Source: Candidatus Endomicrobium procryptotermitis
GTDB taxonomy: Bacteria > Elusimicrobiota > Endomicrobiia > Endomicrobiales > Endomicrobiaceae
Direction of reading: 5' to 3'
Length of the DNA: 64,000 nt
NCBI GenBank assembly: GCA_031279415.1
Contig: JAITIP010000037.1
Coordinates: forward strand, 1 to 64,000
The position numbers and the translations under genes are program-made. Shown piece after piece: positions 1-64,000 of this stretch (within the stretch, counting starts at the first letter, position 1; the number at the start of each line of letters is the position of its first letter). Under the pieces are notes generated by a model. That model was not told the DNA's origin. It ran no database searches and saw nothing but the letters and a program-made list of their open reading frames with translations.

Positions 1-126
1 GCAAAGCTTGTTCCGAAATCGACCGTCCTGAAAGGTGCGGCTTTTTCTGGTTACGGCGCGAAAAATGCGCAAAAAGAAGTTGCGGATTGGATAAAAAAAT
101 TGGCGTTAAGTAATATGTATATATAA
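1..126 (+). CDS. C-terminal end of a flavodoxin-like protein (partial)
   Basis: The first 126 bases read as an open frame ending at TAA (124-126), giving the last 41 residues of a protein whose start lies outside the window. The tail has the pattern of a flavodoxin C-terminus: a Leu-Lys-Gly strand, a Gly-Tyr-Gly turn, then a helix ending in Trp-Ile-Lys-Lys-Leu, as seen in Flavodoxin_4-type proteins. Flavodoxins carry FMN and transfer electrons in the cytoplasm. The call rests on a short segment only and no FMN-binding loop is visible. The next gene starts 20 bases downstream. Confidence 0.5.
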   Translation, partial: AKLVPKSTVLKGAAFSGYGAKNAQKEVADWIKKLALSNMYI

Positions 127-146
127 AATATGCAAAAGGATAATAT

Positions 147-1241
147 ATGACAAGGATGCTTTTACCACTTTTGTTGATTGCGATATTGAATGCTTATATG
201 CCTTATAGGCTGGGAAATCTGCTAGGATTGAAAAATAAGAAAACACTGTATATTTTGTTTGCGGCAGGATTTGTATCGATATTTATTTCCATGCCGCTTA
301 TAACGAGATTCAGCGGTATTTTCACGACTATATATTACAATATATCGACTTTATGGCTTGGCAATATTTTGTTTTTGTTTTGCATTATGGCGGTTTTTGA
401 GATTTTTAATCTTATTTTTAAATTTCCTAAGAAAAAAGCGGCTTACGTTATAATATCGCTTACTCTATTGATAGATGCTTATGCCGCGGTTAATGCAAGT
501 TTTTTCAAAGTAGCTTATGTAGATATTCCAATAAAAAATCTTTCCGAAGAAATTAAAATCATGCAGGTTTCCGACGTTCATCTTGGCGCGCATAGAGGGG
601 TTAAATATTTGGAAAAAATAATTCAAAAAACCAATGAGTTAAACCCCGATTTTGTCGTTATCACAGGAGATATAGCCGACAGCAAATCTGCTTTGACAAA
701 AAATATGTTTACTCCTTTACGAAATCTTCACGCGCCATCTTATTTTGTTTCTGGAAATCATGACGTTTATGTGGGGCTTGAAGAAATAATAAAACGTCTT
801 ACGGAAAATGGCATTATCATAATGCAAAATAAAGTGATTGAGACAAATGGAATAAAACTCATAGGTTTGAATTATATGAAAGCCGATGACAGTGTTTATG
901 ATCCGCATCAGGTAAACGATAAAACTATTAAAGATACTTTGCCACTGCTAGATTTCAGCGGAGATATGCCAAAAATCGTTATCCATCATGGTCCTTGGGG
1001 GGTAGAATATATGAATGAATATGGAACGGATTTGGTTATATCAGGTCATACGCATGCCGGCCAGATTTTTCCCGCTACTTTAATTGCAAAAAGCAGGTTT
1101 CCGTATCTCAGAGGATTAAAAAATTATAAAGGTACTTATATTTATGTTTCACAGGGAGCGGGAACTTTTTTTGCAAGAATGAGATTTGCAACAAATAATG
1201 AAATAAATCTGATAACGCTAAAGCCTTCTCAGGCGGATTAG
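147..1241 (+). CDS. membrane-anchored calcineurin-like metallophosphoesterase
   Basis: The 364-residue protein has about four hydrophobic segments in residues 1-120 followed by a metallophosphoesterase domain facing one side of the membrane. All metal-ligand motifs are present: Asp143-Val-His145, Gly-Asp175, Gly-Asn-His-Asp at 203-206, a His-His-Gly block near 280-282 and Gly-His301-Thr-His303 near 300-303. This is the layout of the YkuE/YaeI-type branch, some members of which hydrolyse lipid-linked phosphates such as UDP-diacylglucosamine, but the substrate here cannot be read from sequence. It follows the flavodoxin-like fragment and is separated from the aromatic amino acid block by a promoter. 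Confidence 0.85.
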   Translation: MTRMLLPLLLIAILNAYMPYRLGNLLGLKNKKTLYILFAAGFVSIFISMPLITRFSGIFTTIYYNISTLWLGNILFLFCIMAVFEIFNLIFKFPKKKAAYVIISLTLLIDAYAAVNASFFKVAYVDIPIKNLSEEIKIMQVSDVHLGAHRGVKYLEKIIQKTNELNPDFVVITGDIADSKSALTKNMFTPLRNLHAPSYFVSGNHDVYVGLEEIIKRLTENGIIIMQNKVIETNGIKLIGLNYMKADDSVYDPHQVNDKTIKDTLPLLDFSGDMPKIVIHHGPWGVEYMNEYGTDLVISGHTHAGQIFPATLIAKSRFPYLRGLKNYKGTYIYVSQGAGTFFARMRFATNNEINLITLKPSQAD

Positions 1242-1356
1242 TTTTTGCAATTTCATTTAATATTACCTGTCAAAAATATAAATCCCATATTTATAAATAA
1301 GTTTTTAAATGATTGAATCGCGCTTTGAAAACAGTTGAAGCTGCTTCATTCTTATT

Positions 1357-1385
1357 TTGACTATATTTGTCATACTTGATATAAT
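1357..1385 (+). promoter_or_regulatory. sigma-70-type promoter of the aromatic amino acid block
   Basis: TTGACT at 1357-1362 and TATAAT at 1380-1385 are separated by exactly 17 bases. Transcription would start near 1392, about 240 bases before the chosen pheA start, so the block has a long untranslated leader. Confidence 0.75.
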
Positions 1386-1634
1386 TATACAATTCTAAAA
1401 AAGCAGTAAGTTTTTTTATTTGTCTAAAAAATAAAAATGTCAACGGCAAAACAAAGGTTTGTTTGTCATTGTGCGCTTTAGTTTTACAATCTTAGTAGAA
1501 ATTCGAAAAAGCAGTTCTAGAAACCTGTCTGATTTTATTTTAATATGAAGTTTCCAAACCCAGTCTACTATACAGCTTCTCAACTGCTTAATTTTAATTT
1601 TGATTTTGCGGTCTATAAGGACAAGGATAAAATT
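1386..1634 (+). other. long leader upstream of pheA
   Basis: This stretch lies between a strong promoter and the pheA start. It holds an AT-only inverted repeat near 1400-1418, a small A/T inverted repeat near 1448-1463, and a 33-base segment (1486-1518) repeated upstream of pilB. I see no T-box consensus and no clear GC-rich terminator. An open in-frame extension of pheA begins at ATG 1545 and contains four Phe and three Tyr codons in 30, but it lacks a ribosome binding site. Attenuation by aromatic amino acids is a possibility, not shown. Confidence 0.4.
1486..1518. repeat. 33-bp dispersed repeat, copy 1
   Basis: This segment matches 11264-11296 at 28 of 33 positions, and all five differences are transitions. 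Both copies sit in intergenic DNA and both are followed by a T-rich stretch containing CTGTCT. The second copy has an extra ~20 bases before that tail. Function is unknown. Confidence 0.5.
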
Positions 1635-2717
1635 ATGAAAAAGAACGTACAAAACGTAAGAAAAGATATAGATAGAGTTGATAAAGAAATTGTTAAATTG
1701 CTCAATAAAAGAGCTAAGTTTGCACTTGAAGTCGGGAAGTCAAAAGATAAAACTAGAGCGGCAATATATGTTCCTTCGAGGGAAAAAGAAGTTATGCGCA
1801 ATGTTTTTTCAGCGTCCAGACAATCCTGCAGCGTTAAAAGCATTTTGAGTGAAGAATCGCTTGAAAATATTTATTCCGAAATAATAAGTGCATGCAGAAA
1901 TCTTGAAGTCCCGGCAAAAGTCGCATTTTTGGGTCCATGGGCGACTTTCACTCATCAGGCGGCGATGAAAAATTTTGGTTCTTCAAGTTTTTTTGTTCCA
2001 TGTTCGACGCCTTTCGAAGTGCTGAAAGAAGTTGAAAACGACAGAACGGATTTTGGTGTGGTGCCGATAGAAAATTCAAATGAAGGTTCGGTCAATGCCA
2101 CCCTTGACATGCTTGTCGATACGGATATTCTGATATGCGGTGAAATAAGTTTAAAAATAGAGCAATGTTTTTTAGTTATAGACCCAAAAATTAAGCCTAC
2201 AAAAGTTTATTCTCATCCTCATGCTTTAGCCCAGTGCAGTGCGTGGCTGGGAAAAAATTATCCCGACGCTCAGCTGGTGGCCACCGCTTCGACCGCCGAA
2301 GCTGCAAAACTTGCTTCTAAAGAAGTATATTCCGCAGCCATAGCCTCTCATGCCGCTTCGAAAATATATAAATTGTACGTTTTGCAAAAAGGAATACAAG
2401 ACAGTAAACAAAACTATACGAGATTTCTAATAATAGGAAAAATAAATGCAAAGCCTACAGGCAGAGATAAGACAAGCCTTGTTTTTATGGGTAAAGACAG
2501 AATCGGCATGCTTTATCATCTTTTAGGAATATTTAACGAATATAAGATTAATCTTACAAGAATAGAGTCCAGACCAACTAAGAAAAAAGTATGGGAATAT
2601 GTCTTTTTTGTTGATTTGGAAGGACATTCGCTTGATGCTAAAATTGTTCATGCTATAGATAAATTGAGAAAAAACTGTATATTTGTAAAGATTTTAGGGT
2701 CGTATCCTAAAGCGTAA
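1635..2717 (+). CDS. pheA: bifunctional chorismate mutase / prephenate dehydratase (P-protein)
   Basis: The protein converts chorismate to prephenate and then phenylpyruvate on the phenylalanine branch. From the start chosen here it has 360 residues: an AroQ-type chorismate mutase helix bundle at about 1-90, a prephenate dehydratase domain at about 95-275 (with the Gly-Pro-Trp-Ala-Thr-Phe start and the Glu-Asn-Ser block of the active site) and a C-terminal ACT domain for Phe feedback. ATG 1635 is preferred over ATG 1545 because AAGGA boxes precede it and because the extra 30 residues are not part of the family. It is the first gene of the block, followed 38 bases later by an aminotransferase. 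Confidence 0.92.
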   Translation: MKKNVQNVRKDIDRVDKEIVKLLNKRAKFALEVGKSKDKTRAAIYVPSREKEVMRNVFSASRQSCSVKSILSEESLENIYSEIISACRNLEVPAKVAFLGPWATFTHQAAMKNFGSSSFFVPCSTPFEVLKEVENDRTDFGVVPIENSNEGSVNATLDMLVDTDILICGEISLKIEQCFLVIDPKIKPTKVYSHPHALAQCSAWLGKNYPDAQLVATASTAEAAKLASKEVYSAAIASHAASKIYKLYVLQKGIQDSKQNYTRFLIIGKINAKPTGRDKTSLVFMGKDRIGMLYHLLGIFNEYKINLTRIESRPTKKKVWEYVFFVDLEGHSLDAKIVHAIDKLRKNCIFVKILGSYPKA

Positions 2718-2755
2718 AAATAGATTTAAAAAGTTTAATATAAAAAGAGGAAAAA

Positions 2756-3883
2756 ATGGGAGACAAAATAACAAAAATAGTGAGAAGCAGCTGTTTAGGT
2801 TTTGAGCCGTATGTAGCCGGTAAACCGATTGAAACCATCAAAAGGGAACTCGGACTTAAAGCCGTGATAAAACTTGCCTCAAATGAAAATCCTATCGGAC
2901 CATCAAAAAAAGCTTTACAGGCTATAAAAAACAATTTGAACAAAATATTTTTTTATCCAGATTCCAATTCTTATGAACTTAAAAAAGCACTATCGCAGCG
3001 ATACCGGCTTCCGGCCGGAAATATATTTACTGCGGCAGGTGGAGATGAAATAATTGAACTTCTGGCAAAGCTGTTTTTCAATCCGGAAGATGAAATCGTA
3101 ATGTCAAAGCATTCATTTATAAGGTATTCCATGGCGGCACAGCTCATGGGTGCTAAAGCAATAGTCGTACCCATGAGAGACGGTTTCACGCATGATTTAG
3201 AAGCCATGTCGAAAGCATGTACAAAAACAACCAAAGCCGTTTTTATAACAAATCCCAATAATCCTACAGGGACATATAACACGAAAAAAGAGCTTTCTTC
3301 ATTTTTAAAAAGTATTCCAGAAAATAAATTCGGCATAAAGCCTTTGGTGATTCTCGATGAAGCATACAATGAATATGCCTGTGCCGAGAAAGATTATCCC
3401 GACGGGTTGACTTTTTTAAAAGATAATGCGAATTTGATAATTTTCAGGACTTTTTCGAAAATTTATGCTCTTGCTGGACTGAGAGTAGGATACGGTTTTG
3501 CCGATGCATGCATAGTAGATTATATTGAGAGAATAAGACCTCCTTTTAATGTCAACCTTCTTGCGCAGGCAGCAGCAGCGGCAAGTTTAAAAGATAAAGC
3601 ACATGTAAAAAAAGGCCGGCAATTAGTAAAAAAAGAAAAAGAACGCATTTACAAAGAATTTAAAAAAATGGGCGTTAATTATGTTAAATCTGCGGCAAAT
3701 TTCATTTTGTTTGAAGTTTCGCCGTTTAGCGCAAAAGGGTTCTTTTCTTTAATGCTTAAAGAAGGCGTAATAACGAGGGCAATGGAAGAATACCAGCTTG
3801 ACCGATGGGTAAGAGTTACTGTGGGTTTACCCAAAGAAAACGATATATTTATAAAAAAATTAAAAAAGGTGCTAAAAAAATGA
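2756..3883 (+). CDS. hisC: HisC-family aminotransferase, probably for aromatic amino acids
   Basis: This 375-residue PLP enzyme is a class I/II aminotransferase of the histidinol-phosphate aminotransferase family. Visible landmarks are Asn-Pro-Asn-Asn-Pro-Thr-Gly at 166-172, Asp201 in the Asp-Glu-Ala-Tyr block, and the Schiff-base Lys235 in Ser-Lys-Ile-Tyr. HisC-type enzymes transaminate imidazole-acetol phosphate and often phenylpyruvate and 4-hydroxyphenylpyruvate. No other his gene is nearby, while pheA, aroF, tyrA and aroA flank it, so the last step of Phe and Tyr synthesis is the likely job. AGAGGA lies just upstream of the ATG. It overlaps aroF by four bases. Confidence 0.88.
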   Translation: MGDKITKIVRSSCLGFEPYVAGKPIETIKRELGLKAVIKLASNENPIGPSKKALQAIKNNLNKIFFYPDSNSYELKKALSQRYRLPAGNIFTAAGGDEIIELLAKLFFNPEDEIVMSKHSFIRYSMAAQLMGAKAIVVPMRDGFTHDLEAMSKACTKTTKAVFITNPNNPTGTYNTKKELSSFLKSIPENKFGIKPLVILDEAYNEYACAEKDYPDGLTFLKDNANLIIFRTFSKIYALAGLRVGYGFADACIVDYIERIRPPFNVNLLAQAAAAASLKDKAHVKKGRQLVKKEKERIYKEFKKMGVNYVKSAANFILFEVSPFSAKGFFSLMLKEGVITRAMEEYQLDRWVRVTVGLPKENDIFIKKLKKVLKK

Positions 3884-4902
3884 TAATAACTTTAAGAAAA
3901 GGCGCAAAAAAGAAAGAAATCGATTTGGTATTGGATAAAATAAAAAAACTGGGTTATAAACCCCACGTATCCAAAGGCAAGGATATGACGATTATCGGTA
4001 TGATAGGCGAATATGCCGAAAAATACAAAGATATTTTTTCGGCTATGGACGTAGTTGAAAATATAAGCGAAATACAAAAACCCTACAAACTCGCTTCCAG
4101 AGAATTTCAAAAAAATAATACGATAGTTAAAGTCAGCCGCAATGTCGAAATAGGTGGCAAAAAGATACATGTTATGGCTGGACCATGCGCCATCGAGACA
4201 AAAGAAATCTTGTTTAAGACGTCCAAAGATGTAAAAGATGGCGGAGCAACTATACTCAGAGGCGGAGCGTTTAAGCCCAGAAGTTCTCCATATACGTTTC
4301 AGGGGCTTGGCGAAAAAGGGTTGAAATACATGGAAGAAGCCGGTGAGAAACTACATATGCCGACTGTCAGTGAAGCCATGACTGTTGATCAGGTAGATTT
4401 GTTGTCAAAATATTGCGATATTATACAGATAGGTGCAAGAAATATACAAAATTACGATTTATTAAAAGCTGCAGGAAAACAAAAAAAGCCTGTTCTTATC
4501 AAAAGGGGGATGGCTACTACGGTAAAAGAACTTTTGCTTTCCGCTGAGTACATTCTTTCGCAGGGCAACTATAATGTTTTACTTTGCGAAAGAGGCATAA
4601 GGACTTTCGAGACTTCCACGAGATTTACTATGGATTTAAACGCCATTCCCGTACTTAAAAAACTTTCGCATTTGCCCATCGTTCTCGACCCTTCACACGG
4701 CGTCGGCATAAGGGAATATGTCGGCACGATGGCAAAGGCCTGCATTGCCGTAGGAGCTGACGCTTTGATTTTAGAAGTTCACCCAAAACCCGAGGAAGCT
4801 TTTTCCGATGGACCTCAAAGTTTGCTTCCAGACCAGTTTAAAAATTTGATGAAAGAGCTTGACTTGATTGCAAAAGCAGTCGGCAGGGAGCTTTTGGATT
4901 AA
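3880..4902 (+). CDS. aroF: 3-deoxy-7-phosphoheptulonate (DAHP) synthase
   Basis: The enzyme condenses phosphoenolpyruvate and erythrose 4-phosphate, the first step of the shikimate pathway. The 340-residue protein has an N-terminal ferredoxin-like/ACT-like domain (about 1-75), followed by the type I-beta DAHP synthase barrel with Gly-Pro-Cys-Ala-Ile-Glu, the Arg-Gly-Gly-Ala-Phe-Lys-Pro-Arg loop, Ile-Lys-Arg-Gly and Asp-Pro-Ser-His-Gly. In Thermotoga-type enzymes the N-terminal domain gives feedback control by Tyr or Phe. ATG 3880 is chosen because it forms an ATGA overlap with the hisC stop; an upstream in-frame start at 3805 would lie inside hisC. Confidence 0.93.
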   Translation: MIITLRKGAKKKEIDLVLDKIKKLGYKPHVSKGKDMTIIGMIGEYAEKYKDIFSAMDVVENISEIQKPYKLASREFQKNNTIVKVSRNVEIGGKKIHVMAGPCAIETKEILFKTSKDVKDGGATILRGGAFKPRSSPYTFQGLGEKGLKYMEEAGEKLHMPTVSEAMTVDQVDLLSKYCDIIQIGARNIQNYDLLKAAGKQKKPVLIKRGMATTVKELLLSAEYILSQGNYNVLLCERGIRTFETSTRFTMDLNAIPVLKKLSHLPIVLDPSHGVGIREYVGTMAKACIAVGADALILEVHPKPEEAFSDGPQSLLPDQFKNLMKELDLIAKAVGRELLD

Positions 4903-5705
4903 TGTATAAAGTATCTATTATAGGTATGGGACAGATGGGAGGGTCGCTTGGCAAAGCGCTTAAAAAAGTCGGAAATAAGTATTATATAATAGGCGTAGAT
5001 AAAGATAAAACAGTTTTAAAAGCTGCTCTTCAGATCGGTGCGGCCGATGAAGTTTCGCAAAATTTGAAAGCGATAAAAGAAAGCTGGATTGCGGTGATAT
5101 GTCTGCCTGTAAATTTAATCGCGCCTGTTTATAAACGGATTTTAAAAATTGTCGGAAAAGAGACGGTTATTACAGATACTGGAAGCGTTAAAGGAAATAT
5201 AGTTTCTGCTGCGGATAAAAATAATTTTGTGCCGGCTCACCCAATGGCGGGCAGAGAAAAAAATGGCATAATATCTGCCTGTGCGGAAATGTTTAGAAAC
5301 GCAAATTTAATTATCACTGAAAATAAAAATCCCGCGGCAGAAAAAAAAGTCATTCAAATGTGGAAAGACGCCGGCGCAAAAATTGTTAAGATGTCTGTAA
5401 AAAAACACGACAATCTTGCTGCACTCACAAGCCATCTGCCGCACATAATAGCTTTTTCTCTAAATAAAATATATAAAAAGAGCAAAAAGAATAATCCTGA
5501 AATCGATATGCTTACGGCGGGCTCGTTTAAAAGCATGACAAGAGTTTCCATTTCAAGCACGGATATGTGGGCTCCGATTTTTGCTATGAACGCCGAAAAT
5601 GTCGGCAGACATTTAAGTGATTTCATAAAAGAGCTTGAAACTTTTAAAAAAGCATTAAATAGTCAAAATAAATTAAAAAAAGAAATATTAAAAACGCAGA
5701 AATAA
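4902..5705 (+). CDS. tyrA: prephenate dehydrogenase
   Basis: The product oxidatively decarboxylates prephenate to 4-hydroxyphenylpyruvate for tyrosine synthesis. It has 267 residues with an N-terminal Rossmann fold (Gly-Met-Gly-Gln-Met-Gly-Gly near 8-14), the Asp-Thr-Gly-Ser-Val-Lys block and His-Pro-Met-Ala-Gly in the active site, then the helical dimer domain with a Leu-Thr-Ser-His-Leu-Pro-His motif. There is no fused chorismate mutase and no ACT domain, so feedback control probably lies elsewhere. Its ATG shares one base with the aroF stop. The short spacing to aroA indicates one operon. Confidence 0.93.
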   Translation: MYKVSIIGMGQMGGSLGKALKKVGNKYYIIGVDKDKTVLKAALQIGAADEVSQNLKAIKESWIAVICLPVNLIAPVYKRILKIVGKETVITDTGSVKGNIVSAADKNNFVPAHPMAGREKNGIISACAEMFRNANLIITENKNPAAEKKVIQMWKDAGAKIVKMSVKKHDNLAALTSHLPHIIAFSLNKIYKKSKKNNPEIDMLTAGSFKSMTRVSISSTDMWAPIFAMNAENVGRHLSDFIKELETFKKALNSQNKLKKEILKTQK

Positions 5706-5707
5706 AA

Positions 5708-6991
5708 ATGAATATCACGCTTAAAAAGGTCAATGAAGTAAAAGGCATTATGGAAATTCCCGCTGATAAATCCATAACTCACCGCGCAATAATGCTTTCT
5801 TCTTTGGCAAAAGGTGATTCCATCGTACACAATTACCTTCCTTCCGACGATTGCATAAGAACTATTGAAGCTTTTAAACTTCTCGGTGCTGAAATCAAAA
5901 TTTGCGCAGATATTCTTTATATTAAAGGTGCAGGTTTGCGTCTAAAATGTCCTGAAAATGAAATTTTTGCTGGCAATTCTGGAACGACGGCAAGGCTTTT
6001 GTCGGGAATTTTGGCGGGACAGAACTTTGAATCCATAATTACTGGCGATGAAAGCCTTTCACAAAGACCTATGAAACGCATTATAGAGCCTCTTTCAAAA
6101 ATGGGCGCTTGCATACAATCCGACAACTATACGCTTCCGATGAAAATAAAAGGTTCTTCTTCATTAAAAGCAATAAAATATGAAAGTGATAAATCGTCTG
6201 CGCAGGTTAAATCGTCCATTTTATTTGCCGGTTTATACGCTTGTGCGGCAACGACTTACATTGAATCCGTAAAATCACGTGACCACACTGAGCGCATGCT
6301 TAAATCTTTCGGTGCGCAAGTTGAGATAAATGCAAATGCCGTCACTATATGGCCGGCGGAGCAATTAAACGCGTCGGAAATTTCAGTTCCTGGCGACATT
6401 TCTTCTGCGGCATTTTTTATTGCTGCTGCTCTGATAACACCCGGCTCGCAATTGACGATAAAAAATATGGGAATAAACCCCACTAGAAACGGGTTTTTAG
6501 AAATGCTTTTAAAAATGGGCGCAAACATAAAAAAAAGCGATGAGAGAGATATTTCAGGAGAACCCGTTTGCAATTTAACTGTAGAATATTCTAAATTGAC
6601 AGCCGTCGATATCGGAGGAGACGTCGTTCCGCACATGATCGATGAGATACCGGTTTTTGCTTTAATAGCTGCTCAAGCTGATGGAATAACAAAAATCACC
6701 GGAGCAAAAGAACTGCGCGTCAAAGAAAGCGACAGAATAAAAGCCGTTTATACGCAATTTCAGAAACTGGGAATTGAGATTGAAGAGCTTGAAGATGGTT
6801 TGATTATAAACGGAAGTTCCGGCAGAATGTTTGAAGGCGGAACGTTTGAAAGTTTTAAAGATCACAGAATAGCGATGACTCTTGCCATAGCGTCTTTAAT
6901 TGCGGAAAATGAAGTGACAATACAAAATGCAGATTGTGTAAATATTTCATTTCCTGATTTTTATGAGAGGCTCAAAAATATATGCCGGTAA
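5708..6991 (+). CDS. aroA: 3-phosphoshikimate 1-carboxyvinyltransferase (EPSP synthase)
   Basis: The enzyme transfers enolpyruvate from PEP to shikimate 3-phosphate, the sixth shikimate step. At 427 residues it has normal length. Landmarks are the Asp20-Lys21-Ser22 substrate block with Arg26, the Gly-Asn-Ser-Gly-Thr-Thr-Ala-Arg motif at 89-96, Gln-Arg-Pro-Met-Lys and a late Asp-Glu-Ile-Pro active-site block. The shikimate-pathway genes between DAHP synthase and EPSP synthase are not in this window. It overlaps plsC by 10 bases; no strong ribosome binding site precedes its ATG, so translation may be coupled to tyrA. Confidence 0.95.
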   Translation: MNITLKKVNEVKGIMEIPADKSITHRAIMLSSLAKGDSIVHNYLPSDDCIRTIEAFKLLGAEIKICADILYIKGAGLRLKCPENEIFAGNSGTTARLLSGILAGQNFESIITGDESLSQRPMKRIIEPLSKMGACIQSDNYTLPMKIKGSSSLKAIKYESDKSSAQVKSSILFAGLYACAATTYIESVKSRDHTERMLKSFGAQVEINANAVTIWPAEQLNASEISVPGDISSAAFFIAAALITPGSQLTIKNMGINPTRNGFLEMLLKMGANIKKSDERDISGEPVCNLTVEYSKLTAVDIGGDVVPHMIDEIPVFALIAAQADGITKITGAKELRVKESDRIKAVYTQFQKLGIEIEELEDGLIINGSSGRMFEGGTFESFKDHRIAMTLAIASLIAENEVTIQNADCVNISFPDFYERLKNICR

Positions 6992-7587
6992 AAAAAAGTC
7001 CGATATTATTTTATGTGGGAAGATTTTTGTTTTATCTGTGTTTTCGCTTCATATTTAGATGCAATGTTGAAGGAAGAGAAAATATTCCTAAGGAATGCGG
7101 CATTATAATAGCATCTAATCATATAAGCGTATGGGATCCGCCGCTGACGGGATCTATGATGGAAAGACCTTTAAACTTTATGGCAAAACAGGAACTTTTT
7201 GATATTCCGATTTTGGGTTTTCTTATAAAAAGGACAAACGCTTTTCCCGTTAAAAGAGGAACGCAGGATATGAGCGCAATGCGTAATGCTTTTTCTCTTC
7301 TTGAAAATGGAAACGCTTTGCTGATGTTTCCAGAAGGGACGCGTTCAAAAGACGGCTGTTTGGGTAAAGCAAGAGCCGGGGTGGGGATGGTTGCCTGTCA
7401 TGCTCAGGTGCCGGTGATACCCGTCAAAATAGAAAATACTAACAATGTGTTAAAATTAAAAAAAATAAAAATAAAATATGGCATACCGATAATGCCGCCC
7501 AAAGAGTATTCAAAAAGCGATTATATTCGATTTTCACAGAAAATTTTAGATCAAATAAATGAAATGCAGTTTGAAAAACAAGAATGA
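6982..7587 (+). CDS. plsC: 1-acyl-sn-glycerol-3-phosphate acyltransferase
   Basis: The protein acylates lysophosphatidic acid to phosphatidic acid at the membrane. In 201 residues it shows the acyltransferase HX4D motif (His47 to Asp52) and Phe-Pro-Glu-Gly-Thr-Arg at 116-121, with a hydrophobic N-terminal segment. It overlaps aroA upstream and ispH downstream (ATGA). The plsC-ispH-rpsA order is common in Firmicutes and related lineages, where cytidylate kinase (cmk) often precedes plsC; no cmk is seen here. Confidence 0.92.
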   Translation: MPVKKSPILFYVGRFLFYLCFRFIFRCNVEGRENIPKECGIIIASNHISVWDPPLTGSMMERPLNFMAKQELFDIPILGFLIKRTNAFPVKRGTQDMSAMRNAFSLLENGNALLMFPEGTRSKDGCLGKARAGVGMVACHAQVPVIPVKIENTNNVLKLKKIKIKYGIPIMPPKEYSKSDYIRFSQKILDQINEMQFEKQE

Positions 7588-8435
7588 AAAAAATAAAAAT
7601 AGCAGATAAATCAGGTTTTTGTTTTGGCGTGCAAAGAGCGGTAAGCCTTGCTGAGAAAACAGCCGGTTTAAATAAAAGAGTTTATACGCTGGGGCCTGTA
7701 ATACATAATCCTCAGGAAGTTGAAAGGCTTAACAAAAAAGGAATTAAAACACTGGCTGATCCGAGAAGCGTTAAAAAGGGCATAATAATTCTGCGTACAC
7801 ACGGGATACCTTTGCAGCTTCACAAAGAGCTTAAAAAGAAAAAGTCAATCGAGATAATAGATGCAACATGCCCTTTCGTAAAAAGGGCACAGGATATAGT
7901 AAAGAAACTAAGTGCAAATAACGACACTATTATAATTGTCGGGGAAAGAGTTCATCCTGAAGTTGTTGCTTTGATGTCTTACGGCAACGGGAAATGCATA
8001 GTTGTCGAGAATATAAAAGAAGCGCAAAAACTGGAAATAAAAGGCGATTTAAACATAGTGAGCCAGACGACACAGACGCCGAAAAATTTTGACAGTATTG
8101 TAAATTGTTTAAAAAAAAGCTATAAAGTAAAAATTTTCAATACGATATGTAAAGCAACTTTTGACAGGCAGCAGTCGGCTGAGAAGCTTGCCAAGACGGT
8201 TGGTTTAATGATAGTTATTGGCGGCAAAAATTCCGGCAACACGACAAGGCTTGCCGAAATTTGTTCGGATAAAACGAAAACCTATCATATAGAAAAAGCC
8301 GACGATTTAAAAAAGTCATGGTTTAAAGATAAAGATGTCATAGGGCTGACCGCAGGTGCGTCAACGCCTTACTGGATAATAAAACAGGTGCAAAGGAGGA
8401 TAGAAGAAATTTGTTCCATAAGCAACAAAGTTTAA
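7584..8435 (+). CDS. ispH: 4-hydroxy-3-methylbut-2-enyl diphosphate reductase
   Basis: This iron-sulfur enzyme makes IPP and DMAPP, the last step of the MEP isoprenoid pathway. All three cluster cysteines are visible at Cys13, Cys96 and Cys189, together with His41, the Arg-Thr-His-Gly block and the Gln-Thr-Thr-Gln-Thr segment near 161-165. Length is 283 residues, normal for the family. The pathway is represented again by dxs and ispA at 50492-53226. It overlaps plsC and is followed 31 bases later by the S1 gene, which has its own AAGGAG site. Confidence 0.95.
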   Translation: MKKIKIADKSGFCFGVQRAVSLAEKTAGLNKRVYTLGPVIHNPQEVERLNKKGIKTLADPRSVKKGIIILRTHGIPLQLHKELKKKKSIEIIDATCPFVKRAQDIVKKLSANNDTIIIVGERVHPEVVALMSYGNGKCIVVENIKEAQKLEIKGDLNIVSQTTQTPKNFDSIVNCLKKSYKVKIFNTICKATFDRQQSAEKLAKTVGLMIVIGGKNSGNTTRLAEICSDKTKTYHIEKADDLKKSWFKDKDVIGLTAGASTPYWIIKQVQRRIEEICSISNKV

Positions 8436-8466
8436 AAAAAAGCTAAAAGTAAGGAGAAGAAGTAAA

Positions 8467-10152
8467 ATGGTAGACAATATTAATTTAGATAAAAATGCTA
8501 CTCATTTTGAAGAAAACGAAGAAATGAGCATGGAAGATTTGATGAAAGAGTTTGATTCCGCAGGGAACATAACAGTCGGTAAAGAACTTGACGTGACGAT
8601 TATTGCTGAAAATGAAGACGGATATATGGCAGATTTGGGAATGAAGTCCGAAGGTATTATCCCTAAAAGTGAGTTTGACGAAGGAAAACTGCCTCCGGAA
8701 TTGAAAATCGGGGCGGTTGTTAAAGTAAAAGTTTTAAGTACTCGTGGGCAGGCAGTTCTTTCTTACAGAGAAATGGCTGAAAAAGAGTGGTGGGATAAAG
8801 TTGAAAGCGCAGTTAAAGAAGGCAAAACAGTTAAAGGTATGATAAGCAAAACGGTAAAAGGTGGTTTTTTGGTTGATATAGGGGTAACCTCATTTTTACA
8901 TATTTCGCAGATTGACATAAATTTTGTAAAAGATGGGGAGAAATACGTAGGGAAAACTTATGACTTTGCGATAATGGAATTTGACAGAAAAGCAAAGAAA
9001 GTAGTCGTATCGCGCAGAAAACTTTTGGAAGATGAAAAAAATGCGAGAAGAACTTCCGCCTTTGAAAGTATTGCCGAGGGTCAGATTTTAGACGGTACAG
9101 TTTCAAGAATTACCTCTTTCGGAGCTTTTATAGATTTGGGCGGAATAGATGGGCTGCTTCATATAGGCGAAATGGCGTGGTATAAAGTCAGAAAAGTTGA
9201 AGACTTGGTTCATCAGGGGCAGATGGTAAGAGTTCAGGTAACAAAAGTCGATAAAGATAACGAAAAAATTTCGTTAAGCATGAAAAGCCTAAGTCCTCAT
9301 CCGTGGGACTCAGCGTCAGAAAGATTTCCGATTGGCTTGATAATGAAAGGAAGAGTGACTTCTGTTATGGATTATGGAGCTTTTGTGGAACTGGAGCCGG
9401 CGATAGAAGGGCTGCTTCATGTTTCAGAATATTCTTGGAATGACAGCGAAGCCTCTTTTAAAAGGAATGTCAAAAAAGGTACGGAGCTGGAAGTAAAAAT
9501 AATCGACGTTGACAAAGAAAATAAAAAAATATCCTTGTCAGTTAAAAAAATGCAGGTTAATCCATGGGAAGAAGCCGTAAGGCATTACACTCCTGGTACA
9601 ATCGTAAAAGGAACTGTACAAAATCTTATGCCTTTCGGGGCTTTTGTTAAACTTCCGGAGGGAATCGAAGGTCTTGTGCATATCAGCGACTTTTCTTGGA
9701 CGAAAAGAATAAAACACCCCGAAGATGTCATAAAAAAAGGACAGGAAATAGAAGTTGTAATTTTAGAAGTAAACCCGCAAAATGAAAAAATTTTGTTATC
9801 AATAAAACACACGAAACCCGACCCTTACAAAAAATATAAATCCGGTGCGGTCGTAAGCGGGAAAGTCATAAGAGTTACAGAGTTTGGCGCTTTTATAGAA
9901 CTTGAAGCAGGAATAGAAGCTTTGATAAAAAATTCCGAAGCTTCTTCTGTCAAAGCTGACAGGAATCAAAGCATTCTAAAAGAAGGCGAAGAGGTAGAAG
10001 CCAAAATAATAAAAGTTGATATAAGAGACAGAAAAATAGAAGCCTCAATCAGAAAACTTGAATTTGACAGAGAAAAAGAGCTGGTAAGAAAATATGCCAG
10101 TCAAGATGATAAGCCAACTTTGGGAGAAGTGCTAATTGAAGATGGGGAATAA
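8467..10152 (+). CDS. rpsA: 30S ribosomal protein S1-like protein with six S1 repeats
   Basis: The 561-residue protein is built from six consecutive S1 (OB-fold) RNA-binding repeats, at roughly 38-103, 120-190, 205-275, 290-362, 377-449 and 462-533. The Phe-Gly-Ala-Phe and Gly-Leu-(Leu/Val)-His-(Ile/Val)-Ser type blocks are clearest in repeats 3 to 6. S1 binds mRNA leaders on the 30S subunit. The organism seems to use both Shine-Dalgarno and leaderless starts, so S1 dependence is of interest. TAAGGAG lies just before the ATG. No convincing terminator follows; a new promoter begins about 90 bases later. Confidence 0.92.
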   Translation: MVDNINLDKNATHFEENEEMSMEDLMKEFDSAGNITVGKELDVTIIAENEDGYMADLGMKSEGIIPKSEFDEGKLPPELKIGAVVKVKVLSTRGQAVLSYREMAEKEWWDKVESAVKEGKTVKGMISKTVKGGFLVDIGVTSFLHISQIDINFVKDGEKYVGKTYDFAIMEFDRKAKKVVVSRRKLLEDEKNARRTSAFESIAEGQILDGTVSRITSFGAFIDLGGIDGLLHIGEMAWYKVRKVEDLVHQGQMVRVQVTKVDKDNEKISLSMKSLSPHPWDSASERFPIGLIMKGRVTSVMDYGAFVELEPAIEGLLHVSEYSWNDSEASFKRNVKKGTELEVKIIDVDKENKKISLSVKKMQVNPWEEAVRHYTPGTIVKGTVQNLMPFGAFVKLPEGIEGLVHISDFSWTKRIKHPEDVIKKGQEIEVVILEVNPQNEKILLSIKHTKPDPYKKYKSGAVVSGKVIRVTEFGAFIELEAGIEALIKNSEASSVKADRNQSILKEGEEVEAKIIKVDIRDRKIEASIRKLEFDREKELVRKYASQDDKPTLGEVLIEDGE

Positions 10153-10243
10153 CCCCGTCACTAAATTAATTGACTGAATAAACGGGATGATAAGATAAAA
10201 CAGTAATTAAAATTTGCAAAAATGTTGACAGCAAAAAGGATTA

Positions 10244-10273
10244 TTGACTTTTAAATCCGAAATATCTTATAAT
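10244..10273 (+). promoter_or_regulatory. promoter of rplM-rpsI
   Basis: TTGACT at 10244-10249 and a perfect TATAAT at 10268-10273 are 18 bases apart. A second TTGACA at 10225-10230 has no good -10 partner. Transcription would start near 10280, leaving a leader of about 33 bases before rplM. Confidence 0.8.
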
Positions 10274-10312
10274 ACATCTCTCATTACTATTTACAGAGGA
10301 TAGGGCTTTAAA

Positions 10313-10759
10313 ATGAATAAAAAGACTTACTTACCAAAAGTTGACGGAATCGAAAGGAAATGGCATTTGATTGATGCCAAAGGAAAAGTTCTCGGAAGGC
10401 TGGCTGTGGAAATAGCCGACATTTTAAGAGGAAAAAAGAAAGTCATCTATACAAACCATATAGATTGCGGAGATTTTGTTGTTATAACTAATGCCGGCAA
10501 ACTTGTTCTTACGGGAAAGAAGCTTGACCAGAAAATGTATTTTACTTTTTCCGGATATCCCGGCGGTGGAAAACTTACTCCTTACGGAAAAATGATGGAA
10601 AAGGCGCCGGAAAAAGTTTTGACGGCCGCGGTTAAAGGCATGCTCCCTAAAAATAAGCTTGCTGATAAGCAGCTTAAAAGGCTTAAAGTATTCAGAGATG
10701 ACAGATATGACCATGCCGCTCAGTTGGCGGGATCGGTAAGTAAAGAGGAGAAAAAATGA
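10313..10759 (+). CDS. rplM: 50S ribosomal protein L13
   Basis: L13 is an early-assembling 23S rRNA-binding protein. The 148-residue product shows the family landmarks Trp-His-Leu-Ile-Asp-Ala near residue 17, Gly-Arg-Leu-Ala, Asn-His-Ile-Asp-Cys-Gly-Asp, the Ser-Gly-Tyr-Pro-Gly-Gly block and Gly-Met-Leu-Pro-Lys-Asn. AGAGGATAGGG upstream supplies the ribosome binding site. Its stop overlaps the rpsI start (ATGA), the usual L13-S9 pairing. Confidence 0.97.
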   Translation: MNKKTYLPKVDGIERKWHLIDAKGKVLGRLAVEIADILRGKKKVIYTNHIDCGDFVVITNAGKLVLTGKKLDQKMYFTFSGYPGGGKLTPYGKMMEKAPEKVLTAAVKGMLPKNKLADKQLKRLKVFRDDRYDHAAQLAGSVSKEEKK

Positions 10760-11151
10760 GTAATGTTTCTTATTTAAGCACGGGACGCAGAAAAAATGCG
10801 GTTGCGCGCGTGAGAGTTTCCGAAGGAAGCGGAAGAATAATTATTAATGATAGACCTCTAGCCGAATATTTTGGCGGTCTTGAAAGGCATAAAAAAACTG
10901 TTCTTAAAACTTTTGAAGTCTGGAATGGCGTAAAAAGTTATGACTTTTATATAAATGTTTGTGGTGGTGGAGTAACGGGACAAGCAGGAGCAATAAGTCA
11001 TGGAGTTGCAAGAGCCATTTTATCTCTAAACGAATCTTCAAAAGATATTTTAAGAAAAGAAGGACTTCTCACCAGAGATTCAAGAATGGTTGAAAGAAAG
11101 AAACCCGGAAGACCGAAAGCCAGAAAACGTTTCCAATTTTCAAAACGTTAA
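10756..11151 (+). CDS. rpsI: 30S ribosomal protein S9
   Basis: S9 is a head protein of the 30S subunit whose C-terminal tail reaches the P-site tRNA. The 131-residue product begins with the typical Ser-Thr-Gly-Arg-Arg-Lys-Asn-Ala-Val-Ala-Arg-Val block and ends in the conserved basic tail Lys-Arg-Phe-Gln-Phe-Ser-Lys-Arg. It is coupled to rplM by a four-base overlap, with AGAGGAG before the start. It is followed by a 383-base non-coding stretch. Confidence 0.97.
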   Translation: MSNVSYLSTGRRKNAVARVRVSEGSGRIIINDRPLAEYFGGLERHKKTVLKTFEVWNGVKSYDFYINVCGGGVTGQAGAISHGVARAILSLNESSKDILRKEGLLTRDSRMVERKKPGRPKARKRFQFSKR

Positions 11152-11263
11152 AATACATTTTTATTTTTTCAAAAAGGCGCACTTATATTTGCAGATAAAT
11201 GCCAGTTTAAATTTGTGGCAAAGGTGCGTGTTCTATATTAAGATATTACAGGACAGTCGTCGT

Positions 11264-11296
11264 ATAATCTTAACAGGAATTCGAAAAGGCAGTTCT
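11264..11296. repeat. 33-bp dispersed repeat, copy 2
   Basis: This copy matches 1486-1518 at 28 of 33 positions with only transitions between them. It is followed by a GGCA/TGCC hairpin and then a T-rich stretch near 11328-11341. Confidence 0.5.
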
Positions 11297-11436
11297 TGTC
11301 GTTATTGCCAAGCTTCTAAACTTCTGTCTTTTGTTTTTTTTAAAGCCGCAGTGTCTGGTTTTTGCAGATGACAAATCAAAAAGACTGCTACAGTTTGTGG
11401 GTTTACAGTTGTTAATCTGTACCCTGTAGGTTGACG

Positions 11437-11460
11437 TGTGGATGTTCATTCACATTTTTT
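11437..11460 (+). terminator. rho-independent terminator upstream of pilB
   Basis: TGTGGATG (11437-11444) pairs with CATTCACA (11447-11454), one pair being G-T, and six Ts follow at 11455-11460. It can end the rplM-rpsI transcript or act as an attenuator 75 bases before pilB. Confidence 0.65.
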
Positions 11461-11534
11461 CATAAGTCGTTGAAAAGAAGTTTACAATTTGCTAAGCTTA
11501 TATACAAGCAAAGCATAAATTACAGGAGATGCCG

Positions 11535-13223
11535 ATGTCTATAGCTCCTTTAAGAAAAAAATATTTGGGAGAGACATTAGTCTCTCAGGGAGTTATAACA
11601 CAGGAGCAACTTAACGAGTGTATAAGCGAACAAAAGAAAACTAAAGAAAAGCTCGGTAATATTTTTTTAAAAAAAGGATATGTTGTAAAAGACGTTTTAT
11701 CAAATGCCCTGTCATATTGCCTTGGTGTTCCTTTTATAAGAGGATCAGATCTTCGGGTTGAAAGAGACGCTCTTGCGCTTGTTTCGGAAAGAAACGCAAG
11801 GCGTTTTTTTATTATGCCTATTTCGCTTAAAGATAACGTTTTAAACATAGCGATGGCAGATCCTTCGAATGTCGTCATGAAAGACGAAATTGAAAAGATC
11901 GTAGGCATAAAACTTTCTGTAAGTCTTATGGACGAAACAGAAATTAAAGAAGCAATAGAAAAATATTACGTAAGAACAAGTTTGGGATCGGATAGCGATG
12001 AGGAAGGAGATGTTGCGGCAAAAGAAGAAGAGATAACAGATGAAGATTTAAGCGAATCAGCGGAAGCTGCGCCGGTTATAAGATATGTTAATTCCATATT
12101 TTTTGATGCCGTCGTAAAAAAAGCCTCAGATATTCATTTGGAAGTTTTTGAAAAAGAAGTTGTATTAAGAATGAGGATCGACGGTATTTTAAGAGAATTT
12201 TCCGCGCCGCAGAAAAAATATTATAACGCCATAGTATCCAGAATAAAAATCATGTCGGATTTGGACATAGCTGAAAGACGTCTTCCGCAGGATGGAAAAT
12301 GTAAAATCAAAGTTAACGGAAACAGAGTTGATGTCCGCGTGTCAATGATACCTACGGTTTACGGTGAAAAGGTTGTTATGCGTATGCTCAATAAAGAGCT
12401 TTTTGCTTTGGACATAGAAAAAATTGGAATGAGCGATAAGGAACTCAGACTTTTTAAAGAAGCTATTAACATGCCTTATGGAATGATACTTGTGACAGGT
12501 CCTACAAGTTCCGGTAAAACGACCACGCTGTATTCTGCGTTAAAATATCTTAACACTCCGGATCTGAATATTTTAACTGCCGAAGATCCCGTTGAATACG
12601 AATTAATGAATATAAATCAGGTGCACGTAAAAGCCGACATAGGACTTACTTTCGCAAGTATTCTGCGTTCTTTCATGCGTCAGGATCCGGACATTATTCT
12701 TGTGGGAGAAATAAGAGATCAGGAAACCGCAGGTATTGCCATTCAGGCGGCGCTGACCGGACACACTGTATTTTCTACGCTTCACACAAATGATTCCGTA
12801 AGCACGCTTTCGAGAATGTCATTTATGGGAATAGAATCGTTTTTGATTGCAGACGCCGTGAATTTGGTTATGGCGCAAAGACTTATAAGAAAAATATGTC
12901 CATTCTGCAAGGAAGAGGTTACAAACCTTCCGGACAACGTGTACGAAAAACTGCGCATTTCTCCGGATACAAAAATTTATCAAGGAAAAGGCTGTGAAAA
13001 ATGCGATAAGTCGGGATATAAAGGCAGAACGGCAATATTTGAAATTCTTGCGATGTCGAGAGATATAAGAGAACTCATAGTGAAAGACGCACCGGATCTT
13101 GAAATAAGAGATAAGGCGATAGAACAGGGCTTTGTGACGCTTAGGGCAGCCGCAATCAATAAAATGAAAGAAGGCATTACTACGGTTGAGGAAGTTATGA
13201 GTGTAACGATAGCATCTTCATAA
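11535..13223 (+). CDS. pilB: type IV pilus assembly ATPase PilB (GspE family)
   Basis: PilB is the hexameric cytoplasmic ATPase that powers pilus extension. The 562-residue protein has an N-terminal GspE-N domain (about 1-140), an acidic linker (150-178), and the ATPase core with Walker A Gly-Pro-Thr-Ser-Ser-Gly-Lys-Thr-Thr near 322-330, the Asp box, Walker B Asp-Ile-Ile-Leu-Val-Gly-Glu near 386-392, a His box near 410-417, and the CxxC...CxxC zinc motif typical of PilB/GspE rather than PilT. ATG 11535 is chosen because AGGAG (11524-11528) is six bases away; ATG 11529 abuts the site. No pilT is present in the window. Confidence 0.93.
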   Translation: MSIAPLRKKYLGETLVSQGVITQEQLNECISEQKKTKEKLGNIFLKKGYVVKDVLSNALSYCLGVPFIRGSDLRVERDALALVSERNARRFFIMPISLKDNVLNIAMADPSNVVMKDEIEKIVGIKLSVSLMDETEIKEAIEKYYVRTSLGSDSDEEGDVAAKEEEITDEDLSESAEAAPVIRYVNSIFFDAVVKKASDIHLEVFEKEVVLRMRIDGILREFSAPQKKYYNAIVSRIKIMSDLDIAERRLPQDGKCKIKVNGNRVDVRVSMIPTVYGEKVVMRMLNKELFALDIEKIGMSDKELRLFKEAINMPYGMILVTGPTSSGKTTTLYSALKYLNTPDLNILTAEDPVEYELMNINQVHVKADIGLTFASILRSFMRQDPDIILVGEIRDQETAGIAIQAALTGHTVFSTLHTNDSVSTLSRMSFMGIESFLIADAVNLVMAQRLIRKICPFCKEEVTNLPDNVYEKLRISPDTKIYQGKGCEKCDKSGYKGRTAIFEILAMSRDIRELIVKDAPDLEIRDKAIEQGFVTLRAAAINKMKEGITTVEEVMSVTIASS

Positions 13224-13243
13224 TTATTTAATGGAGAAATAAA

Positions 13244-14494
13244 ATGCCGCAGTTTAAATATCAGGCCATAGATTCTAGAGGGCAAAAAATAAGAGGTGTC
13301 AGAGAGTTCCCTACGAAAAAGGATGTAATTTTATTTTTAAGAGGCGAGAGGCTTACTCCGGTAAGCATTGAAGAAAGCGGCGGAGCTAGAGCTGTTATTA
13401 CTAGATCTTTTTCAAATGTGGCAAAACCAAAATATAAGTCCGCAGCAAAAATACCGGGTAAAGTCAAAATAGAAGATATTGCACTTTTCTGCCGTCAGCT
13501 TGCCACTCTGGTGGGAGCCGGAGTAAATCTTCTGGAAGCTGTTGATGATATTTCCGATATGTCAAACAATCCGAAAATGAGGGGTACTCTTAAAGAAGTA
13601 GCCGGAGATCTAAGAAGCGGAACTCCTCTTTCGGACTCTTTAAAAAAACATAAAATGTTTACAAAAACACTCACCTCAATGGTTGAAGTTGGGGAAAGAT
13701 CCGGAAAACTTTCAAAGGTTTTGGGTGATTTGGCTTTATATCTTGAAAATAACGTTAAGCTTATAAGAAAAATAAAATCCGCAAGTACTTATCCTATGTT
13801 TATAGGATGTTTTTTTGTTCTGGTTTTGCTTGCTTTAATAGTGGGAATAATACCGAGATTTGAAGAGATGTTTATGTCTTTTGGCGCGGATTTACCGGCG
13901 CCCACTAAAGTTGTTATGAATATAAGCAACTTTGTTATAGGAAATGGTTTATGGCTGTTTTTAGGAACGGTTTTTTTTATTATAGGCTTTATGTTGTTTA
14001 AAAAGAATCCGCGTGGAAATTTGATATATTGCCGACTGCTATTTAAAATGCCAATTTTCGGCAAGATTTATATGAAAATGGTTCTTGCAAGATTTTTTCA
14101 AACGCTTTCCACTCTTGTAAAAAGCGGAGTCGATATTGTCGCTTCTCTTGATATATCCACAAACGTCATGGATAATTCTTTTACTGAAAGCATAATGCGC
14201 AAAGTAAAAGCAAAAGTGCTTGAAGGCAATCAGCTCGGAATGGAAATGGAACAATATGAGATGTTTCCCAGAATGGTTACAAGGATGACCATCGTCGGAG
14301 AAAAATCAGGACAGCTCGACGCTATGTTTGACAAAATAACGGACTATTTTACCGATGAAGTTGACGCCGCGGTAGCGACTATTAGTTCCGTTATTGAGCC
14401 TGTTCTTATTATAGGTTTGGGTTTTATAGTAGGTTTGGCGGTAACGGCAATGTATTTGCCTATATTCTATCTTGCTTCGGCAATGATGGGTTAA
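13244..14494 (+). CDS. pilC: type IV pilus inner-membrane platform protein PilC
   Basis: PilC (GspF family) is the polytopic platform that couples PilB to the pilins. The 416-residue protein carries two repeated T2SSF domains (about 75-200 and 275-400), each starting with a Phe-Cys-Arg-Gln-Leu or Phe-Phe-Gln-Thr-Leu type block, with hydrophobic segments near 180-205, 230-250 and 385-410. It follows pilB after 20 bases with GGAG before the ATG. No retraction ATPase separates the two, so a pseudopilus or retraction-independent pilus is possible. Confidence 0.93.
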   Translation: MPQFKYQAIDSRGQKIRGVREFPTKKDVILFLRGERLTPVSIEESGGARAVITRSFSNVAKPKYKSAAKIPGKVKIEDIALFCRQLATLVGAGVNLLEAVDDISDMSNNPKMRGTLKEVAGDLRSGTPLSDSLKKHKMFTKTLTSMVEVGERSGKLSKVLGDLALYLENNVKLIRKIKSASTYPMFIGCFFVLVLLALIVGIIPRFEEMFMSFGADLPAPTKVVMNISNFVIGNGLWLFLGTVFFIIGFMLFKKNPRGNLIYCRLLFKMPIFGKIYMKMVLARFFQTLSTLVKSGVDIVASLDISTNVMDNSFTESIMRKVKAKVLEGNQLGMEMEQYEMFPRMVTRMTIVGEKSGQLDAMFDKITDYFTDEVDAAVATISSVIEPVLIIGLGFIVGLAVTAMYLPIFYLASAMMG

Positions 14495-14502
14495 GAAAAG
14501 CA

Positions 14503-14530
14503 TTGATTTTTAAGAAATGTCGAGTATACT
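14503..14530 (+). promoter_or_regulatory. promoter of the lipoprotein / minor pilin genes
   Basis: TTGATT at 14503-14508 and TATACT at 14525-14530 are 16 bases apart. The predicted start near 14537 falls in a GGATG...CATCC inverted repeat (14535-14555), which would place a small hairpin at the 5' end of the mRNA. Confidence 0.65.
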
Positions 14531-14576
14531 ATCGGATGGATATATCAATCATCCATGAAATAAGGAGATTATAACA

Positions 14577-15257
14577 ATGAAAAAGATTTTCATGGCTTTT
14601 GCAATGTTCGCAATGTTGTTTTGTATCGTTTCTTGTTCCAAGAAGGAGGATAATAATAAGAAAGAATTCAACTATAAAGGGTATTCTATTTCAGTTGCTG
14701 TTACAGAAGTGTATACTGTTGATATAGACAACTTGGTTTTAGCTCCAGGACAACAAATACATTTAAAAGCCACCATAAAAGATGCAAGGGGCAACATAAC
14801 CGTAAATACACCTGTTAATTGGAGTGCTTCTTCAGAATTAGGATCTTTTTCTCAAAATACCGCAGAATATACTACTTTAATTGTTAGTGCAGCCAGTGGT
14901 GATAATTATTATATTAAAGCAGAGTTTGGAGGGGTAGAAAAAACAATACCTGTTATAGTTGATACTCTCAATGTGTCTTTTCAACTTGATCCGCTTGAGG
15001 CTATTATATATCCTGAGGCCGGAATGCGCTCTGTTAAGGTGACAATAATGCGCAGCGGCGGACAAGAAGAGGATACAAATAGTATAGTAATATGGAACGC
15101 TGCCAAGACTCCGGGTAATTTTGTATCTTACACTACTAAGTCTGGTGAATGGAATGGATATCAACCGGCGGCTACTCTTTTTGGTTCTGTTCAGATATAT
15201 GTAATAATTAATGGTCTTGAGTATGTTTCACCATCATATACAGTAGCTCAGCTATAG
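14577..15257 (+). CDS. hypothetical lipoprotein with Ig-like (Big) fold character
   Basis: I do not recognise the family. The 226-residue protein starts with a lipoprotein signal peptide and a lipobox Ile-Val-Ser-Cys at 17-20, followed by a charged linker. Residues 45-135 read as beta strands with a Trp-Ser-Ala-Ser pattern near 82-85, like bacterial Ig-like (Big_1/Big_2) surface domains; a second beta-rich module follows with a similar Trp-Asn-Ala pattern near 166-168. It has AAGGAG before its ATG and its own promoter and sits inside the pilus cluster, so an accessory role at the outer membrane is plausible but unproven. Confidence 0.75.
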   Translation: MKKIFMAFAMFAMLFCIVSCSKKEDNNKKEFNYKGYSISVAVTEVYTVDIDNLVLAPGQQIHLKATIKDARGNITVNTPVNWSASSELGSFSQNTAEYTTLIVSAASGDNYYIKAEFGGVEKTIPVIVDTLNVSFQLDPLEAIIYPEAGMRSVKVTIMRSGGQEEDTNSIVIWNAAKTPGNFVSYTTKSGEWNGYQPAATLFGSVQIYVIINGLEYVSPSYTVAQL

Positions 15258-15314
15258 TAGCTCACCTATTTATTTAATAGAATTGGATTGAACACGCCTT
15301 TTTAAGAGTTTTGA

Positions 15315-15722
15315 ATGATTAAAAATAAACGCGGTTTCACCATGATTGAATTTATTATAGTGTTATTAATAAGCTCAGTGCTTATTGTTATTCTCTCAAT
15401 AAGCAGAAGATCGCAAATTAAATCGACATATTTTCGTGAAGCTGATGTTCTTATTGCTGATATTGTAAATAAAGAGAATTTGGCTTATATGGCTGCAAAT
15501 ATTTCTACATTTTTTAATGTTCCTCTCTCATCTTATGCTCTTGTCGGCGGATTGGAGGTTGTAGATGGCAGAAAGTATTTATACTTTAATTCTTTCCAAG
15601 TTACAAATGCAGACAGTTCGTCGTTTATTGTCACTGTTTACGGAAATGAGGACAGCATAGCTAAAGGTGTGGTACGCAAAGTGAGATATCAGGATGGCGA
15701 TATCATCCCGATTCTAAACTAG
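15315..15722 (+). CDS. prepilin-type protein (minor pseudopilin, FimU/GspH-like)
   Basis: The 135-residue protein has a class III prepilin signal: basic leader of seven residues ending in Gly7, then Phe-Thr-Met-Ile-Glu with Glu at mature position +5, followed by about 20 hydrophobic residues. The rest is a small variable beta domain. Size and first position in the row of four pilin-like genes fit a FimU/GspH-type minor pilin that primes pilus assembly. No good Shine-Dalgarno is visible before the ATG. The next gene starts 10 bases after its stop. Confidence 0.85.
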   Translation: MIKNKRGFTMIEFIIVLLISSVLIVILSISRRSQIKSTYFREADVLIADIVNKENLAYMAANISTFFNVPLSSYALVGGLEVVDGRKYLYFNSFQVTNADSSSFIVTVYGNEDSIAKGVVRKVRYQDGDIIPILN

Positions 15723-15732
15723 GAGAATGCTT

Positions 15733-17373
15733 ATGAATAATCAAAAAGGTATGACATTAATTGAAGTGATGGTTGCTATGTTAGTGCTCTCTATTACTAT
15801 GATTGGTGGCATCTCTTTTTTTACAAGCGCTTATAGAATAAATTATGCCTATATGGAATCAGCAAATAGAATTGACCATGCTTTAAGATATGTCGAAAAA
15901 CTTAAAATCCAAAGGAGAGATTACCCTACTTTTGGAGCCTTTGCAAATAGCGGAGGAAACGGTTTTACTGCCTTTTTTGTCGACAGTGAGTTTAATGATG
16001 ATTATTCAGCTGATCCTTATTTTTATGAAAATTATTTTTCTGGCACAATTAGAATTCCTGCAACTTTTACAACATCAAGTTTTCCAACCACTAATAGTAA
16101 AACTATGATTAATGGTACTCAACAGCCTACAGGATATTATTATTGGGATGAGGCTAGTAAAATCATGAATAGTACTGCACCATATACAGGCGATTTGGTG
16201 TCTACAGATTATCCCAGTAACGATTATCATAAATACAGAATATCATTGGCTTTTGAGGATGCCTATGCAAGTAACACTCCTCTTAAAGTCGGCGTTTCTG
16301 GCATTGTAGATTATTATTTAAACTATCATTATAATGGAACTGGAACAGAATTTTCAGATGCTTATTCAGAAACTACATTTACAAAAATGGCTAACTTCGC
16401 CAAACAAAATAAATACAGTTCAATATACGATAACAATAGAAAAATGCATAAGTATAATCAGATAACTTCTCTTTCCACAATGTTTTCAACTAGTAATATT
16501 TCCTTTTATATATTTCCTTCAGGAATAAAACAAACTACTATTAAAACTCCTGTCTCATTAAGAGAGGAAAATATTAATAATAGCTCTCCTGGGTATTATG
16601 TAACTCCATACAGTTATTTTAGTGTTTACGGTGGCAGTTCTGGAAGTAAAGCCTATGGCTATTACTATAAGCAGGCTTCGCCTTCTGTTGCAAGCCCAAT
16701 TCTTTTGAAGAAAGGTAGTGTGCAGGAAAATACAGGAGAATCTTCTTCATTAATAGGCAATGAAAGTTTTTCTTTTGACAGCAGAAGATTTTACAGGTCT
16801 TATCCAAGTGAAACAAATCAGGATGAAATTGTTGAACTTAGAGATAAAGTCAGTAGTATTTATACTAGTTATACATATAAAGACTATGATGACGTTAACA
16901 AAACTGTTCTGCAAACTCCAGATCCAGCTGCAATTGGTAATGCCAATCTATATCATAAAGATGCGTTGTATGTTGCTTTAGTTTACAAAGGAGATGCTAC
17001 TGGAAAAGAACAGATACATTATTTGTATTATTGGAACTACTATCCAGGCAGTGGCAGTATACCAGGCTATGTTACGCCGTATAATACTTATGCTTATGCT
17101 GCATATTTTAAACTGTTGCCTTCGGGAGAAATAAATCAGCGCAGGTTTACGAAATACAGACGCAGTGTGTATATATCTGTATGGCCTTTCAATAGTGATG
17201 CGCAGGCTAGGACTGCAATGAGAAATGCTATAGCTTACAGTCAGGATCTTAATGCTAGAATTAATTATATAAAAGATCAAGCAGGAAAAACACCTGGACA
17301 AAGGATGATAGTAATTCCATTCATACAGCTGTATGCAGATAATGATAATTCTACTCTTTGCGAGGCATTATGA
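15733..17373 (+). CDS. large prepilin-type protein of 546 residues
   Basis: The N-terminus has a prepilin motif: a six-residue leader ending in Gly6, then Met-Thr-Leu-Ile-Glu (Glu at +5) and a hydrophobic helix. Position +1 is Met rather than the usual Phe. The remaining ~515 residues are rich in Tyr, Ser, Asn and Thr and contain no domain I recognise. This is three to four times longer than typical PilV/GspI-type minor pilins, which it matches by position. ATG 15733 is preferred to 15727 because AGGAG (15721-15725) is seven bases away. Base usage is more AT-rich than in the neighbouring machinery genes. It overlaps the next gene (ATGA). Confidence 0.82.
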   Translation: MNNQKGMTLIEVMVAMLVLSITMIGGISFFTSAYRINYAYMESANRIDHALRYVEKLKIQRRDYPTFGAFANSGGNGFTAFFVDSEFNDDYSADPYFYENYFSGTIRIPATFTTSSFPTTNSKTMINGTQQPTGYYYWDEASKIMNSTAPYTGDLVSTDYPSNDYHKYRISLAFEDAYASNTPLKVGVSGIVDYYLNYHYNGTGTEFSDAYSETTFTKMANFAKQNKYSSIYDNNRKMHKYNQITSLSTMFSTSNISFYIFPSGIKQTTIKTPVSLREENINNSSPGYYVTPYSYFSVYGGSSGSKAYGYYYKQASPSVASPILLKKGSVQENTGESSSLIGNESFSFDSRRFYRSYPSETNQDEIVELRDKVSSIYTSYTYKDYDDVNKTVLQTPDPAAIGNANLYHKDALYVALVYKGDATGKEQIHYLYYWNYYPGSGSIPGYVTPYNTYAYAAYFKLLPSGEINQRRFTKYRRSVYISVWPFNSDAQARTAMRNAIAYSQDLNARINYIKDQAGKTPGQRMIVIPFIQLYADNDNSTLCEAL

Positions 17374-18299
17374 AAATTAAGCAAAGAGGCAGACATGGAT
17401 TTTCATTGATAGAAACGCTGATTACTATTGTTTTGGTTGGTATTTTATCTATGGCATGTGCCACTATGATGGTATTTGCGTATTCAATGTTTGAAAAAGT
17501 GATGGGTAATGGAACGGCGTCTATCGAATATAAAACTTTTAGATTCAGAACCGAAAAAATATTCAGAAATATGACAAAAGATGGACCGCTGATTTATGAC
17601 TGGATCACTGATGATGTATGCAGCAAGGATAACAGACCTCCTGCAACTCCGAAAGAAGAAGAAAATTGCATAAAAATGGATGTGGAATACTTTCCTATCC
17701 CGTATGCGGGTGAAGTATTTACCAGAAAATATTATCAAACCGTGCCTGGTGCCGCAACTACCAAATATAAAGTGAACGGAGGAGCTGTAGATCCTGGTAT
17801 TTGGGAGGGACATGTAGGCAGAACTGTTGCTGTTTACAGTTGTGTTGAAAATGAAAAAATCGATAAAAATTATAAAAGATATTTGATGACATTGGAAAAA
17901 TCTACCGAAACAGCTAAAAAAATGGTTGTTTTATATTCATGGGATGCTAATCTAGACTCAAATGGCAAATTCCTTAAAATTGATTCTGAGTCGATGCAGA
18001 ATGGGAACTATAATAAAAGTGATGCTTCTCTTCCAGGCGGAGGTTCTTCCCGCGCTCAAAGAGAAGTCCTACTGCACGATGTGTACGATTTTCAGGTAAC
18101 GGCAAGATTAAGCAATCTGGCGCTTAACAGGATTACCGATCCTGACTTTGAAAATATCGCTGTTGTAAGGCTTTTTGTTAAGTTGGGAGAAGCTGCCGAC
18201 GCACAATACTCTAATGATTTTATTTTTGCAAATAAAGCTATTTATGGTAATATCGATAGTTTTTTTACCGGGATAAATGAAAGTTATATAGTGCCTTGA
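17370..18299 (+). CDS. prepilin-type protein (minor pseudopilin, PilW/GspJ-like)
   Basis: The 309-residue protein has a ten-residue basic leader ending in Gly10, then Phe-Ser-Leu-Ile-Glu with Glu at +5 and a hydrophobic stretch to about residue 36. Length and position between the large prepilin and the PilX-like protein fit PilW/GspJ. ATG 17370 is chosen over an in-frame TTG at 17358 because GAGG lies just before it and it makes an ATGA overlap with the upstream stop. The mature part contains paired Cys residues near 80-100 that could form a disulphide. Confidence 0.85.
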   Translation: MKIKQRGRHGFSLIETLITIVLVGILSMACATMMVFAYSMFEKVMGNGTASIEYKTFRFRTEKIFRNMTKDGPLIYDWITDDVCSKDNRPPATPKEEENCIKMDVEYFPIPYAGEVFTRKYYQTVPGAATTKYKVNGGAVDPGIWEGHVGRTVAVYSCVENEKIDKNYKRYLMTLEKSTETAKKMVVLYSWDANLDSNGKFLKIDSESMQNGNYNKSDASLPGGGSSRAQREVLLHDVYDFQVTARLSNLALNRITDPDFENIAVVRLFVKLGEAADAQYSNDFIFANKAIYGNIDSFFTGINESYIVP

Positions 18300-18439
18300 T
18301 ATATAAAACGCAGCAATGTGTATTTTTTGATAAGCAATTAGACGGCAAAACAAGTAAGAGAGTTTTAAAAGATAATATTAAATTGTTAAATAAAAATATA
18401 TTCTTCGGCTTATATTTTGTTTTTATTGTATAGGGAAAA

Positions 18440-19246
18440 ATGAATAATAAAAAAGGAAGCATACTTGCCATAGTAATAATATTTATTTTTATATTTACCT
18501 TGCTTGGTATGTTTGCGATGAGGCTTGTTATTTTGCAGAACGAGATTTCCGACTCTGAGCTTTATTATACAAGAGCTCATTTTGCAGCTTTATATGGCAG
18601 CGAACTTGCTTTTTGGCGTATCATGCAGTGGGAAAATATCCCTACCAATTCAACCGTACTAAATCCTGACGGCAGAAAATTCCTTGCCAAGGAACCGTCT
18701 TGTTTTGGTTTTTCAAATAATGTCTGGTATCCTTTGCAGGGGCTTAAAATCATAGAAGAGAATTTTGCCGATGACATTTCTGGTGGAGCAGGCAGTGGTA
18801 TTCATGTTGATGTGACTGTAGAAGAAGATTTAAATCCTAATATTAATGACGGATTTATTCCTGATACATCACCAACCAGTTTTGATCAAAAATACGGAAC
18901 TTATAAATTTTATGTTATTAAAACCACTGCAACCATATATAGAAACCTTCAAGCCAAGTCAGGCGAAATATCGGAAGCTAAAGATTACTTGTATTTTATG
19001 ATAGCTTATTCTACTGGAACTGCTGGAGCGAGAGCTTTGAAAAATGTTCCAGAGGCTGACGGTAATATCGTTATCGGATTTTATAATGATACTGAACTGA
19101 TAAATATGTTTCCCGGTTTTTCGGGCGCAGAAAGGGAAAGACTTATAGAGGAAAAGACGCGGCATTATACTTCTGCGCCTTACAGATCGCTTATAACGGG
19201 AAAGGTTCAGCCTATTTTCAGATATTATATCAGAGGGAGGAGATAG
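18440..19246 (+). CDS. PilX/GspK-like pilus tip protein
   Basis: The 268-residue protein starts with a short basic leader ending in Gly6 and a long hydrophobic helix, but mature position +5 is Ile instead of Glu. Lack of Glu5 is characteristic of GspK and PilX, the pseudopilins that cap the tip. After the helix, the segment around residues 34-60 (Gln-Asn-Glu-Ile-Ser... Ala-Ala-Leu-Tyr-Gly-Ser-Glu-Leu-Ala) matches the PilX N-terminal pattern. AGGG precedes the ATG. The 140 bases before it are AT-rich with no clear promoter. Confidence 0.8.
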   Translation: MNNKKGSILAIVIIFIFIFTLLGMFAMRLVILQNEISDSELYYTRAHFAALYGSELAFWRIMQWENIPTNSTVLNPDGRKFLAKEPSCFGFSNNVWYPLQGLKIIEENFADDISGGAGSGIHVDVTVEEDLNPNINDGFIPDTSPTSFDQKYGTYKFYVIKTTATIYRNLQAKSGEISEAKDYLYFMIAYSTGTAGARALKNVPEADGNIVIGFYNDTELINMFPGFSGAERERLIEEKTRHYTSAPYRSLITGKVQPIFRYYIRGRR

Positions 19247-19248
19247 AT

Positions 19249-20262
19249 TTGATTGCTCTTGATTGGGGCGCGAAGTTTATTAAAGCTTGTGCTGTTTCGG
19301 CAAAAGGAGATGGAAAATATATAGTTTATGCTTCAATGATTTCTGCAGATGGTAAAAACGGAGAGAGGGAAGAAAACCCTTTACTTCTTAAAAATAAAGT
19401 AGACACTCTCTTGCGCCAGCTGAGAATTAAAGATAAAGAAACATCTTTATCGATAGGCGGTATTGATTTACTTGCCAGAGATTTTTCGTTGCCTAAAATG
19501 TCGCCTGAAAACATTGAAGGCGCTGTTATGATAGAAGCGGAAAACAGTATTTTTGAAACATTGGACGATATGTATTCGGATTATGAAATTCTGTCTAATT
19601 CCGATGCCGATAAAATGGACGTTTTATTCATTGCGTTTCCCAAAGACCATATAAACCATATTTTAGGTAGTTTTTCCCAATCCGAATTGGATATTGTCGG
19701 AATTGTGCCAGATAATATAGCTTTGGCAAATTGTTTTTTGGCTTTTGAAGCAAAAAGAGCTTTTTCGGAGTCTGTTGTTTTGGTTAATATCGGGCATGAA
19801 GTGTCAAATATTGCCATTATCGACAGAGGGGAACTCAAATTTATAAGAAATATGTATTTCGGCGGGTTGGATGTTACCAGAGAAATTGCCGAAATTTATG
19901 AGGTTGATTTAAATACTGCCGAGCAAATAAAAAGACAGCCAGAATTATGGGAAAGCATGGGTTTGAATATAAGGAATATTCTCAAAAAGAGTTCCAGCAA
20001 TTTGCTTGAAGCAATATTTCATTCGATGGAATATGCAGTTTCCAGACAAAGAATAGGTAAAGTCGATAAAATATTGCTGACGGGCGGCGGTGCAATTTTG
20101 ACGGGAATCGAAAATTTTATATATGAAACTTTAGGGGTGAATACAGAAAAATGGAATCCTTTAACTTCTTCCGATATCATAGGAGCGACGGATAAAGAAA
20201 AGGGGTTTTTTATTGCTGTGGCATTAGGGCTTGCTCTCCAAAAAGGAGAGAGTAATGTATAA
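19249..20262 (+). CDS. pilM: type IV pilus assembly protein PilM
   Basis: PilM is an actin-like ATPase-fold protein that binds the cytoplasmic N-terminus of PilN and connects to PilB. The 337-residue protein begins Ile-Ala-Leu-Asp-Trp-Gly (phosphate-1 loop), has a Val-Asn-Ile-Gly-His-Glu second phosphate loop near 184-189 and an adenosine-type Leu-Thr-Gly-Gly-Gly-Ala block near 280. It starts with TTG: GGGAGGAG (19234-19241) is well placed and there is no nearby in-frame ATG. It follows the PilX-like gene by two bases and overlaps pilN by eight. Confidence 0.9.
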   Translation: MIALDWGAKFIKACAVSAKGDGKYIVYASMISADGKNGEREENPLLLKNKVDTLLRQLRIKDKETSLSIGGIDLLARDFSLPKMSPENIEGAVMIEAENSIFETLDDMYSDYEILSNSDADKMDVLFIAFPKDHINHILGSFSQSELDIVGIVPDNIALANCFLAFEAKRAFSESVVLVNIGHEVSNIAIIDRGELKFIRNMYFGGLDVTREIAEIYEVDLNTAEQIKRQPELWESMGLNIRNILKKSSSNLLEAIFHSMEYAVSRQRIGKVDKILLTGGGAILTGIENFIYETLGVNTEKWNPLTSSDIIGATDKEKGFFIAVALGLALQKGESNV

Positions 20263-20860
20263 TATAAATCTTGTTCAGCGCGTCAGGGTTTCATCGAAAA
20301 AAAGCCTAAAAGCGGTTAAATTTTTTAAAATTATTTCGTTGCTTATGACTTTTGCCATCGCAGGGCTTATTGCTCATACCGTTCGCACGCTTATGGAAAT
20401 AGAGAAAGTGATCGATCAAATCAATGAACTGAAGATAAAAATTGACGAAATCAGGCGTTTAAATAAAATAAAAGATTCTGAGTCCGAATGGACTTTAAAT
20501 TATAATAAAATGCTTGCCATAAAAGATATGATCTCCAATAATACAAAAACTGGGCTAATGTTAAGAGAAGTTGGACTTTATATGCCCGAAGGCGATTTTT
20601 TATGTTCTTTCATATTAACTCCTGACAACATTATTAAAGAAACTGTTAAAGTGAATGCATTATCGGCAGCAAAAAATTTTAAAGATTTAAAATATGATAA
20701 AAATTCTTATATTGAAACGATAAAAACCGCTTATGAAAGAAGTTCGTATATCGGAAAAGATCCCATAGAAATAAACGGTGACCCAGAAGAGATAGAAATA
20801 AAACGTCATAAAGTGAGAGTTTTAAATGTGACAATGCCTTTTGTGACGGGTAAAAAATAA
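20255..20860 (+). CDS. pilN: type IV pilus assembly protein PilN
   Basis: PilN is a bitopic inner-membrane protein of the PilMNO alignment complex. The 201-residue product begins with the Tyr-Asn-Ile-Asn-Leu-Val motif that docks on PilM, followed by one transmembrane helix (about 24-44), a coiled coil (about 45-85) and a periplasmic ferredoxin-like domain. ATG 20255 has AAAGGAG upstream and starts just before the pilM stop; a longer in-frame start at 20231 lies further inside pilM and would displace the PilM-binding motif from the N-terminus. Confidence 0.9.
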   Translation: MYNINLVQRVRVSSKKSLKAVKFFKIISLLMTFAIAGLIAHTVRTLMEIEKVIDQINELKIKIDEIRRLNKIKDSESEWTLNYNKMLAIKDMISNNTKTGLMLREVGLYMPEGDFLCSFILTPDNIIKETVKVNALSAAKNFKDLKYDKNSYIETIKTAYERSSYIGKDPIEINGDPEEIEIKRHKVRVLNVTMPFVTGKK

Positions 20861-21789
20861 TGGAAAATTATTCGAAAAAAAAATTAATTTATGTAATAAT
20901 AAGAAATATTTTTTTTACCTTTGCTTTGATTGCGCTCTATCAGTATGTCTATAAAAATTTTGAACTGCGGCTTAAGGAACAAAATGTTTTATATGAAAAA
21001 TTTCATAGCGTGTACAATGATTTGCAACAGTTTATAAAAATTAATGAAAATATGTATGAAACGAAGATACAGATAGAAGACATTATTAACAGCATCCCTT
21101 TAGATTATGTGCCGAATCAGGATTTATTGACGGGATATAGAGACAGGGTCATTGAGGTTGCTAAAAAATATTCCATAACCAATTCGACGGAAACTTTTGC
21201 AAGAGACGAAACTTCTGGTATAGTGACTTTGACTCTTAATTTTAAGCTGAAATACGAACTTTTATATAAATTTCTTTTTGATATCGAAATGTTTTCAAAG
21301 GTTCATTCTCTTTCTATAGATACCGAAGGTAACATTGAAGTCAGCAGCAGTCCTCTGCTTTACAGCGCTACGATAGATGATTATTTCAGTGGTAGATTTG
21401 GAAATATGGAAGAAGTAAAAGCCGCAGGTTATTTTAAAGAAATTTTTAAAAAATCTGCAGATCAAATAAATAAAATGGGACACATTCCTACGTGGCGGGA
21501 CATAGATCCTGCGCCTAACAATCCGTTTTACGAATATGTTCCACCGCCGAAAACAAAATCGGAGGTCATAAGGAAAGTCATAAGGAGAAAACCGCCTCCA
21601 ATGGATATTTCAGGTATCATCTTTGACGCTGCCAATCCTATTGTCATTATAGAAGGGAAAATATATAGAGTCGGTGATTTTTACAAAAAAAATAATATTA
21701 TGGTTAAAATAGTAGCGATTCTGGAACGAACAATTACAGTTGAACTTGACGGGCAAAAATATATTATAAAGTTTAATAAGGAGGAGTAA
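20860..21789 (+). CDS. pilO: PilO with a fused PilP/GspC-like C-terminal domain
   Basis: Residues 1-190 look like PilO: one transmembrane helix (12-32), a coiled coil, and a periplasmic ferredoxin-like fold. A proline-rich linker (about 225-245) leads to a ~60-residue C-terminal module (about 248-305) with the PilP/GspC homology-region pattern: Ile-Ser-Gly-Ile-Ile-Phe, a Pro-Ile-Val-Ile-Ile-Glu-Gly-Lys strand, Val-Gly-Asp turn, Val-Lys-Ile-Val strand and a final Gly-Gln-Lys-Tyr-Ile-Ile strand. No separate pilP exists between it and pilQ, so the fusion probably does both jobs, linking the inner-membrane complex to the secretin. Confidence 0.82.
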   Translation: MENYSKKKLIYVIIRNIFFTFALIALYQYVYKNFELRLKEQNVLYEKFHSVYNDLQQFIKINENMYETKIQIEDIINSIPLDYVPNQDLLTGYRDRVIEVAKKYSITNSTETFARDETSGIVTLTLNFKLKYELLYKFLFDIEMFSKVHSLSIDTEGNIEVSSSPLLYSATIDDYFSGRFGNMEEVKAAGYFKEIFKKSADQINKMGHIPTWRDIDPAPNNPFYEYVPPPKTKSEVIRKVIRRKPPPMDISGIIFDAANPIVIIEGKIYRVGDFYKKNNIMVKIVAILERTITVELDGQKYIIKFNKEE

Positions 21790-23099
21790 TGAAGAAGTTT
21801 TTAGTTTTGCTAATTTCTGTAGTAATACTGTCTGAAACAGCCTTTGCTGCTATTGAATCCAGGGGGTTGATTTCCGTTGACTTTCAGGGTACGACCCTTT
21901 ATACGGTATTAAATATACTCAGTATGAAAACGGGGAGGAAATTTGTTACCGACGCGGATCTATTGAATAAGAAAATAGTATTGTCTCTTAAAGATGTTAC
22001 TCCCGATGAAGCATTAAATGCCCTGCTTGACACATACGATTTGTACTATGTAAAACAAGGCGATACAAACATTTATGTTATTAAAAGCAAAAGCGACGTT
22101 TCTCCGATTACCGTATCTAAAGTTATTTTTTGTAATTATGCCAAAGCTTTGGATTTGGAAAAGGTGCTTCATGCAAGGCTTTCAAAAGGCGGCAAGATTG
22201 CTTCCGATGAAAGAACGAATTCAATCATTATAACGGATTTGGCCGACAGTATAGACAAAATGGAAAATCTTATCCGTTCGCTGGACGTGCCTACTCCGCA
22301 GGTTTTAATTGAAGCAAGAATAGTGGATGTAAACATAGGAAGTAATTTACAAATCGGTACGCAAATAGAAGATATTTTTAGAATGCCTAGAGCATACCAG
22401 AATGGCGCAGGGAAATGGACAATTGATTCGAACGGTCATGCTTGGATTGATCCAGTATCTATTATGGGTGAGGATAATATTCCGATGCAGTCGGCAAGAT
22501 ATACGACTGAATACAGTCAATATCTTTCATTGCCGCCTGTTGTAGGCACCGGCCGTTTAGCAACTGCAATTGTTGCCGGCGAGTGGAATATATTAGGCAA
22601 TATTTTTATGGGACTTGAAGAAAAAGACGCAAAAATTCTCACAAATCCTAAATTGATAGTATTAAATAATCAGGAAGCCACTATTGAAATTATAGAAGAA
22701 ATACCCTATCAATCGGATAGAATCATAGATTCCGAAACCACCGCTATTATGGCAACGACGTCATTTAAAGAAGTTGGTCTTAAGTTAAAAGTTAAGCCTC
22801 AAATTAACAGAGACGGAACAATCGTTTTGCAGGTTCAGCCGGAGCAAAGTTTTAGAACTGGAGAAGCTATTGAAGGCACCCCTGTTATTAATACCAGCAA
22901 AGCGGAAACAATTATGATGCTCAGAAGCGGAGAAACTGCTGTTATCGGAGGTTTAATAAGGGAAACGGAGACAAAAACCGAAAATAAGATTCCATTGCTG
23001 GGAGATATTCCGATTTTAGGCTATTTGTTTAAAAGTGTCGTAAAAAATAAAGTAAGATATGAACTTACAATATTTATTTCTGCAAAAATTATAAACTAA
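21789..23099 (+). CDS. pilQ: type IV pilus secretin PilQ
   Basis: The 436-residue protein has a signal peptide (cleavage after Ala-Phe-Ala near 20), an N0/STN-like domain (about 27-105), one N1-type domain (about 112-172) and the secretin channel domain (about 175-435), ending in the conserved Val-Ile-Gly-Gly-Leu-Ile-Arg and Ile-Pro-Leu-Leu-Gly-Asp-Ile-Pro blocks. PilQ forms the outer-membrane pore. It is short: no AMIN (peptidoglycan-binding) domains are present. It shares one base with pilO. Presence of a secretin implies an outer membrane. Confidence 0.92.
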   Translation: MKKFLVLLISVVILSETAFAAIESRGLISVDFQGTTLYTVLNILSMKTGRKFVTDADLLNKKIVLSLKDVTPDEALNALLDTYDLYYVKQGDTNIYVIKSKSDVSPITVSKVIFCNYAKALDLEKVLHARLSKGGKIASDERTNSIIITDLADSIDKMENLIRSLDVPTPQVLIEARIVDVNIGSNLQIGTQIEDIFRMPRAYQNGAGKWTIDSNGHAWIDPVSIMGEDNIPMQSARYTTEYSQYLSLPPVVGTGRLATAIVAGEWNILGNIFMGLEEKDAKILTNPKLIVLNNQEATIEIIEEIPYQSDRIIDSETTAIMATTSFKEVGLKLKVKPQINRDGTIVLQVQPEQSFRTGEAIEGTPVINTSKAETIMMLRSGETAVIGGLIRETETKTENKIPLLGDIPILGYLFKSVVKNKVRYELTIFISAKIIN

Positions 23100-23111
23100 A
23101 AAGGTATTTAG

Positions 23112-23675
23112 GTGAGCTATTCGGTAAGAATATTAGTTATTGAAGATGAAGAAATAGTCAGAGAGACTTTAGCGGAAAACATAAGAGAAAAAGGTTTTTT
23201 TGTAGAAAGTGCCGAAAATGCAGTTTCCGCTCTTGAAATGATAAAAAAGTTTCATTATGATATTTTGTTAGTCGACTATCGTTTACCTGACATGAACGGT
23301 CTTGTGCTGATAAAAGAAGCTCTCATGATTTCAAAAGATACTGCTCCCATAATAGTTACGGGTTACAGTTCCGTTGAAACTGCCGTCGATGCTATGAGGA
23401 TGGGAGCATATGATTATCTTTTAAAACCCGTTGATATCGAAGCTTTATTGTCAGAGATAAATACTATTTTACAGGAAAAAAATATTTTCAGAAGAGGAAA
23501 GGAAAGGTTTCACGAATTTATCATAAGTTCTTTAAAACCTTTAAATGACATGGAAGTTGTTATCTTAGCAAGTAAAGATAGTCTTATACCCTTTGAAAAA
23601 GAGGGTATATTAAAAAAAATAATTTCTATACCCGGAACGTTTGTAAGAAAAATAAAAGAATTTTATTGGGGATAG
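23112..23675 (+). CDS. single-domain response regulator in the pilus operon
   Basis: The 187-residue protein starts with GTG (AAGG seven bases upstream). Residues 5-122 form a CheY-type receiver with Glu11-Asp12, phospho-acceptor Asp55, Thr83 and Lys105. The remaining ~65 residues have no DNA-binding or enzymatic domain I recognise and are mixed helix. The sequence around Thr-Gly-Tyr-Ser-Ser-Val-Glu-Thr-Ala resembles NtrC-family receivers. Its place 12 bases after pilQ suggests it regulates pilus function by protein contact. No histidine kinase is in the window. Confidence 0.85.
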   Translation: MSYSVRILVIEDEEIVRETLAENIREKGFFVESAENAVSALEMIKKFHYDILLVDYRLPDMNGLVLIKEALMISKDTAPIIVTGYSSVETAVDAMRMGAYDYLLKPVDIEALLSEINTILQEKNIFRRGKERFHEFIISSLKPLNDMEVVILASKDSLIPFEKEGILKKIISIPGTFVRKIKEFYWG

Positions 23676-23691
23676 TGCTTAAGGAGCTTTT

Positions 23692-24483
23692 ATGAGAATA
23701 AATTTATTATGTGCTCTTTTAATGACAGTGCTTTGTTGTGCCTTGGTGCAGGCCAGACCTAACAAAAGAGGTGCGGATTCCGACGAATATGCTGCAGCTG
23801 CAACATCGACTAAGAAATATCAAAAATACGATGCATCCCATTTGTCAAAAGTCGAAAATTATTATTTTGATGGCAGACTTGAAAAAGCAGAACTTATGCT
23901 TAATGAAATTCTGCTGGCTTATCCTGATAATACGGAAGCTCTTGAAATGAAGAATAAAATATTGATAATAAAAGAAAAACTGTTTGTTTTCAAAAGAAAT
24001 ACTGCTGAAGATTACTTTGTCGAATCGGAAAGAAGTCTTAGAGACGGAAATTATTACGAAGGATTATTGTATTATAAAAGAGCTGTCGATTTAATGCCGG
24101 AAATTTACGATGCCCAAAGATACAATACTATAATAGGAGAATTAAATGCTCAAGCTTTACGTTTTAGACGTTCGGACAGAAAAGAATTTCTGATTTCAGT
24201 AGAAGCTTTTCAGGATGGAAAGTTTAAGAAAGCTAAAAGTTTAATTGACAATTTATCACAAAGATACGAGAATATGTCCGATTACAGAGGAATGGCAGAT
24301 TTTTATCAAATCGAGTACACAAACAAAAAGAGAATGAAAGATTATTTTAAAGAAGCGTTAAAGAATTTTAAGAAGGGCAGATATGAAAACGCAAGAAGCG
24401 CATTGGATTATGCGATAGCTATAAATCCTAAAGATTTGGATATAGCGCTTTTGTCAGAACAGATTAATTTGGAATTGCAATAA
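23692..24483 (+). CDS. exported TPR-type protein of unknown function
   Basis: The 263-residue protein has an N-terminal signal peptide (hydrophobic 4-20, likely cleaved after Val-Gln-Ala) and then TPR-like helical hairpins near 52-85, 105-140, 155-190 and 215-250, with the Gly-Arg/Gly-Lys...Ala pattern of each repeat. It closes the pilus operon, 16 bases after the response regulator, with AAGGAG before the ATG. TPR proteins such as PilF/TsaP-type partners help secretin assembly; a comparable role is an inference from position. A weak GGAT/ATCC hairpin with T-run follows the stop. Confidence 0.75.
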   Translation: MRINLLCALLMTVLCCALVQARPNKRGADSDEYAAAATSTKKYQKYDASHLSKVENYYFDGRLEKAELMLNEILLAYPDNTEALEMKNKILIIKEKLFVFKRNTAEDYFVESERSLRDGNYYEGLLYYKRAVDLMPEIYDAQRYNTIIGELNAQALRFRRSDRKEFLISVEAFQDGKFKKAKSLIDNLSQRYENMSDYRGMADFYQIEYTNKKRMKDYFKEALKNFKKGRYENARSALDYAIAINPKDLDIALLSEQINLELQ

Positions 24484-24577
24484 AATTAAACGGATGTGGG
24501 TTTTTAATCCTATCTTTTTTTGTAACCAATCTGTTTTTTCGCGGCATAAACCTGAAAATTATCAAAAAATGTCAGTA

Positions 24578-24606
24578 TTGACTTTGATAAGTGTAATTTG
24601 TAGAAT
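24578..24606 (+). promoter_or_regulatory. promoter of ppdK
   Basis: TTGACT (24578-24583) and TAGAAT (24601-24606) are separated by 17 bases. Transcription would start near 24613, about 40 bases before the chosen ATG. Confidence 0.75.
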
Positions 24607-24651
24607 TTTGCTTGTTTAACGTCTGAAAAATATATGGAAAGGAGTAAGAAA

Positions 24652-27438
24652 ATGCCTAAGAAGTACGTTTATTTTTTTGGTGGCGGAAAAGCTGACGGTG
24701 ATGGAAGTATGAGAAATTTGCTTGGAGGAAAAGGCGCAAATCTTGCCGAAATGGCCGGGCATAGAGATCTAAAACTACCCGTTCCCCCCGGATTTACGAT
24801 TACTACAGAAGTATGTACATATTATTATGAAAATAAAAAAAAGTATCCGAAAGAGCTTGAAAAACAGGTTGCTCAGGCTTTAAAAAGCGTCGAAAAAGTT
24901 ATAGGTAAAAAATTTGGCGATATTAAAAATCCTCTTCTTGTTTCCGTGCGTTCCGGCGCCAGAAGTTCGATGCCAGGCATGATGGAAACGGTTCTAAACG
25001 TAGGTCTTACGACAAAAACTATTCCAGCTTTAATAGAAAAGACAAAAAACGAAAGATTTGTTTATGACGCTTATAGAAGGCTGATAATGATGTATTCGGA
25101 TGTTGTCATGGAAAAAGCCGCCGGCATTGAGCCTAAAGATGACGAAGGAATTCGCAAACAGCTTGAAAGAATAATGGAAGAAAAGAAAAAAGAAAAAGGC
25201 ATAACTCTTGACACCGATCTTACTGCGGAAGATTTAAAAGAGCTTGCCGAGAAATTTAAATCCAGAGTAAAAGAAGTTTTGGGTAAAAATTTTCCTGATG
25301 ACCCGTTCGAGCAGGTTTGGGGCGGAATAGGCGCCGTGTTTGCTTCATGGAACGGAAAACGCGCAATAGCTTACAGAAAAATTGAAGGCATACCGGATGA
25401 ATGGGGAACTGCAGTAAATGTTCAGTCGATGGTTTTCGGAAATATGGGAGACACGTCGGCTACGGGAGTGGCTTTTTCAAGAAATCCTGGAAATGGCGAT
25501 CCGAGATTTTACGGCGAATATCTTATCAATGCGCAAGGCGAAGACGTTGTTGCAGGAATCAGGACGCCTGCTCCTATAAATGAAGCTGCAAAAAGCGAAC
25601 ATAACAAAGATGAAAAAACTCTTGAAGAAGTTATGCCTAAAATATACAAAGAATTATTTGCCATACAGAAAAGGCTTGAGAAGCATTACAAGGACATGCA
25701 GGATATAGAATTTACTATTGAAGACGGCAAACTTTGGATGCTTCAGTGTCGCAACGGAAAGAGGAACGGTCCTGCTGCGGTTAGAATGGCATTGGATATG
25801 GTAAAAGAAAAACTCATAACCAAAGAAGAAGCTGTTTTGAGAGTAAGTCCTGCGCAGCTTGATGAGCTTCTGCATCCTATCATAGATGCTCATGCGGAAA
25901 AATCTGCGGTCATTTTGGCAAAAGGTCTTCCTGCAGGTCCAGGAGGAGCTGTAGGCTCAATAGTTTTTTCATCTGAAGAAGCAATAGCTGCAGCAGAAGT
26001 CGGAAAGAAGGTTATTCTCATCAGAGAAGAAACCAATCCTGAAGACGTTGAAGGTATGAGAGCCGCTCAGGCTATTCTTACTGCCCGCGGAGGTATGACT
26101 TCGCATGCTGCTCTTGTAGCGCGCGGCTGGGGAAAATGCTGCATAGTCGGCTGTTCATCGATAGCCGTTGATTTAAATTCAAAAAGCATGACTATAGGCG
26201 GCAAGACTTTCAAAGAAAATGACTGGATTACTTTAAACGGCACCAAAGGAATAGTTTATGAAGGAAAACTCGACATGGTTGACGCCACTGAAAACGCTCT
26301 TCTTTTTGATTTCCTGAAAGTATGCGATGCCGTAAAAGTGTTAAAAGTCCGCACGAATGCGGAAACTCCCGCTGACGCAAAAAAAGCAAAATCTTTTGGC
26401 GCAGAAGGCATAGGATTGTTCAGAACTGAACATATGTTTTATGGAGAAAATTCTGAAAAACCACTTTTTGCTTTAAGAAAAATGATATTATCTTCGACTA
26501 CCGAAGAGAGAGTGAAAGCGTTAAATGAAATTTTCCCATTCTTTAAAGATTCTATAAAAGGAACTCTTGAAGAGATGGATGGATATCCGGTAACGATAAG
26601 ACTTCTTGATCCGCCGCTTCACGAGTTTATCCCTCAGGAAAAAGATAAGCAGCAAATAATTGCCGACAGCATAGGCATTACCCTTGATGAATTCAAAAAA
26701 AGGGCGGAAAAACTGCACGAGACAAATCCTATGATGGGACATAGAGGAGTGAGGCTTGGCATAACGTATCCCGAAATAACTGAAATGCAGATTCGTGCTA
26801 TTTTCGAAGTGAGTGCGGAACTTATAAAAAACGGCAAAAAAGTACAGCCTGAAATTATGATACCAGTAACTTGTTCCATAAACGAACTTAAAAATCAGAA
26901 AGCTATAATTGAGAAAGTTTATAAAGAAGTTTTAGGAAAAACTGGAGTTAAAAAAATTCAATATTCCGTAGGAACAATGATAGAAATACCGAGAGCCGCT
27001 CTGCTTGCCGATCAAATGGCCGAAACTGCCGAGTTTTTCTCTTTCGGAACGAATGATTTGACGCAGATGAGTTTTGGTTTTTCAAGAGATGATATAGGCG
27101 CTTTCATGGGAGATTATCTTAATAAGAAAGTGCTGACTGACGATCCTTTTCAGACGGTAGACATTGAAGGCGTCGGACAACTAATATCTTACGCAACCGA
27201 ACTCGGAAGAGACGTTCGTCCGGGAATAAAGCTGGGAATATGCGGGGAACACGGCGGCGATCCTAAATCCATAGAATTTTGCCATAACATAGGACTTACC
27301 TATGTGTCATGTTCACCTTTTAGAGTGCCGATTGCAAGGTTGGCAGCGGCACAGGCTGTGGTAAAACAGAAGAAATCCGAATGCGATAGCGATAGTACCC
27401 GCAGAAAATCTAAAGCCAAACCCAAAAAGAAAAAATAA
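24652..27438 (+). CDS. ppdK: pyruvate, phosphate dikinase
   Basis: The enzyme interconverts pyruvate, ATP and phosphate with PEP, AMP and PPi; in anaerobes it commonly runs glycolytically and saves energy as PPi. The 928-residue protein has the N-terminal ATP-grasp domain (Gly-Gly-Lys-Gly-Ala-Asn near 25-30, Ser-Val-Arg-Ser-Gly-Ala near 98-103), the central swivelling domain with phospho-accepting His485 in Gly-Gly-Met-Thr-Ser-His, and the C-terminal PEP/pyruvate barrel with Gly-Ile-Cys-Gly-Glu-His-Gly-Gly. ATG 24652 is chosen because AAAGGAG lies before it, inside the longer alternative from 24634. The Lys-rich tail of ~18 residues is an extra. It is monocistronic between a promoter and a terminator. 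Confidence 0.95.
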   Translation: MPKKYVYFFGGGKADGDGSMRNLLGGKGANLAEMAGHRDLKLPVPPGFTITTEVCTYYYENKKKYPKELEKQVAQALKSVEKVIGKKFGDIKNPLLVSVRSGARSSMPGMMETVLNVGLTTKTIPALIEKTKNERFVYDAYRRLIMMYSDVVMEKAAGIEPKDDEGIRKQLERIMEEKKKEKGITLDTDLTAEDLKELAEKFKSRVKEVLGKNFPDDPFEQVWGGIGAVFASWNGKRAIAYRKIEGIPDEWGTAVNVQSMVFGNMGDTSATGVAFSRNPGNGDPRFYGEYLINAQGEDVVAGIRTPAPINEAAKSEHNKDEKTLEEVMPKIYKELFAIQKRLEKHYKDMQDIEFTIEDGKLWMLQCRNGKRNGPAAVRMALDMVKEKLITKEEAVLRVSPAQLDELLHPIIDAHAEKSAVILAKGLPAGPGGAVGSIVFSSEEAIAAAEVGKKVILIREETNPEDVEGMRAAQAILTARGGMTSHAALVARGWGKCCIVGCSSIAVDLNSKSMTIGGKTFKENDWITLNGTKGIVYEGKLDMVDATENALLFDFLKVCDAVKVLKVRTNAETPADAKKAKSFGAEGIGLFRTEHMFYGENSEKPLFALRKMILSSTTEERVKALNEIFPFFKDSIKGTLEEMDGYPVTIRLLDPPLHEFIPQEKDKQQIIADSIGITLDEFKKRAEKLHETNPMMGHRGVRLGITYPEITEMQIRAIFEVSAELIKNGKKVQPEIMIPVTCSINELKNQKAIIEKVYKEVLGKTGVKKIQYSVGTMIEIPRAALLADQMAETAEFFSFGTNDLTQMSFGFSRDDIGAFMGDYLNKKVLTDDPFQTVDIEGVGQLISYATELGRDVRPGIKLGICGEHGGDPKSIEFCHNIGLTYVSCSPFRVPIARLAAAQAVVKQKKSECDSDSTRRKSKAKPKKKK

Positions 27439-27452
27439 GTTTTATGATAGTT

Positions 27453-27490
27453 AATTCCGGCCGGTATAAAAATATATCGGCCGGAATTTT
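27453..27490 (+). terminator. rho-independent terminator after ppdK
   Basis: A perfect 11-pair stem (27453-27463 with 27478-27488, arm sequence AATTCCGGCCG) encloses a 14-base AT loop. The 3' arm runs into a short T stretch (TTTT at 27487-27490), so termination is probable although the T-run is modest. Confidence 0.75.
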
Positions 27491-27597
27491 GCATTTGCGT
27501 AATATATTGCCGTTATCCTTCTTAGTTCCAAGTCCCTAGCATCTCAAATTATAAAGGACAAAGCATTTAAACTTCCGAAATAAAACGGGAAATATAG

Positions 27598-27603
27598 TAT
27601 AAT
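27598..27603 (+). promoter_or_regulatory. -10 box directly before the OmpA-type gene
   Basis: A perfect TATAAT lies nine bases before ATG 27613. The -35 region is poor. A start site six to seven bases downstream would leave a leader of only about three bases with no Shine-Dalgarno, suggesting a leaderless mRNA. Confidence 0.55.
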
Positions 27604-27612
27604 AATAGTATT

Positions 27613-29016
27613 ATGAAAAAATCTTTTTCATTATTATTGCTATTATTTTGTGCGACAGCCGTTTGCGGACAGACTGTGCGGGAAAAAACTTCTCTGACAG
27701 TTTCTGTTGAAAACACGTTATTTTCTGCCGTTGCTGAAAATAATGGCGGAGCAGTATTTAAAGCCGAAGTCAGAAATGCAAAAAAAATAAAATTATGGTT
27801 TCTGACAATAAGAAATAGTGAAGATAATAAAAAAGTAAGAGAATTTATCATAAAAAAAGCTCCGCTTCCGGAAACAGTTTTATGGGATGGATTAACTTCC
27901 GATGGAATGATTGCTCCCGATGGGCAATATTCGTATAAGTTTTTTGTTCTTGCCGATAAAGGCAGCGCGGTAGTCGAAAAATCAAAAGTTATCACCATAG
28001 ATTCAACTCCTCCTTTTGTTTCTTTAAAATGTGATCGTGACGTATGCTTTATAAATCAGGAAGATGGCAAATTTAACAGAGACTTGGTCATTTATTTAAG
28101 TGCCGGCGACGAAAACGGCATAGATTTTTCCAAGAGTTATTTGGAAGTTTTAAGTTATAATGATAAAAGAGTGAAAGAGTTTCCTTTCAACGGTAAAATT
28201 CCGGAATTTGTTATCTGGAACGGAATAGATGAAGTTTATAATATGCCTCTTCCGGTTGGTAATTATACGGTAAATTTTGTTGTCGCCGATCAAGCAGGAA
28301 ATGTTTCCCGTATTTCGAGCGAAATATCAATAGCGACTATGCCCAAGGATCCAGAACCGGAACTTCAAAAAGAAGTGGAAGTTAAAAAAGAGGAAAGAGG
28401 CCTTGTCATCAATCTTTCAAGCAAAGTTTTGTTTGACGTTTCAAAAAGCGAACTTAAGCCAGAAGCCGAAGACTCGCTGAATGAAGTTTCGGAAATTTTA
28501 AAAGTTTACTTAAAAAATAAAGTATTGATTGAAGGACATACCGACTCAAGCGGAAATAAAGAAAAAAATATGCAGCTTTCAGTTGAAAGAGCTCAATCCG
28601 TTTATGATTTTTTTGTTAAAGGAGGCATTGACGAAGAAAGAATGACGGTTTTAGGTTTTGGTCCAGACAAACCCGTTGCTTCAAACCATACGGAAAAAGG
28701 AAAAGAACAAAATCGCCGCGTTGAAATTATAATTTTAAAAACTCAAGAGCCTCAGCCTGAAACTGAGAAAAGTGAAGAAGCGCAAAAATCAGAAGAGCAT
28801 TCGAATACTATTGAAAATGAAGATGTACCTGAATCACAGAAACAAGAGACTGAAAATTCGTCAAAGGAAGAAGTGCCAGAACCGCCAGAAATTGAAAATC
28901 TTCAAAAAGAATTTTATGAAGGATATGAACAAGAAAATATTTCTTCAGAAGTGTCCAAAACTGCCGAAAATGAAAGTTCAAATTCGGAAGATGGATCCAT
29001 TATGGACGGTGAATGA
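27613..29016 (+). CDS. OmpA-family envelope protein with Ig-like repeats and an acidic tail
   Basis: The 467-residue protein has a signal peptide (about 1-19), two beta-sandwich segments like FlgD/Ig-type repeats (about 35-125 and 130-240, each with a Trp-(Asp/Asn)-Gly pattern), an OmpA-type peptidoglycan-binding domain (about 262-378, with Gly-His-Thr-Asp-Ser-Ser-Gly and Asn-Arg-Arg-Val-Glu near the end) and a Glu-rich C-terminal tail of about 90 residues. OmpA domains tether the outer membrane to peptidoglycan. The tail is unusual. It overlaps the next gene by four bases and appears to have a leaderless start. Confidence 0.85.
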   Translation: MKKSFSLLLLLFCATAVCGQTVREKTSLTVSVENTLFSAVAENNGGAVFKAEVRNAKKIKLWFLTIRNSEDNKKVREFIIKKAPLPETVLWDGLTSDGMIAPDGQYSYKFFVLADKGSAVVEKSKVITIDSTPPFVSLKCDRDVCFINQEDGKFNRDLVIYLSAGDENGIDFSKSYLEVLSYNDKRVKEFPFNGKIPEFVIWNGIDEVYNMPLPVGNYTVNFVVADQAGNVSRISSEISIATMPKDPEPELQKEVEVKKEERGLVINLSSKVLFDVSKSELKPEAEDSLNEVSEILKVYLKNKVLIEGHTDSSGNKEKNMQLSVERAQSVYDFFVKGGIDEERMTVLGFGPDKPVASNHTEKGKEQNRRVEIIILKTQEPQPETEKSEEAQKSEEHSNTIENEDVPESQKQETENSSKEEVPEPPEIENLQKEFYEGYEQENISSEVSKTAENESSNSEDGSIMDGE

Positions 29017-29873
29017 AAAATATTTTAATAATCTTTTTACTGGTAATCTTCTTTTTCACTTTAATTTTTGCCGTGTACATAACGGGTTTTAAGATTTACT
29101 TCAACAGCGGCCGTCTTATAAAACAATCAAAGCATATTGTCAGAATGATTTTCCAGAGAGACAGTATTATTTCAAAGATAAAAATTTCTCCCTTCGGGAA
29201 GATTTCCGTAGAATCTTTTTCTATGGCACAGCGCGGAGGTTTTGATAAAGGCACTTTATTATCCATAAAATCCGTGTCTGCTCATGTTGATATACAAAGA
29301 CTTTTTCGAAGGGAATTTTTGATAAAAGATATTCATGCACGCAGAATAAATATTGATCTGGATTATTCTTCAGGGAATTTTAATTATTATTTTTTTTCGA
29401 ATGTTAAATATATTTTTATGAATAAATTTTCCGGATATGGCATGATAAAATCTGTTAAGGCGCATTCCATATTATTGGATGATGCAGAGGTTGCTCTGAA
29501 GCTCAAATCCGGCATGGTGAAATTTAAAAATATAGTTTTATTTTCAGAAGTTTTTAATCATGGAAATACTTTTGAAGGAACGGGAACTTTTGATTTTGAA
29601 TTTAATGTTTTGTCTTCAAGCGCATCGTTTAGATTCAGTTATAATAAAGAGGAGCAAATCATTTATATAAGCGATTTTATAAGCCCGTCGCTTTCTTTTT
29701 CTGCTGAAGGTAAAATAAAATTTAAAGACGGCAAAGCGGATTTGGAATATACGGTTAAAATAAACAAAGAAAAATTTCCAACAATCCTGTCATTAATTCC
29801 CGGAATTCAATATTCCGCGGTCGCAAATGCACCGTCGGACGGAGCGGAAGAAATTATTATTTCTTATCACTAG
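29013..29873 (+). CDS. AsmA-like membrane-anchored protein
   Basis: The 286-residue protein has a single N-terminal transmembrane helix (about 3-25) and a beta-rich periplasmic body. The segment from about 45 to 110, with Ile-Ser-Pro-Phe-Gly, a Leu-Ser-Ile-Lys-Ser-Val strand and Phe-Leu-Ile-Lys-Asp-Ile, follows the pattern of the AsmA/DUF748 N-terminal region, where the strands line a lipid-transfer groove. It overlaps the OmpA-type gene (ATGA) and is followed by an FAD oxidoreductase. An envelope or lipid-transfer role is inferred; AsmA identity is moderate. Confidence 0.65.
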
Positions 29874-29883
29874 GAGTGAACTG

Positions 29884-31452
29884 ATGGCAAAACAGGTCAT
29901 TATTGTAGGCGCTGGTCCTGCGGGACTTACTGCGGCTTATGAATTACTGGTTAAAAGCGATAATATTCCCATAATAATAGAAGCCTCGGGAGATATTGGC
30001 GGCATATCTAAAACTATCGATTATAAAAATAATTTCATGGATATAGGTCCGCACAGATTCTTTTCTAAATCTGACAGGGTGATAAACTTTTGGTTGAATA
30101 TTCTTCCTTTGCAGACAAAACCTTCCAAAGACGATATTCTTTTAAACAGAAAAATTTCTTTTCCTGCAAACACACCAGAACGCGACCCTCAGACGCAGGA
30201 TGACGTAATGCTTATAAGAAACAGGTTGACCAGAATATTTTTTTTAAGAAAATTTTTTGATTATCCGATAAGTTTGAGTTTTAACACGATGAAAAATCTC
30301 GGAGCTGTTCGCCTTTTGAAAGCGGGGTTCAGTTATCTTTATTCTCTGTTTATAAAAAAGGAAGAAAATTCCCTTGAAGATTTTATGATAAACAGGTTTG
30401 GCAAAGAATTGTACCTGACATTTTTTAAAGATTATACGGAAAAAGTCTGGGGTGTGCATCCTATAAAAATACCGGCTGACTGGGGCAGGCAAAGAATAAA
30501 AGGTTTGTCCGTAAAGAAAGTTCTTGCCGAGGCTATAAAAAAGATTTTTTTAGGTGGTACAGGAGAAATTTCGGATAAAAACACTGAGACAAGCCTTATT
30601 AAAAGGTTTTACTACCCTAAATATGGCTCCGGACATTTCTGGGAGTCTTTGGCAAAAAAAATAACGGATAAAGGTGGAAAGATAATTTTTAATCAATCTG
30701 TATTTGCTTTTGAGACTAGAGACAATAAAGTCATAAAAATTTCTGCAAAAGACAAAGACGGCAAAATTCATGAATATGAAGGTGATTATTATATGTCCTC
30801 CATGCCTGTAAAAGATTTGATAGCGGCTTTTGACAAAAAAGACGAAATAACAGCGCACGTAGCTGAATCTTTGAAATATAGGGATTTTATGACCGTGGGT
30901 CTTTTGTTGAAAAAACTTGAAATTACAAACAATACTTCAATTCCCTCATATAAAAATATTATACCCGACGTGTGGATTTACGTTCAGGAACGCGATGTAA
31001 AAATAGGACGTTTCCAGATAATCAACAACTGGAGTCCTTATATGCTGGACGATTATGAAAATACCATATATATAGGTCTTGAATATTTTTGCAATGAAGG
31101 TGACGAACTTTGGAGTATGGGCGAAAAAGATTTTATAGATTTTACAATATATGAACTTGAAAAAATCAACATAATAAAAAAAGAAAATGTGCTTGGTACC
31201 CACGCGGTAAAAGTTCCTAAAGCCTATCCCGCCTATTTCGGTGCATATGAAGAGTTTAATGTTATAAGGAAATTTACGGACGGGTACGAAAATTTGTTTT
31301 TAATGGGAAGAAACGGCATGCACAGATATAATAATATGGATCATTCCATGCTTACGGCTATGGAAGCTGCCGAAAATATAATAAAAGGCGTTAAAACTAA
31401 AGACAATATTTGGAAAGTAAATGCCGAAAGCGATTATCATGAAGAAAAATGA
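29884..31452 (+). CDS. FAD-dependent oxidoreductase (amine oxidase / UDP-galactopyranose mutase-like)
   Basis: The 522-residue protein opens with an FAD-binding Rossmann motif Gly-Ala-Gly-Pro-Ala-Gly (residues 9-14) and the second block Gly-Gly-Ile-Ser-Lys, followed by Asp-Ile-Gly-Pro-His-Arg-Phe-Phe. A Trp-Gly...Ile-Pro-Ala-Asp-Trp block (about 188-200) and a late [12 protein letters not shown] block match bacterial oxidoreductases found with polysaccharide genes and the protoporphyrinogen oxidase/UGM superfamily. ATG 29884 has AGGAG seven to eight bases upstream; a longer start at 29827 would lie inside the AsmA-like gene. The substrate is unknown, but the adjacent glycosyltransferase suggests sugar chemistry. 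Confidence 0.82.
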
Positions 31453-33091
31453 TACGGCCGAAAAAACAGAAATTAATGTAGCAGGTACAATTTTTCAAAA
31501 CAAAATAGTAAAAATTTGTATGGCTGTTTTTATTATTGTCGCTGTTATATTTTTATGTTATGGAAAAATTATTAACTTCGGACTTACCGAACTTGACGAT
31601 CATAATTTTATTTTTTTATGCGCTCCATCTTATGATCAGAATTACGCTTTAATAAAAGCATTCAAAGCAAATGTGATGTTTGATAAATATCCGTCGCTTT
31701 ATTATAGGCCTATAGTTACATGCGCTTTCATAATACAAAATAAAATTGCAGGTCCTTCTGTAAAATTTGCGCATTTTTCAAGTGTGTTTCTGCATATTTT
31801 TGCTTCAGTTTTGATATTTTTCTTCTTAAAAAAATATCTTTTTAGCACGGAAATATCTTTTGCTGCGGCTTTGCTCTTTGCCGTTCATCCTTCGGCTATG
31901 TATTCGGCCGTCTGGGCAACGGCCATACAAGAGTCGATTCTTTTAATATCTTTTATAATTTCGCTGGCTTGTTTCAGCGAATACATAAAGGGCGTGAAAT
32001 ACAGGCAGATTTTTTTTGCGTTACACATAATCTTTATGCTTATTTGTTTTTTTGATAAAGAGTCGGCTGTTTCATTTCCTTTTATTTTTCTTTTATATTA
32101 TTTTCTTTTTAAAGAAAATAATCAAAAGCTGCAAAAGCATGTTTATGTTATATGGATTGCGTCGATGTTTTTCTTTTTGTATATGCGCCGTCTTGCCGGT
32201 AATTCCGGAGGCATCGGACTGCCGCATATTACCGCAGACAACATTGCAATGTTGTTTGATTATTATTACTCCTTAGTTTTTTTGAGAACTCCGTTTGGAG
32301 CAGTTGTAAGTACTAAAATATTTGTTTTTGGAGGCATAGCAATACTTATTTGTGCGGTATTTGCTTTTTTAGACGGCAAAAAATTTAAAATAAAAAAGAT
32401 AAATCTTTTTTATTTCCTGCTTCCGTTGCTTATAGTCGGGCCTAGCATAATTGCCGGGAACAGATTGTGGTCGCAGGGAAACAGAATTTATCCGATGTGT
32501 TTTGCCGTAATTATAATATTTTTCTTTTTCCTAAAACCGTATATTGAAAATAAAAAGACAAAAATTTATGTAATTATTTTTCTTGCTGTGTTTATGATAG
32601 CATGCGCGTCAATTTCTTACAAAAGATCTGAAGTTTTTAGAAATGGAACTAATTTTTGGTCAGAAATATTAAAAGAGGCTCCATATAACATAACAGCGAT
32701 GAAATTTCATGCTCTAAGTTTGAGAAAAGAAGGAAGATTGCAGGAATCGCTACAGGAGTTTCATTATTTGTCTAACACAACGAATTATTTATATGATGAA
32801 GTAAATTATCATTTTGCAGAAACCTTACTATTAGCCGAAGCTTTTGGTGATGCCGCAAAAGTGTTTGAGCGTATAATTGAAAATAAACAGATGCTTATTG
32901 CGCAGGTATATGCCGGAGCTGTAATCGCTAATTATTTTTTGAATGAAAAGGATAAAGCCGACATTTATTTCAATAAACTCACCGAGATGTTGAATGCAGA
33001 TTTCGATAATACAAATAAATATTGCAATTCGTATTTTCAATACATACATACGCTCAAAAGAGAAATGGAACAACATGATGTGCAGCACTGA
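31421..33091 (+). CDS. TMTC-like membrane glycosyltransferase with C-terminal TPRs
   Basis: The 556-residue protein has about ten hydrophobic helices (roughly 30-440) and a soluble C-terminal part with TPR-like repeats (about 445-550). An Asp-Asp-His motif follows the first helix (near 58-60), the position of the catalytic acidic pair in GT-C enzymes, and a Phe-Asp-Lys-Glu-Ser block near 208 resembles the Lys-Glu loop of the TMTC/DUF1736 family. These enzymes transfer sugars from lipid carriers on the periplasmic side. The start is uncertain: ATG 31421 has GGAAAG but overlaps the upstream gene by 32 bases; ATG 31439 overlaps by 14. Confidence 0.75.
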
Positions 33092-33219
33092 GGATTTGTC
33101 TGCCATATTTATCGTAGCTTGGCTTTGAATAAAAGATTTGATGGGTGAATCGTTAGAATCGTTAGGGCAAGGAATAATGTCTCTATTTTAGGTTAAAGAA
33201 TTCTCTATTTGAAAACAGG

Positions 33220-33299
33220 CGGCTGTTAAAAATTAAAGATCTGTAAAGATTTAAATAATTATAAGCAAATTATTTTTGTTTAACAAATTTTTGCAGCCG
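33220..33299. repeat. 80-bp imperfect inverted repeat
   Basis: CGGCTG at 33220-33225 pairs with CAGCCG at 33294-33299, and pairing continues imperfectly inward through AT-rich arms to about 15 positions each side, around a ~50-base AT-rich centre. It could be a MITE-like remnant or a hairpin. No target duplication or T-run is evident. Just upstream, GAATCGTTA is repeated in tandem near 33147-33165. Confidence 0.35.
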
Positions 33300-33386
33300 T
33301 AAAAGTTATCAGAAAGCTCATTGTAATAATGTAATAAAGTATTCTTCTTGGCAAGTTATGTTAAGCCTTTAACATCTGCATTTAAA

Positions 33387-33608
33387 TTATGGGTTTTCTT
33401 TGCGGCAAGACAAAAAGAGGGATATTTGTATAAAGTTGCAATGCCTTCTTAAACCGAGTTCTTTTTTTTGCTTTTGGGTTATTTGGCTTTTTGTGGCTAT
33501 TTCTGATATTTTGCTTAAAATCAGCCCTTTTGACTTTAATTTATCGGCTTGCTCTAAAATATTGCGTCTTTGTTCTATTTCTTTTGCAATGTTTGTTGCC
33601 ATCCCCAT
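33387..33608 (-). CDS. doubtful small protein, 73 residues
   Basis: This minus-strand frame lies alone in a 760-base gap between the TMTC-like gene and infC. The predicted protein is highly helical and basic (Glu-Ile-Glu-Gln-Arg-Arg... Gln-Lys-Gln-Lys-Lys-Glu-Leu) for about 48 residues and then turns hydrophobic and Cys-containing, as if a frameshift had truncated it. On the minus strand TATAAT lies five bases before its ATG, with no Shine-Dalgarno, like other leaderless-type starts here. It may be a real small gene, a remnant, or chance. I recognise no family. Confidence 0.3.
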   Translation of the reverse strand: MGMATNIAKEIEQRRNILEQADKLKSKGLILSKISEIATKSQITQKQKKELGLRRHCNFIQISLFLSCRKENP

Positions 33609-33646
33609 TTTTTATTATATTTAAAAATTTGACCTTAACACAGGAT

Positions 33647-33675
33647 TTGACAAAAAAATATTAGTTATATATAAT
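33647..33675 (+). promoter_or_regulatory. consensus promoter of infC-rpmI-rplT
   Basis: TTGACA (33647-33652) and TATAAT (33670-33675) are both perfect and 17 bases apart. Transcription from about 33682 gives a leader of roughly 170 bases before the infC ribosome binding site. The 33092-33646 part of this gap holds only the inverted repeat and the doubtful small ORF listed separately. Confidence 0.88.
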
Positions 33676-33713
33676 TTTAAAATTGCGGACATAATGTCAT
33701 CAGCACAAAGAAG

Positions 33714-33827
33714 CCGTCCCGGTTCACCTTTACCAGAGGGAAAAGGTTAAAAAATAAGAAAAAAATGGGTATATCCTATTTATCATATTTGCGGGGCGGA
33801 ATCAAATTCTGTCCTGCATTTTTATTT
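33714..33827 (+). promoter_or_regulatory. transcription attenuator in the infC leader
   Basis: A 12-pair stem with a CAA loop (33791-33802 with 33806-33817, four G-T pairs) is followed by ATTTTTATTT, a terminator placed about 30 bases before the infC ribosome binding site. Upstream, CCGTCCCG (33714-33721) can pair over eight positions with CGGGGCGG (33792-33799), the 5' arm of that terminator, so the two structures exclude each other. In Bacillus the infC-rpmI-rplT operon is controlled by L20-dependent attenuation in its leader; the same logic is likely here. A further ACCTTT/AAAGGT hairpin (33726-33747) lies between. Confidence 0.7.
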
Positions 33828-33852
33828 GAATTCGGGTAATACCGAGAGGAGG

Positions 33853-34385
33853 ATGTCGTCGAAAACAGAAGATTTCGTATAAACCAGTTTATAAGAGTTC
33901 CTGAGGTCAGGCTTATTGATTCAGACGGAAGTCAGGCAGGCATAGTAAAAGTTAGCGATGCTTTATTGATGGCCCAGTCAAAAGATTTAGATTTGGTCGA
34001 GATTTCTCCGATGGCCAAGCCGCCTGTATGCAAGATAATTAACTTTTCCAAGTTCAAGTATGAAATGGAAAAGAAAGAAAAAGAAGCAAGAAAAAAACAA
34101 AAAGTTTTCCATGTTAAAGAGGTCAGAATCAGACCTCGTATAGGCGAACATGATTTAGAAATCAAAATCAAGCACGCCAGAGAGTTTATAGGAGACGGTA
34201 ATAAGGTGCAGCTTACCGCTATGTTTTCCGGAAGAGAAATGCAGCATAAGGATTTAGGAATTAAAATTATGGACAGAATCAAAGAATCGCTGTCCGATAT
34301 TGCTGAACCCGAAGGAAAAATATCTTCGATGGGAACGAGAGTATTCCTGACGCTTGTTCCGAAGAAAAAATCAAATTCAAAATAG
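33853..34385 (+). CDS. infC: translation initiation factor IF-3 (start requires frameshift or non-standard codon)
   Basis: IF-3 binds the 30S subunit and checks start-codon pairing. The frame ending at 34385 encodes a complete IF-3 from the Arg-Ile-Asn-Gln...Arg-Val-Pro-Glu-Val-Arg block (codons from 33876) through the Ile-Ser-Pro linker and C-domain. However, the frame opens at 33840 and has no ATG, GTG or TTG until 33966, which would delete about 40 N-terminal residues. AGGAGG (33847-33852) abuts ATG 33853, which is one base out of phase; reading ATG TCG TCG AAA then slipping back one base at the A4 run joins a typical IF-3 N-terminus. Alternatives: a GTC start at 33858 or a lost A. Confidence 0.85.
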
Positions 34386-34410
34386 GCTGTAAATATAATC
34401 GGAGGCCACA

Positions 34411-34611
34411 ATGCCAAAAATGAAAACGCACAGCGGCGCAAAAAAACGTTTTAAAGTTACCGGAGGCGGTAAAGTAAAGTATAAAAAGCCAGGACAGAGG
34501 CATCTTCTTACCGGAGATTCAGGTAATCAAAATAGGAAGTCAAGAAAATCCTCAATCGTAGATTCTACGGATATGAAGATAATGAAAAAATATATGCCGT
34601 ATAACTTTTAA
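34411..34611 (+). CDS. rpmI: 50S ribosomal protein L35
   Basis: L35 is a small basic protein of the large subunit. The 66-residue product shows the typical start Pro-Lys-Met-Lys-Thr-His-Ser-Gly-Ala-Lys-Lys-Arg-Phe and the Gly-Gln-Arg-His-Leu block near 30. It lies 25 bases after infC with GGAGG upstream and precedes rplT, the standard infC-rpmI-rplT operon. Confidence 0.97.
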   Translation: MPKMKTHSGAKKRFKVTGGGKVKYKKPGQRHLLTGDSGNQNRKSRKSSIVDSTDMKIMKKYMPYNF

Positions 34612-34647
34612 TAATAAATTATTACTGAATACTTTAAGGAGATTTTA

Positions 34648-34995
34648 ATGCGTACGAAAAGTGTGGTATATACCAGACAAAGAAAAAAGAAATATTTTAA
34701 AATTGCAAAAGGCTCTTATGCTACAAAGAAAAACCGCTGGAGAATGGTCATGCAGCAGGTTGAGAGATCTCTCAACTATGCATATGTCGGCAGAAAAGAC
34801 AAGAAGGCCAGCTTCAGAACTCTTTGGATTATACGTTTGAATGCGGCCGTAAGAGAAGAAGGCATTTCTTATAACAAATTTATTTCAGGTCTTAAAAGAG
34901 CAAATGTCGCTATAGACAGAAAAATGCTTGCCGAAATTGCGGTAAACGATAACATTTCTTTCAAACAGCTTGTTGAAATAGCCAAAACCGCATAA
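34648..34995 (+). CDS. rplT: 50S ribosomal protein L20
   Basis: L20 binds 23S rRNA early in assembly and, in several bacteria, represses its own operon by binding the infC or rpmI leader. The 115-residue product has the basic N-terminal extension (Lys-Lys-Tyr-Phe-Lys-Ile-Ala-Lys-Gly) and the globular C-domain with Leu-Trp-Ile-Ile-Arg-Leu-Asn-Ala-Ala. AAGGAG precedes the ATG. It is the candidate effector for the attenuator at 33714-33827. Confidence 0.97.
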   Translation: MRTKSVVYTRQRKKKYFKIAKGSYATKKNRWRMVMQQVERSLNYAYVGRKDKKASFRTLWIIRLNAAVREEGISYNKFISGLKRANVAIDRKMLAEIAVNDNISFKQLVEIAKTA

Positions 34996-35004
34996 AAACG
35001 ATAA

Positions 35005-36315
35005 ATGAACTACTCTCCCGTAAAGACAATATTTTTGTTTTTTTTGGGACTGATAATAATCGGCTCTCTTCTTTTATCTTTGCCGGTATCAAGAAGCGAT
35101 GAGTTTGATTTTTCTTTTCTAAATAATTTATTTACTTCTGTGTCGGCTGTGTGCGTTACAGGGTTAGAAGTTGTTGCGATAGGAGAGTTTTATTCTTTTT
35201 TCGGGCAGACGGTAATTTTGATTTTGATTCAGGTCGGCGGTTTGGGATATATGCTTGTTTCTACTGTTGTTGCTTTGCTGATAGGAAAAATATCGCTTAA
35301 AGACAGACTCATACTTAAGGAAATTTTTGACGTTTCATCTTTCGACGGGTTAAAAAAAATAACTTTAAAAGCTTTAACTTTTATTTTAGTTATAGAAACT
35401 GCAGGAGCCGCGGTACTTACAAGTATCTTTTTAAAAGAATATTCTTTTTTTAAAGCTCTTTATTTAGGAATATTCCATTCCGTTTCGGGTTTTTGTAATG
35501 CGGGATTTAGCCCTTTTGCAAACAGCCTTGAAAATTATTCTTCAAGCCCTGTTTTATTATATACGGTTGCGGTGATGGTTATTTTAGGTGGTTTGGGTTT
35601 TTTTGTGATAGTGGATTTGTATGATCATTTTAAAAATAAAACGCGCCTGTCTTTTCATTCGAAAGTCGTTCTTTTCATGACGGCGGTGATAATGGCCGTA
35701 AGTTTTCTGTTTTTCTTTTTTTACGGACAAACAAGCTTTATGAATGCTAGAGAAGGCATAGGTTATGCCATAAATAACTCTTTTTTTCAGGCGGTAAGTT
35801 CCAGAACTGCGGGATTTAATTCGGTTCCAGTCGAATGGTTTGACGAATTTAGTGAAATGTTTTTGATTTTCCTTATGTTCATAGGTGCGGCTCCCGGAAG
35901 TGCTTCCGGCGGTTTAAAAATAACGACGCTTGTGCTTGTATTTATTTTTGTAAAAGGTGTTATCAAATCGGAAGATTCTTTTGTTCTTTTTAACAGAACT
36001 ATACCGGACGATTTAATAAAAAAAGCGTTGGTAATTTTTGTAATATTTATTGCAGTAGCAACTTTTATTTCAATGATGCTTGTTTTTTTGGAAGATGGCA
36101 TGCGAACAATAGATATTGCATTTGAAGCCGCTTCGGCAGTTGGGACAGTAGGGTTGTCAAAAGGCGTTACGACAGGTCTTTCGGTTTATGGAAAAATATT
36201 TGTTATTATAGCGATGATATTCGGAAGGCTGGGAATTCTTATGCTGTTAATGTCTATGCTTGATGTGGGATATAAAAACGTTAAATATCCAGAAGCAAGA
36301 ATACTGGTCGGATAG
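35005..36315 (+). CDS. ktrB: potassium uptake membrane protein KtrB/TrkH
   Basis: This 436-residue integral membrane protein has the four-fold M1-P-M2 layout of the Trk/Ktr/HKT family. The four pore loops are visible as Thr-Gly-Leu-Glu near 51, Asn-Ala-Gly-Phe near 165, Thr-Ala-Gly-Phe near 271 and Gly-Thr-Val-Gly near 380. The short length fits KtrB. It starts nine bases after rplT and is followed 17 bases later by the RCK-domain subunit, so the two form a K+ uptake pair. Confidence 0.92.
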   Translation: MNYSPVKTIFLFFLGLIIIGSLLLSLPVSRSDEFDFSFLNNLFTSVSAVCVTGLEVVAIGEFYSFFGQTVILILIQVGGLGYMLVSTVVALLIGKISLKDRLILKEIFDVSSFDGLKKITLKALTFILVIETAGAAVLTSIFLKEYSFFKALYLGIFHSVSGFCNAGFSPFANSLENYSSSPVLLYTVAVMVILGGLGFFVIVDLYDHFKNKTRLSFHSKVVLFMTAVIMAVSFLFFFFYGQTSFMNAREGIGYAINNSFFQAVSSRTAGFNSVPVEWFDEFSEMFLIFLMFIGAAPGSASGGLKITTLVLVFIFVKGVIKSEDSFVLFNRTIPDDLIKKALVIFVIFIAVATFISMMLVFLEDGMRTIDIAFEAASAVGTVGLSKGVTTGLSVYGKIFVIIAMIFGRLGILMLLMSMLDVGYKNVKYPEARILVG

Positions 36316-36332
36316 TTCTTAAGGAGGCATAA

Positions 36333-37025
36333 ATGCCGAAAAAACAGTTTGGAGTTATAGGTCTTGGAACTTTCGGATCGAATGTCGCAAAAGAGCTCGC
36401 TAAAAAAAATATGCAAGTGCTGGCTATAGACAATGATATGGATGCGGTCAATAAAATAAGTCAGTTTGTGACGCAGTCGTTGGCCGTAGACGCTACCGAT
36501 GAAAAAGCCATGAAAAACACCGGAATTGCCGATTGCGATACAGTTATAGTTTCGATAGGCGAAAGCGTTGAAACAAGTATTCTTGCTACGTTAATAGTAA
36601 AAGAACTCGGCGTAAAAAATATTATAGTTAAATGTTCAAGTCAGTGGCATTCAAAAGTCGCCGTTAAAATAGGCGCGGATAAAGTTGTTTATCCAGAATT
36701 TGAAATGGCAAAAAAACTTGTAGAAAATATAGTTTCTCCAAATATTTTGGAGCAGATTGAATTGTCTAAAAATTACAATTTAATCGAACTGGTAGCTCCT
36801 AAAGAATTTTGGGGTTCTACTATAAAGGATTCAGGTATAAGAAACAATTACAGAATTAATATTATTGCCATACGCAGACGTATTCCAATGGTTGATGATG
36901 AAGGAAACGCTGCAATAAAGGAAGAAATCAACATGCTTCCATCTGCTGATGATGAAATAATGCAAAATGACACTTTAGTAATCATAGGATCTAAGGAAGA
37001 TATCACTAAAATAAAAAAGGTTTAA
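36333..37025 (+). CDS. ktrA: potassium uptake regulatory subunit KtrA/TrkA
   Basis: This cytoplasmic RCK protein forms a ring under KtrB and gates it through bound nucleotide. The 230-residue product has an RCK-N Rossmann domain (Gly-Leu-Gly-Thr-Phe-Gly near 10-15, Asp31 of the adenosine-binding strand, so NAD or ATP/ADP binding) and an RCK-C domain (about 140-230) that may bind c-di-AMP in related proteins. AAGGAGG precedes the ATG. A single RCK unit fits Ktr rather than the doubled TrkA. Confidence 0.92.
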   Translation: MPKKQFGVIGLGTFGSNVAKELAKKNMQVLAIDNDMDAVNKISQFVTQSLAVDATDEKAMKNTGIADCDTVIVSIGESVETSILATLIVKELGVKNIIVKCSSQWHSKVAVKIGADKVVYPEFEMAKKLVENIVSPNILEQIELSKNYNLIELVAPKEFWGSTIKDSGIRNNYRINIIAIRRRIPMVDDEGNAAIKEEINMLPSADDEIMQNDTLVIIGSKEDITKIKKV

Positions 37026-37035
37026 AAGGTGTAAA

Positions 37036-37323
37036 ATGAACGATGATACAAAAACGCAGAAAAATAATAAAGATGGACATATGGAACTTGGCAAATTTTA
37101 TTTTTTAAATAATAAATATGATGCGGCCGTAGCGGAGTTTCAAAAAGTTCTTGAGATTGACGCCGGAAATGCGGAAGCTTACTATAATATAGGTCTGGCT
37201 AGAGAAACGTACGGTGATTTTGACGGGGCAAAAGAAATGTATTCCAAAACCTTAGCGTTAGATGAAAATTATAAAGCAGCCAGAGAAAGATTAAATAAAC
37301 TTATAGGATTAAAAGATGAATGA
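37036..37323 (+). CDS. small TPR protein
   Basis: The 95-residue soluble protein contains two TPR units (about 14-47 and 48-82; Ala-Val-Ala-Glu-Phe-Gln-Lys-Val-Leu and Ala-Lys-Glu-Met-Tyr-Ser-Lys-Thr-Leu helices). There is no signal peptide. It overlaps the pheS start by eight bases and so is probably co-transcribed with pheST. TPRs mediate protein contacts; the partner is unknown. Confidence 0.8.
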   Translation: MNDDTKTQKNNKDGHMELGKFYFLNNKYDAAVAEFQKVLEIDAGNAEAYYNIGLARETYGDFDGAKEMYSKTLALDENYKAARERLNKLIGLKDE

Positions 37324-38335
37324 CATTGAAAAAACGGTTGGAGAAGCCGTTGCAAAAATCGCAGATGCAGACGTCACTTTGCTGGAATCCATAAAAAATG
37401 AATATATGGGCAAAAATGGAACCTTGACGCAGATTCTTAAATCTCTCTCCCAATATTCCATTGAAGAAAGAAAAGTGATAGGTTCTGCGGCAAATAAAGC
37501 GAAGTTCATTATCGAAAGCGAAATTGAAAAAAGAAAAGATTTTTTAAAGAAAACCCTTATTGATGAAAAAATGGCAAAAGAAAAAGTTGATTATTCGTCG
37601 GCTTTTTACTTTCCTTTTTCAAAAGGCAGTTTTCATCCTATTACTCAAATTATAGAAGAAATTTCGGATATTTTTAAATCCATGGGTTTTAGTGTCACTC
37701 AAGGACCTGAAATTGAAACGGATTGGTATAATTTTGAAGCTTTAAACATTCCAAAAAATCATCCGGCTAGAGACACTCAGGATACTTTTTATCTAGAAGG
37801 AATGAAAAATGTAATGAGAACCCATACTTCCCCCGCACAGATTCACGTTATGGAAAAGCAGCAGCCGCCCGTTAAAGTTATAGTGCCGGGAAGGGTATAC
37901 AGAAATGAAGCTACAGATGCTTCCCACTCGGCAATATTTCATCAAATTGAAGGATTGTCAGTAGCTGAAAATATAACTTTTGCCGATTTGAAAAGCACGC
38001 TTACACTTTTTATACATAAATTTTACAGCACCGATGTAGATTTGCGTTTTAGACCTTCCCATTTCCAGTTTACTGAGCCTTCTGCGGAAGTAGATGTGCA
38101 ATGTGTCCTGTGTAAAGGAAAAGGCTGTAGGGTATGCAAAAATTCTGGCTGGCTTGAAATGCTTGGCTGCGGAATGGTTCATCCCAATGTTTTTAAAGCG
38201 GTTAATTACAATACGGAAAAATATACAGGTTTTGCTTTCGGAGTAGGCGTTGAGCGTCTTGCGATGTTAAAATATGGTATTGACGACATACGTCTTTTCT
38301 ACGAAAACGATTTGAGGTTTTTAAAGCAATTTTAA
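37316..38335 (+). CDS. pheS: phenylalanyl-tRNA synthetase alpha subunit
   Basis: PheS is the catalytic subunit of the (alpha-beta)2 enzyme that charges tRNA-Phe. The 339-residue protein has an N-terminal coiled coil (about 1-90), class II motif 2 (Gly-Arg-Val-Tyr-Arg-Asn-Glu near 191-197, then Phe-His-Gln-Ile-Glu-Gly) and motif 3 (Gly-Val-Gly-Val-Glu-Arg-Leu near 314). A CxxC...CxxC cluster near 262-273, common in non-proteobacterial PheS, may bind zinc. It precedes pheT by 16 bases. Confidence 0.96.
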   Translation: MNDIEKTVGEAVAKIADADVTLLESIKNEYMGKNGTLTQILKSLSQYSIEERKVIGSAANKAKFIIESEIEKRKDFLKKTLIDEKMAKEKVDYSSAFYFPFSKGSFHPITQIIEEISDIFKSMGFSVTQGPEIETDWYNFEALNIPKNHPARDTQDTFYLEGMKNVMRTHTSPAQIHVMEKQQPPVKVIVPGRVYRNEATDASHSAIFHQIEGLSVAENITFADLKSTLTLFIHKFYSTDVDLRFRPSHFQFTEPSAEVDVQCVLCKGKGCRVCKNSGWLEMLGCGMVHPNVFKAVNYNTEKYTGFAFGVGVERLAMLKYGIDDIRLFYENDLRFLKQF

Positions 38336-38351
38336 AAAGAAGGAACTGAAA

Positions 38352-40715
38352 ATGAAAATTTCGTATAATTTGCTTAAAAAATTCGTGGATTTTAATTTAA
38401 CTCCTCATGAACTTGCGAAGCTGCTTACTCTTATAGGCGTGGAAACTTATGTGGTCAGCGAACAGGGAAAATGGAGTAACGTGATTACAGCAAAAGTTTT
38501 TGAAAAAGAAAAACATCCCAATGCTGATAAACTTTCCGTATGCAAACTCACCGACGGCTCAAACATATATTCTGTAGTTTGCGGCGCTCCGAACGTTGCA
38601 AAGGAACAAATTGTTTCTCTTGCCAGAGCAGGAGCAATTTTGCCCGGAGACTTTAAAATAAAATCCTCGAAAATAAGAGGAGTCGATTCAGAAGGAATGA
38701 TATGTTCCGAAAAAGAGCTCGGTCTTTCACAGGAGTCTCGGGGAATAATGGTTCTTGACAAAAATACAGAAATCGGAATTCCTCTGGAAAAAGCTTTGAA
38801 CGATATTGATAGTATTCTTGAAATCGAAGTTACCACAAACAGAGGAGACTGTTTAAGCCATTTGGGAGTTGCAAGGGAAATAGGGGCAAAGTTGAGAAAA
38901 ACTCCGGTTTTACCTCTGATAAAAACCCCTAATCTTTCCACTGCAAACAATATAAAGGTGGAATCCGGACTTTGCCAGCGGTATGTAGGCTGTATAATTT
39001 CCGGAGTAAAAGTGGCTCCTTCGCCGAAATGGCTTTCTGATGCCATTGAAAAATGTGGAATTAGATCGATTAATAATATCGTTGATATTACAAATTATAT
39101 TCTTTTAGAGCTCGGACAGCCGCTGCATGCTTTTGATATATCAAAACTTACATCTAAAAATATTATAGTTAGGAAGGCAAAAGAAGGCGAGAAGATAACT
39201 GTTTTAGATGGAAAAGAGTACACCCTTGATTCTGAAATGCTTGTTATTGCCGACGACAAAAAGCCCATTGCTATAGCCGGCGTGATGGGTGGGGAATTTT
39301 CCGGAATAGATGAAAAAACGGAAAGCATTTTTCTTGAGAGTGCGGTCTTCAGCGCCGACTCCATAAGAAAAACTTCAAAAAAGCTCAATCTTTCAAGCGA
39401 TTCTTCTTACAGGTTTGAAAGGGGCGTCTCACATGATATTGCCGAATTTGCATCATGGAGGGCGGCAAATCTTATATATCAAATTGCCGGTGGCCGTATA
39501 GAATCCAGAGAAGACATACAGAAAGTAAAATATGAAAAAATGAATATTACTTTAAGAATTGAACGTGTATCAAAAGTTTTAGGATACCAAATCGAAGAAG
39601 ATGATATTGTTGAGATTCTAAGATTTTTAGGCATAGTTCTTCAACCCAGAGGAGAGATTATTCTGTGTGAAATTCCTTCATGGCGCAACGATATAAAAGA
39701 AGAAGTGGATTTGATAGAAGAAATTGCAAGAATAAACGGATATGAAAATATTCCTAAATCCGCAAAAAATGAAGATTATGTTTTTACGAATAGTGATTCA
39801 TTCATGCCTAGACTTGCCGAAAATTTTAGAAAAAACCTTTACGGTCTGGGTTTCAGCGAAGCTATGAATTACAGTTTTTCTGAAGTAAAAGACATTGATT
39901 TTTTCGGATTGAAATATTTTTATAAAATAGCAAATCCCATATCAAAAGAAAATGAAGTTTTAAGACCTTCTTTGCTGCCCGGTCTTTATAAAAATCTTAT
40001 TTTAAATGTCGGTCAGGGAGCGGAAACGGTAACTCTTTTCGAGTATGGAAAGATTTATACAGAACCGTATGAAAGAAAAACTTTTGCCGCTATAATGTAC
40101 GGCAGAGTTTGGCGTGAGTGGTGGAAATGGGCAGAAAATAAAATAAATCAGGATTTTGATTTTTATTTTGGCGGTGGAATTATTAAAAACATACTGTCAG
40201 TTGGAGATTTTATAATTTCGGAAAATCTTCGCCCGAAACCTTATTTTCATCCCGGAAAAACCGCTGCTGTTGTTTACAAAGGAAAAACCGTCGGGCAGTT
40301 CGGTATTTTAAAGCCTTCTGTACAACAGGATTTGAGAAAAGAAATATTTTATTTTGAGATGGATTTGGAAGCTGCTGAAAATAGCTGTTCGTCGGGAGAA
40401 CACGTTTACAGACACATTTCTAAATTTCCTTCGGTAAAAAGGGATATATCGGTAACCGCCGATAAATCTCTGCATTTCTCAAAGATTGAAAAAGTTATAA
40501 AAGCTGTAATGAAATCGGGCGGCATATTAAAAGAATACTCGTTGTTTTCTGTTTATGACGACAATTCAAAAATTGCAGAAGGAAAAATAAGTTATTCGTT
40601 CAGGCTTTCTTACAGAAATAATGAAAGAACTTTAAAAGATGAGGAAGTAAATAAAGACATGAACGAACTCTTATCCAAGCTGGATGTAGAGCTTGGAGTA
40701 AAATTGAGAACGTAA
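38352..40715 (+). CDS. pheT: phenylalanyl-tRNA synthetase beta subunit
   Basis: The 787-residue protein has the full PheT domain order: EMAP-like tRNA-binding domain (about 40-145), B3/B4 editing domain (about 205-380), B5 (about 400-470), catalytic-like core, and C-terminal ferredoxin-fold anticodon-binding domain (about 695-787). It pairs with PheS and clears mischarged Tyr-tRNA-Phe. AAGGAAC lies upstream of the ATG. A hairpin terminator follows. Confidence 0.95.
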   Translation: MKISYNLLKKFVDFNLTPHELAKLLTLIGVETYVVSEQGKWSNVITAKVFEKEKHPNADKLSVCKLTDGSNIYSVVCGAPNVAKEQIVSLARAGAILPGDFKIKSSKIRGVDSEGMICSEKELGLSQESRGIMVLDKNTEIGIPLEKALNDIDSILEIEVTTNRGDCLSHLGVAREIGAKLRKTPVLPLIKTPNLSTANNIKVESGLCQRYVGCIISGVKVAPSPKWLSDAIEKCGIRSINNIVDITNYILLELGQPLHAFDISKLTSKNIIVRKAKEGEKITVLDGKEYTLDSEMLVIADDKKPIAIAGVMGGEFSGIDEKTESIFLESAVFSADSIRKTSKKLNLSSDSSYRFERGVSHDIAEFASWRAANLIYQIAGGRIESREDIQKVKYEKMNITLRIERVSKVLGYQIEEDDIVEILRFLGIVLQPRGEIILCEIPSWRNDIKEEVDLIEEIARINGYENIPKSAKNEDYVFTNSDSFMPRLAENFRKNLYGLGFSEAMNYSFSEVKDIDFFGLKYFYKIANPISKENEVLRPSLLPGLYKNLILNVGQGAETVTLFEYGKIYTEPYERKTFAAIMYGRVWREWWKWAENKINQDFDFYFGGGIIKNILSVGDFIISENLRPKPYFHPGKTAAVVYKGKTVGQFGILKPSVQQDLRKEIFYFEMDLEAAENSCSSGEHVYRHISKFPSVKRDISVTADKSLHFSKIEKVIKAVMKSGGILKEYSLFSVYDDNSKIAEGKISYSFRLSYRNNERTLKDEEVNKDMNELLSKLDVELGVKLRT

Positions 40716-40753
40716 GACAGCTTTACTGTTTATTTTTAGAGAAAACATAACTG

Positions 40754-40784
40754 GACGCAGGAGTAATTTATCCTGCGTCTGTTT
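40754..40784 (+). terminator. hairpin after pheT
   Basis: GACGCAGGA (40754-40762) pairs with TCCTGCGTC (40771-40779) around an eight-base loop, followed by TGTTTGT, a weak T tract. The hairpin occupies the -35 region of the next promoter. Confidence 0.6.
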
Positions 40785-40791
40785 GTAATTA

Positions 40792-40800
40792 TGGTATAAT
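40792..40800 (+). promoter_or_regulatory. extended -10 promoter of the serine hydrolase gene
   Basis: TGG-TATAAT (40792-40800) is an extended -10 motif; no -35 match is seen at the expected distance. The ATG follows after six bases without a Shine-Dalgarno, so transcription probably starts at or beside the A of the ATG. Confidence 0.6.
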
Positions 40801-40806
40801 TACAGC

Positions 40807-42333
40807 ATGAAAAAATTATTTTTGTCGTTTTTAATTTTAATTTTGTGTCTTAACTCTGTATTATTGAAGGAATTGGAAGCGGAATCTTCTTCTCCTGATT
40901 TGCAAAAGATTCTTGAAGAGTTTGACACATATGTGAAAAAAACTCAAAAACAGTGGAACGTTCCTGGAATGTCGATATGTATTGTAGTAGGAGACGAAGT
41001 CGTTTATAAAAAATCTTTTGGTATAAGGCAGGTAAATAAAGAAGATAAAGTCAATAATCGAACGATATTTCAGATAGCGTCCTGCACAAAAGCTTTTACA
41101 ACGGCGCTGGTGGCAATGCTGGTTGATGGAGGATATTTGAGCTGGCAGGATAAAGTCATTAAGTATCTTCCAGATTTCAGACTTGAAAACAAAAAAATAA
41201 GTGATGAAATGACAATAGAAGATCTGCTGGCACAATACAGCGGACTGCCTTCTTATTCACAGCATCTGATGATGCTTTTCAGATATGACAGCAACTATAT
41301 AATAGAGTCGATGCGCTATATAAAGCAGACGGGGTCGTTTAGAAAATCTTTTAGTTACCAAAACAATTTATATCTCGTGATGGGAGAAATTATAAAAAAG
41401 GCCACGGGCAAATCATGGGAGTACAATATAAAGAAGTATATTTTCAATCCTTTGGCAATGGACTCTTCTTCTACGGATTACAAGAGTTATCTTAAATCAA
41501 AAAATCGCGCTCTAGGCCATTACTATGCCGGCGGAAAGCTTAAAGCTTTATCAGATAATTTGCCATACAATGGCTGGCCGTACACTTTTGCTGCGGCAAG
41601 CGGTATAAATTCGAATATTGACGATATGTCACAATGGCTTTTGTTTCTCGTCAATGACGCATCGTCATTCGGCTGGCATCTGATTTCAAAAGAAAATTAC
41701 GACAAATTGTTTGAAGGAAGAGTTTTTATAAGCAACAGCACTGACAATAAAAAGAGCTACTATTGTCTGGGCTGGAAAAGTATGGAATATGAACCAGAAA
41801 ATATTATGTGGCATGCGGGTACTACCGATGGTGAAGGAGCTTATATCTCTTTCATGAGAGATAATAAAATAGGAATATCGATTCTCATGAACCTGCCGAA
41901 CGGAAGAATGGCCGACGCTCTTGCCAAAAAATTTTATGATTCTTACCTTCAAAATCCTGAAGTTAACTGGAGTGCCATAAAACTTGACGAAGCCAATAGA
42001 TCACATAAAAAACGCATGCAGAAAGCGCCTCCAGAAATAGTAATTCCTCCGATGGAATTGAAAAAATATGTCGGAATATACAATAACGTTTTATATGGAG
42101 ACGCCGAGATAAAGCTTGACGGAGAAATGTTAAAGTTCAGCGCAGGCCCAAGAAAAGTTTGGGTTACTCTTAAACATTATAGCGGCAACTCGTTTGACGG
42201 TATAGGAATTCCCGGCTGGAGATTTAAAAGACCTATGTTCGCTTTCAAAGTTTATGAAAATTCAAATATAAGAGGGCTGATAGTGGAAGACATGACCGAC
42301 GGCACGGATCCGATGTTTAGGAAGATTAAATGA
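40807..42333 (+). CDS. beta-lactamase-related serine hydrolase (class C fold)
   Basis: The 508-residue exported protein has a signal peptide (about 1-25), a penicillin-binding/esterase-type domain with Ser92-x-x-Lys95, Tyr184-x-Asn186 and His336-x-Gly338, and a C-terminal DUF3471-like beta domain (about 415-505). All three active-site motifs are intact. Family members include D-aminopeptidases, esterases and peptidoglycan-modifying enzymes; true beta-lactamase activity should not be assumed. It is four bases into the next gene at its end (ATGA). Confidence 0.85.
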   Translation: MKKLFLSFLILILCLNSVLLKELEAESSSPDLQKILEEFDTYVKKTQKQWNVPGMSICIVVGDEVVYKKSFGIRQVNKEDKVNNRTIFQIASCTKAFTTALVAMLVDGGYLSWQDKVIKYLPDFRLENKKISDEMTIEDLLAQYSGLPSYSQHLMMLFRYDSNYIIESMRYIKQTGSFRKSFSYQNNLYLVMGEIIKKATGKSWEYNIKKYIFNPLAMDSSSTDYKSYLKSKNRALGHYYAGGKLKALSDNLPYNGWPYTFAAASGINSNIDDMSQWLLFLVNDASSFGWHLISKENYDKLFEGRVFISNSTDNKKSYYCLGWKSMEYEPENIMWHAGTTDGEGAYISFMRDNKIGISILMNLPNGRMADALAKKFYDSYLQNPEVNWSAIKLDEANRSHKKRMQKAPPEIVIPPMELKKYVGIYNNVLYGDAEIKLDGEMLKFSAGPRKVWVTLKHYSGNSFDGIGIPGWRFKRPMFAFKVYENSNIRGLIVEDMTDGTDPMFRKIK

Positions 42334-43814
42334 TAATAAAAAGAGATTCGGATATAATTCAAAATTATTTTGAAGACAATTCCGGTGTTACGGGAGCTTT
42401 TGCCGAATTTGTAGCCCTAGCTGAAAATGAAGAAGAAATACCGGATTTTTTATCCGAAATGGCTGAAAAAAAAATTCCAGTTACGATTGCAGGCGCTTTG
42501 ACCGGAAATACGGCTTCGGGACTGTCATTCGGCGGAACGGTTTTATCACTTGAAAAATTAAGTAAAATCGGCAAAATAAAAAAAACAGATTATAAAACGG
42601 CCGAAATTACAGTTCATGCAGGAGCAAGGATAAAAGATATCAAAGATAAAGCTTATAGTGAAGGCTGGATGTATCCTCCCGACCCTACAGAGAAAAATGC
42701 TTCGATAGGTGGAAATATCGCGACAAACGCTTCAGGAGGCAGAGGTTTTAAATTCGGTGTTACGCGCGATTATGTTAAATCGCTAAAAGTTGTTTTCACA
42801 GACGGATCTTATGCTTATATTGAAAGAGGAAAATATTTTGCCGATGATAAAGGCATAATATCTTTCGATACCGATAAAGGAACAAAAGAGATAACTCTTC
42901 CGGAATATAACCTTCCACTGATAAAAAATGCTGCCGGATATTATAATTATCAAAATGCGGACTTGGTAGATGTTTTCATAGGTTCTGACGGCACTTTATG
43001 TGTTACTGTTGAAGCGACTCTGAAGCTCATTCCTCATTTTAAAGAGGCTTTCGGAGGAATAATATTTTTTGATAGACGAGCTAAAGCATATGATTTTGTA
43101 AATAAAGTTAAGATCGCGGCAAAAGAAAAACAAGAAAATTTGATTGATCCTATGTCTCTTGAATATTTCGATAAAAATGCTTTATTTTTAATAAAAAACG
43201 ATTACCCCGTGATACCGGAAAATACCGAAGCAGGCATTATGTTTGAACAGGATGTTTATGAAGATAATTTTGACATTTTGATGGAAAAATGGGTTATGCT
43301 GATTGAAGATAGCGGAGTTGACACTGAAAAAGTATGGTTTGCTTCAAATTTGAAAGAGCAAGAAGAGTTTAGAATATTCAGACACAGAATTCCAGAAAGA
43401 GTAAACGAAAAAGTTAAGAAAAATAAAATTCCAAAAGTTGGCACTGATTTTGCTGTCCCAGAAGGGAAACTTGCTGAAATTGTAGATTTTTGTGATAAAG
43501 AGTTTGAAACTGCTGGACTTTTTAACGTAACATTTGGACATATAGGTGAAAACCATCTGCATGCCAATATCATAGCTGCAAATGAAGTAGAATATAAAAA
43601 AACAAGAGAGATGTATGCAAGAATAGCGCAGAAAGCCGTAGAACTTGGAGGAACCGTATCGGCCGAACATGGAATAGGCAAGTTAAAGCATATATTTTTG
43701 GAAAAAATGGTCGGCAAAAAAGGTTTTGAAGAAATGGCAAAGTTTAAAAAAAGCTTAGACCAAGCCAACATTCTGGGGCAAGACAATATATTTCCCAAAC
43801 AATATTTAATATAA
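42330..43814 (+). CDS. FAD-linked oxidase (GlcD / D-lactate dehydrogenase type)
   Basis: The 494-residue protein has a PCMH-type FAD-binding domain (about 35-235, with Pro-Pro-Asp-Pro-Thr and Gly-Gly-Asn-Ile-Ala-Thr-Asn-Ala-Gly-like block near 112-131) and a GlcD C-terminal cap (about 240-490, with Gly-His-Ile-Gly-Glu-Asn-His-Leu-His and a Glu-His-Gly-Ile-Gly block). Relatives oxidise D-lactate, glycolate or D-2-hydroxyglutarate. No lactate permease or iron-sulfur partner is adjacent, so the substrate is open. It overlaps the hydrolase gene by four bases. Confidence 0.87.
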   Translation: MIIKRDSDIIQNYFEDNSGVTGAFAEFVALAENEEEIPDFLSEMAEKKIPVTIAGALTGNTASGLSFGGTVLSLEKLSKIGKIKKTDYKTAEITVHAGARIKDIKDKAYSEGWMYPPDPTEKNASIGGNIATNASGGRGFKFGVTRDYVKSLKVVFTDGSYAYIERGKYFADDKGIISFDTDKGTKEITLPEYNLPLIKNAAGYYNYQNADLVDVFIGSDGTLCVTVEATLKLIPHFKEAFGGIIFFDRRAKAYDFVNKVKIAAKEKQENLIDPMSLEYFDKNALFLIKNDYPVIPENTEAGIMFEQDVYEDNFDILMEKWVMLIEDSGVDTEKVWFASNLKEQEEFRIFRHRIPERVNEKVKKNKIPKVGTDFAVPEGKLAEIVDFCDKEFETAGLFNVTFGHIGENHLHANIIAANEVEYKKTREMYARIAQKAVELGGTVSAEHGIGKLKHIFLEKMVGKKGFEEMAKFKKSLDQANILGQDNIFPKQYLI

Positions 43815-44008
43815 TCCGTATTTTTTATGATATTCTGATACATAGTGCTGTGTGTGCATCTGTCACCTCTGAAAAAATTTTAGAATCTATGTCTTTTACA
43901 AATTTGTATTAAAGAAAAAAATTTAGCCGTTGACGCCTTGCTGTTTAGACCATTTTTTATTTTGAAAAATCATTTAAAATTTAATTATTTTTTGAATTTT
44001 ATATCGGT

Positions 44009-44037
44009 TTGACAAGTTTGTCAACAAATTATAAAAT
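44009..44037 (+). promoter_or_regulatory. consensus promoter with palindrome over the -35
   Basis: TTGACA (44009-44014) and TAAAAT (44032-44037) are 17 bases apart. The -35 is part of the inverted repeat TTGACAAGTTTGTCAA (44009-44024; 7-base arms, 2-base gap), a possible operator. Transcription would start near 44044, just at the ribosome binding site of the zapB-like gene. The preceding 43815-44008 is AT-rich with nothing else recognised. Confidence 0.75.
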
Positions 44038-44052
44038 ATTTCCTGGAAAGGT

Positions 44053-44283
44053 ATGGAAAATCTCGAAATTTTATCAATAAAGATTAAAAAAGCAGTGGAA
44101 AAGCTTAAAAAGCTCAATGATGAGAATTTAAGGCTTAAAGCAGAAATAAATTTTTTAAGAAAAGAAAGCGAAAATAGCAGGGAAAAAATCGGAGAATACA
44201 CTATACTAAAAGAAAATGCAGAAAAGGCCGTCATAAAAATAGAAAGAATTTTGAAAAAAATAGATACGGTCAAGGTAAGATAA
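44053..44283 (+). CDS. small coiled-coil protein, ZapB-like
   Basis: The 76-residue protein is almost entirely a charged coiled coil (heptads from about 4 to 70) without a membrane segment. Its size, composition and position immediately before zapA resemble ZapB-type division proteins, which bind ZapA at the Z-ring, but the sequence has no diagnostic motif. GGAAAGG precedes its ATG; the mRNA leader is very short. Two bases separate it from zapA. Confidence 0.65.
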   Translation: MENLEILSIKIKKAVEKLKKLNDENLRLKAEINFLRKESENSREKIGEYTILKENAEKAVIKIERILKKIDTVKVR

Positions 44284-44285
44284 TT

Positions 44286-44576
44286 ATGGCAACTGCCCGT
44301 ACAAGAATAATGGGAAGAGATATAGATATTAATGTAGATGAGATGGACGAATTGAGTTTTTCAAGTGTAGTAAATTATGTAAACGATCAATGGCAGGAAG
44401 TACAACGGGATAATTCAAACGTGCCTGACACTCAGAAAATCGCTGCGATGACCGCAATTAAAATTGCGGCTGAACTTCTTAAAACTAAAGGTTTGCAAGA
44501 AAGTATTTCAGATAATTACGAAAGAAAAATCAAAGAGTTGATTAAACTGCTTGAAGAAGTAGAATATTCTAATTAA
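44286..44576 (+). CDS. zapA: cell division protein ZapA
   Basis: ZapA bundles FtsZ filaments at mid-cell. The 96-residue protein has the N-terminal beta strands with Arg-Ile-Met-Gly-Arg-Asp-Ile, a central helix with Val-Asn-Tyr-Val-Asn (the family Tyr-Val-(Asp/Asn) pattern) and a long C-terminal coiled coil from about residue 50. It lies directly upstream of a 6S RNA and the rarA-fau pair, echoing the zapA-ssrS-fau order of gammaproteobacteria. Confidence 0.8.
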   Translation: MATARTRIMGRDIDINVDEMDELSFSSVVNYVNDQWQEVQRDNSNVPDTQKIAAMTAIKIAAELLKTKGLQESISDNYERKIKELIKLLEEVEYSN

Positions 44577-44597
44577 AACTGAAATGCTTTAATGTTT

Positions 44598-44751
44598 TTC
44601 CTGCAGTGTTGGCGAACGTTTTAAACGTATTGAATCCTACAGGTCCTATTTAAGAGAACAGCAGTCGAGCGTATGCTCGTGGGCTTATGCCACTGTATCT
44701 CACTTATTAATGAGGGCTTTCATTCGTTAAAAACTAGCGGCACTGCGGGGA
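44598..44751 (+). ncRNA. ssrS: 6S RNA
   Basis: 6S RNA mimics an open promoter and traps the housekeeping RNA polymerase. The 5' end (44598-44608, TTCCTGCAGTG) pairs over 11 positions with the 3' end (44741-44751, CACTGCGGGGA), and pairing resumes with TTTTAAACG (44620-44628) against CGTTAAAAA (44725-44733). An apical stem has CGAGC-GTAT-GCTCG (44667-44680), very close to the GAGCAUGCUC apex of E. coli 6S, supported by AGAACAG/CTGT-type pairing below. The middle is largely unpaired, giving the required central bubble. A run of eight Ts (44752-44759) follows as terminator. Location between zapA and rarA-fau matches known ssrS synteny. Confidence 0.82.
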
Positions 44752-44771
44752 TTTTTTTTGTGGTATTCGCA

Positions 44772-46091
44772 ATGAAACAGACTAACTTTCTTGAAAATGA
44801 GGCAAATAATAAAAACAAGCCTTTGGCCGCGCGGATGTCGCCCAAAAATTTTGAAGATTTTATGGGGCAGGAAAGTATAGTCGGTGACGATAAGCTTTTG
44901 CGACGATTGATTGAAGCAGACAATTTGGGGTCAGTAATTTTTTTCGGTCCTTCCGGTACGGGAAAAAGTGCTTTGGCGAGAATTATAGCTTCAAAAACAA
45001 AAGCTTATTTTGAAGAAGCTAATGCCGTAACGATAGGAATTGCTGACATAAGAAAAATTATCGATCAGGCAAAAGCCAGAATTGAAATGAGCAGCAAAAA
45101 GACGATTTTAATGCTTGACGAAATCCATCATTTTAACCGCTCTCAGCAGGATGCACTGCTGCCGGACGTTGAAAGAGGGTTGATAACTTTAATAGGAATC
45201 ACTACTGAGAATCCGTTTTTTTATATCAATGCTGCGATTCTTTCAAGAAGCATGGTTTTTGAATTTCAAACTCTTTCAAAAGAAGCGCTTTCAAAAATTA
45301 TGGAATCGGCTTTAAAAGACAAAGTAAACGGGTTGGGAAATTACAAAGTGGAAATGTCGCAGGAAGCAAAACTACATTTGATTTTGAACGCTAATGGAGA
45401 TGCAAGAAAACTGCTTAACGCGCTTGAAGTAGGCGCACTTTCAACGAAAGTAAACGAGAAAGGAGTCAGGGCTTTTGATATTTCTGTTGCACAAGAATCT
45501 ATGCAGAAAAGAGCGATTTTGTACGACCGTTCAGGAGATGCGCATTACGATCATATTTCGGCTTTCATTAAATCCATGAGGGGCAGCGATCCTGATGCTG
45601 CGGTTTATTGGATGGCTAAAATGCTTGCAGCAGGCGAAGAACCGCGCTTTATTGCAAGAAGAATAATAATATGTGCTTCCGAAGATGTAGGAATGGCTGA
45701 TCCGCGTGCTTTAATGCTTGCGGTATCGGCATTGCACGCAGTTCAGTTTGTAGGTATGCCAGAAGCCAGAATAATTTTGGCTCAGGCGGCCATATATGTA
45801 GCGTGTTCCCCAAAGTCCAATACGTCTTATATGGCTGTGGAAGCTGCTTTAGACGAGGTAAAAAATGGAAAAGTCCGCAGCGTTCCAAACCATTTAAAAG
45901 ACGCAAATCTTGACGGAGAAAAGCTTGGACATGGGCATGGATACAAATATCCACATGATTACAAAGGACATTTTGTCGAGCAGCAGTACTGGACTGATCC
46001 GATAGAATTTTATAAACCGACAAGTGAAGGATTTGAGGTGAAAATTCGTGAACGATTACTTGGAATCAGAAAAAAGAAAAGTAAGATATGA
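44772..46091 (+). CDS. rarA: replication-associated recombination ATPase RarA (MgsA)
   Basis: RarA is an AAA+ clamp-loader-like ATPase acting at stalled forks. The 439-residue protein from ATG 44772 has Leu-Ala-Ala-Arg-Met-Ser-Pro near its start, Walker A Gly-Pro-Ser-Gly-Thr-Gly-Lys-Ser, Walker B Met-Leu-Asp-Glu-Ile-His, sensor Thr-Thr-Glu-Asn-Pro and the MgsA C-terminal tetramerisation domain ending in Lys-Tyr-Pro-His-Asp. An in-frame ATG at 44673 lies inside the 6S RNA and is rejected. No clear Shine-Dalgarno is visible. It overlaps fau by 44 bases. Confidence 0.93.
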   Translation: MKQTNFLENEANNKNKPLAARMSPKNFEDFMGQESIVGDDKLLRRLIEADNLGSVIFFGPSGTGKSALARIIASKTKAYFEEANAVTIGIADIRKIIDQAKARIEMSSKKTILMLDEIHHFNRSQQDALLPDVERGLITLIGITTENPFFYINAAILSRSMVFEFQTLSKEALSKIMESALKDKVNGLGNYKVEMSQEAKLHLILNANGDARKLLNALEVGALSTKVNEKGVRAFDISVAQESMQKRAILYDRSGDAHYDHISAFIKSMRGSDPDAAVYWMAKMLAAGEEPRFIARRIIICASEDVGMADPRALMLAVSALHAVQFVGMPEARIILAQAAIYVACSPKSNTSYMAVEAALDEVKNGKVRSVPNHLKDANLDGEKLGHGHGYKYPHDYKGHFVEQQYWTDPIEFYKPTSEGFEVKIRERLLGIRKKKSKI

Positions 46092-46641
46092 GTTTTTAAA
46101 TTTGAGAAACAGGATAGAGCCTATTTTGTCGTCAGCTTACAGCGGCATGATTTTTGCTAGAATTAAAGAATTCCCTGTTTATGAAAAGGCAAAAACTGTG
46201 ATGTTTTATTTATCTTACGGCTCTGAAGTTGTAACTGATGCAATGGTATCTTCTTCTATAGAAGAAGGTAAGATTGTTGCGGTTCCTGCCATACAAAATC
46301 CTGGTGATGGAAATATGGTTGCCGTAAAGTTACTAAAGCTTGAGGATGCATACCAGTCCGTATATGGAATAAGGCAGCCCGAAATAAATCAGGAAGATAT
46401 ATTGGAAAAAGATGAAATAGATTTAGTCTTTGTTCCTGGTATAGCTTTTGATTATGACGGTTTCAGGATAGGGTACGGAAAAGGCTATTTTGACAGATGG
46501 CTTGAAGGTATACCGCCAGAAAAGACTATAGGCATTGCATATGATTTTCAGCTTACGGACAAAATGCCGGCCGGAAAATATGATATGCCGGTGGGTATGA
46601 TTATTACCGAAAAAAGAATTATTCAGATCAAAAAAAATTAA
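46048..46641 (+). CDS. fau: 5-formyltetrahydrofolate cyclo-ligase
   Basis: The enzyme converts 5-formyl-THF to 5,10-methenyl-THF with ATP. The 197-residue protein shows the family C-terminal block Gly-Tyr-Gly-Lys-Gly-Tyr-Phe-Asp-Arg near 147-155 and Asp-Met-Pro-Val at the end. It starts with GTG, with GAGGTG seven bases upstream. Linkage to ssrS matches ygfA in E. coli, where both are co-transcribed. Confidence 0.92.
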   Translation: MNDYLESEKRKVRYEFLNLRNRIEPILSSAYSGMIFARIKEFPVYEKAKTVMFYLSYGSEVVTDAMVSSSIEEGKIVAVPAIQNPGDGNMVAVKLLKLEDAYQSVYGIRQPEINQEDILEKDEIDLVFVPGIAFDYDGFRIGYGKGYFDRWLEGIPPEKTIGIAYDFQLTDKMPAGKYDMPVGMIITEKRIIQIKKN

Positions 46642-46676
46642 AATTTTAGGGACTGACACCCTGAAGGAGCGGCGTG

Positions 46677-48233
46677 ATGGAAAATTTGACGGCGATTCTT
46701 ATATCCGCTTTGGCGGCTTTTGCGATAGGATTTATTGTCCGTATGATATACGCGAAGTTGAGCGCTAAGTCGGCTGAGCAGGATTCAAAAAGAATAATAA
46801 AAGAAGCGGAAATAATGGCTGAGGCCAAAAATAAAGAAGCTCTTTTGGAAGCGAAACTTATCGTTGATAAAGAACGCAAAGAATTCGAACAGGAAAGCAA
46901 AGAGAAAAAACAGTCTTTACAGAGCATGGAAAATAGGCTCAATCAGCGCGAAGAAAATTTAGACAGAAAATTAGACGCAGCCGATAAAAAAGAAAGAGAA
47001 ATTTCAAATAAGGAAAAAGATTTGGCTTCTAAAGAACAGATACTTAAATCGAAATTTGACGAAATATCCAAAATAAAAGAAGAACAAAGAAAAGCGCTGG
47101 AAAAAATATCCTGTATGACAAGGGAAGAAGCTAAAAAGACGCTTATCGGTGAGATGGAACGGGAAGCAAGGCAAGATGCCGCGATTCTTGCTCAGAGAAT
47201 TGAACAGGAAACCAGAGAAAATGCCGACAAAAAATCTAAAGAAATTTTATCTATTGCGATTCAGAGGATTGCGGCCGACCATACAGCCGATATAACGACT
47301 TCAACCATACATATTCCAAATGACGAAATCAAAGGAAGAATCATAGGCAGAGAAGGAAGAAATATCAGAGCTTTTGAACAAGCTACGGGGGTAGATTTAA
47401 TCGTTGACGACACTCCAGAGGCGATAACCGTTTCCGCTTTTGACGGCGTGAGAAGAGAGATAGCGAAAATCGCGCTTGAAAGGCTCATTGCAGACGGTAG
47501 AATTCATCCCGCAAGAATAGAGGAAGTCGTATCTAAAGTTCAAAAAGAGATGGATGAGAAAATTAAAGAAGTCGGTGAGCAGGCCATAATTGACGCCGGA
47601 GTTCCTGGACTTCATTTAGAAATCATAAAACTTTTGGGAAAACTAAAATACAGAACATCTTACGGTCAAAACCAACTTCAACACACATTGGAAGTCACTT
47701 GGCTTGCCGGAGCACTTGCCGGAGAACTGGGGCTTGACATAATGTTTTGCAAAAAGGCCGCTCTTTTACACGATATAGGAAAAGCCGTGGACCACGAAGT
47801 CGAGGGAACTCATCATCAGATTTCGGCAGACATAGCGAAAAAATACGGTGAGTCGCCGAAGATGATAAATGCGATTATTTCGCATCATGAAGGATACGAA
47901 GCACCTGGAAGCGCGGAAGCATTTATAATTTCGGCCGCCGACGCAATTTCGGCCGCAAGACCTGGTGCAAGAAGAGAATCCGTCGAGCATTATCTCAAAA
48001 GGCTTGAAAAGCTTGAAGAAGCTGCTAAAAGTTTCAGAGGCGTTTCCATGGCTTACGCTATACAGGCAGGACGGGAAGTTAGGATTCTCGTTGAACCTGA
48101 GGACATTGACGATAAACAGGCTCAAGTTTTGGCGCACGACATCGCCAAGAAAGTCGAACATGAGCTTGAGTACCCCGGTCAGATTAAAATAACCGTCATA
48201 AGAGAAACAAGGGCACAAGACATAGCTAAATGA
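46677..48233 (+). CDS. rny: ribonuclease Y
   Basis: RNase Y is a membrane-anchored endoribonuclease that starts mRNA decay. The 518-residue protein has one N-terminal transmembrane helix (about 5-25), a long charged coiled coil (about 30-195), a KH domain ([10 protein letters not shown] near 220-230) and an HD domain with His-Asp-Ile-Gly-Lys near 364-368. ATG 46677 is seven bases after AAGGAG and preferred to GTG 46674. It overlaps ymdB by four bases. Confidence 0.95.
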
Positions 48234-49003
48234 GATTAATTTTTATTGCCGATATAGTCGGAAGACTTGGAAGAAATATAGTAAAAAATAAACTTTCCGC
48301 TTTATTTACGAAAAATAAGCCGGATATAATAATCGCAAATGCAGAAAATGCCGCCGGAGGAAAAGGTCTGACTCCGCAGACGGCAAAAGAGCTTTTTGAA
48401 TGCGGAATAAACGTGATAACTCTCGGCAATCACGCTTTTGACAGGCATGAAATATTTGATATTCTTGCGGAGAGTGCCGTTTTAAGACCGGCGAATTATC
48501 CGCAGTCTGTTGCAGGCAAAGGTTATGGGGTTTTTGTTTGTGCAAACGGCGAAAAAATAGCCGTGATAAATCTTATCGGCAGAGTACATATGCCTATTAC
48601 GGATTGTCCTTTTGCGGCCGCAGACAGAATAATAGAAAAAGTTTCAAAAGAAACTAAAAATATTTTTATCGATTTTCACGCCGAAGCAACTTCTGAGAAA
48701 AATGCCATAGGCTTATATCTTGACGGCAGGGTTTCAGCTGTTGTCGGTACTCACACTCATGTTCCGACTGCTGATGAAAGAATTCTTCCCAAAGGTACGG
48801 CGTATATGACTGATGCGGGAATGACGGGACCTTCGGACGGGGTTATAGGAACAGACGCGGAACTTGTAATCCAAAAATTCGTAACAGGCGTTCATAAACA
48901 TTTTGTGCTTGCAAAAGGCAAAAGCGTTTTTCAGGGCTGCATAATTGACATAGGAAATAGCGGTAAAGCGCTGTCTATAAAAAGGTTTTGCGAATATGAA
49001 TGA
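48230..49003 (+). CDS. ymdB: YmdB-family metallophosphoesterase
   Basis: The 257-residue protein begins with Ile-Ala-Asp-Ile-Val-Gly-Arg and has Asn-Ala-Glu-Asn, Gly-Asn-His-Ala-Phe-Asp, and [11 protein letters not shown]al-binding blocks of the TIGR00282 family. In Bacillus YmdB is a cyclic-nucleotide phosphodiesterase that affects RNase Y and biofilm/motility choice, and the rny-ymdB pairing seen here is widely conserved. It overlaps both neighbours. Confidence 0.93.
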
Positions 49004-50225
49004 TTCCGAAGAAAATAACAAAGATTTTTTTGTCTATACCGTAACGCAGATTAATGACGAAATTAAATATATGCTTGAAGAAGTTTATCCGGGAGTCTGG
49101 ATAAGCGGAGAAATCTCTAATTTTAAGCTTTACTCTTCAGGGCATATGTATTTTAGTATAAAAGACGAAAACTCACAGATAAACGCCGTGATGTTCCAAT
49201 CTTTGAATACCGGATTGAATTTTTTTCCGCAGGATGGCATGCAAGTTTTGGTTTACGGGCACATAAGCGCATATCCGAAACGCAGCAATTATCAGATAAT
49301 AATCGGCAGCATGCAACAACAGGGTAAAGGGATATTGTCCGTAGAATTTGAGCGGTTGAAAAAAAAGCTTCAAATCGAAGGGCTTTTTGACAAGTCCACA
49401 AAAAAGCCTGTGGCGGAAATAGTAAGCAAAATAGGAGTAGTGACATCACAAGATGGTGCCGCACTTCACGATATTCTTAAAGTATTAAATAATCTCAAAG
49501 CTGATGTTGATGTTTTAATTTATCCAGTGCGTGTGCAGGGAAAAGAAGCCGAAATTGAAATTCCCGAAGCGATAAAATACTTGAATAAAAATCATAAAGA
49601 GCTGGACGTTTTGCTTGTTGGTAGAGGCGGCGGCTCAATTGAAGATTTATGGGCTTTTAACACCGAATCGGTGGCAAGAGCGATTTTTGAATCTGAGATA
49701 CCCATAATTTCCTGCGTCGGCCACGAAATCGATTTTACCATTGCAGATTTTACCGCCGATTTAAGATCTCCGACACCTTCGGCCGCTGCGGAAATGGTGG
49801 TAAGAAACGCTGTCAGATTAAAACTTCATTTTGAAGATTTAAAAGAAACATTTTTTGACATTATAAATATTGTTTTTAAAAATGCCAAATTAAAACTGGA
49901 AGCACTTTCTTCGGCAAGAGCGTTCACGAAACCATACCTCATTTACGAAGATAAAATAGCTTATGTCGATTTTCTTAGCGAAAGAATAAAACAATCTTTT
50001 GATAGAATTTTGAGAGTAAAAAGTGACAAAATTAGCGTTGTAATGCATGCTCTGGATTTGGTTTCTCCTTTGGCTGTCCTCAACAGGGGATATTCAATCT
50101 GTAGAGATGAAAAAGGCGCTGTCGTCAAAGATACTTCCGTGGTTAAAAAAGGTGAAAATATTTCATTAACGCTTTCAAAAGGAAAATTAAAAGCAGTTAT
50201 ATCGGGAGTTAATGACAATGGTTAA
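48996..50225 (+). CDS. xseA: exodeoxyribonuclease VII large subunit
   Basis: XseA is the catalytic subunit of exonuclease VII, which degrades single-stranded DNA. The 409-residue protein has an N-terminal OB fold (about 12-110), the catalytic region with Gly-Arg-Gly-Gly-Gly-Ser-Ile-Glu-Asp-Leu-Trp near 209-219 and Ser-Pro-Thr-Pro-Ser-Ala-Ala-Glu near 258, and a coiled-coil tail. It overlaps xseB by 14 bases, ensuring coupled synthesis. Confidence 0.95.
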   Translation: MNDSEENNKDFFVYTVTQINDEIKYMLEEVYPGVWISGEISNFKLYSSGHMYFSIKDENSQINAVMFQSLNTGLNFFPQDGMQVLVYGHISAYPKRSNYQIIIGSMQQQGKGILSVEFERLKKKLQIEGLFDKSTKKPVAEIVSKIGVVTSQDGAALHDILKVLNNLKADVDVLIYPVRVQGKEAEIEIPEAIKYLNKNHKELDVLLVGRGGGSIEDLWAFNTESVARAIFESEIPIISCVGHEIDFTIADFTADLRSPTPSAAAEMVVRNAVRLKLHFEDLKETFFDIINIVFKNAKLKLEALSSARAFTKPYLIYEDKIAYVDFLSERIKQSFDRILRVKSDKISVVMHALDLVSPLAVLNRGYSICRDEKGAVVKDTSVVKKGENISLTLSKGKLKAVISGVNDNG

Positions 50226-50490
50226 AAAAAACGTTATAAATTCAAAGCTGCAGGTATCTGAAAAAAATTTTGAACAATCTCTTCGAAGGCTTGAAGAAAT
50301 AATAAATGATATGGAAAATGCCGACCCGGACTTGGATAAAGCTTTGGAATTGTTTACCGAAGGTCTTGAACTTGTTCATTTTTGTTCCACAAAGTTAAAT
50401 GATGCAAAAAAACGCGTGGAAATTCTCGTGAAAAAAAACGGCGCGGTAAAAAAAGAAAAATTTAATAATGATGAAGGAGAGAAAACTTAA
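50212..50490 (+). CDS. xseB: exodeoxyribonuclease VII small subunit
   Basis: The 92-residue helical protein has the XseB core (Phe-Glu-Gln-Ser-Leu-Arg-Arg-Leu-Glu-Glu-Ile near 20-30, then Leu-Asp-Lys-Ala-Leu-Glu-Leu-Phe-Glu-Gly-like turn) and a basic tail. It assembles in several copies on XseA. The gene sits between xseA and ispA as in many bacteria. Confidence 0.92.
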   Translation: MTMVKKNVINSKLQVSEKNFEQSLRRLEEIINDMENADPDLDKALELFTEGLELVHFCSTKLNDAKKRVEILVKKNGAVKKEKFNNDEGEKT

Positions 50491-50491
50491 A

Positions 50492-51382
50492 TTGAGAAAT
50501 GATTTAAAAAAATATTTTTCACAAAAAGCAGCCTTTGTAAATTCTGCTCTGAAAAAATATCTTCCAAAAGATAATTCAATAATATCAAAAGCTATGCGTT
50601 ACAGCATTCTTGCCGGCGGTAAACGGCTGCGGCCGATTTTTGTTTTGCTTGCAGCTGAAATATTCGGAGTAAAAAATAATAAAGTCATGCCTGCGGCCTG
50701 TGCGGTTGAATACCTGCACACTTATTCGCTGGTGCATGACGATCTTCCTGCTATGGATAATGATGATTTAAGAAGAGGAAAACCTACAAATCATAAAAAG
50801 TTTGGCGAAGCGGCGGCGATTTTATGCGGCGACGCTCTTTTGACCGAAGCTTTCAATTTGATGATAAAATCGAAATCTTCGGACAAAAATATAAAAGAAG
50901 CTGTAAATACTTTGTCGCGTTTGAGCGGCTGCAAAGGAATGATTGCCGGGCAGGCGGAAGATACTTTGGAAATGGGAAAATGGAAAAATAAAAGCGCAAA
51001 TTTTCTGAGGAAGAAATTACATTTTATACATATGAAAAAGACGGCAGATTTAGTTGTTGCCTGCTTTAAAATCGGAGCTGTTTTGGCAGGCGCCGATAAA
51101 AAAAATGTTAAAGCTCTTGAAGAGTACGGCAAAAACATAGGTTTGGCCTTTCAGATTACAGACGATATTCTCGATGTATATGCGGATAAAAAACTTTTAG
51201 GAAAAAAAGGCAGTGATAAAGATAACGGAAAACTTACCTATCTTTCTTTTTACGGAAAAGAAAAAGCTGAAAAAGTCGCCGAGTCTTATGCAAAAAAGGC
51301 AAAAAGAGCCGTAACGATATTTGGAAAAAAATCGGAAATGTTAAATATGATTGCCGACTACACAATTTCAAGGAAATATTAG
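50492..51382 (+). CDS. ispA: farnesyl/geranyl diphosphate synthase
   Basis: The prenyl transferase condenses IPP with DMAPP/GPP for quinones, undecaprenyl carrier and other isoprenoids. The Asp-rich motifs are Asp-Asp-Leu-Pro-Ala-Met-Asp followed by Asp-Asp-Leu-Arg-Arg-Gly-Lys, and Gln-Ile-Thr-Asp-Asp-Ile-Leu-Asp. The start is uncertain: TTG 50492 lies 11 bases after AAGGAG and gives 296 residues without overlap with xseB; ATG 50468 gives 304 residues but has no ribosome binding site. The exact chain length made cannot be read safely. It shares one base with dxs. Confidence 0.92.
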   Translation: MRNDLKKYFSQKAAFVNSALKKYLPKDNSIISKAMRYSILAGGKRLRPIFVLLAAEIFGVKNNKVMPAACAVEYLHTYSLVHDDLPAMDNDDLRRGKPTNHKKFGEAAAILCGDALLTEAFNLMIKSKSSDKNIKEAVNTLSRLSGCKGMIAGQAEDTLEMGKWKNKSANFLRKKLHFIHMKKTADLVVACFKIGAVLAGADKKNVKALEEYGKNIGLAFQITDDILDVYADKKLLGKKGSDKDNGKLTYLSFYGKEKAEKVAESYAKKAKRAVTIFGKKSEMLNMIADYTISRKY

Positions 51383-53226
51383 TGGAAATACTGGATAAAA
51401 TAAACAATCCTCAGGATTTAAAAAAATTAAAAAAAGAAGAACTTCCTAAACTCGCTGAAGAAATAAGGCAAGAAATAATTGACACAATTTCAGAAAACGG
51501 CGGTCATTTGGCGCCAAGTTTGGGCGCTGTGGATTTGACGATAGCGATGCATTATGTTTTTGACAGTCCTAAAGATAAGATCATATGGGATGTTGGCCAT
51601 CAGGCTTATTCGCATAAGATACTGACCGAAAGAAGAAACAGTTTTAAAACAATAAGAACTCATAACGGACTGAGCGGTTTTCCTAAAAGATCTGAATCGG
51701 AATATGATTGTTTTGGTGTCGGACACTCTTCGACTTCGATTTCAGCGGCGCTGGGTTTTGCCGTTGCGCGCGGCATAAAAGATGAAAATTATAAAGCGGT
51801 TGCCGTCATAGGAGACGGCTCGATGACCGGCGGTCTGGCTTTTGAAGGATTACAAAATGCCGGACATCTTAAAAAAGACATGCTTGTCATTCTAAATGAC
51901 AATGAAATGTTTATATCTCAAAAAGTAGGCGCCATAGCTGGGTATTTCGCCAAACTTCTTACGATGGGTACCGTAAAAAAAGTTGAAGATACAGTAATGA
52001 AAACTGTCAGCAGATTTCACAGTTTCGGTTCACCCTTCGGAAAATTTATAAGAAGAGCGAAAGTAATGCTTTTTCCAGGCATGTTGTTTGAAGAAATGGG
52101 TTTTACTTATATAGGTCCCGTACAAGGACATGATATTGGCAATCTCGTGACAATACTTTCAAATATTAAAGATATGAAAGGTCCCGTTTTGCTCCATGTA
52201 ATTACAAAAAAAGGCAAAGGATACCGACCGGCTGAAGAAAATCCCATACAATTTCATGGAGTGGGAAAGTTTAATCGACTAACCGGCGAAGCTGTAAAAA
52301 CTAAAGAAGTGCCAAGCTATACGGAAATTTTTTCAAATACTTTGATAAAAATGGCGCAGTCAAACGATAAAATAGTAGCCATTACCGCAGCCATGCCGGA
52401 AGGCACCGGACTTGATAAATTTGCCAAAGAGTTCCCGAACAGATATTTTGACGTAGGAATAGCCGAAGGGCATGCCGTAACTTTTGCCGCGGCTCTTGCC
52501 GCTGGAGGAATGCAGCCTGTATGCGCCATATATTCTACGTTTATGCAAAGAGCTTTAGACAATATAATACATGACGTTGCAATACAGAAACTTCCTGTTG
52601 TTTTTGCTCTGGACAGGGCTGGACTTGTCGGTGAAGACGGAGGTACTCACCACGGTGCTTTTGATTTATCTTTTTTAAAATACATTCCGAATCTTATAGT
52701 AATGGCTCCTGCCGATGAAAATGAATTACAGCATATGCTTAAGACGGCTTTCAACTCAAACATGCCTTGCGCCATAAGATACCCCAGAGGTTCAGGAACA
52801 GGAGTTTCTTTGGATATGGCTCCCGCCGTTTTGCAGATAGGAAAAGCCAAAATAATACAGGAAGGAAAAGATATTTGTCTTTTGGCAATAGGCAGTCAGG
52901 TTGACAATTGTGTTAAAGCTGCGGAAATGCTTGGAGAAAAGGGCGTGAATGCTTCAGTCATCAATATGAGATTTTTGAAACCTTTAGATAAAAGTATTAT
53001 AAAAGAGATATTTGCCATAACGAAGAAGTTTGTTGTGGTTGAAGAAAACGCTCTTATCGGAGGTCTTGGTGAAAGCGTAAAAGCTGTTTTATGCAATATG
53101 GATGCCGTTGTGGAATGCATAGGGCTGCCGGATAAATTTATAGAACATGGTGACGCTAAAATCTTAAGGGAGAAATATGGACTTACGGCAAAAAATATAG
53201 CTGAGACGGCCTTGAAGATAGTGTGA
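51382..53226 (+). CDS. dxs: 1-deoxy-D-xylulose-5-phosphate synthase
   Basis: Dxs joins pyruvate and glyceraldehyde 3-phosphate with thiamine diphosphate, the entry to the MEP pathway. The 614-residue protein has Gly-Val-Gly-His-Ser-Ser-Thr-Ser, the thiamine-binding Gly-Asp-Gly-Ser-Met-Thr-Gly-Gly...Asn block, Asp-Arg-Ala-Gly-Leu-Val-Gly-Glu-Asp-Gly-Pro-like Gly-Thr-His-His-Gly and a C-terminal transketolase domain. It starts with GTG overlapping the ispA stop, with AAGGAAA upstream. The xseA-xseB-ispA-dxs-tlyA order is common in bacteria. Confidence 0.95.
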   Translation: MEILDKINNPQDLKKLKKEELPKLAEEIRQEIIDTISENGGHLAPSLGAVDLTIAMHYVFDSPKDKIIWDVGHQAYSHKILTERRNSFKTIRTHNGLSGFPKRSESEYDCFGVGHSSTSISAALGFAVARGIKDENYKAVAVIGDGSMTGGLAFEGLQNAGHLKKDMLVILNDNEMFISQKVGAIAGYFAKLLTMGTVKKVEDTVMKTVSRFHSFGSPFGKFIRRAKVMLFPGMLFEEMGFTYIGPVQGHDIGNLVTILSNIKDMKGPVLLHVITKKGKGYRPAEENPIQFHGVGKFNRLTGEAVKTKEVPSYTEIFSNTLIKMAQSNDKIVAITAAMPEGTGLDKFAKEFPNRYFDVGIAEGHAVTFAAALAAGGMQPVCAIYSTFMQRALDNIIHDVAIQKLPVVFALDRAGLVGEDGGTHHGAFDLSFLKYIPNLIVMAPADENELQHMLKTAFNSNMPCAIRYPRGSGTGVSLDMAPAVLQIGKAKIIQEGKDICLLAIGSQVDNCVKAAEMLGEKGVNASVINMRFLKPLDKSIIKEIFAITKKFVVVEENALIGGLGESVKAVLCNMDAVVECIGLPDKFIEHGDAKILREKYGLTAKNIAETALKIV

Positions 53227-53228
53227 TT

Positions 53229-53966
53229 ATGGAAAAAAATAAAAATAAAAAGCGTCTTGACATTTTGGTTTATGAAAAAGGCTTCGCCGAAACACGTACA
53301 AAAGCGCAGGCTTTTATAATGGGAGGAAGTGTTTTTGTCAACGGTAAAGTTGAATACAAGTCCAGCACACTTTTTTATGAAGAAGATATAATTGAAGTAA
53401 AAGATATAAATCCCTATGTTTCACGCGGTGGGTTAAAACTTGAATCTGCGTTCAAAGCTTTAAATATTGATATTACTGGTTTTATTTGTCTTGACATAGG
53501 TGCGTCTACTGGCGGATTTACTGACTGTATGCTTCAGAAAGGCGCCGTTAAGGTATATGCCGTTGACGTAGGCACCGGACAGCTTCATTACCGGCTCAGG
53601 CAGGACCCAAGGGTAATTAATATTGAAGATGTTAATTTCAGATATTTTGACAAGTCTTTGCTTAAAGATGAGATAAATTTTGCGACAATAGATGTTTCTT
53701 TTATATCGCTGGATAAAATTCTTCCGATGGCTTTAAAAGCTGTCGAGGACGGTGGATTTGTTCTGGCTATGATAAAACCGCAGTTTGAACTTGAGCCTTC
53801 AGAAATAAAAAAAGGCATCGTAAGGGATGAGAATCTCAGACAGAAAGCGATAGACAAAATAAAAAAATGTGCTGTCGGTTTGGGATTTAAAATAGTATCT
53901 GAGGCTGATTCAGGACTGAAAGGTCCGAAGGGTAACCTGGAGCATTTCGTGTTGTTAAAGAAATAA
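53229..53966 (+). CDS. tlyA: TlyA-family rRNA 2'-O-methyltransferase / haemolysin-like protein
   Basis: The 245-residue protein has an N-terminal S4 RNA-binding domain (about 6-65) and an FtsJ-type SAM methyltransferase domain (Asp-Ile-Gly-Ala-Ser-Thr-Gly-Gly-Phe-Thr-Asp, then Asp-Val-Gly-Thr-Gly-Gln-Leu). TlyA methylates 16S and 23S rRNA ribose in several bacteria. ATG 53229 follows the dxs stop closely; GTG 53223 is an alternative. The usual downstream partner (nadK or recN) is absent; a restriction-modification pair follows instead. Confidence 0.9.
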   Translation: MEKNKNKKRLDILVYEKGFAETRTKAQAFIMGGSVFVNGKVEYKSSTLFYEEDIIEVKDINPYVSRGGLKLESAFKALNIDITGFICLDIGASTGGFTDCMLQKGAVKVYAVDVGTGQLHYRLRQDPRVINIEDVNFRYFDKSLLKDEINFATIDVSFISLDKILPMALKAVEDGGFVLAMIKPQFELEPSEIKKGIVRDENLRQKAIDKIKKCAVGLGFKIVSEADSGLKGPKGNLEHFVLLKK

Positions 53967-53982
53967 GCTTAAGGAGGTTTTT

Positions 53983-54765
53983 GTGAATATTTGGACAAAA
54001 ATTAGTATAGATTATGCAAATCAAAAAAATTATTTAGATGATCTTTTTAGAGTTTATCCTACTATTCCTGAAGGGATTAGAGATATTGATAAAGATGCTT
54101 GGATAGTTGTTGAAAAAGCATTTAAGAAAAAAGATAATATAAAGTTATTGAAAAACCTATTAAAATTTAAGTTATTTCCAATCAAAGATTCATATGTGGC
54201 GTATCTGAGACGCGATTGTTCTGCTTTAGAGCGAAACCCTAATACTGTTAATAGACTTGCTGGACGTTTATATGAAATGGGGCTGAACAAAATATATGAG
54301 AGTTGTTCTCAACCTAAAGAAACTAATAGGCAGATTGGTCCATTATTCAAAAGATGGGTGAATGATAAGTCATTGGGTATTATACCTGTGAGTGTTAATC
54401 AATTTTTAAAAACAAAAGAAAATGCCATTCTTGATGCAAGTGATGCTGAGATGATGTCTTTTGCAAATGAAAAACTAGGTTATAACCATAATAAAGGATT
54501 AGACTTTATTGCCCGATTTAATGGAAAATATATTATTGGTGAAGTAAAGTTTTTAACTGATTTTGGAGGACACCAAAATGCGCAGTTTAATGATGCTGTC
54601 ACTACTATTAAGACAAAGAAAGTAAATGCTATAAAAATTGCGATTCTTGATGGAGTTGTTTATATAAAAAGCAATAATAAAATGTATAAAAGCATTACAG
54701 GCTACTTAAAAAAAGAAAATATAATGAGTGCTTTAGTTTTGCGGGAATTTTTATATCAAATTTAA
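53983..54765 (+). CDS. type II restriction endonuclease (Tsp45I-like)
   Basis: The 260-residue protein shows a PD-(D/E)xK-type core: Leu-Asp174-Phe-Ile-Ala, then Ile-Ile-Gly-Glu187-Val-Lys189, in a context (Gly-Gly-His-Gln-Asn-Ala-Gln-Phe-Asn-Asp) that resembles the Tsp45I-type restriction enzyme family. It starts with GTG behind a near-perfect AAGGAGG. The adjacent methyltransferase, three bases downstream, completes the system. Recognition sequence cannot be deduced. The pair interrupts an otherwise conserved housekeeping block, consistent with horizontal gain. Confidence 0.75.
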   Translation: MNIWTKISIDYANQKNYLDDLFRVYPTIPEGIRDIDKDAWIVVEKAFKKKDNIKLLKNLLKFKLFPIKDSYVAYLRRDCSALERNPNTVNRLAGRLYEMGLNKIYESCSQPKETNRQIGPLFKRWVNDKSLGIIPVSVNQFLKTKENAILDASDAEMMSFANEKLGYNHNKGLDFIARFNGKYIIGEVKFLTDFGGHQNAQFNDAVTTIKTKKVNAIKIAILDGVVYIKSNNKMYKSITGYLKKENIMSALVLREFLYQI

Positions 54766-54768
54766 CTT

Positions 54769-55884
54769 ATGCTAATGACATATAATATAAAAAAAACATC
54801 AAAGTGCATTATTCAGCGGACTCTCAAGGCTAATCTTAAGGTTATTTCAGGCAAAGGTTCAGAAAATAAACTTATTTTTGGAGATAATTTATCTGTTATG
54901 AAAAAACTGCTAGATACTTATTCCGGCAGAATAAACCTTATTTATATAGATCCTCCTTTTGCAACAAATACTAACTTTAGGATAGGAGATAATAGAGCTA
55001 ACTCGGTCAGTAGCAGCCACAGGGATGAAATAGCATATGATGACACTGTTTTAGGAGATGAATTTTTAGATTTTTTAAAAGAACGTTTAATTTTCCTTAG
55101 AGCATTATTGTCTGACAGTGGTTCAATATATCTTCATATTGATTATAAAATAGGTCATTATGTAAAGCTTATTATGGATGAGATATTTGGGCAAAAAATG
55201 TTTAGAAATGATATTACTCGTATTAAATGCAATCCAAAAAATTTTCAGCGTAAAGCATATGGAAATATCAAAGATATGGTTTTATTTTATTCTAAATCAG
55301 ATTTTTACGTTTGGAATGAGCCAATAGTTCCATTTTCAGAAGAGGATAAGATAAAATTATTTAAGAAAACAGATATTGATGGTCGTAAATATACTACAAT
55401 ACCATTACATGCACCAGGAGAAACTGTTAACGGTAATACAGGAAAAGAATGGAGAGGGATTAAACCTCCAAAAGGTCGTCATTGGCGTAGTGATCCATCT
55501 ATCTTAGATAAACTTGATGAACAGGGTTTGATTGAATGGTCTGTAAATGGAGTTCCTAGAAAAAAAATATTTTCTAATAACAGAGAAGGTAAAAAAATGC
55601 AGGATATTTGGGAATTTAAAGATCCTCAGTATCCAACGTATCCGACAGAAAAAAATTTAAATATGCTAAAGTTTATAATAGAGACATCCTCTAATGAGGG
55701 TGATTTAGTGCTTGACTGTTTTGCAGGCTCAGGCACTACTCTTGCGGCTTCTCAGGAGTTAAATCGTAATTGGATAGGTATAGATAAATCTGAAAAAGCA
55801 ATAAAAATTATAAAGAAAAGATTATCATTATTGCCAGATACATTATTCAATAAAGTTAAATATGAATTTTTGAAACAAATATAG
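54769..55884 (+). CDS. type II site-specific DNA methyltransferase, beta class
   Basis: The 371-residue protein has the catalytic Asp61-Pro-Pro-Phe64 motif N-terminal and the SAM-binding Phe-Ala-Gly-Ser-Gly-Thr-Thr motif C-terminal (318-324), with a target-recognition region between, the order of beta-class N6-adenine or N4-cytosine methyltransferases. DPPF/Y is compatible with either base. A block near 220-245 rich in Trp, Arg and Gly is common in this class. No Shine-Dalgarno is seen, so translation may be coupled to the endonuclease; ATG 54775 is an alternative start. It should protect host DNA from the upstream enzyme. Confidence 0.85.
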   Translation: MLMTYNIKKTSKCIIQRTLKANLKVISGKGSENKLIFGDNLSVMKKLLDTYSGRINLIYIDPPFATNTNFRIGDNRANSVSSSHRDEIAYDDTVLGDEFLDFLKERLIFLRALLSDSGSIYLHIDYKIGHYVKLIMDEIFGQKMFRNDITRIKCNPKNFQRKAYGNIKDMVLFYSKSDFYVWNEPIVPFSEEDKIKLFKKTDIDGRKYTTIPLHAPGETVNGNTGKEWRGIKPPKGRHWRSDPSILDKLDEQGLIEWSVNGVPRKKIFSNNREGKKMQDIWEFKDPQYPTYPTEKNLNMLKFIIETSSNEGDLVLDCFAGSGTTLAASQELNRNWIGIDKSEKAIKIIKKRLSLLPDTLFNKVKYEFLKQI

Positions 55885-55929
55885 CTGATAATACGAATTA
55901 CAAAATAATATTTATTTTGAGGGAAAATC

Positions 55930-58368
55930 ATGTCAGATTATAATCATTCAGAAGTAGAAAGCAAATGGCAGCAAAAGTGGAAAGACAACAATACTTTTAA
56001 AGCGGTTGAACAGGAAGGAAAAGAGAAATACTATTGTCTTGTCATGCTTCCTTATCCTTCGGGAAATCTGCATATGGGGCATGTAAGAAATTATGGAATC
56101 GGCGATGTTTTTGCGCGTTTTCATAAAATGAAAGGGAAAAACGTCATACACCCGATGGGCTGGGACGCTTTCGGTATGCCTGCGGAAAATGCGGCTATCA
56201 AAAATAAAATTCATCCTGCCAGATGGACAAAACAAAATATAGAGCGCATGAGGCAGCAGTTTAAAGCGCTTGGCATTTCGTATGATTGGGACAGGGAAGT
56301 GGCTTCATGCGATCCGCAATATTATAAATGGAATCAATGGCTTTTCATAAAAATGTGGGAAAAAGGTTTGGTATTCAGAAAATCGGCGAATGTAAATTGG
56401 TGTCCGTCATGCAATACCGTTCTTGCCAATGAACAGGTTTCAGAAGGTGTATGCTGGAGATGTAAAAATCCCACCGAACATAGAGATCTTGAACAATGGT
56501 TTATAAAAATTACAGATTACGCCGATGAACTTTTGGATGGGCACAAGCAGCTTTCAGGATGGTCTGAACAGGTTTTGTCTATGCAGAAAAACTGGATAGG
56601 CAAATCTTATGGAGCCGAAGTTGATTTTGCTATAAGCGGTTCTAACAAAAAACTAAAAATATTTACTACGCGTCCTGACACGCTTTTCGGAGCTGCTTTT
56701 ATGGCGGTTGCTCCTGAACACGAGATAATAAAAGAACTTCGGCCTAAAATAAAAAACTGGAATGAAGTTGAAAAATATATAATTAAAAGTGGAAAAAAAT
56801 CTAATATAGAAAGGTCTTCAAGCAAAGAAAAAACGGGCATTAAACTTGAAGGCGTAAGCGCAGTAAATCCTGTAAACTCAAAAGAAATGCCGATATTTGT
56901 AGCGGATTATGTTTTAACCGGATACGGAACGGGCGCCATTATGGCGGTTCCTGCGCATGATCAAAGAGATTGGGATTTTGCGAAAAAATATAATATTGAA
57001 ATTATTGAAGTCATTAAAGGTGAAAGTTCCGATATAACAAAACAGGCATACGAAGATGAAGGCGTACTTGTAAATTCGGGTCAGTTTGACGGTATAAAAT
57101 CCATAGACGCATTTAATACCGTTTCCGAATGGGTTGAAAAACAGGGTTTTGGCAAAAAAACAATCAATTTTAAATTGAAAGATTGGTTAATTTCAAGACA
57201 AAGATATTGGGGAACTCCCATTCCAATGATACATTGCCAAAAGTGTGGAATAGTTGCGGTTCCAGAAAAAGATTTGCCCGTAACTCTTCCCGAAGACGTT
57301 GAATTTACAGGAGAAGGCGAATCGCCTTTAAAATCAAATAAATCTTTCGTCAATGTAAAATGCCCTAAATGTTCAGCGGCTGCAAAAAGGGAAACAGATA
57401 CTATGGATACTTTTGTGGATTCTTCATGGTATTATGCAAGATATTGTGATGCGCATAACGACGCCGCTCCTTTTGACATTGCAAAAGCCAATTACTGGAT
57501 GCCTATTGACCAATATATCGGTGGCATAGAGCATGCCTGCATGCATTTGATATATTCGAGATTTTGGTATAAAGTCATGAGGGATTTAGGAATGGTTAAA
57601 ACCGATGAACCATTTACAAATCTGCTTACGCAGGGTATGGTTACTCTCGGCGGAAGCGCCATGTCAAAATCTAAAGGGAACATAGTAAGTCCAGACGAAA
57701 TAATCGAAAAATACGGAGCGGACACAGCAAGACTTTTTATTCTTTTTGCGGCTCCTCCGCAAAAACAGCTTGATTGGTCTGTGGACGGCGTCGAAGGCTG
57801 CTGGAGATTTATCAACAGAGTGTGGAGACTATATGATTTGGTAGCTGTCAAATCTCAAAATACTGCGTCTGACAAAGATAAAGCCGAGCTGCTGAGAATA
57901 ACTCATCAAACGATAAAAAAAGTTACAGATGATATAGAAAAAGAATTTCAGTTTAATACGGCCATTTCTTCGGTTATGGAACTTGTAAACGCTTTATACT
58001 CCTATAAATATCACGGGAACGACATTGGAGTTTCGCTTCAGGCTTATAAAACCGTCATTTTGCTTTTAGCTCCTTTTACTCCGCATTTATGCGAGGAAAT
58101 ATGGGAAAAGCTTGGCAATAAAGATTTTATTTCTTCTTGTGGATGGCCTGAATTTGATGAAAAGTTTTTGAAGCGGGATATAATCGAACTTCCCGTGCAG
58201 ATAAACGGAAAACTCAAAGGAAGAATTACGGTTTCTGCTGAATCTGGCGAAGATGAAGTGAAGAAATCTGTTTTATCGGATGAAAGAATATCTCAAAGTC
58301 TTAAAGATAAGCAAATCGTTAAGTTCATATATGTAAAAAATAAAATTATTACACTTGTCATAAAATAG
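55930..58368 (+). CDS. leuS: leucyl-tRNA synthetase
   Basis: LeuS is a class I synthetase that charges tRNA-Leu. The 812-residue protein has the HIGH-type motif His-Met-Gly-His near 48-51, a zinc-type Cys cluster near 158-180, a CP1 editing domain (about 225-410) and Met-Ser-Lys-Ser near 577-580, ending with the anticodon and C-terminal domains. GAGGG precedes the ATG. leuS-lptE-holA is also the E. coli order. Confidence 0.96.
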   Translation: MSDYNHSEVESKWQQKWKDNNTFKAVEQEGKEKYYCLVMLPYPSGNLHMGHVRNYGIGDVFARFHKMKGKNVIHPMGWDAFGMPAENAAIKNKIHPARWTKQNIERMRQQFKALGISYDWDREVASCDPQYYKWNQWLFIKMWEKGLVFRKSANVNWCPSCNTVLANEQVSEGVCWRCKNPTEHRDLEQWFIKITDYADELLDGHKQLSGWSEQVLSMQKNWIGKSYGAEVDFAISGSNKKLKIFTTRPDTLFGAAFMAVAPEHEIIKELRPKIKNWNEVEKYIIKSGKKSNIERSSSKEKTGIKLEGVSAVNPVNSKEMPIFVADYVLTGYGTGAIMAVPAHDQRDWDFAKKYNIEIIEVIKGESSDITKQAYEDEGVLVNSGQFDGIKSIDAFNTVSEWVEKQGFGKKTINFKLKDWLISRQRYWGTPIPMIHCQKCGIVAVPEKDLPVTLPEDVEFTGEGESPLKSNKSFVNVKCPKCSAAAKRETDTMDTFVDSSWYYARYCDAHNDAAPFDIAKANYWMPIDQYIGGIEHACMHLIYSRFWYKVMRDLGMVKTDEPFTNLLTQGMVTLGGSAMSKSKGNIVSPDEIIEKYGADTARLFILFAAPPQKQLDWSVDGVEGCWRFINRVWRLYDLVAVKSQNTASDKDKAELLRITHQTIKKVTDDIEKEFQFNTAISSVMELVNALYSYKYHGNDIGVSLQAYKTVILLLAPFTPHLCEEIWEKLGNKDFISSCGWPEFDEKFLKRDIIELPVQINGKLKGRITVSAESGEDEVKKSVLSDERISQSLKDKQIVKFIYVKNKIITLVIK

Positions 58369-58377
58369 GAGGAATAT

Positions 58378-58932
58378 ATGAAAAAGATTTTGTTTTGCGC
58401 GGTATTCGCATTATTTTTGATGTCATGCGCAGGCGTTTATGACCCGGCTCCGCAAATTTTGCCAGAACACATAAAGAAAGTTTATGTGAAGCCTATAACA
58501 AACAATACGAATCAATATGGGCTTGAAGCGAAATTCACAAATGCGGTAGTGGATGAAATTTTAAGAGACGGAAGACTTTCGCTTGTAAATTCTCCCACTG
58601 AAGCGGACGGAGTTATAGCTGGAACAATAAAGAAATATATATTACAGCCTTTGACTTATGATGCCAATATGGTAACCGAACAGTATAAACTTTGGATTAT
58701 AGTAAGTGTTTCTCTTGTGGACAGGGAAAATAATGTTACACTGTGGACCGAACCAAATCTTGAAGGCATACAGATATATCTTGACGCCACAAAAGGATCT
58801 ATAGGCGAAGGCATGACTGAAGAAGAAGCCAGAGAAATTATATGGGAAAAACTATCCCGCGACATAGTAAAACGCACGATCAAAGGTTTCGGTTCAGTAA
58901 CAAGCACTTCTGAGAAAAAAGTGCCGAATTAA
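58378..58932 (+). CDS. lptE: LPS-assembly lipoprotein LptE-like
   Basis: LptE plugs the LptD barrel that inserts lipopolysaccharide into the outer membrane. The 184-residue protein has a lipoprotein signal with Leu-Met-Ser-Cys17 and an alpha/beta domain beginning Ile-Lys-Lys-Val-Tyr-Val-Lys-Pro-Ile, followed by a repeated Gly-Thr-Ile strand, as in the LptE/DUF family. Sequence similarity in this family is low, but the leuS-lptE-holA position strongly supports the call. AGGAGG lies before the ATG. Confidence 0.8.
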   Translation: MKKILFCAVFALFLMSCAGVYDPAPQILPEHIKKVYVKPITNNTNQYGLEAKFTNAVVDEILRDGRLSLVNSPTEADGVIAGTIKKYILQPLTYDANMVTEQYKLWIIVSVSLVDRENNVTLWTEPNLEGIQIYLDATKGSIGEGMTEEEAREIIWEKLSRDIVKRTIKGFGSVTSTSEKKVPN

Positions 58933-58938
58933 TAAAAA

Positions 58939-59958
58939 ATGGCTTTTACAAAATTTCAAGATTTCAATAAACATACTGCTTTAAAAAACGTTTTTCCTGT
59001 ATATCTGTTTGCTGGAGAAGAATCTTATCTTATTGATTCCTGTGTTAAGAAAATTAATTCCATTCTTACCGCTGACGATTTAAACAAAGAAGTTTTCTAT
59101 GCTTCCGATTCGTCTGCAGAAGATATTTTAAATGCTGTTCAGACTCTTCCTTTTTTAAGCGAAAAAAGGATGGTGATAGTAAAAGCGGTTAATAAAATGA
59201 AAGCTGCAGATGCGGAAAGGATTTCGGGTTATCTTTCTAATGTTATCGACACGTCCTGCCTGATATTATTATATCCCGACAATTACAAAAAAGAGGGAAC
59301 TGCCAAAAGAAAAGAATTGATAAACAAATGTGTTTCTTCAGAAAGCTGTGTGGCTGTAGACTGCCGCAAACAATATGAGAATGAAGTAAAAGAGTTTATT
59401 AAATCAGAATTTGCCGCAAGGGGAAAGAACGTTTCATATAATGCGATTTCAACAATAATAGATGAAAATGGCGTTGACTTAATGAACATTGAAAATGAAA
59501 TAGAAAAGCTGTGCATTTATACGGGAAGAGATAAAAAAGTGATTACAGAAGAAGATATAGAACAAATAAGCGGTTATACCAAAGAAGTCAGCATATACGC
59601 TTTAGGTTCAGAAATCGAGAGCAAGAACTTGAAAAAGGCCATGTTCATTTTGGAAAAACTTTTTGCGGAAGGCAGCGATGCCGTGATGATATTGTCGCAA
59701 ATATCGTCGGCGATTAGAAAACTTCTTAATGCTAAAAGCATGATTGAAGAAAAAGGAATGTCAAATGCTGAAACTGCATCAGCGCTGAGAATCCACAACT
59801 ATTTTGCAAAAGCTTTTTTTTCAAATTTGTCAAAACATAATGTAAAAAGTCTTAAAAACAGCTTAAAAGTGACGTTAAAAGCCGATATAGCAATCAAAAC
59901 AGGGTCTTCCGATGCGATATCCGCTCTAGAAAAAATCATACTTTCCGTATGCAGATAA
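58939..59958 (+). CDS. holA: DNA polymerase III delta subunit
   Basis: Delta opens the sliding clamp in the clamp loader. The 339-residue protein has the N-terminal Leu-Phe-Ala-Gly-Glu-Glu-Ser-Tyr-Leu-Ile block near 23-32, a Leu-Pro-Phe-Leu-Ser-Glu-Lys-Arg segment near 70-77, and the C-terminal helical collar with Leu-Leu-Asn-Ala-Lys. It begins six bases after lptE. A weak hairpin with T-run follows. Confidence 0.9.
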   Translation: MAFTKFQDFNKHTALKNVFPVYLFAGEESYLIDSCVKKINSILTADDLNKEVFYASDSSAEDILNAVQTLPFLSEKRMVIVKAVNKMKAADAERISGYLSNVIDTSCLILLYPDNYKKEGTAKRKELINKCVSSESCVAVDCRKQYENEVKEFIKSEFAARGKNVSYNAISTIIDENGVDLMNIENEIEKLCIYTGRDKKVITEEDIEQISGYTKEVSIYALGSEIESKNLKKAMFILEKLFAEGSDAVMILSQISSAIRKLLNAKSMIEEKGMSNAETASALRIHNYFAKAFFSNLSKHNVKSLKNSLKVTLKADIAIKTGSSDAISALEKIILSVCR

Positions 59959-60042
59959 AATCAGAAGCTTAAAGACTTGGAAATGTGACATCCAATGCAG
60001 CGCAACCTGCCCGTAGTGTTTTAATACTGGATAACAATCTTT

Positions 60043-60087
60043 CTGAGTTCCTGTCAAGACTGTATGACTAAACTTCTCAGCTTTTTT
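60043..60087 (+). terminator. possible weak terminator after holA
   Basis: CTGAG (60043-60047) can pair with CTCAG (60076-60080) across a long loop, followed by C and six Ts (60082-60087). The stem is short, so confidence is low. Confidence 0.3.
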
Positions 60088-60096
60088 AAATGCCAA

Positions 60097-60134
60097 AATA
60101 AAAACCCCCGCTTTGCTTAATATAGGCAAAGCGG
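60097..60134 (-). terminator. terminator of rpsT (minus strand)
   Basis: A perfect nine-pair stem (60108-60116 with 60126-60134, arm CCGCTTTGC) lies 21 bases beyond the rpsT stop. On the minus strand it is followed by GGG and a T-rich stretch (60105-60097), a good intrinsic terminator. Read on the plus strand it could also stop readthrough from holA. Confidence 0.82.
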
Positions 60135-60154
60135 AATTTTCTATGTGTTTTATT

Positions 60155-60436
60155 TTATTTTGAAATTCCGGCGACTAATCTTGAAAGTCTTGCTTTTTGA
60201 TTTGCGGCCGCTTTGTAATGAATTATATTTTTCTTTGCGGCTTTGTCCCATTTCGAAAAAGCTATGTTGAGCTGATCTTGGGCAAGTGTTGTATCTTTAT
60301 TTTTTACTGCGGTCTCAACTTTTTTTACCATAGTCTTAATTTTGCTCTTTACCGAAGCGTTTCTTGCGGTTCTTTTTTCAGCTTTTCTTGCTTCTTTAAG
60401 AGCGGAAGTATGTCTTCCTGTTTTAAGCTTTGCCAT
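60155..60436 (-). CDS. rpsT: 30S ribosomal protein S20
   Basis: S20 is a primary 16S rRNA-binding protein of long helices. The 93-residue product is strongly basic and has the family signature: Lys-Thr-Gly-Arg-His-Thr-Ser-Ala start, Arg-Asn-Ala-Ser-Val-Lys-Ser-Lys and Ala-Ala-Lys-Lys-Asn-Ile-Ile-His with final Lys-Ala-Arg-Leu-Ser-Arg. It is the only solid minus-strand gene here. GGAGGAA precedes the ATG, and it is convergent with holA and divergent from alaS. Confidence 0.96.
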   Translation of the reverse strand: MAKLKTGRHTSALKEARKAEKRTARNASVKSKIKTMVKKVETAVKNKDTTLAQDQLNIAFSKWDKAAKKNIIHYKAAANQKARLSRLVAGISK

Positions 60437-60489
60437 TACTTTATTCCTCCAAAAATTATAAAAAATTATATTATTTAAATGATTTAATA

Positions 60490-60518
60490 ATTCTACCTTA
60501 TTGTTTTTATATAGTCAA
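60490..60518 (-). promoter_or_regulatory. promoter of rpsT
   Basis: On the minus strand TTGACT (60513-60518) and TAGAAT (60490-60495) are 17 bases apart. The leader before rpsT is about 45 bases. Confidence 0.78.
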
Positions 60519-60538
60519 ATATTTATAAGCTGAGTCGT

Positions 60539-60567
60539 TTGAGTTGGGTCTTTTTTTTTGCTAGAAT
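60539..60567 (+). promoter_or_regulatory. promoter of alaS
   Basis: TTGAGT (60539-60544) and TAGAAT (60562-60567) are 17 bases apart. Transcription near 60574 leaves about three bases before ATG 60577, and no Shine-Dalgarno is present, suggesting a leaderless mRNA. Confidence 0.72.
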
Positions 60568-60576
60568 CATAATATT

Positions 60577-63222
60577 ATGAATATAAAAAGTATTAGACAA
60601 TCTGCACAAATCAGGGCAGAATTTTTGCGTTTTTTTCAGGATAAAGGGTGTGTCTCTGTCGCTTCGGATTCCCTTATGCCTTCGGGAGACAAAACTCTAC
60701 TTTTTACATCTGCCGGAATGGTACAGTTTAAACAGCATTTTTTAGGACAAAGTAAAGATACTTTTACGAAAGCGACCAGTTGTCAAAAATGTTTTAGAAC
60801 GTCAGACATAGAACAGGTCGGAATTACTACGAGGCATTTGACGTTTTTTGAAATGCTGGGCAATTTTTCGTTCGGCGACTATTTTAAAAAAGAAGCTGTC
60901 GAATGGGCATGGGAATTTTTAACGAAAAATATGTCTCTGCCGCAGAACAAACTTTACATAACGATTTATAAAGACGATGATGAAGCGGCCGAAATATGGA
61001 AAAAAATAGTTCCAGAGAATAAAATTATGAGGATGGGCGATGATACAAATTTTTGGAATATGGGTGATATCGGGCCCTGTGGACCATGTTCCGAAATTCT
61101 TATAGATTTAGGTGCGGAAATGAGCTGCGGAAAGCCTACATGCGGCCCGTCATGCGATTGTGACAGATATCTGGAAATATGGAATCTCGTTTTTACACAG
61201 TTCGATAAGCAGGCAGACGGTTCGCTTAAAAACTTGCCTAGAAAAAATATAGATACGGGAATGGGATTGGAAAGGCTTGTTGCGGCGGCTAACGGAAAAA
61301 AAAGTGTTTTTGAAACGGATTTGTTTGTGCCGATAATGGAAAAAGCTTCAAAAATTTTAAACGTAAAATATGAGGGCAAAAACATATCTAAATTGAGAAT
61401 GATAGCAGACCATTCCAGAGCCGTGACATTTTTAATATCCGATGGTATTCTGCCGGCGAATGAAGGAAGAGGTTACGTTTTAAGAAGGATATTGAGAAGA
61501 GCCGTGAGGCAGGGAAAGATGTACGGTTATGATAAACCGTTTATAAACGAGCTTGCGGCTGTCGTGTTTAAAATAATGGAACCGGCATACCCGGAATTGT
61601 CGTCAAAACTTGCCAATATCAAAGCGATAATAAAAGTCGAAGAGGAAAAGTTTCTCGAAACTCTTGAAGCCGGCTCAGTGCTGCTTTCGGATATGATAAA
61701 TTCTTATAAAACAAAAGCAATCGCCGCTATAAAAGGAGAAGATGTTTTTAAACTTTATGACACTTACGGGTTTCCTCATGATCTGACAAAAGAAATAGCC
61801 GCAGAAAACGGTATGTCCATTGATGAAGAAGGCTTTAAAAACGAACAGAGAAAAGCTCAGGAAAAATCACGCTCGGCGTGGGGCGGTTCAGGAGAAAAAG
61901 ATATAACTTTTTATTCCATTCTGCATAAAAAGTACGGAGATACGTTTTTTGCAGGATACGACAATTTTGAATTTTCTGGAAAAGTTTTGTCAATAATTAA
62001 AAACGGAAAAGAAGTAGGTGAATTAAACGAAGGAGATGAAGGCGAAATTATTCTTTCGCAGACTCCGTTTTACGCCGAATCCGGCGGTCAAAGCGCGGAT
62101 AAGGGCAAAATATTTATGCCTTCTTTTAACGCTGAAGCTGAAGTGTATGACGTTTTTAAGCCCATAGGAAATTTGTTTGTTCATAAAATAAAAATTTTAA
62201 AAAGTTGTTTTAGAAAAGAAATCGAAATTCTTTCTATTATAGACAAAAAGCACCGACTTCAGATTCAGCGTCATCACACAGCGACCCATCTTCTTCATAA
62301 AGCTTTAAGAGAATTGTTAGGTGGACATATTACGCAGGCAGGTTCTTTGGTTACGTCGGATTATCTGCGTTTTGATTTTACCCATTTTTCTGCGATAAAA
62401 AAAGACGATTTAAAAAAAATCGAGAGCAATATTAACGCCGTAATAAGAGCAGATACTCCAGTATGCATCGCAAATATGACGATAAATGAAGCAAGAAATG
62501 CAGGAGCTACGGCATTATTTGGCGAAAAGTACGGCGATATTGTCAGGACGGTTTCTGTAAAAAATGAGGATGGAAACTCAAATTATTCTATGGAACTCTG
62601 CGGCGGAACGCATATTTCAAGAACAGGAGAGATAGGATTCTTAAAAATTCTTTCCGAATCTTCCGCAGCAGCAGGTATAAGACGCATAGAAGCAGTTGCG
62701 GGAGAAGCAGCCGAACTTTATGTTTCCGAACAGGAACGCAGTTATCAAAAAATATTGGAATTATTTAATGTTTCAAAAACCGATTTAATGATAAAAATAC
62801 AAAAATATTTTGACGATTATAAAAAGCTTGAACAAGAGCTTAACTCGTTAAAAAGTCTTTTAATATCTAGCGAAATAGATAATTACGTTAAAAACGTAAA
62901 AGAAGTCAAAGGTTTCAAATTTTTGTCTTTATCAGTTGGCGGACAAGACGTTAAGTCGCTTAGGGAAATATCCGACAAAATCAAAGAAAAAATCGGCTCT
63001 ATAATTTTAATAATCGTTTCTATAAACGAAGGCATAGCCTCTTTTATAATTTCAGCAACCCAAGATTACGTTAAAAAAGGAGTAAATGCAGGAAAAATTG
63101 CAAAATCTTTTTCATCCGCTATAAACGGTTCCGGAGGTGGAAAACCTGACTTTGCGCAAGGCGGTTCAAAAGACATTACAAAAATTAATGAAGTCATAAA
63201 AAACGCCGACAAATACTTATAA
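60577..63222 (+). CDS. alaS: alanyl-tRNA synthetase
   Basis: AlaS is a class II synthetase that charges tRNA-Ala at its G3-U70 pair. The 881-residue protein has the catalytic domain (about 1-240, Leu-Met-Pro-Ser-Gly-Asp-Lys-Thr-Leu-Leu-Phe and Asn-Met-Gly-Asp-Ile-Gly-Pro-Cys-Gly-Pro-Cys-Ser-Glu), a tRNA-binding helical domain, an editing domain with zinc-ligand His-His-Thr-Ala-Thr-His and Cys-Gly-Gly-Thr-His, and a DHHA1-type C-terminal domain ending Gly-Gly-Gly-Lys-Pro-Asp-Phe-Ala-Gln-Gly-Gly. Full length, with its own promoter and an apparently leaderless start. Confidence 0.96.
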   Translation: MNIKSIRQSAQIRAEFLRFFQDKGCVSVASDSLMPSGDKTLLFTSAGMVQFKQHFLGQSKDTFTKATSCQKCFRTSDIEQVGITTRHLTFFEMLGNFSFGDYFKKEAVEWAWEFLTKNMSLPQNKLYITIYKDDDEAAEIWKKIVPENKIMRMGDDTNFWNMGDIGPCGPCSEILIDLGAEMSCGKPTCGPSCDCDRYLEIWNLVFTQFDKQADGSLKNLPRKNIDTGMGLERLVAAANGKKSVFETDLFVPIMEKASKILNVKYEGKNISKLRMIADHSRAVTFLISDGILPANEGRGYVLRRILRRAVRQGKMYGYDKPFINELAAVVFKIMEPAYPELSSKLANIKAIIKVEEEKFLETLEAGSVLLSDMINSYKTKAIAAIKGEDVFKLYDTYGFPHDLTKEIAAENGMSIDEEGFKNEQRKAQEKSRSAWGGSGEKDITFYSILHKKYGDTFFAGYDNFEFSGKVLSIIKNGKEVGELNEGDEGEIILSQTPFYAESGGQSADKGKIFMPSFNAEAEVYDVFKPIGNLFVHKIKILKSCFRKEIEILSIIDKKHRLQIQRHHTATHLLHKALRELLGGHITQAGSLVTSDYLRFDFTHFSAIKKDDLKKIESNINAVIRADTPVCIANMTINEARNAGATALFGEKYGDIVRTVSVKNEDGNSNYSMELCGGTHISRTGEIGFLKILSESSAAAGIRRIEAVAGEAAELYVSEQERSYQKILELFNVSKTDLMIKIQKYFDDYKKLEQELNSLKSLLISSEIDNYVKNVKEVKGFKFLSLSVGGQDVKSLREISDKIKEKIGSIILIIVSINEGIASFIISATQDYVKKGVNAGKIAKSFSSAINGSGGGKPDFAQGGSKDITKINEVIKNADKYL

Positions 63223-63265
63223 ATTTAAGCATACCCGATTTAAATATAATTGAATTGGAAATTAT

Positions 63266-64000
63266 ATGAACGAAAAAAATATGGATTTTTTTATTGGAAA
63301 ACTTCTTGAGCAGGCAGGTATTAAATTTGAATACCAGGGGAGTAAAATTAAAGAGATTTCTGAATCTTTGAGAACGGCTTCTAAAAGAAATTCTAAACAT
63401 GCAGGCAGACCTGAGTTTACTGCAAAAGTCAACGATTTTATTTTAGTAGGTGAGGATAAAGCGACTGTTGATTTACAGGCAAAATATGTTGACGATACCA
63501 AACAGCAATTATCTATCCAAATAAAAGATATAACAAAATACGCTGAAAACGGCGCGTTGCATTATGCAAGACATATTGTTGAAAACACTAATTTTAAAAA
63601 AGTTTTTGCTTTTGGTTGTTCAGGAGATAAAAGACACTATAAAATCCGACCGATTTTTGTGGATAAAAACGGCAAATATACATTATTAAAAGAAGTTAAT
63701 AATTTTGAAAATTTTAATTCCGAAAATATAAATCGTTACTATCGCGAACAAGTTTTACGCGAAGAACCAAAAGAAGTCACGGAATTGAAAGATATTTTAA
63801 ACCGTGCAAAAAGACTGCATGAAGATTTAAGAAATTACGCCCAGCTTAGCGATACGGAAAAACCGTTGGTTGTTTCCGCAATTTTACTTTCACTAAACGA
63901 GCATTATGAAGACCAGCAAGGTTTTATAAATACTTTAATATGCGATAAAGTTAAAAGTGACGGACAAAAAATATACGAGGCGGTTTCTTCTCATATGCAG
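63266..64000 (+). CDS. N-terminal part of a restriction-modification-type protein (partial)
   Basis: An uninterrupted frame of 245 codons runs from ATG 63266 off the window edge. The protein contains Gly-Arg-Pro-Glu-Phe (47-51), a Val-Asp-Leu-Gln-Ala-Lys strand near 68-73, a Gln-Ile-Lys-Asp block, and Lys-Tyr-Ala-Glu-Asn-Gly-Ala-Leu-His-Tyr-Ala (about 91-101) followed by a Phe-Gly-Cys-Ser-Gly segment. This arrangement resembles the N-terminal nuclease-like domain of large type I/IIG N-6 DNA methylase proteins. The methylase motifs would lie downstream, outside the window. It starts 43 bases after alaS; no strong Shine-Dalgarno is seen. Confidence 0.65.
   Translation, partial: MNEKNMDFFIGKLLEQAGIKFEYQGSKIKEISESLRTASKRNSKHAGRPEFTAKVNDFILVGEDKATVDLQAKYVDDTKQQLSIQIKDITKYAENGALHYARHIVENTNFKKVFAFGCSGDKRHYKIRPIFVDKNGKYTLLKEVNNFENFNSENINRYYREQVLREEPKEVTELKDILNRAKRLHEDLRNYAQLSDTEKPLVVSAILLSLNEHYEDQQGFINTLICDKVKSDGQKIYEAVSSHMQ

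Follow-up and report, generated by a model that had tools for sequence, protein, structure and literature searches.

6S RNA is known to restrain RNA polymerase on a global scale. The RNAs of this family are rod-shaped, imitate an open promoter and bind RNA polymerase with the housekeeping sigma factor, holding the polymerase back in slow growth until it is released by pRNA synthesis on the 6S RNA template. In Escherichia coli, the 6S RNA gene (ssrS, NC_000913 3055983-3056165) is 183 nt long and lies between zapA, upstream, and fau, downstream, all three on one strand. The 6S RNAs of lactic acid bacteria and 6S-1 of Bacillus subtilis form the canonical rod and have rarA close by (in lactic acid bacteria, rarA is upstream and uspA downstream), and GG at positions 4/5 or 5/6 is a conserved trait of the known, verified pRNAs (PMC8414754). 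The experimentally verified 6S RNA of Aquifex aeolicus has pheT as a listed neighbour (PMC4227106). A literature search, with the main survey of 6S distribution (Wehner 2014) outside its scope, found no report linking 6S RNA with Endomicrobium or Elusimicrobia.

We analyzed a 64,000-nucleotide stretch of DNA (the window) from an Endomicrobium-like bacterium, for which a preliminary description, made from the letters alone, had claimed a 6S RNA gene between zapA and rarA-fau and had proposed the Rfam 6S covariance model and covariation in relatives as checks. The Rfam 6S model (RF00013) matched positions 44595-44755 of the plus strand over its full length (positions 1-187 of the 187 in the model; cmscan, E 2.3e-8). 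The score of 48.8 bits exceeds the curated cut-off of 46.4 bits by only 2.4 bits, and no other Rfam family approached its own cut-off. Many close relatives fall under the cut-off: 38 of 60 genomes gave a match, 24 of them above it. The identities of the flanking genes were confirmed with Pfam, and the features of the locus are as follows.

44053-44283, plus strand: zapB-like gene (PF06005, E 1.7e-4, under the curated cut-off; present in 38/38 relatives)
44286-44576, plus strand: zapA (PF05164, 5.7e-14)
44595-44755, plus strand: 6S RNA gene, ssrS (RF00013; mature ends probably near 44598 and 44752-44759)
44598-44611, plus strand: closing helix, 5' strand (from the fold; partner 44738-44751)
44618-44634, plus strand: inner helix, 5' strand (from the fold; partner 44719-44734)
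44627-44640, plus strand: predicted pRNA template (pRNA 5'-GUAGGAUUCAAUAC; start opposite C44640)
44635-44641, plus strand: central bubble, unpaired 5' side, TCCTACA (minimum-energy fold)
44654-44665, plus strand: apical stem, 5' side, GAGA and GCAGT (from the fold; partner 44692-44701)
44666-44679, plus strand: apical hairpin CGAGC-GTAT-GCTCG (from the fold; sequence differs outside Endomicrobiaceae)
44738-44751, plus strand: closing helix, 3' strand (from the fold and the 38-sequence alignment)
44752-44759, plus strand: U-tract after the closing helix (with the helix, a likely intrinsic terminator)
44772-46091, plus strand: rarA, also mgsA (Pfam MgsA_C, 2.9e-68; tblastn from the first residue)
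46048-46641, plus strand: fau, 5-formyltetrahydrofolate cyclo-ligase (PF01812, 5-FTHF_cyc-lig, 1.6e-38)

The genes for RNase Y and YmdB come after fau. The mechanically called open reading frame of rarA begins at 44673, inside the RNA, and homology puts the start at the ATG at 44772, so that the warning of a miscalled start was justified. The nearest named relatives of the RarA protein, each at 88%, come from Candidatus Endomicrobium neocapritermitis and from another Endomicrobia bacterium. The Rfam 6S model found no second match in the genome (2.0 Mb, 46 contigs). Besides the housekeeping sigma gene, this genome has two other genes of the sigma-70 type. A model built from 38 aligned Elusimicrobiota sequences scores the window 6S at 148.8 bits, the window sequence being part of its training set, and detects 6S in 78 of 199 genomes of the phylum; it also picks up Rfam-called 6S at several Omnitrophota, SAR324 and Bacillota loci, and misses E. 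coli ssrS. We are nearly certain that the locus is the sole 6S RNA (ssrS) gene of this member of the Endomicrobiia (Elusimicrobiota), given the full-length match over the cut-off, the covariation in relatives and the gene order that mirrors zapA-ssrS-fau.

The predicted fold of 44590-44765 has an energy of -55.8 kcal/mol; dinucleotide-shuffled sequences give -42.2 +/- 4.1 (z -3.4), and one of the 200 shuffles folded as stably. The closing helix is a gapless run of 14 pairs, of which the terminal 11-position pairing noted before (44598-44608 with 44741-44751) is the outer part, and the eight Ts follow directly after it. The second helix that had been proposed exists with slightly shifted limits (44618-44622 with 44730-44734 and 44624-44627 with 44725-44728). 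Minimum-energy folding leaves the 5' side of the bubble unpaired, both in the window and in most relatives. The apical hairpin also appears in the fold as described; its likeness to that of E. coli, which has GAGCATGCTCG there, is weak evidence because the apex differs among Elusimicrobiota families, and we dropped it as an argument. Compared with the E. coli RNA, with which it shares the rod fold, the window 6S is shorter (about 155 against 183 nt), and its closing helix runs straight into the U-tract, unlike that of E. coli.

Covariation was counted on 38 aligned sequences that had been gathered with the 6S model. With RNAalifold, only 19 pairs came out of the MAFFT alignment; therefore we took the structure from the window fold, towards which the count leans, and scored that alignment against it. 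Pairing reaches 98.1% in the closing helix, where 7 of the 14 pairs show two-sided changes, and inner helices 2-4 are 78.6-100% paired with two-sided changes in most pairs; in the apical stem, the column pair 70/120 is A-U in 18 sequences, G-C in 12 and G-U in 7. Over the whole structure, 88.7% of the cells are paired (78.6% when shuffled), 24 of 35 pairs show two-sided changes (none of 500 shuffles being as good), and the covariation score is 0.352, compared with 0.177 for shuffles and 0.077-0.107 with the partner strand slid by 1-3 columns. Relatedness alone can beat shuffles, but the slid controls retain the relatedness and the difference is large. The covariation in relatives is strong, and it backs the rod by which a 6S RNA is recognized, made up of a closing stem, a central bubble that is open, and an apical stem.

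The predicted template, on the 5' side of the bubble, would yield GUAGGAUUC when copied from C44640 onwards, and the predicted pRNAs of relatives are GUCGGCUU, AUCGGAAU and similar; the E. coli template read in the same way gives AUCGGCUCAG. The E. coli pRNA template AUCGGCUC is similar to GUAGGAUUC in the window and to GUCGGCUU in some relatives. The template CC at 44636-44637 is invariant (38/38) and gives the predicted pRNA, like that of E. coli, GG at positions 4/5, and Infernal sets the CCUA of the window against CCgA of the RF00013 model. The position of the template and its conserved GG agree with what is described for 6S RNAs, including those of lactic acid bacteria and B. subtilis (PMC8414754), the start at C44640 being placed by alignment and predicted from sequence. 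The marginal Rfam score would also fit a different polymerase-binding RNA resembling 6S, whether Ms1-like or of an unnamed class, but with no rival Rfam family near its cut-off, a pRNA template matching those of E. coli and lactic acid bacteria, and neighbours of the 6S type, we give this explanation hardly any credence.

As a member of the 6S family, the RNA of the window may be expected to act by the family mechanism, in which the polymerase would use it as a template and start the pRNA opposite C44640. Transcription of 6S and that of zapB-zapA would both end at the closing helix with its U-tract, and rarA would owe part of its expression to read-through. The T-rich run is present at 38/38 loci and is retained in decayed copies. 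A conserved promoter was sought directly upstream of 6S and none was clear, so that the 5' end of the transcript is uncertain; a sigma-70-like site with an 11/12 match stands before zapB (44009-44037), but such sites are no more frequent in this region than expected by chance. At five loci (L006, L027, L111, L112 and L164), rarA starts a few nucleotides from the U-tract, with little room for a promoter or ribosome site, which suggests read-through from 6S to rarA there.

Several reduced-genome relatives show what becomes of such an element. In genus g8 (genomes of 0.2-1.4 Mb), whose members are inferred to be endosymbionts of gut flagellates, many small genomes are without 6S according to the Elusimicrobiota-built model. 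We read rarA and its upstream region directly in ten g8 genomes with a weak or no 6S match (L160-L169, in G011, G137, G026, G186, G148, G193, G168, G161, G123 and G113, respectively), and found that 6S is decaying where it stands, with zapA and rarA intact on either side. The remnants measure 159 nt (64 bits, L164), 144 nt (L160), 105 nt (L161 and L166) and 61 nt (L162), the last consisting of scarcely anything beyond the closing helix and U-tract. L160, L161, L164 and L166 have a broken template CC, the remnant of L165 is marginal, and L163 and L167-L169 have no clear 6S remnant upstream of rarA. In about half of the ten loci, the closing helix and U-tract outlast the template and the middle, and judging from sequence, this decay can be read as a loss of 6S function with the terminator surviving.

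The short terminator-like hairpins that persist in some reduced relatives, such as the 61 nt of L162, together with the position of the closing helix and U-tract between zapA and rarA and the rarA starts close behind the U-tract in several genomes, could suggest that the element is merely an elaborate intrinsic terminator of zapB-zapA, or a leader of rarA, and yields no trans-acting RNA. A terminator, however, needs neither the full length nor the inner helices, open bubble and template CC, all of which are retained in 38/38 intact copies, and these features are the first to be lost when the element shrinks. With the full-length 6S model match also against it, we regard this explanation as very improbable, and we keep to a 6S RNA whose closing helix may serve in addition as a terminator.

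Among g8 genomes, a second sigma-70-type gene is found in 9 of 18 with intact 6S (two of the genes broken; G029, G035, G088, G091, G093, G105, G108, G134 and G152) and in 0 of 17 with decayed or missing 6S (Fisher p 0.001, a value that overstates the case because the genomes are related and unequal in size and completeness). Nine g8 genomes have kept an intact 6S alongside a single sigma gene. Shortened 6S-like elements, either mini-6S RNAs or remnants, stand before rarA in larger genomes of the class to which g8 belongs (L171:2898-2983, minus strand, 86 nt; L172:1330-1443, plus strand, 114 nt).

The order of genes around 6S is strongly conserved in the phylum. All 38 Elusimicrobiota loci have zapB-zapA immediately upstream in the same orientation. 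The next gene downstream is rarA (35/38) or fau (3/38), and fau follows rarA in the window and at most other loci that extend far enough. At three loci of outer classes (L003, L005 and L009), pheT stands ahead of zapB; the window has no pheT beside its 6S locus, unlike A. aeolicus. Other phyla were sampled via rarA homologues or genomes so found, which could inflate the share of rarA in the first sample and much less in the phylum-wide draw of Omnitrophota. In Omnitrophota, rarA adjoins 6S in 27 of 30 loci, with pheT on the other side in 19; Verrucomicrobiota loci have pheT in 5/5 and rarA in 2/5 (pheT being upstream in these phyla, as in outer Elusimicrobiota), and rarA also adjoins 6S in Planctomycetota and Clostridia. 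In SAR324, zapA adjoins 6S in 28 of 31 loci (two of three ZapA proteins tested pass the Pfam cut-off), and two regions downstream of 6S carry genes other than fau. At one Omnitrophota locus (L221:1501-1663), 6S was called antisense to both flanking genes (pheT and rarA), probably a strand miscall from the near-palindromic rod. Two genomes carry two 6S matches each: G217, SAR324-type (L137 and L159), and G287, Omnitrophota (contigs C76, with L199, and C78).

The window thus mirrors the zapA-ssrS-fau linkage of gammaproteobacteria, in the same place and on the same strand as in E. coli, as had been noticed. That fau accompanies 6S outside gammaproteobacteria, in several classes, had already been reported (PMC9130861, which cites Barrick 2005 and Wehner 2014). 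In the window, rarA stands between 6S and fau, unlike in E. coli, which the preliminary description had taken as an insertion. This is doubtful, because 6S and rarA are often neighbours in other phyla, and also in lactic acid bacteria, where rarA lies on the other side of 6S (PMC8414754), and rarA may therefore be an old neighbour. The Elusimicrobiota unite the known contexts as (pheT)-zapB-zapA-6S-rarA-fau, and the 6S neighbourhoods of the various phyla may have a common ancestry. We tentatively propose, at somewhat less than even chances, that the order pheT-zapB-zapA-6S-rarA-fau, which outer Elusimicrobiota have in full, goes back to an old bacterial neighbourhood and survives in differing parts in other phyla, that the closing helix doubles as the zapBA terminator, and that 6S decays to the bare terminator in relatives with shrinking genomes, and there only where the second sigma factor has been lost.

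The 6S gene itself is well supported as an ordinary one from a phylum with little 6S description, and it is now pinned down, its pRNA is predicted and the start of rarA is corrected. Of more interest are the complete neighbourhood and the stepwise decay. In the conserved order, the zapA/fau context known from Proteobacteria meets the rarA context known from Firmicutes, and the joined contexts help to judge whether bacterial 6S genes share one ancestral locus, so that the 6S neighbourhood merits comparative study. The graded decay in close relatives offers a natural series for asking when cells can dispense with 6S RNA.
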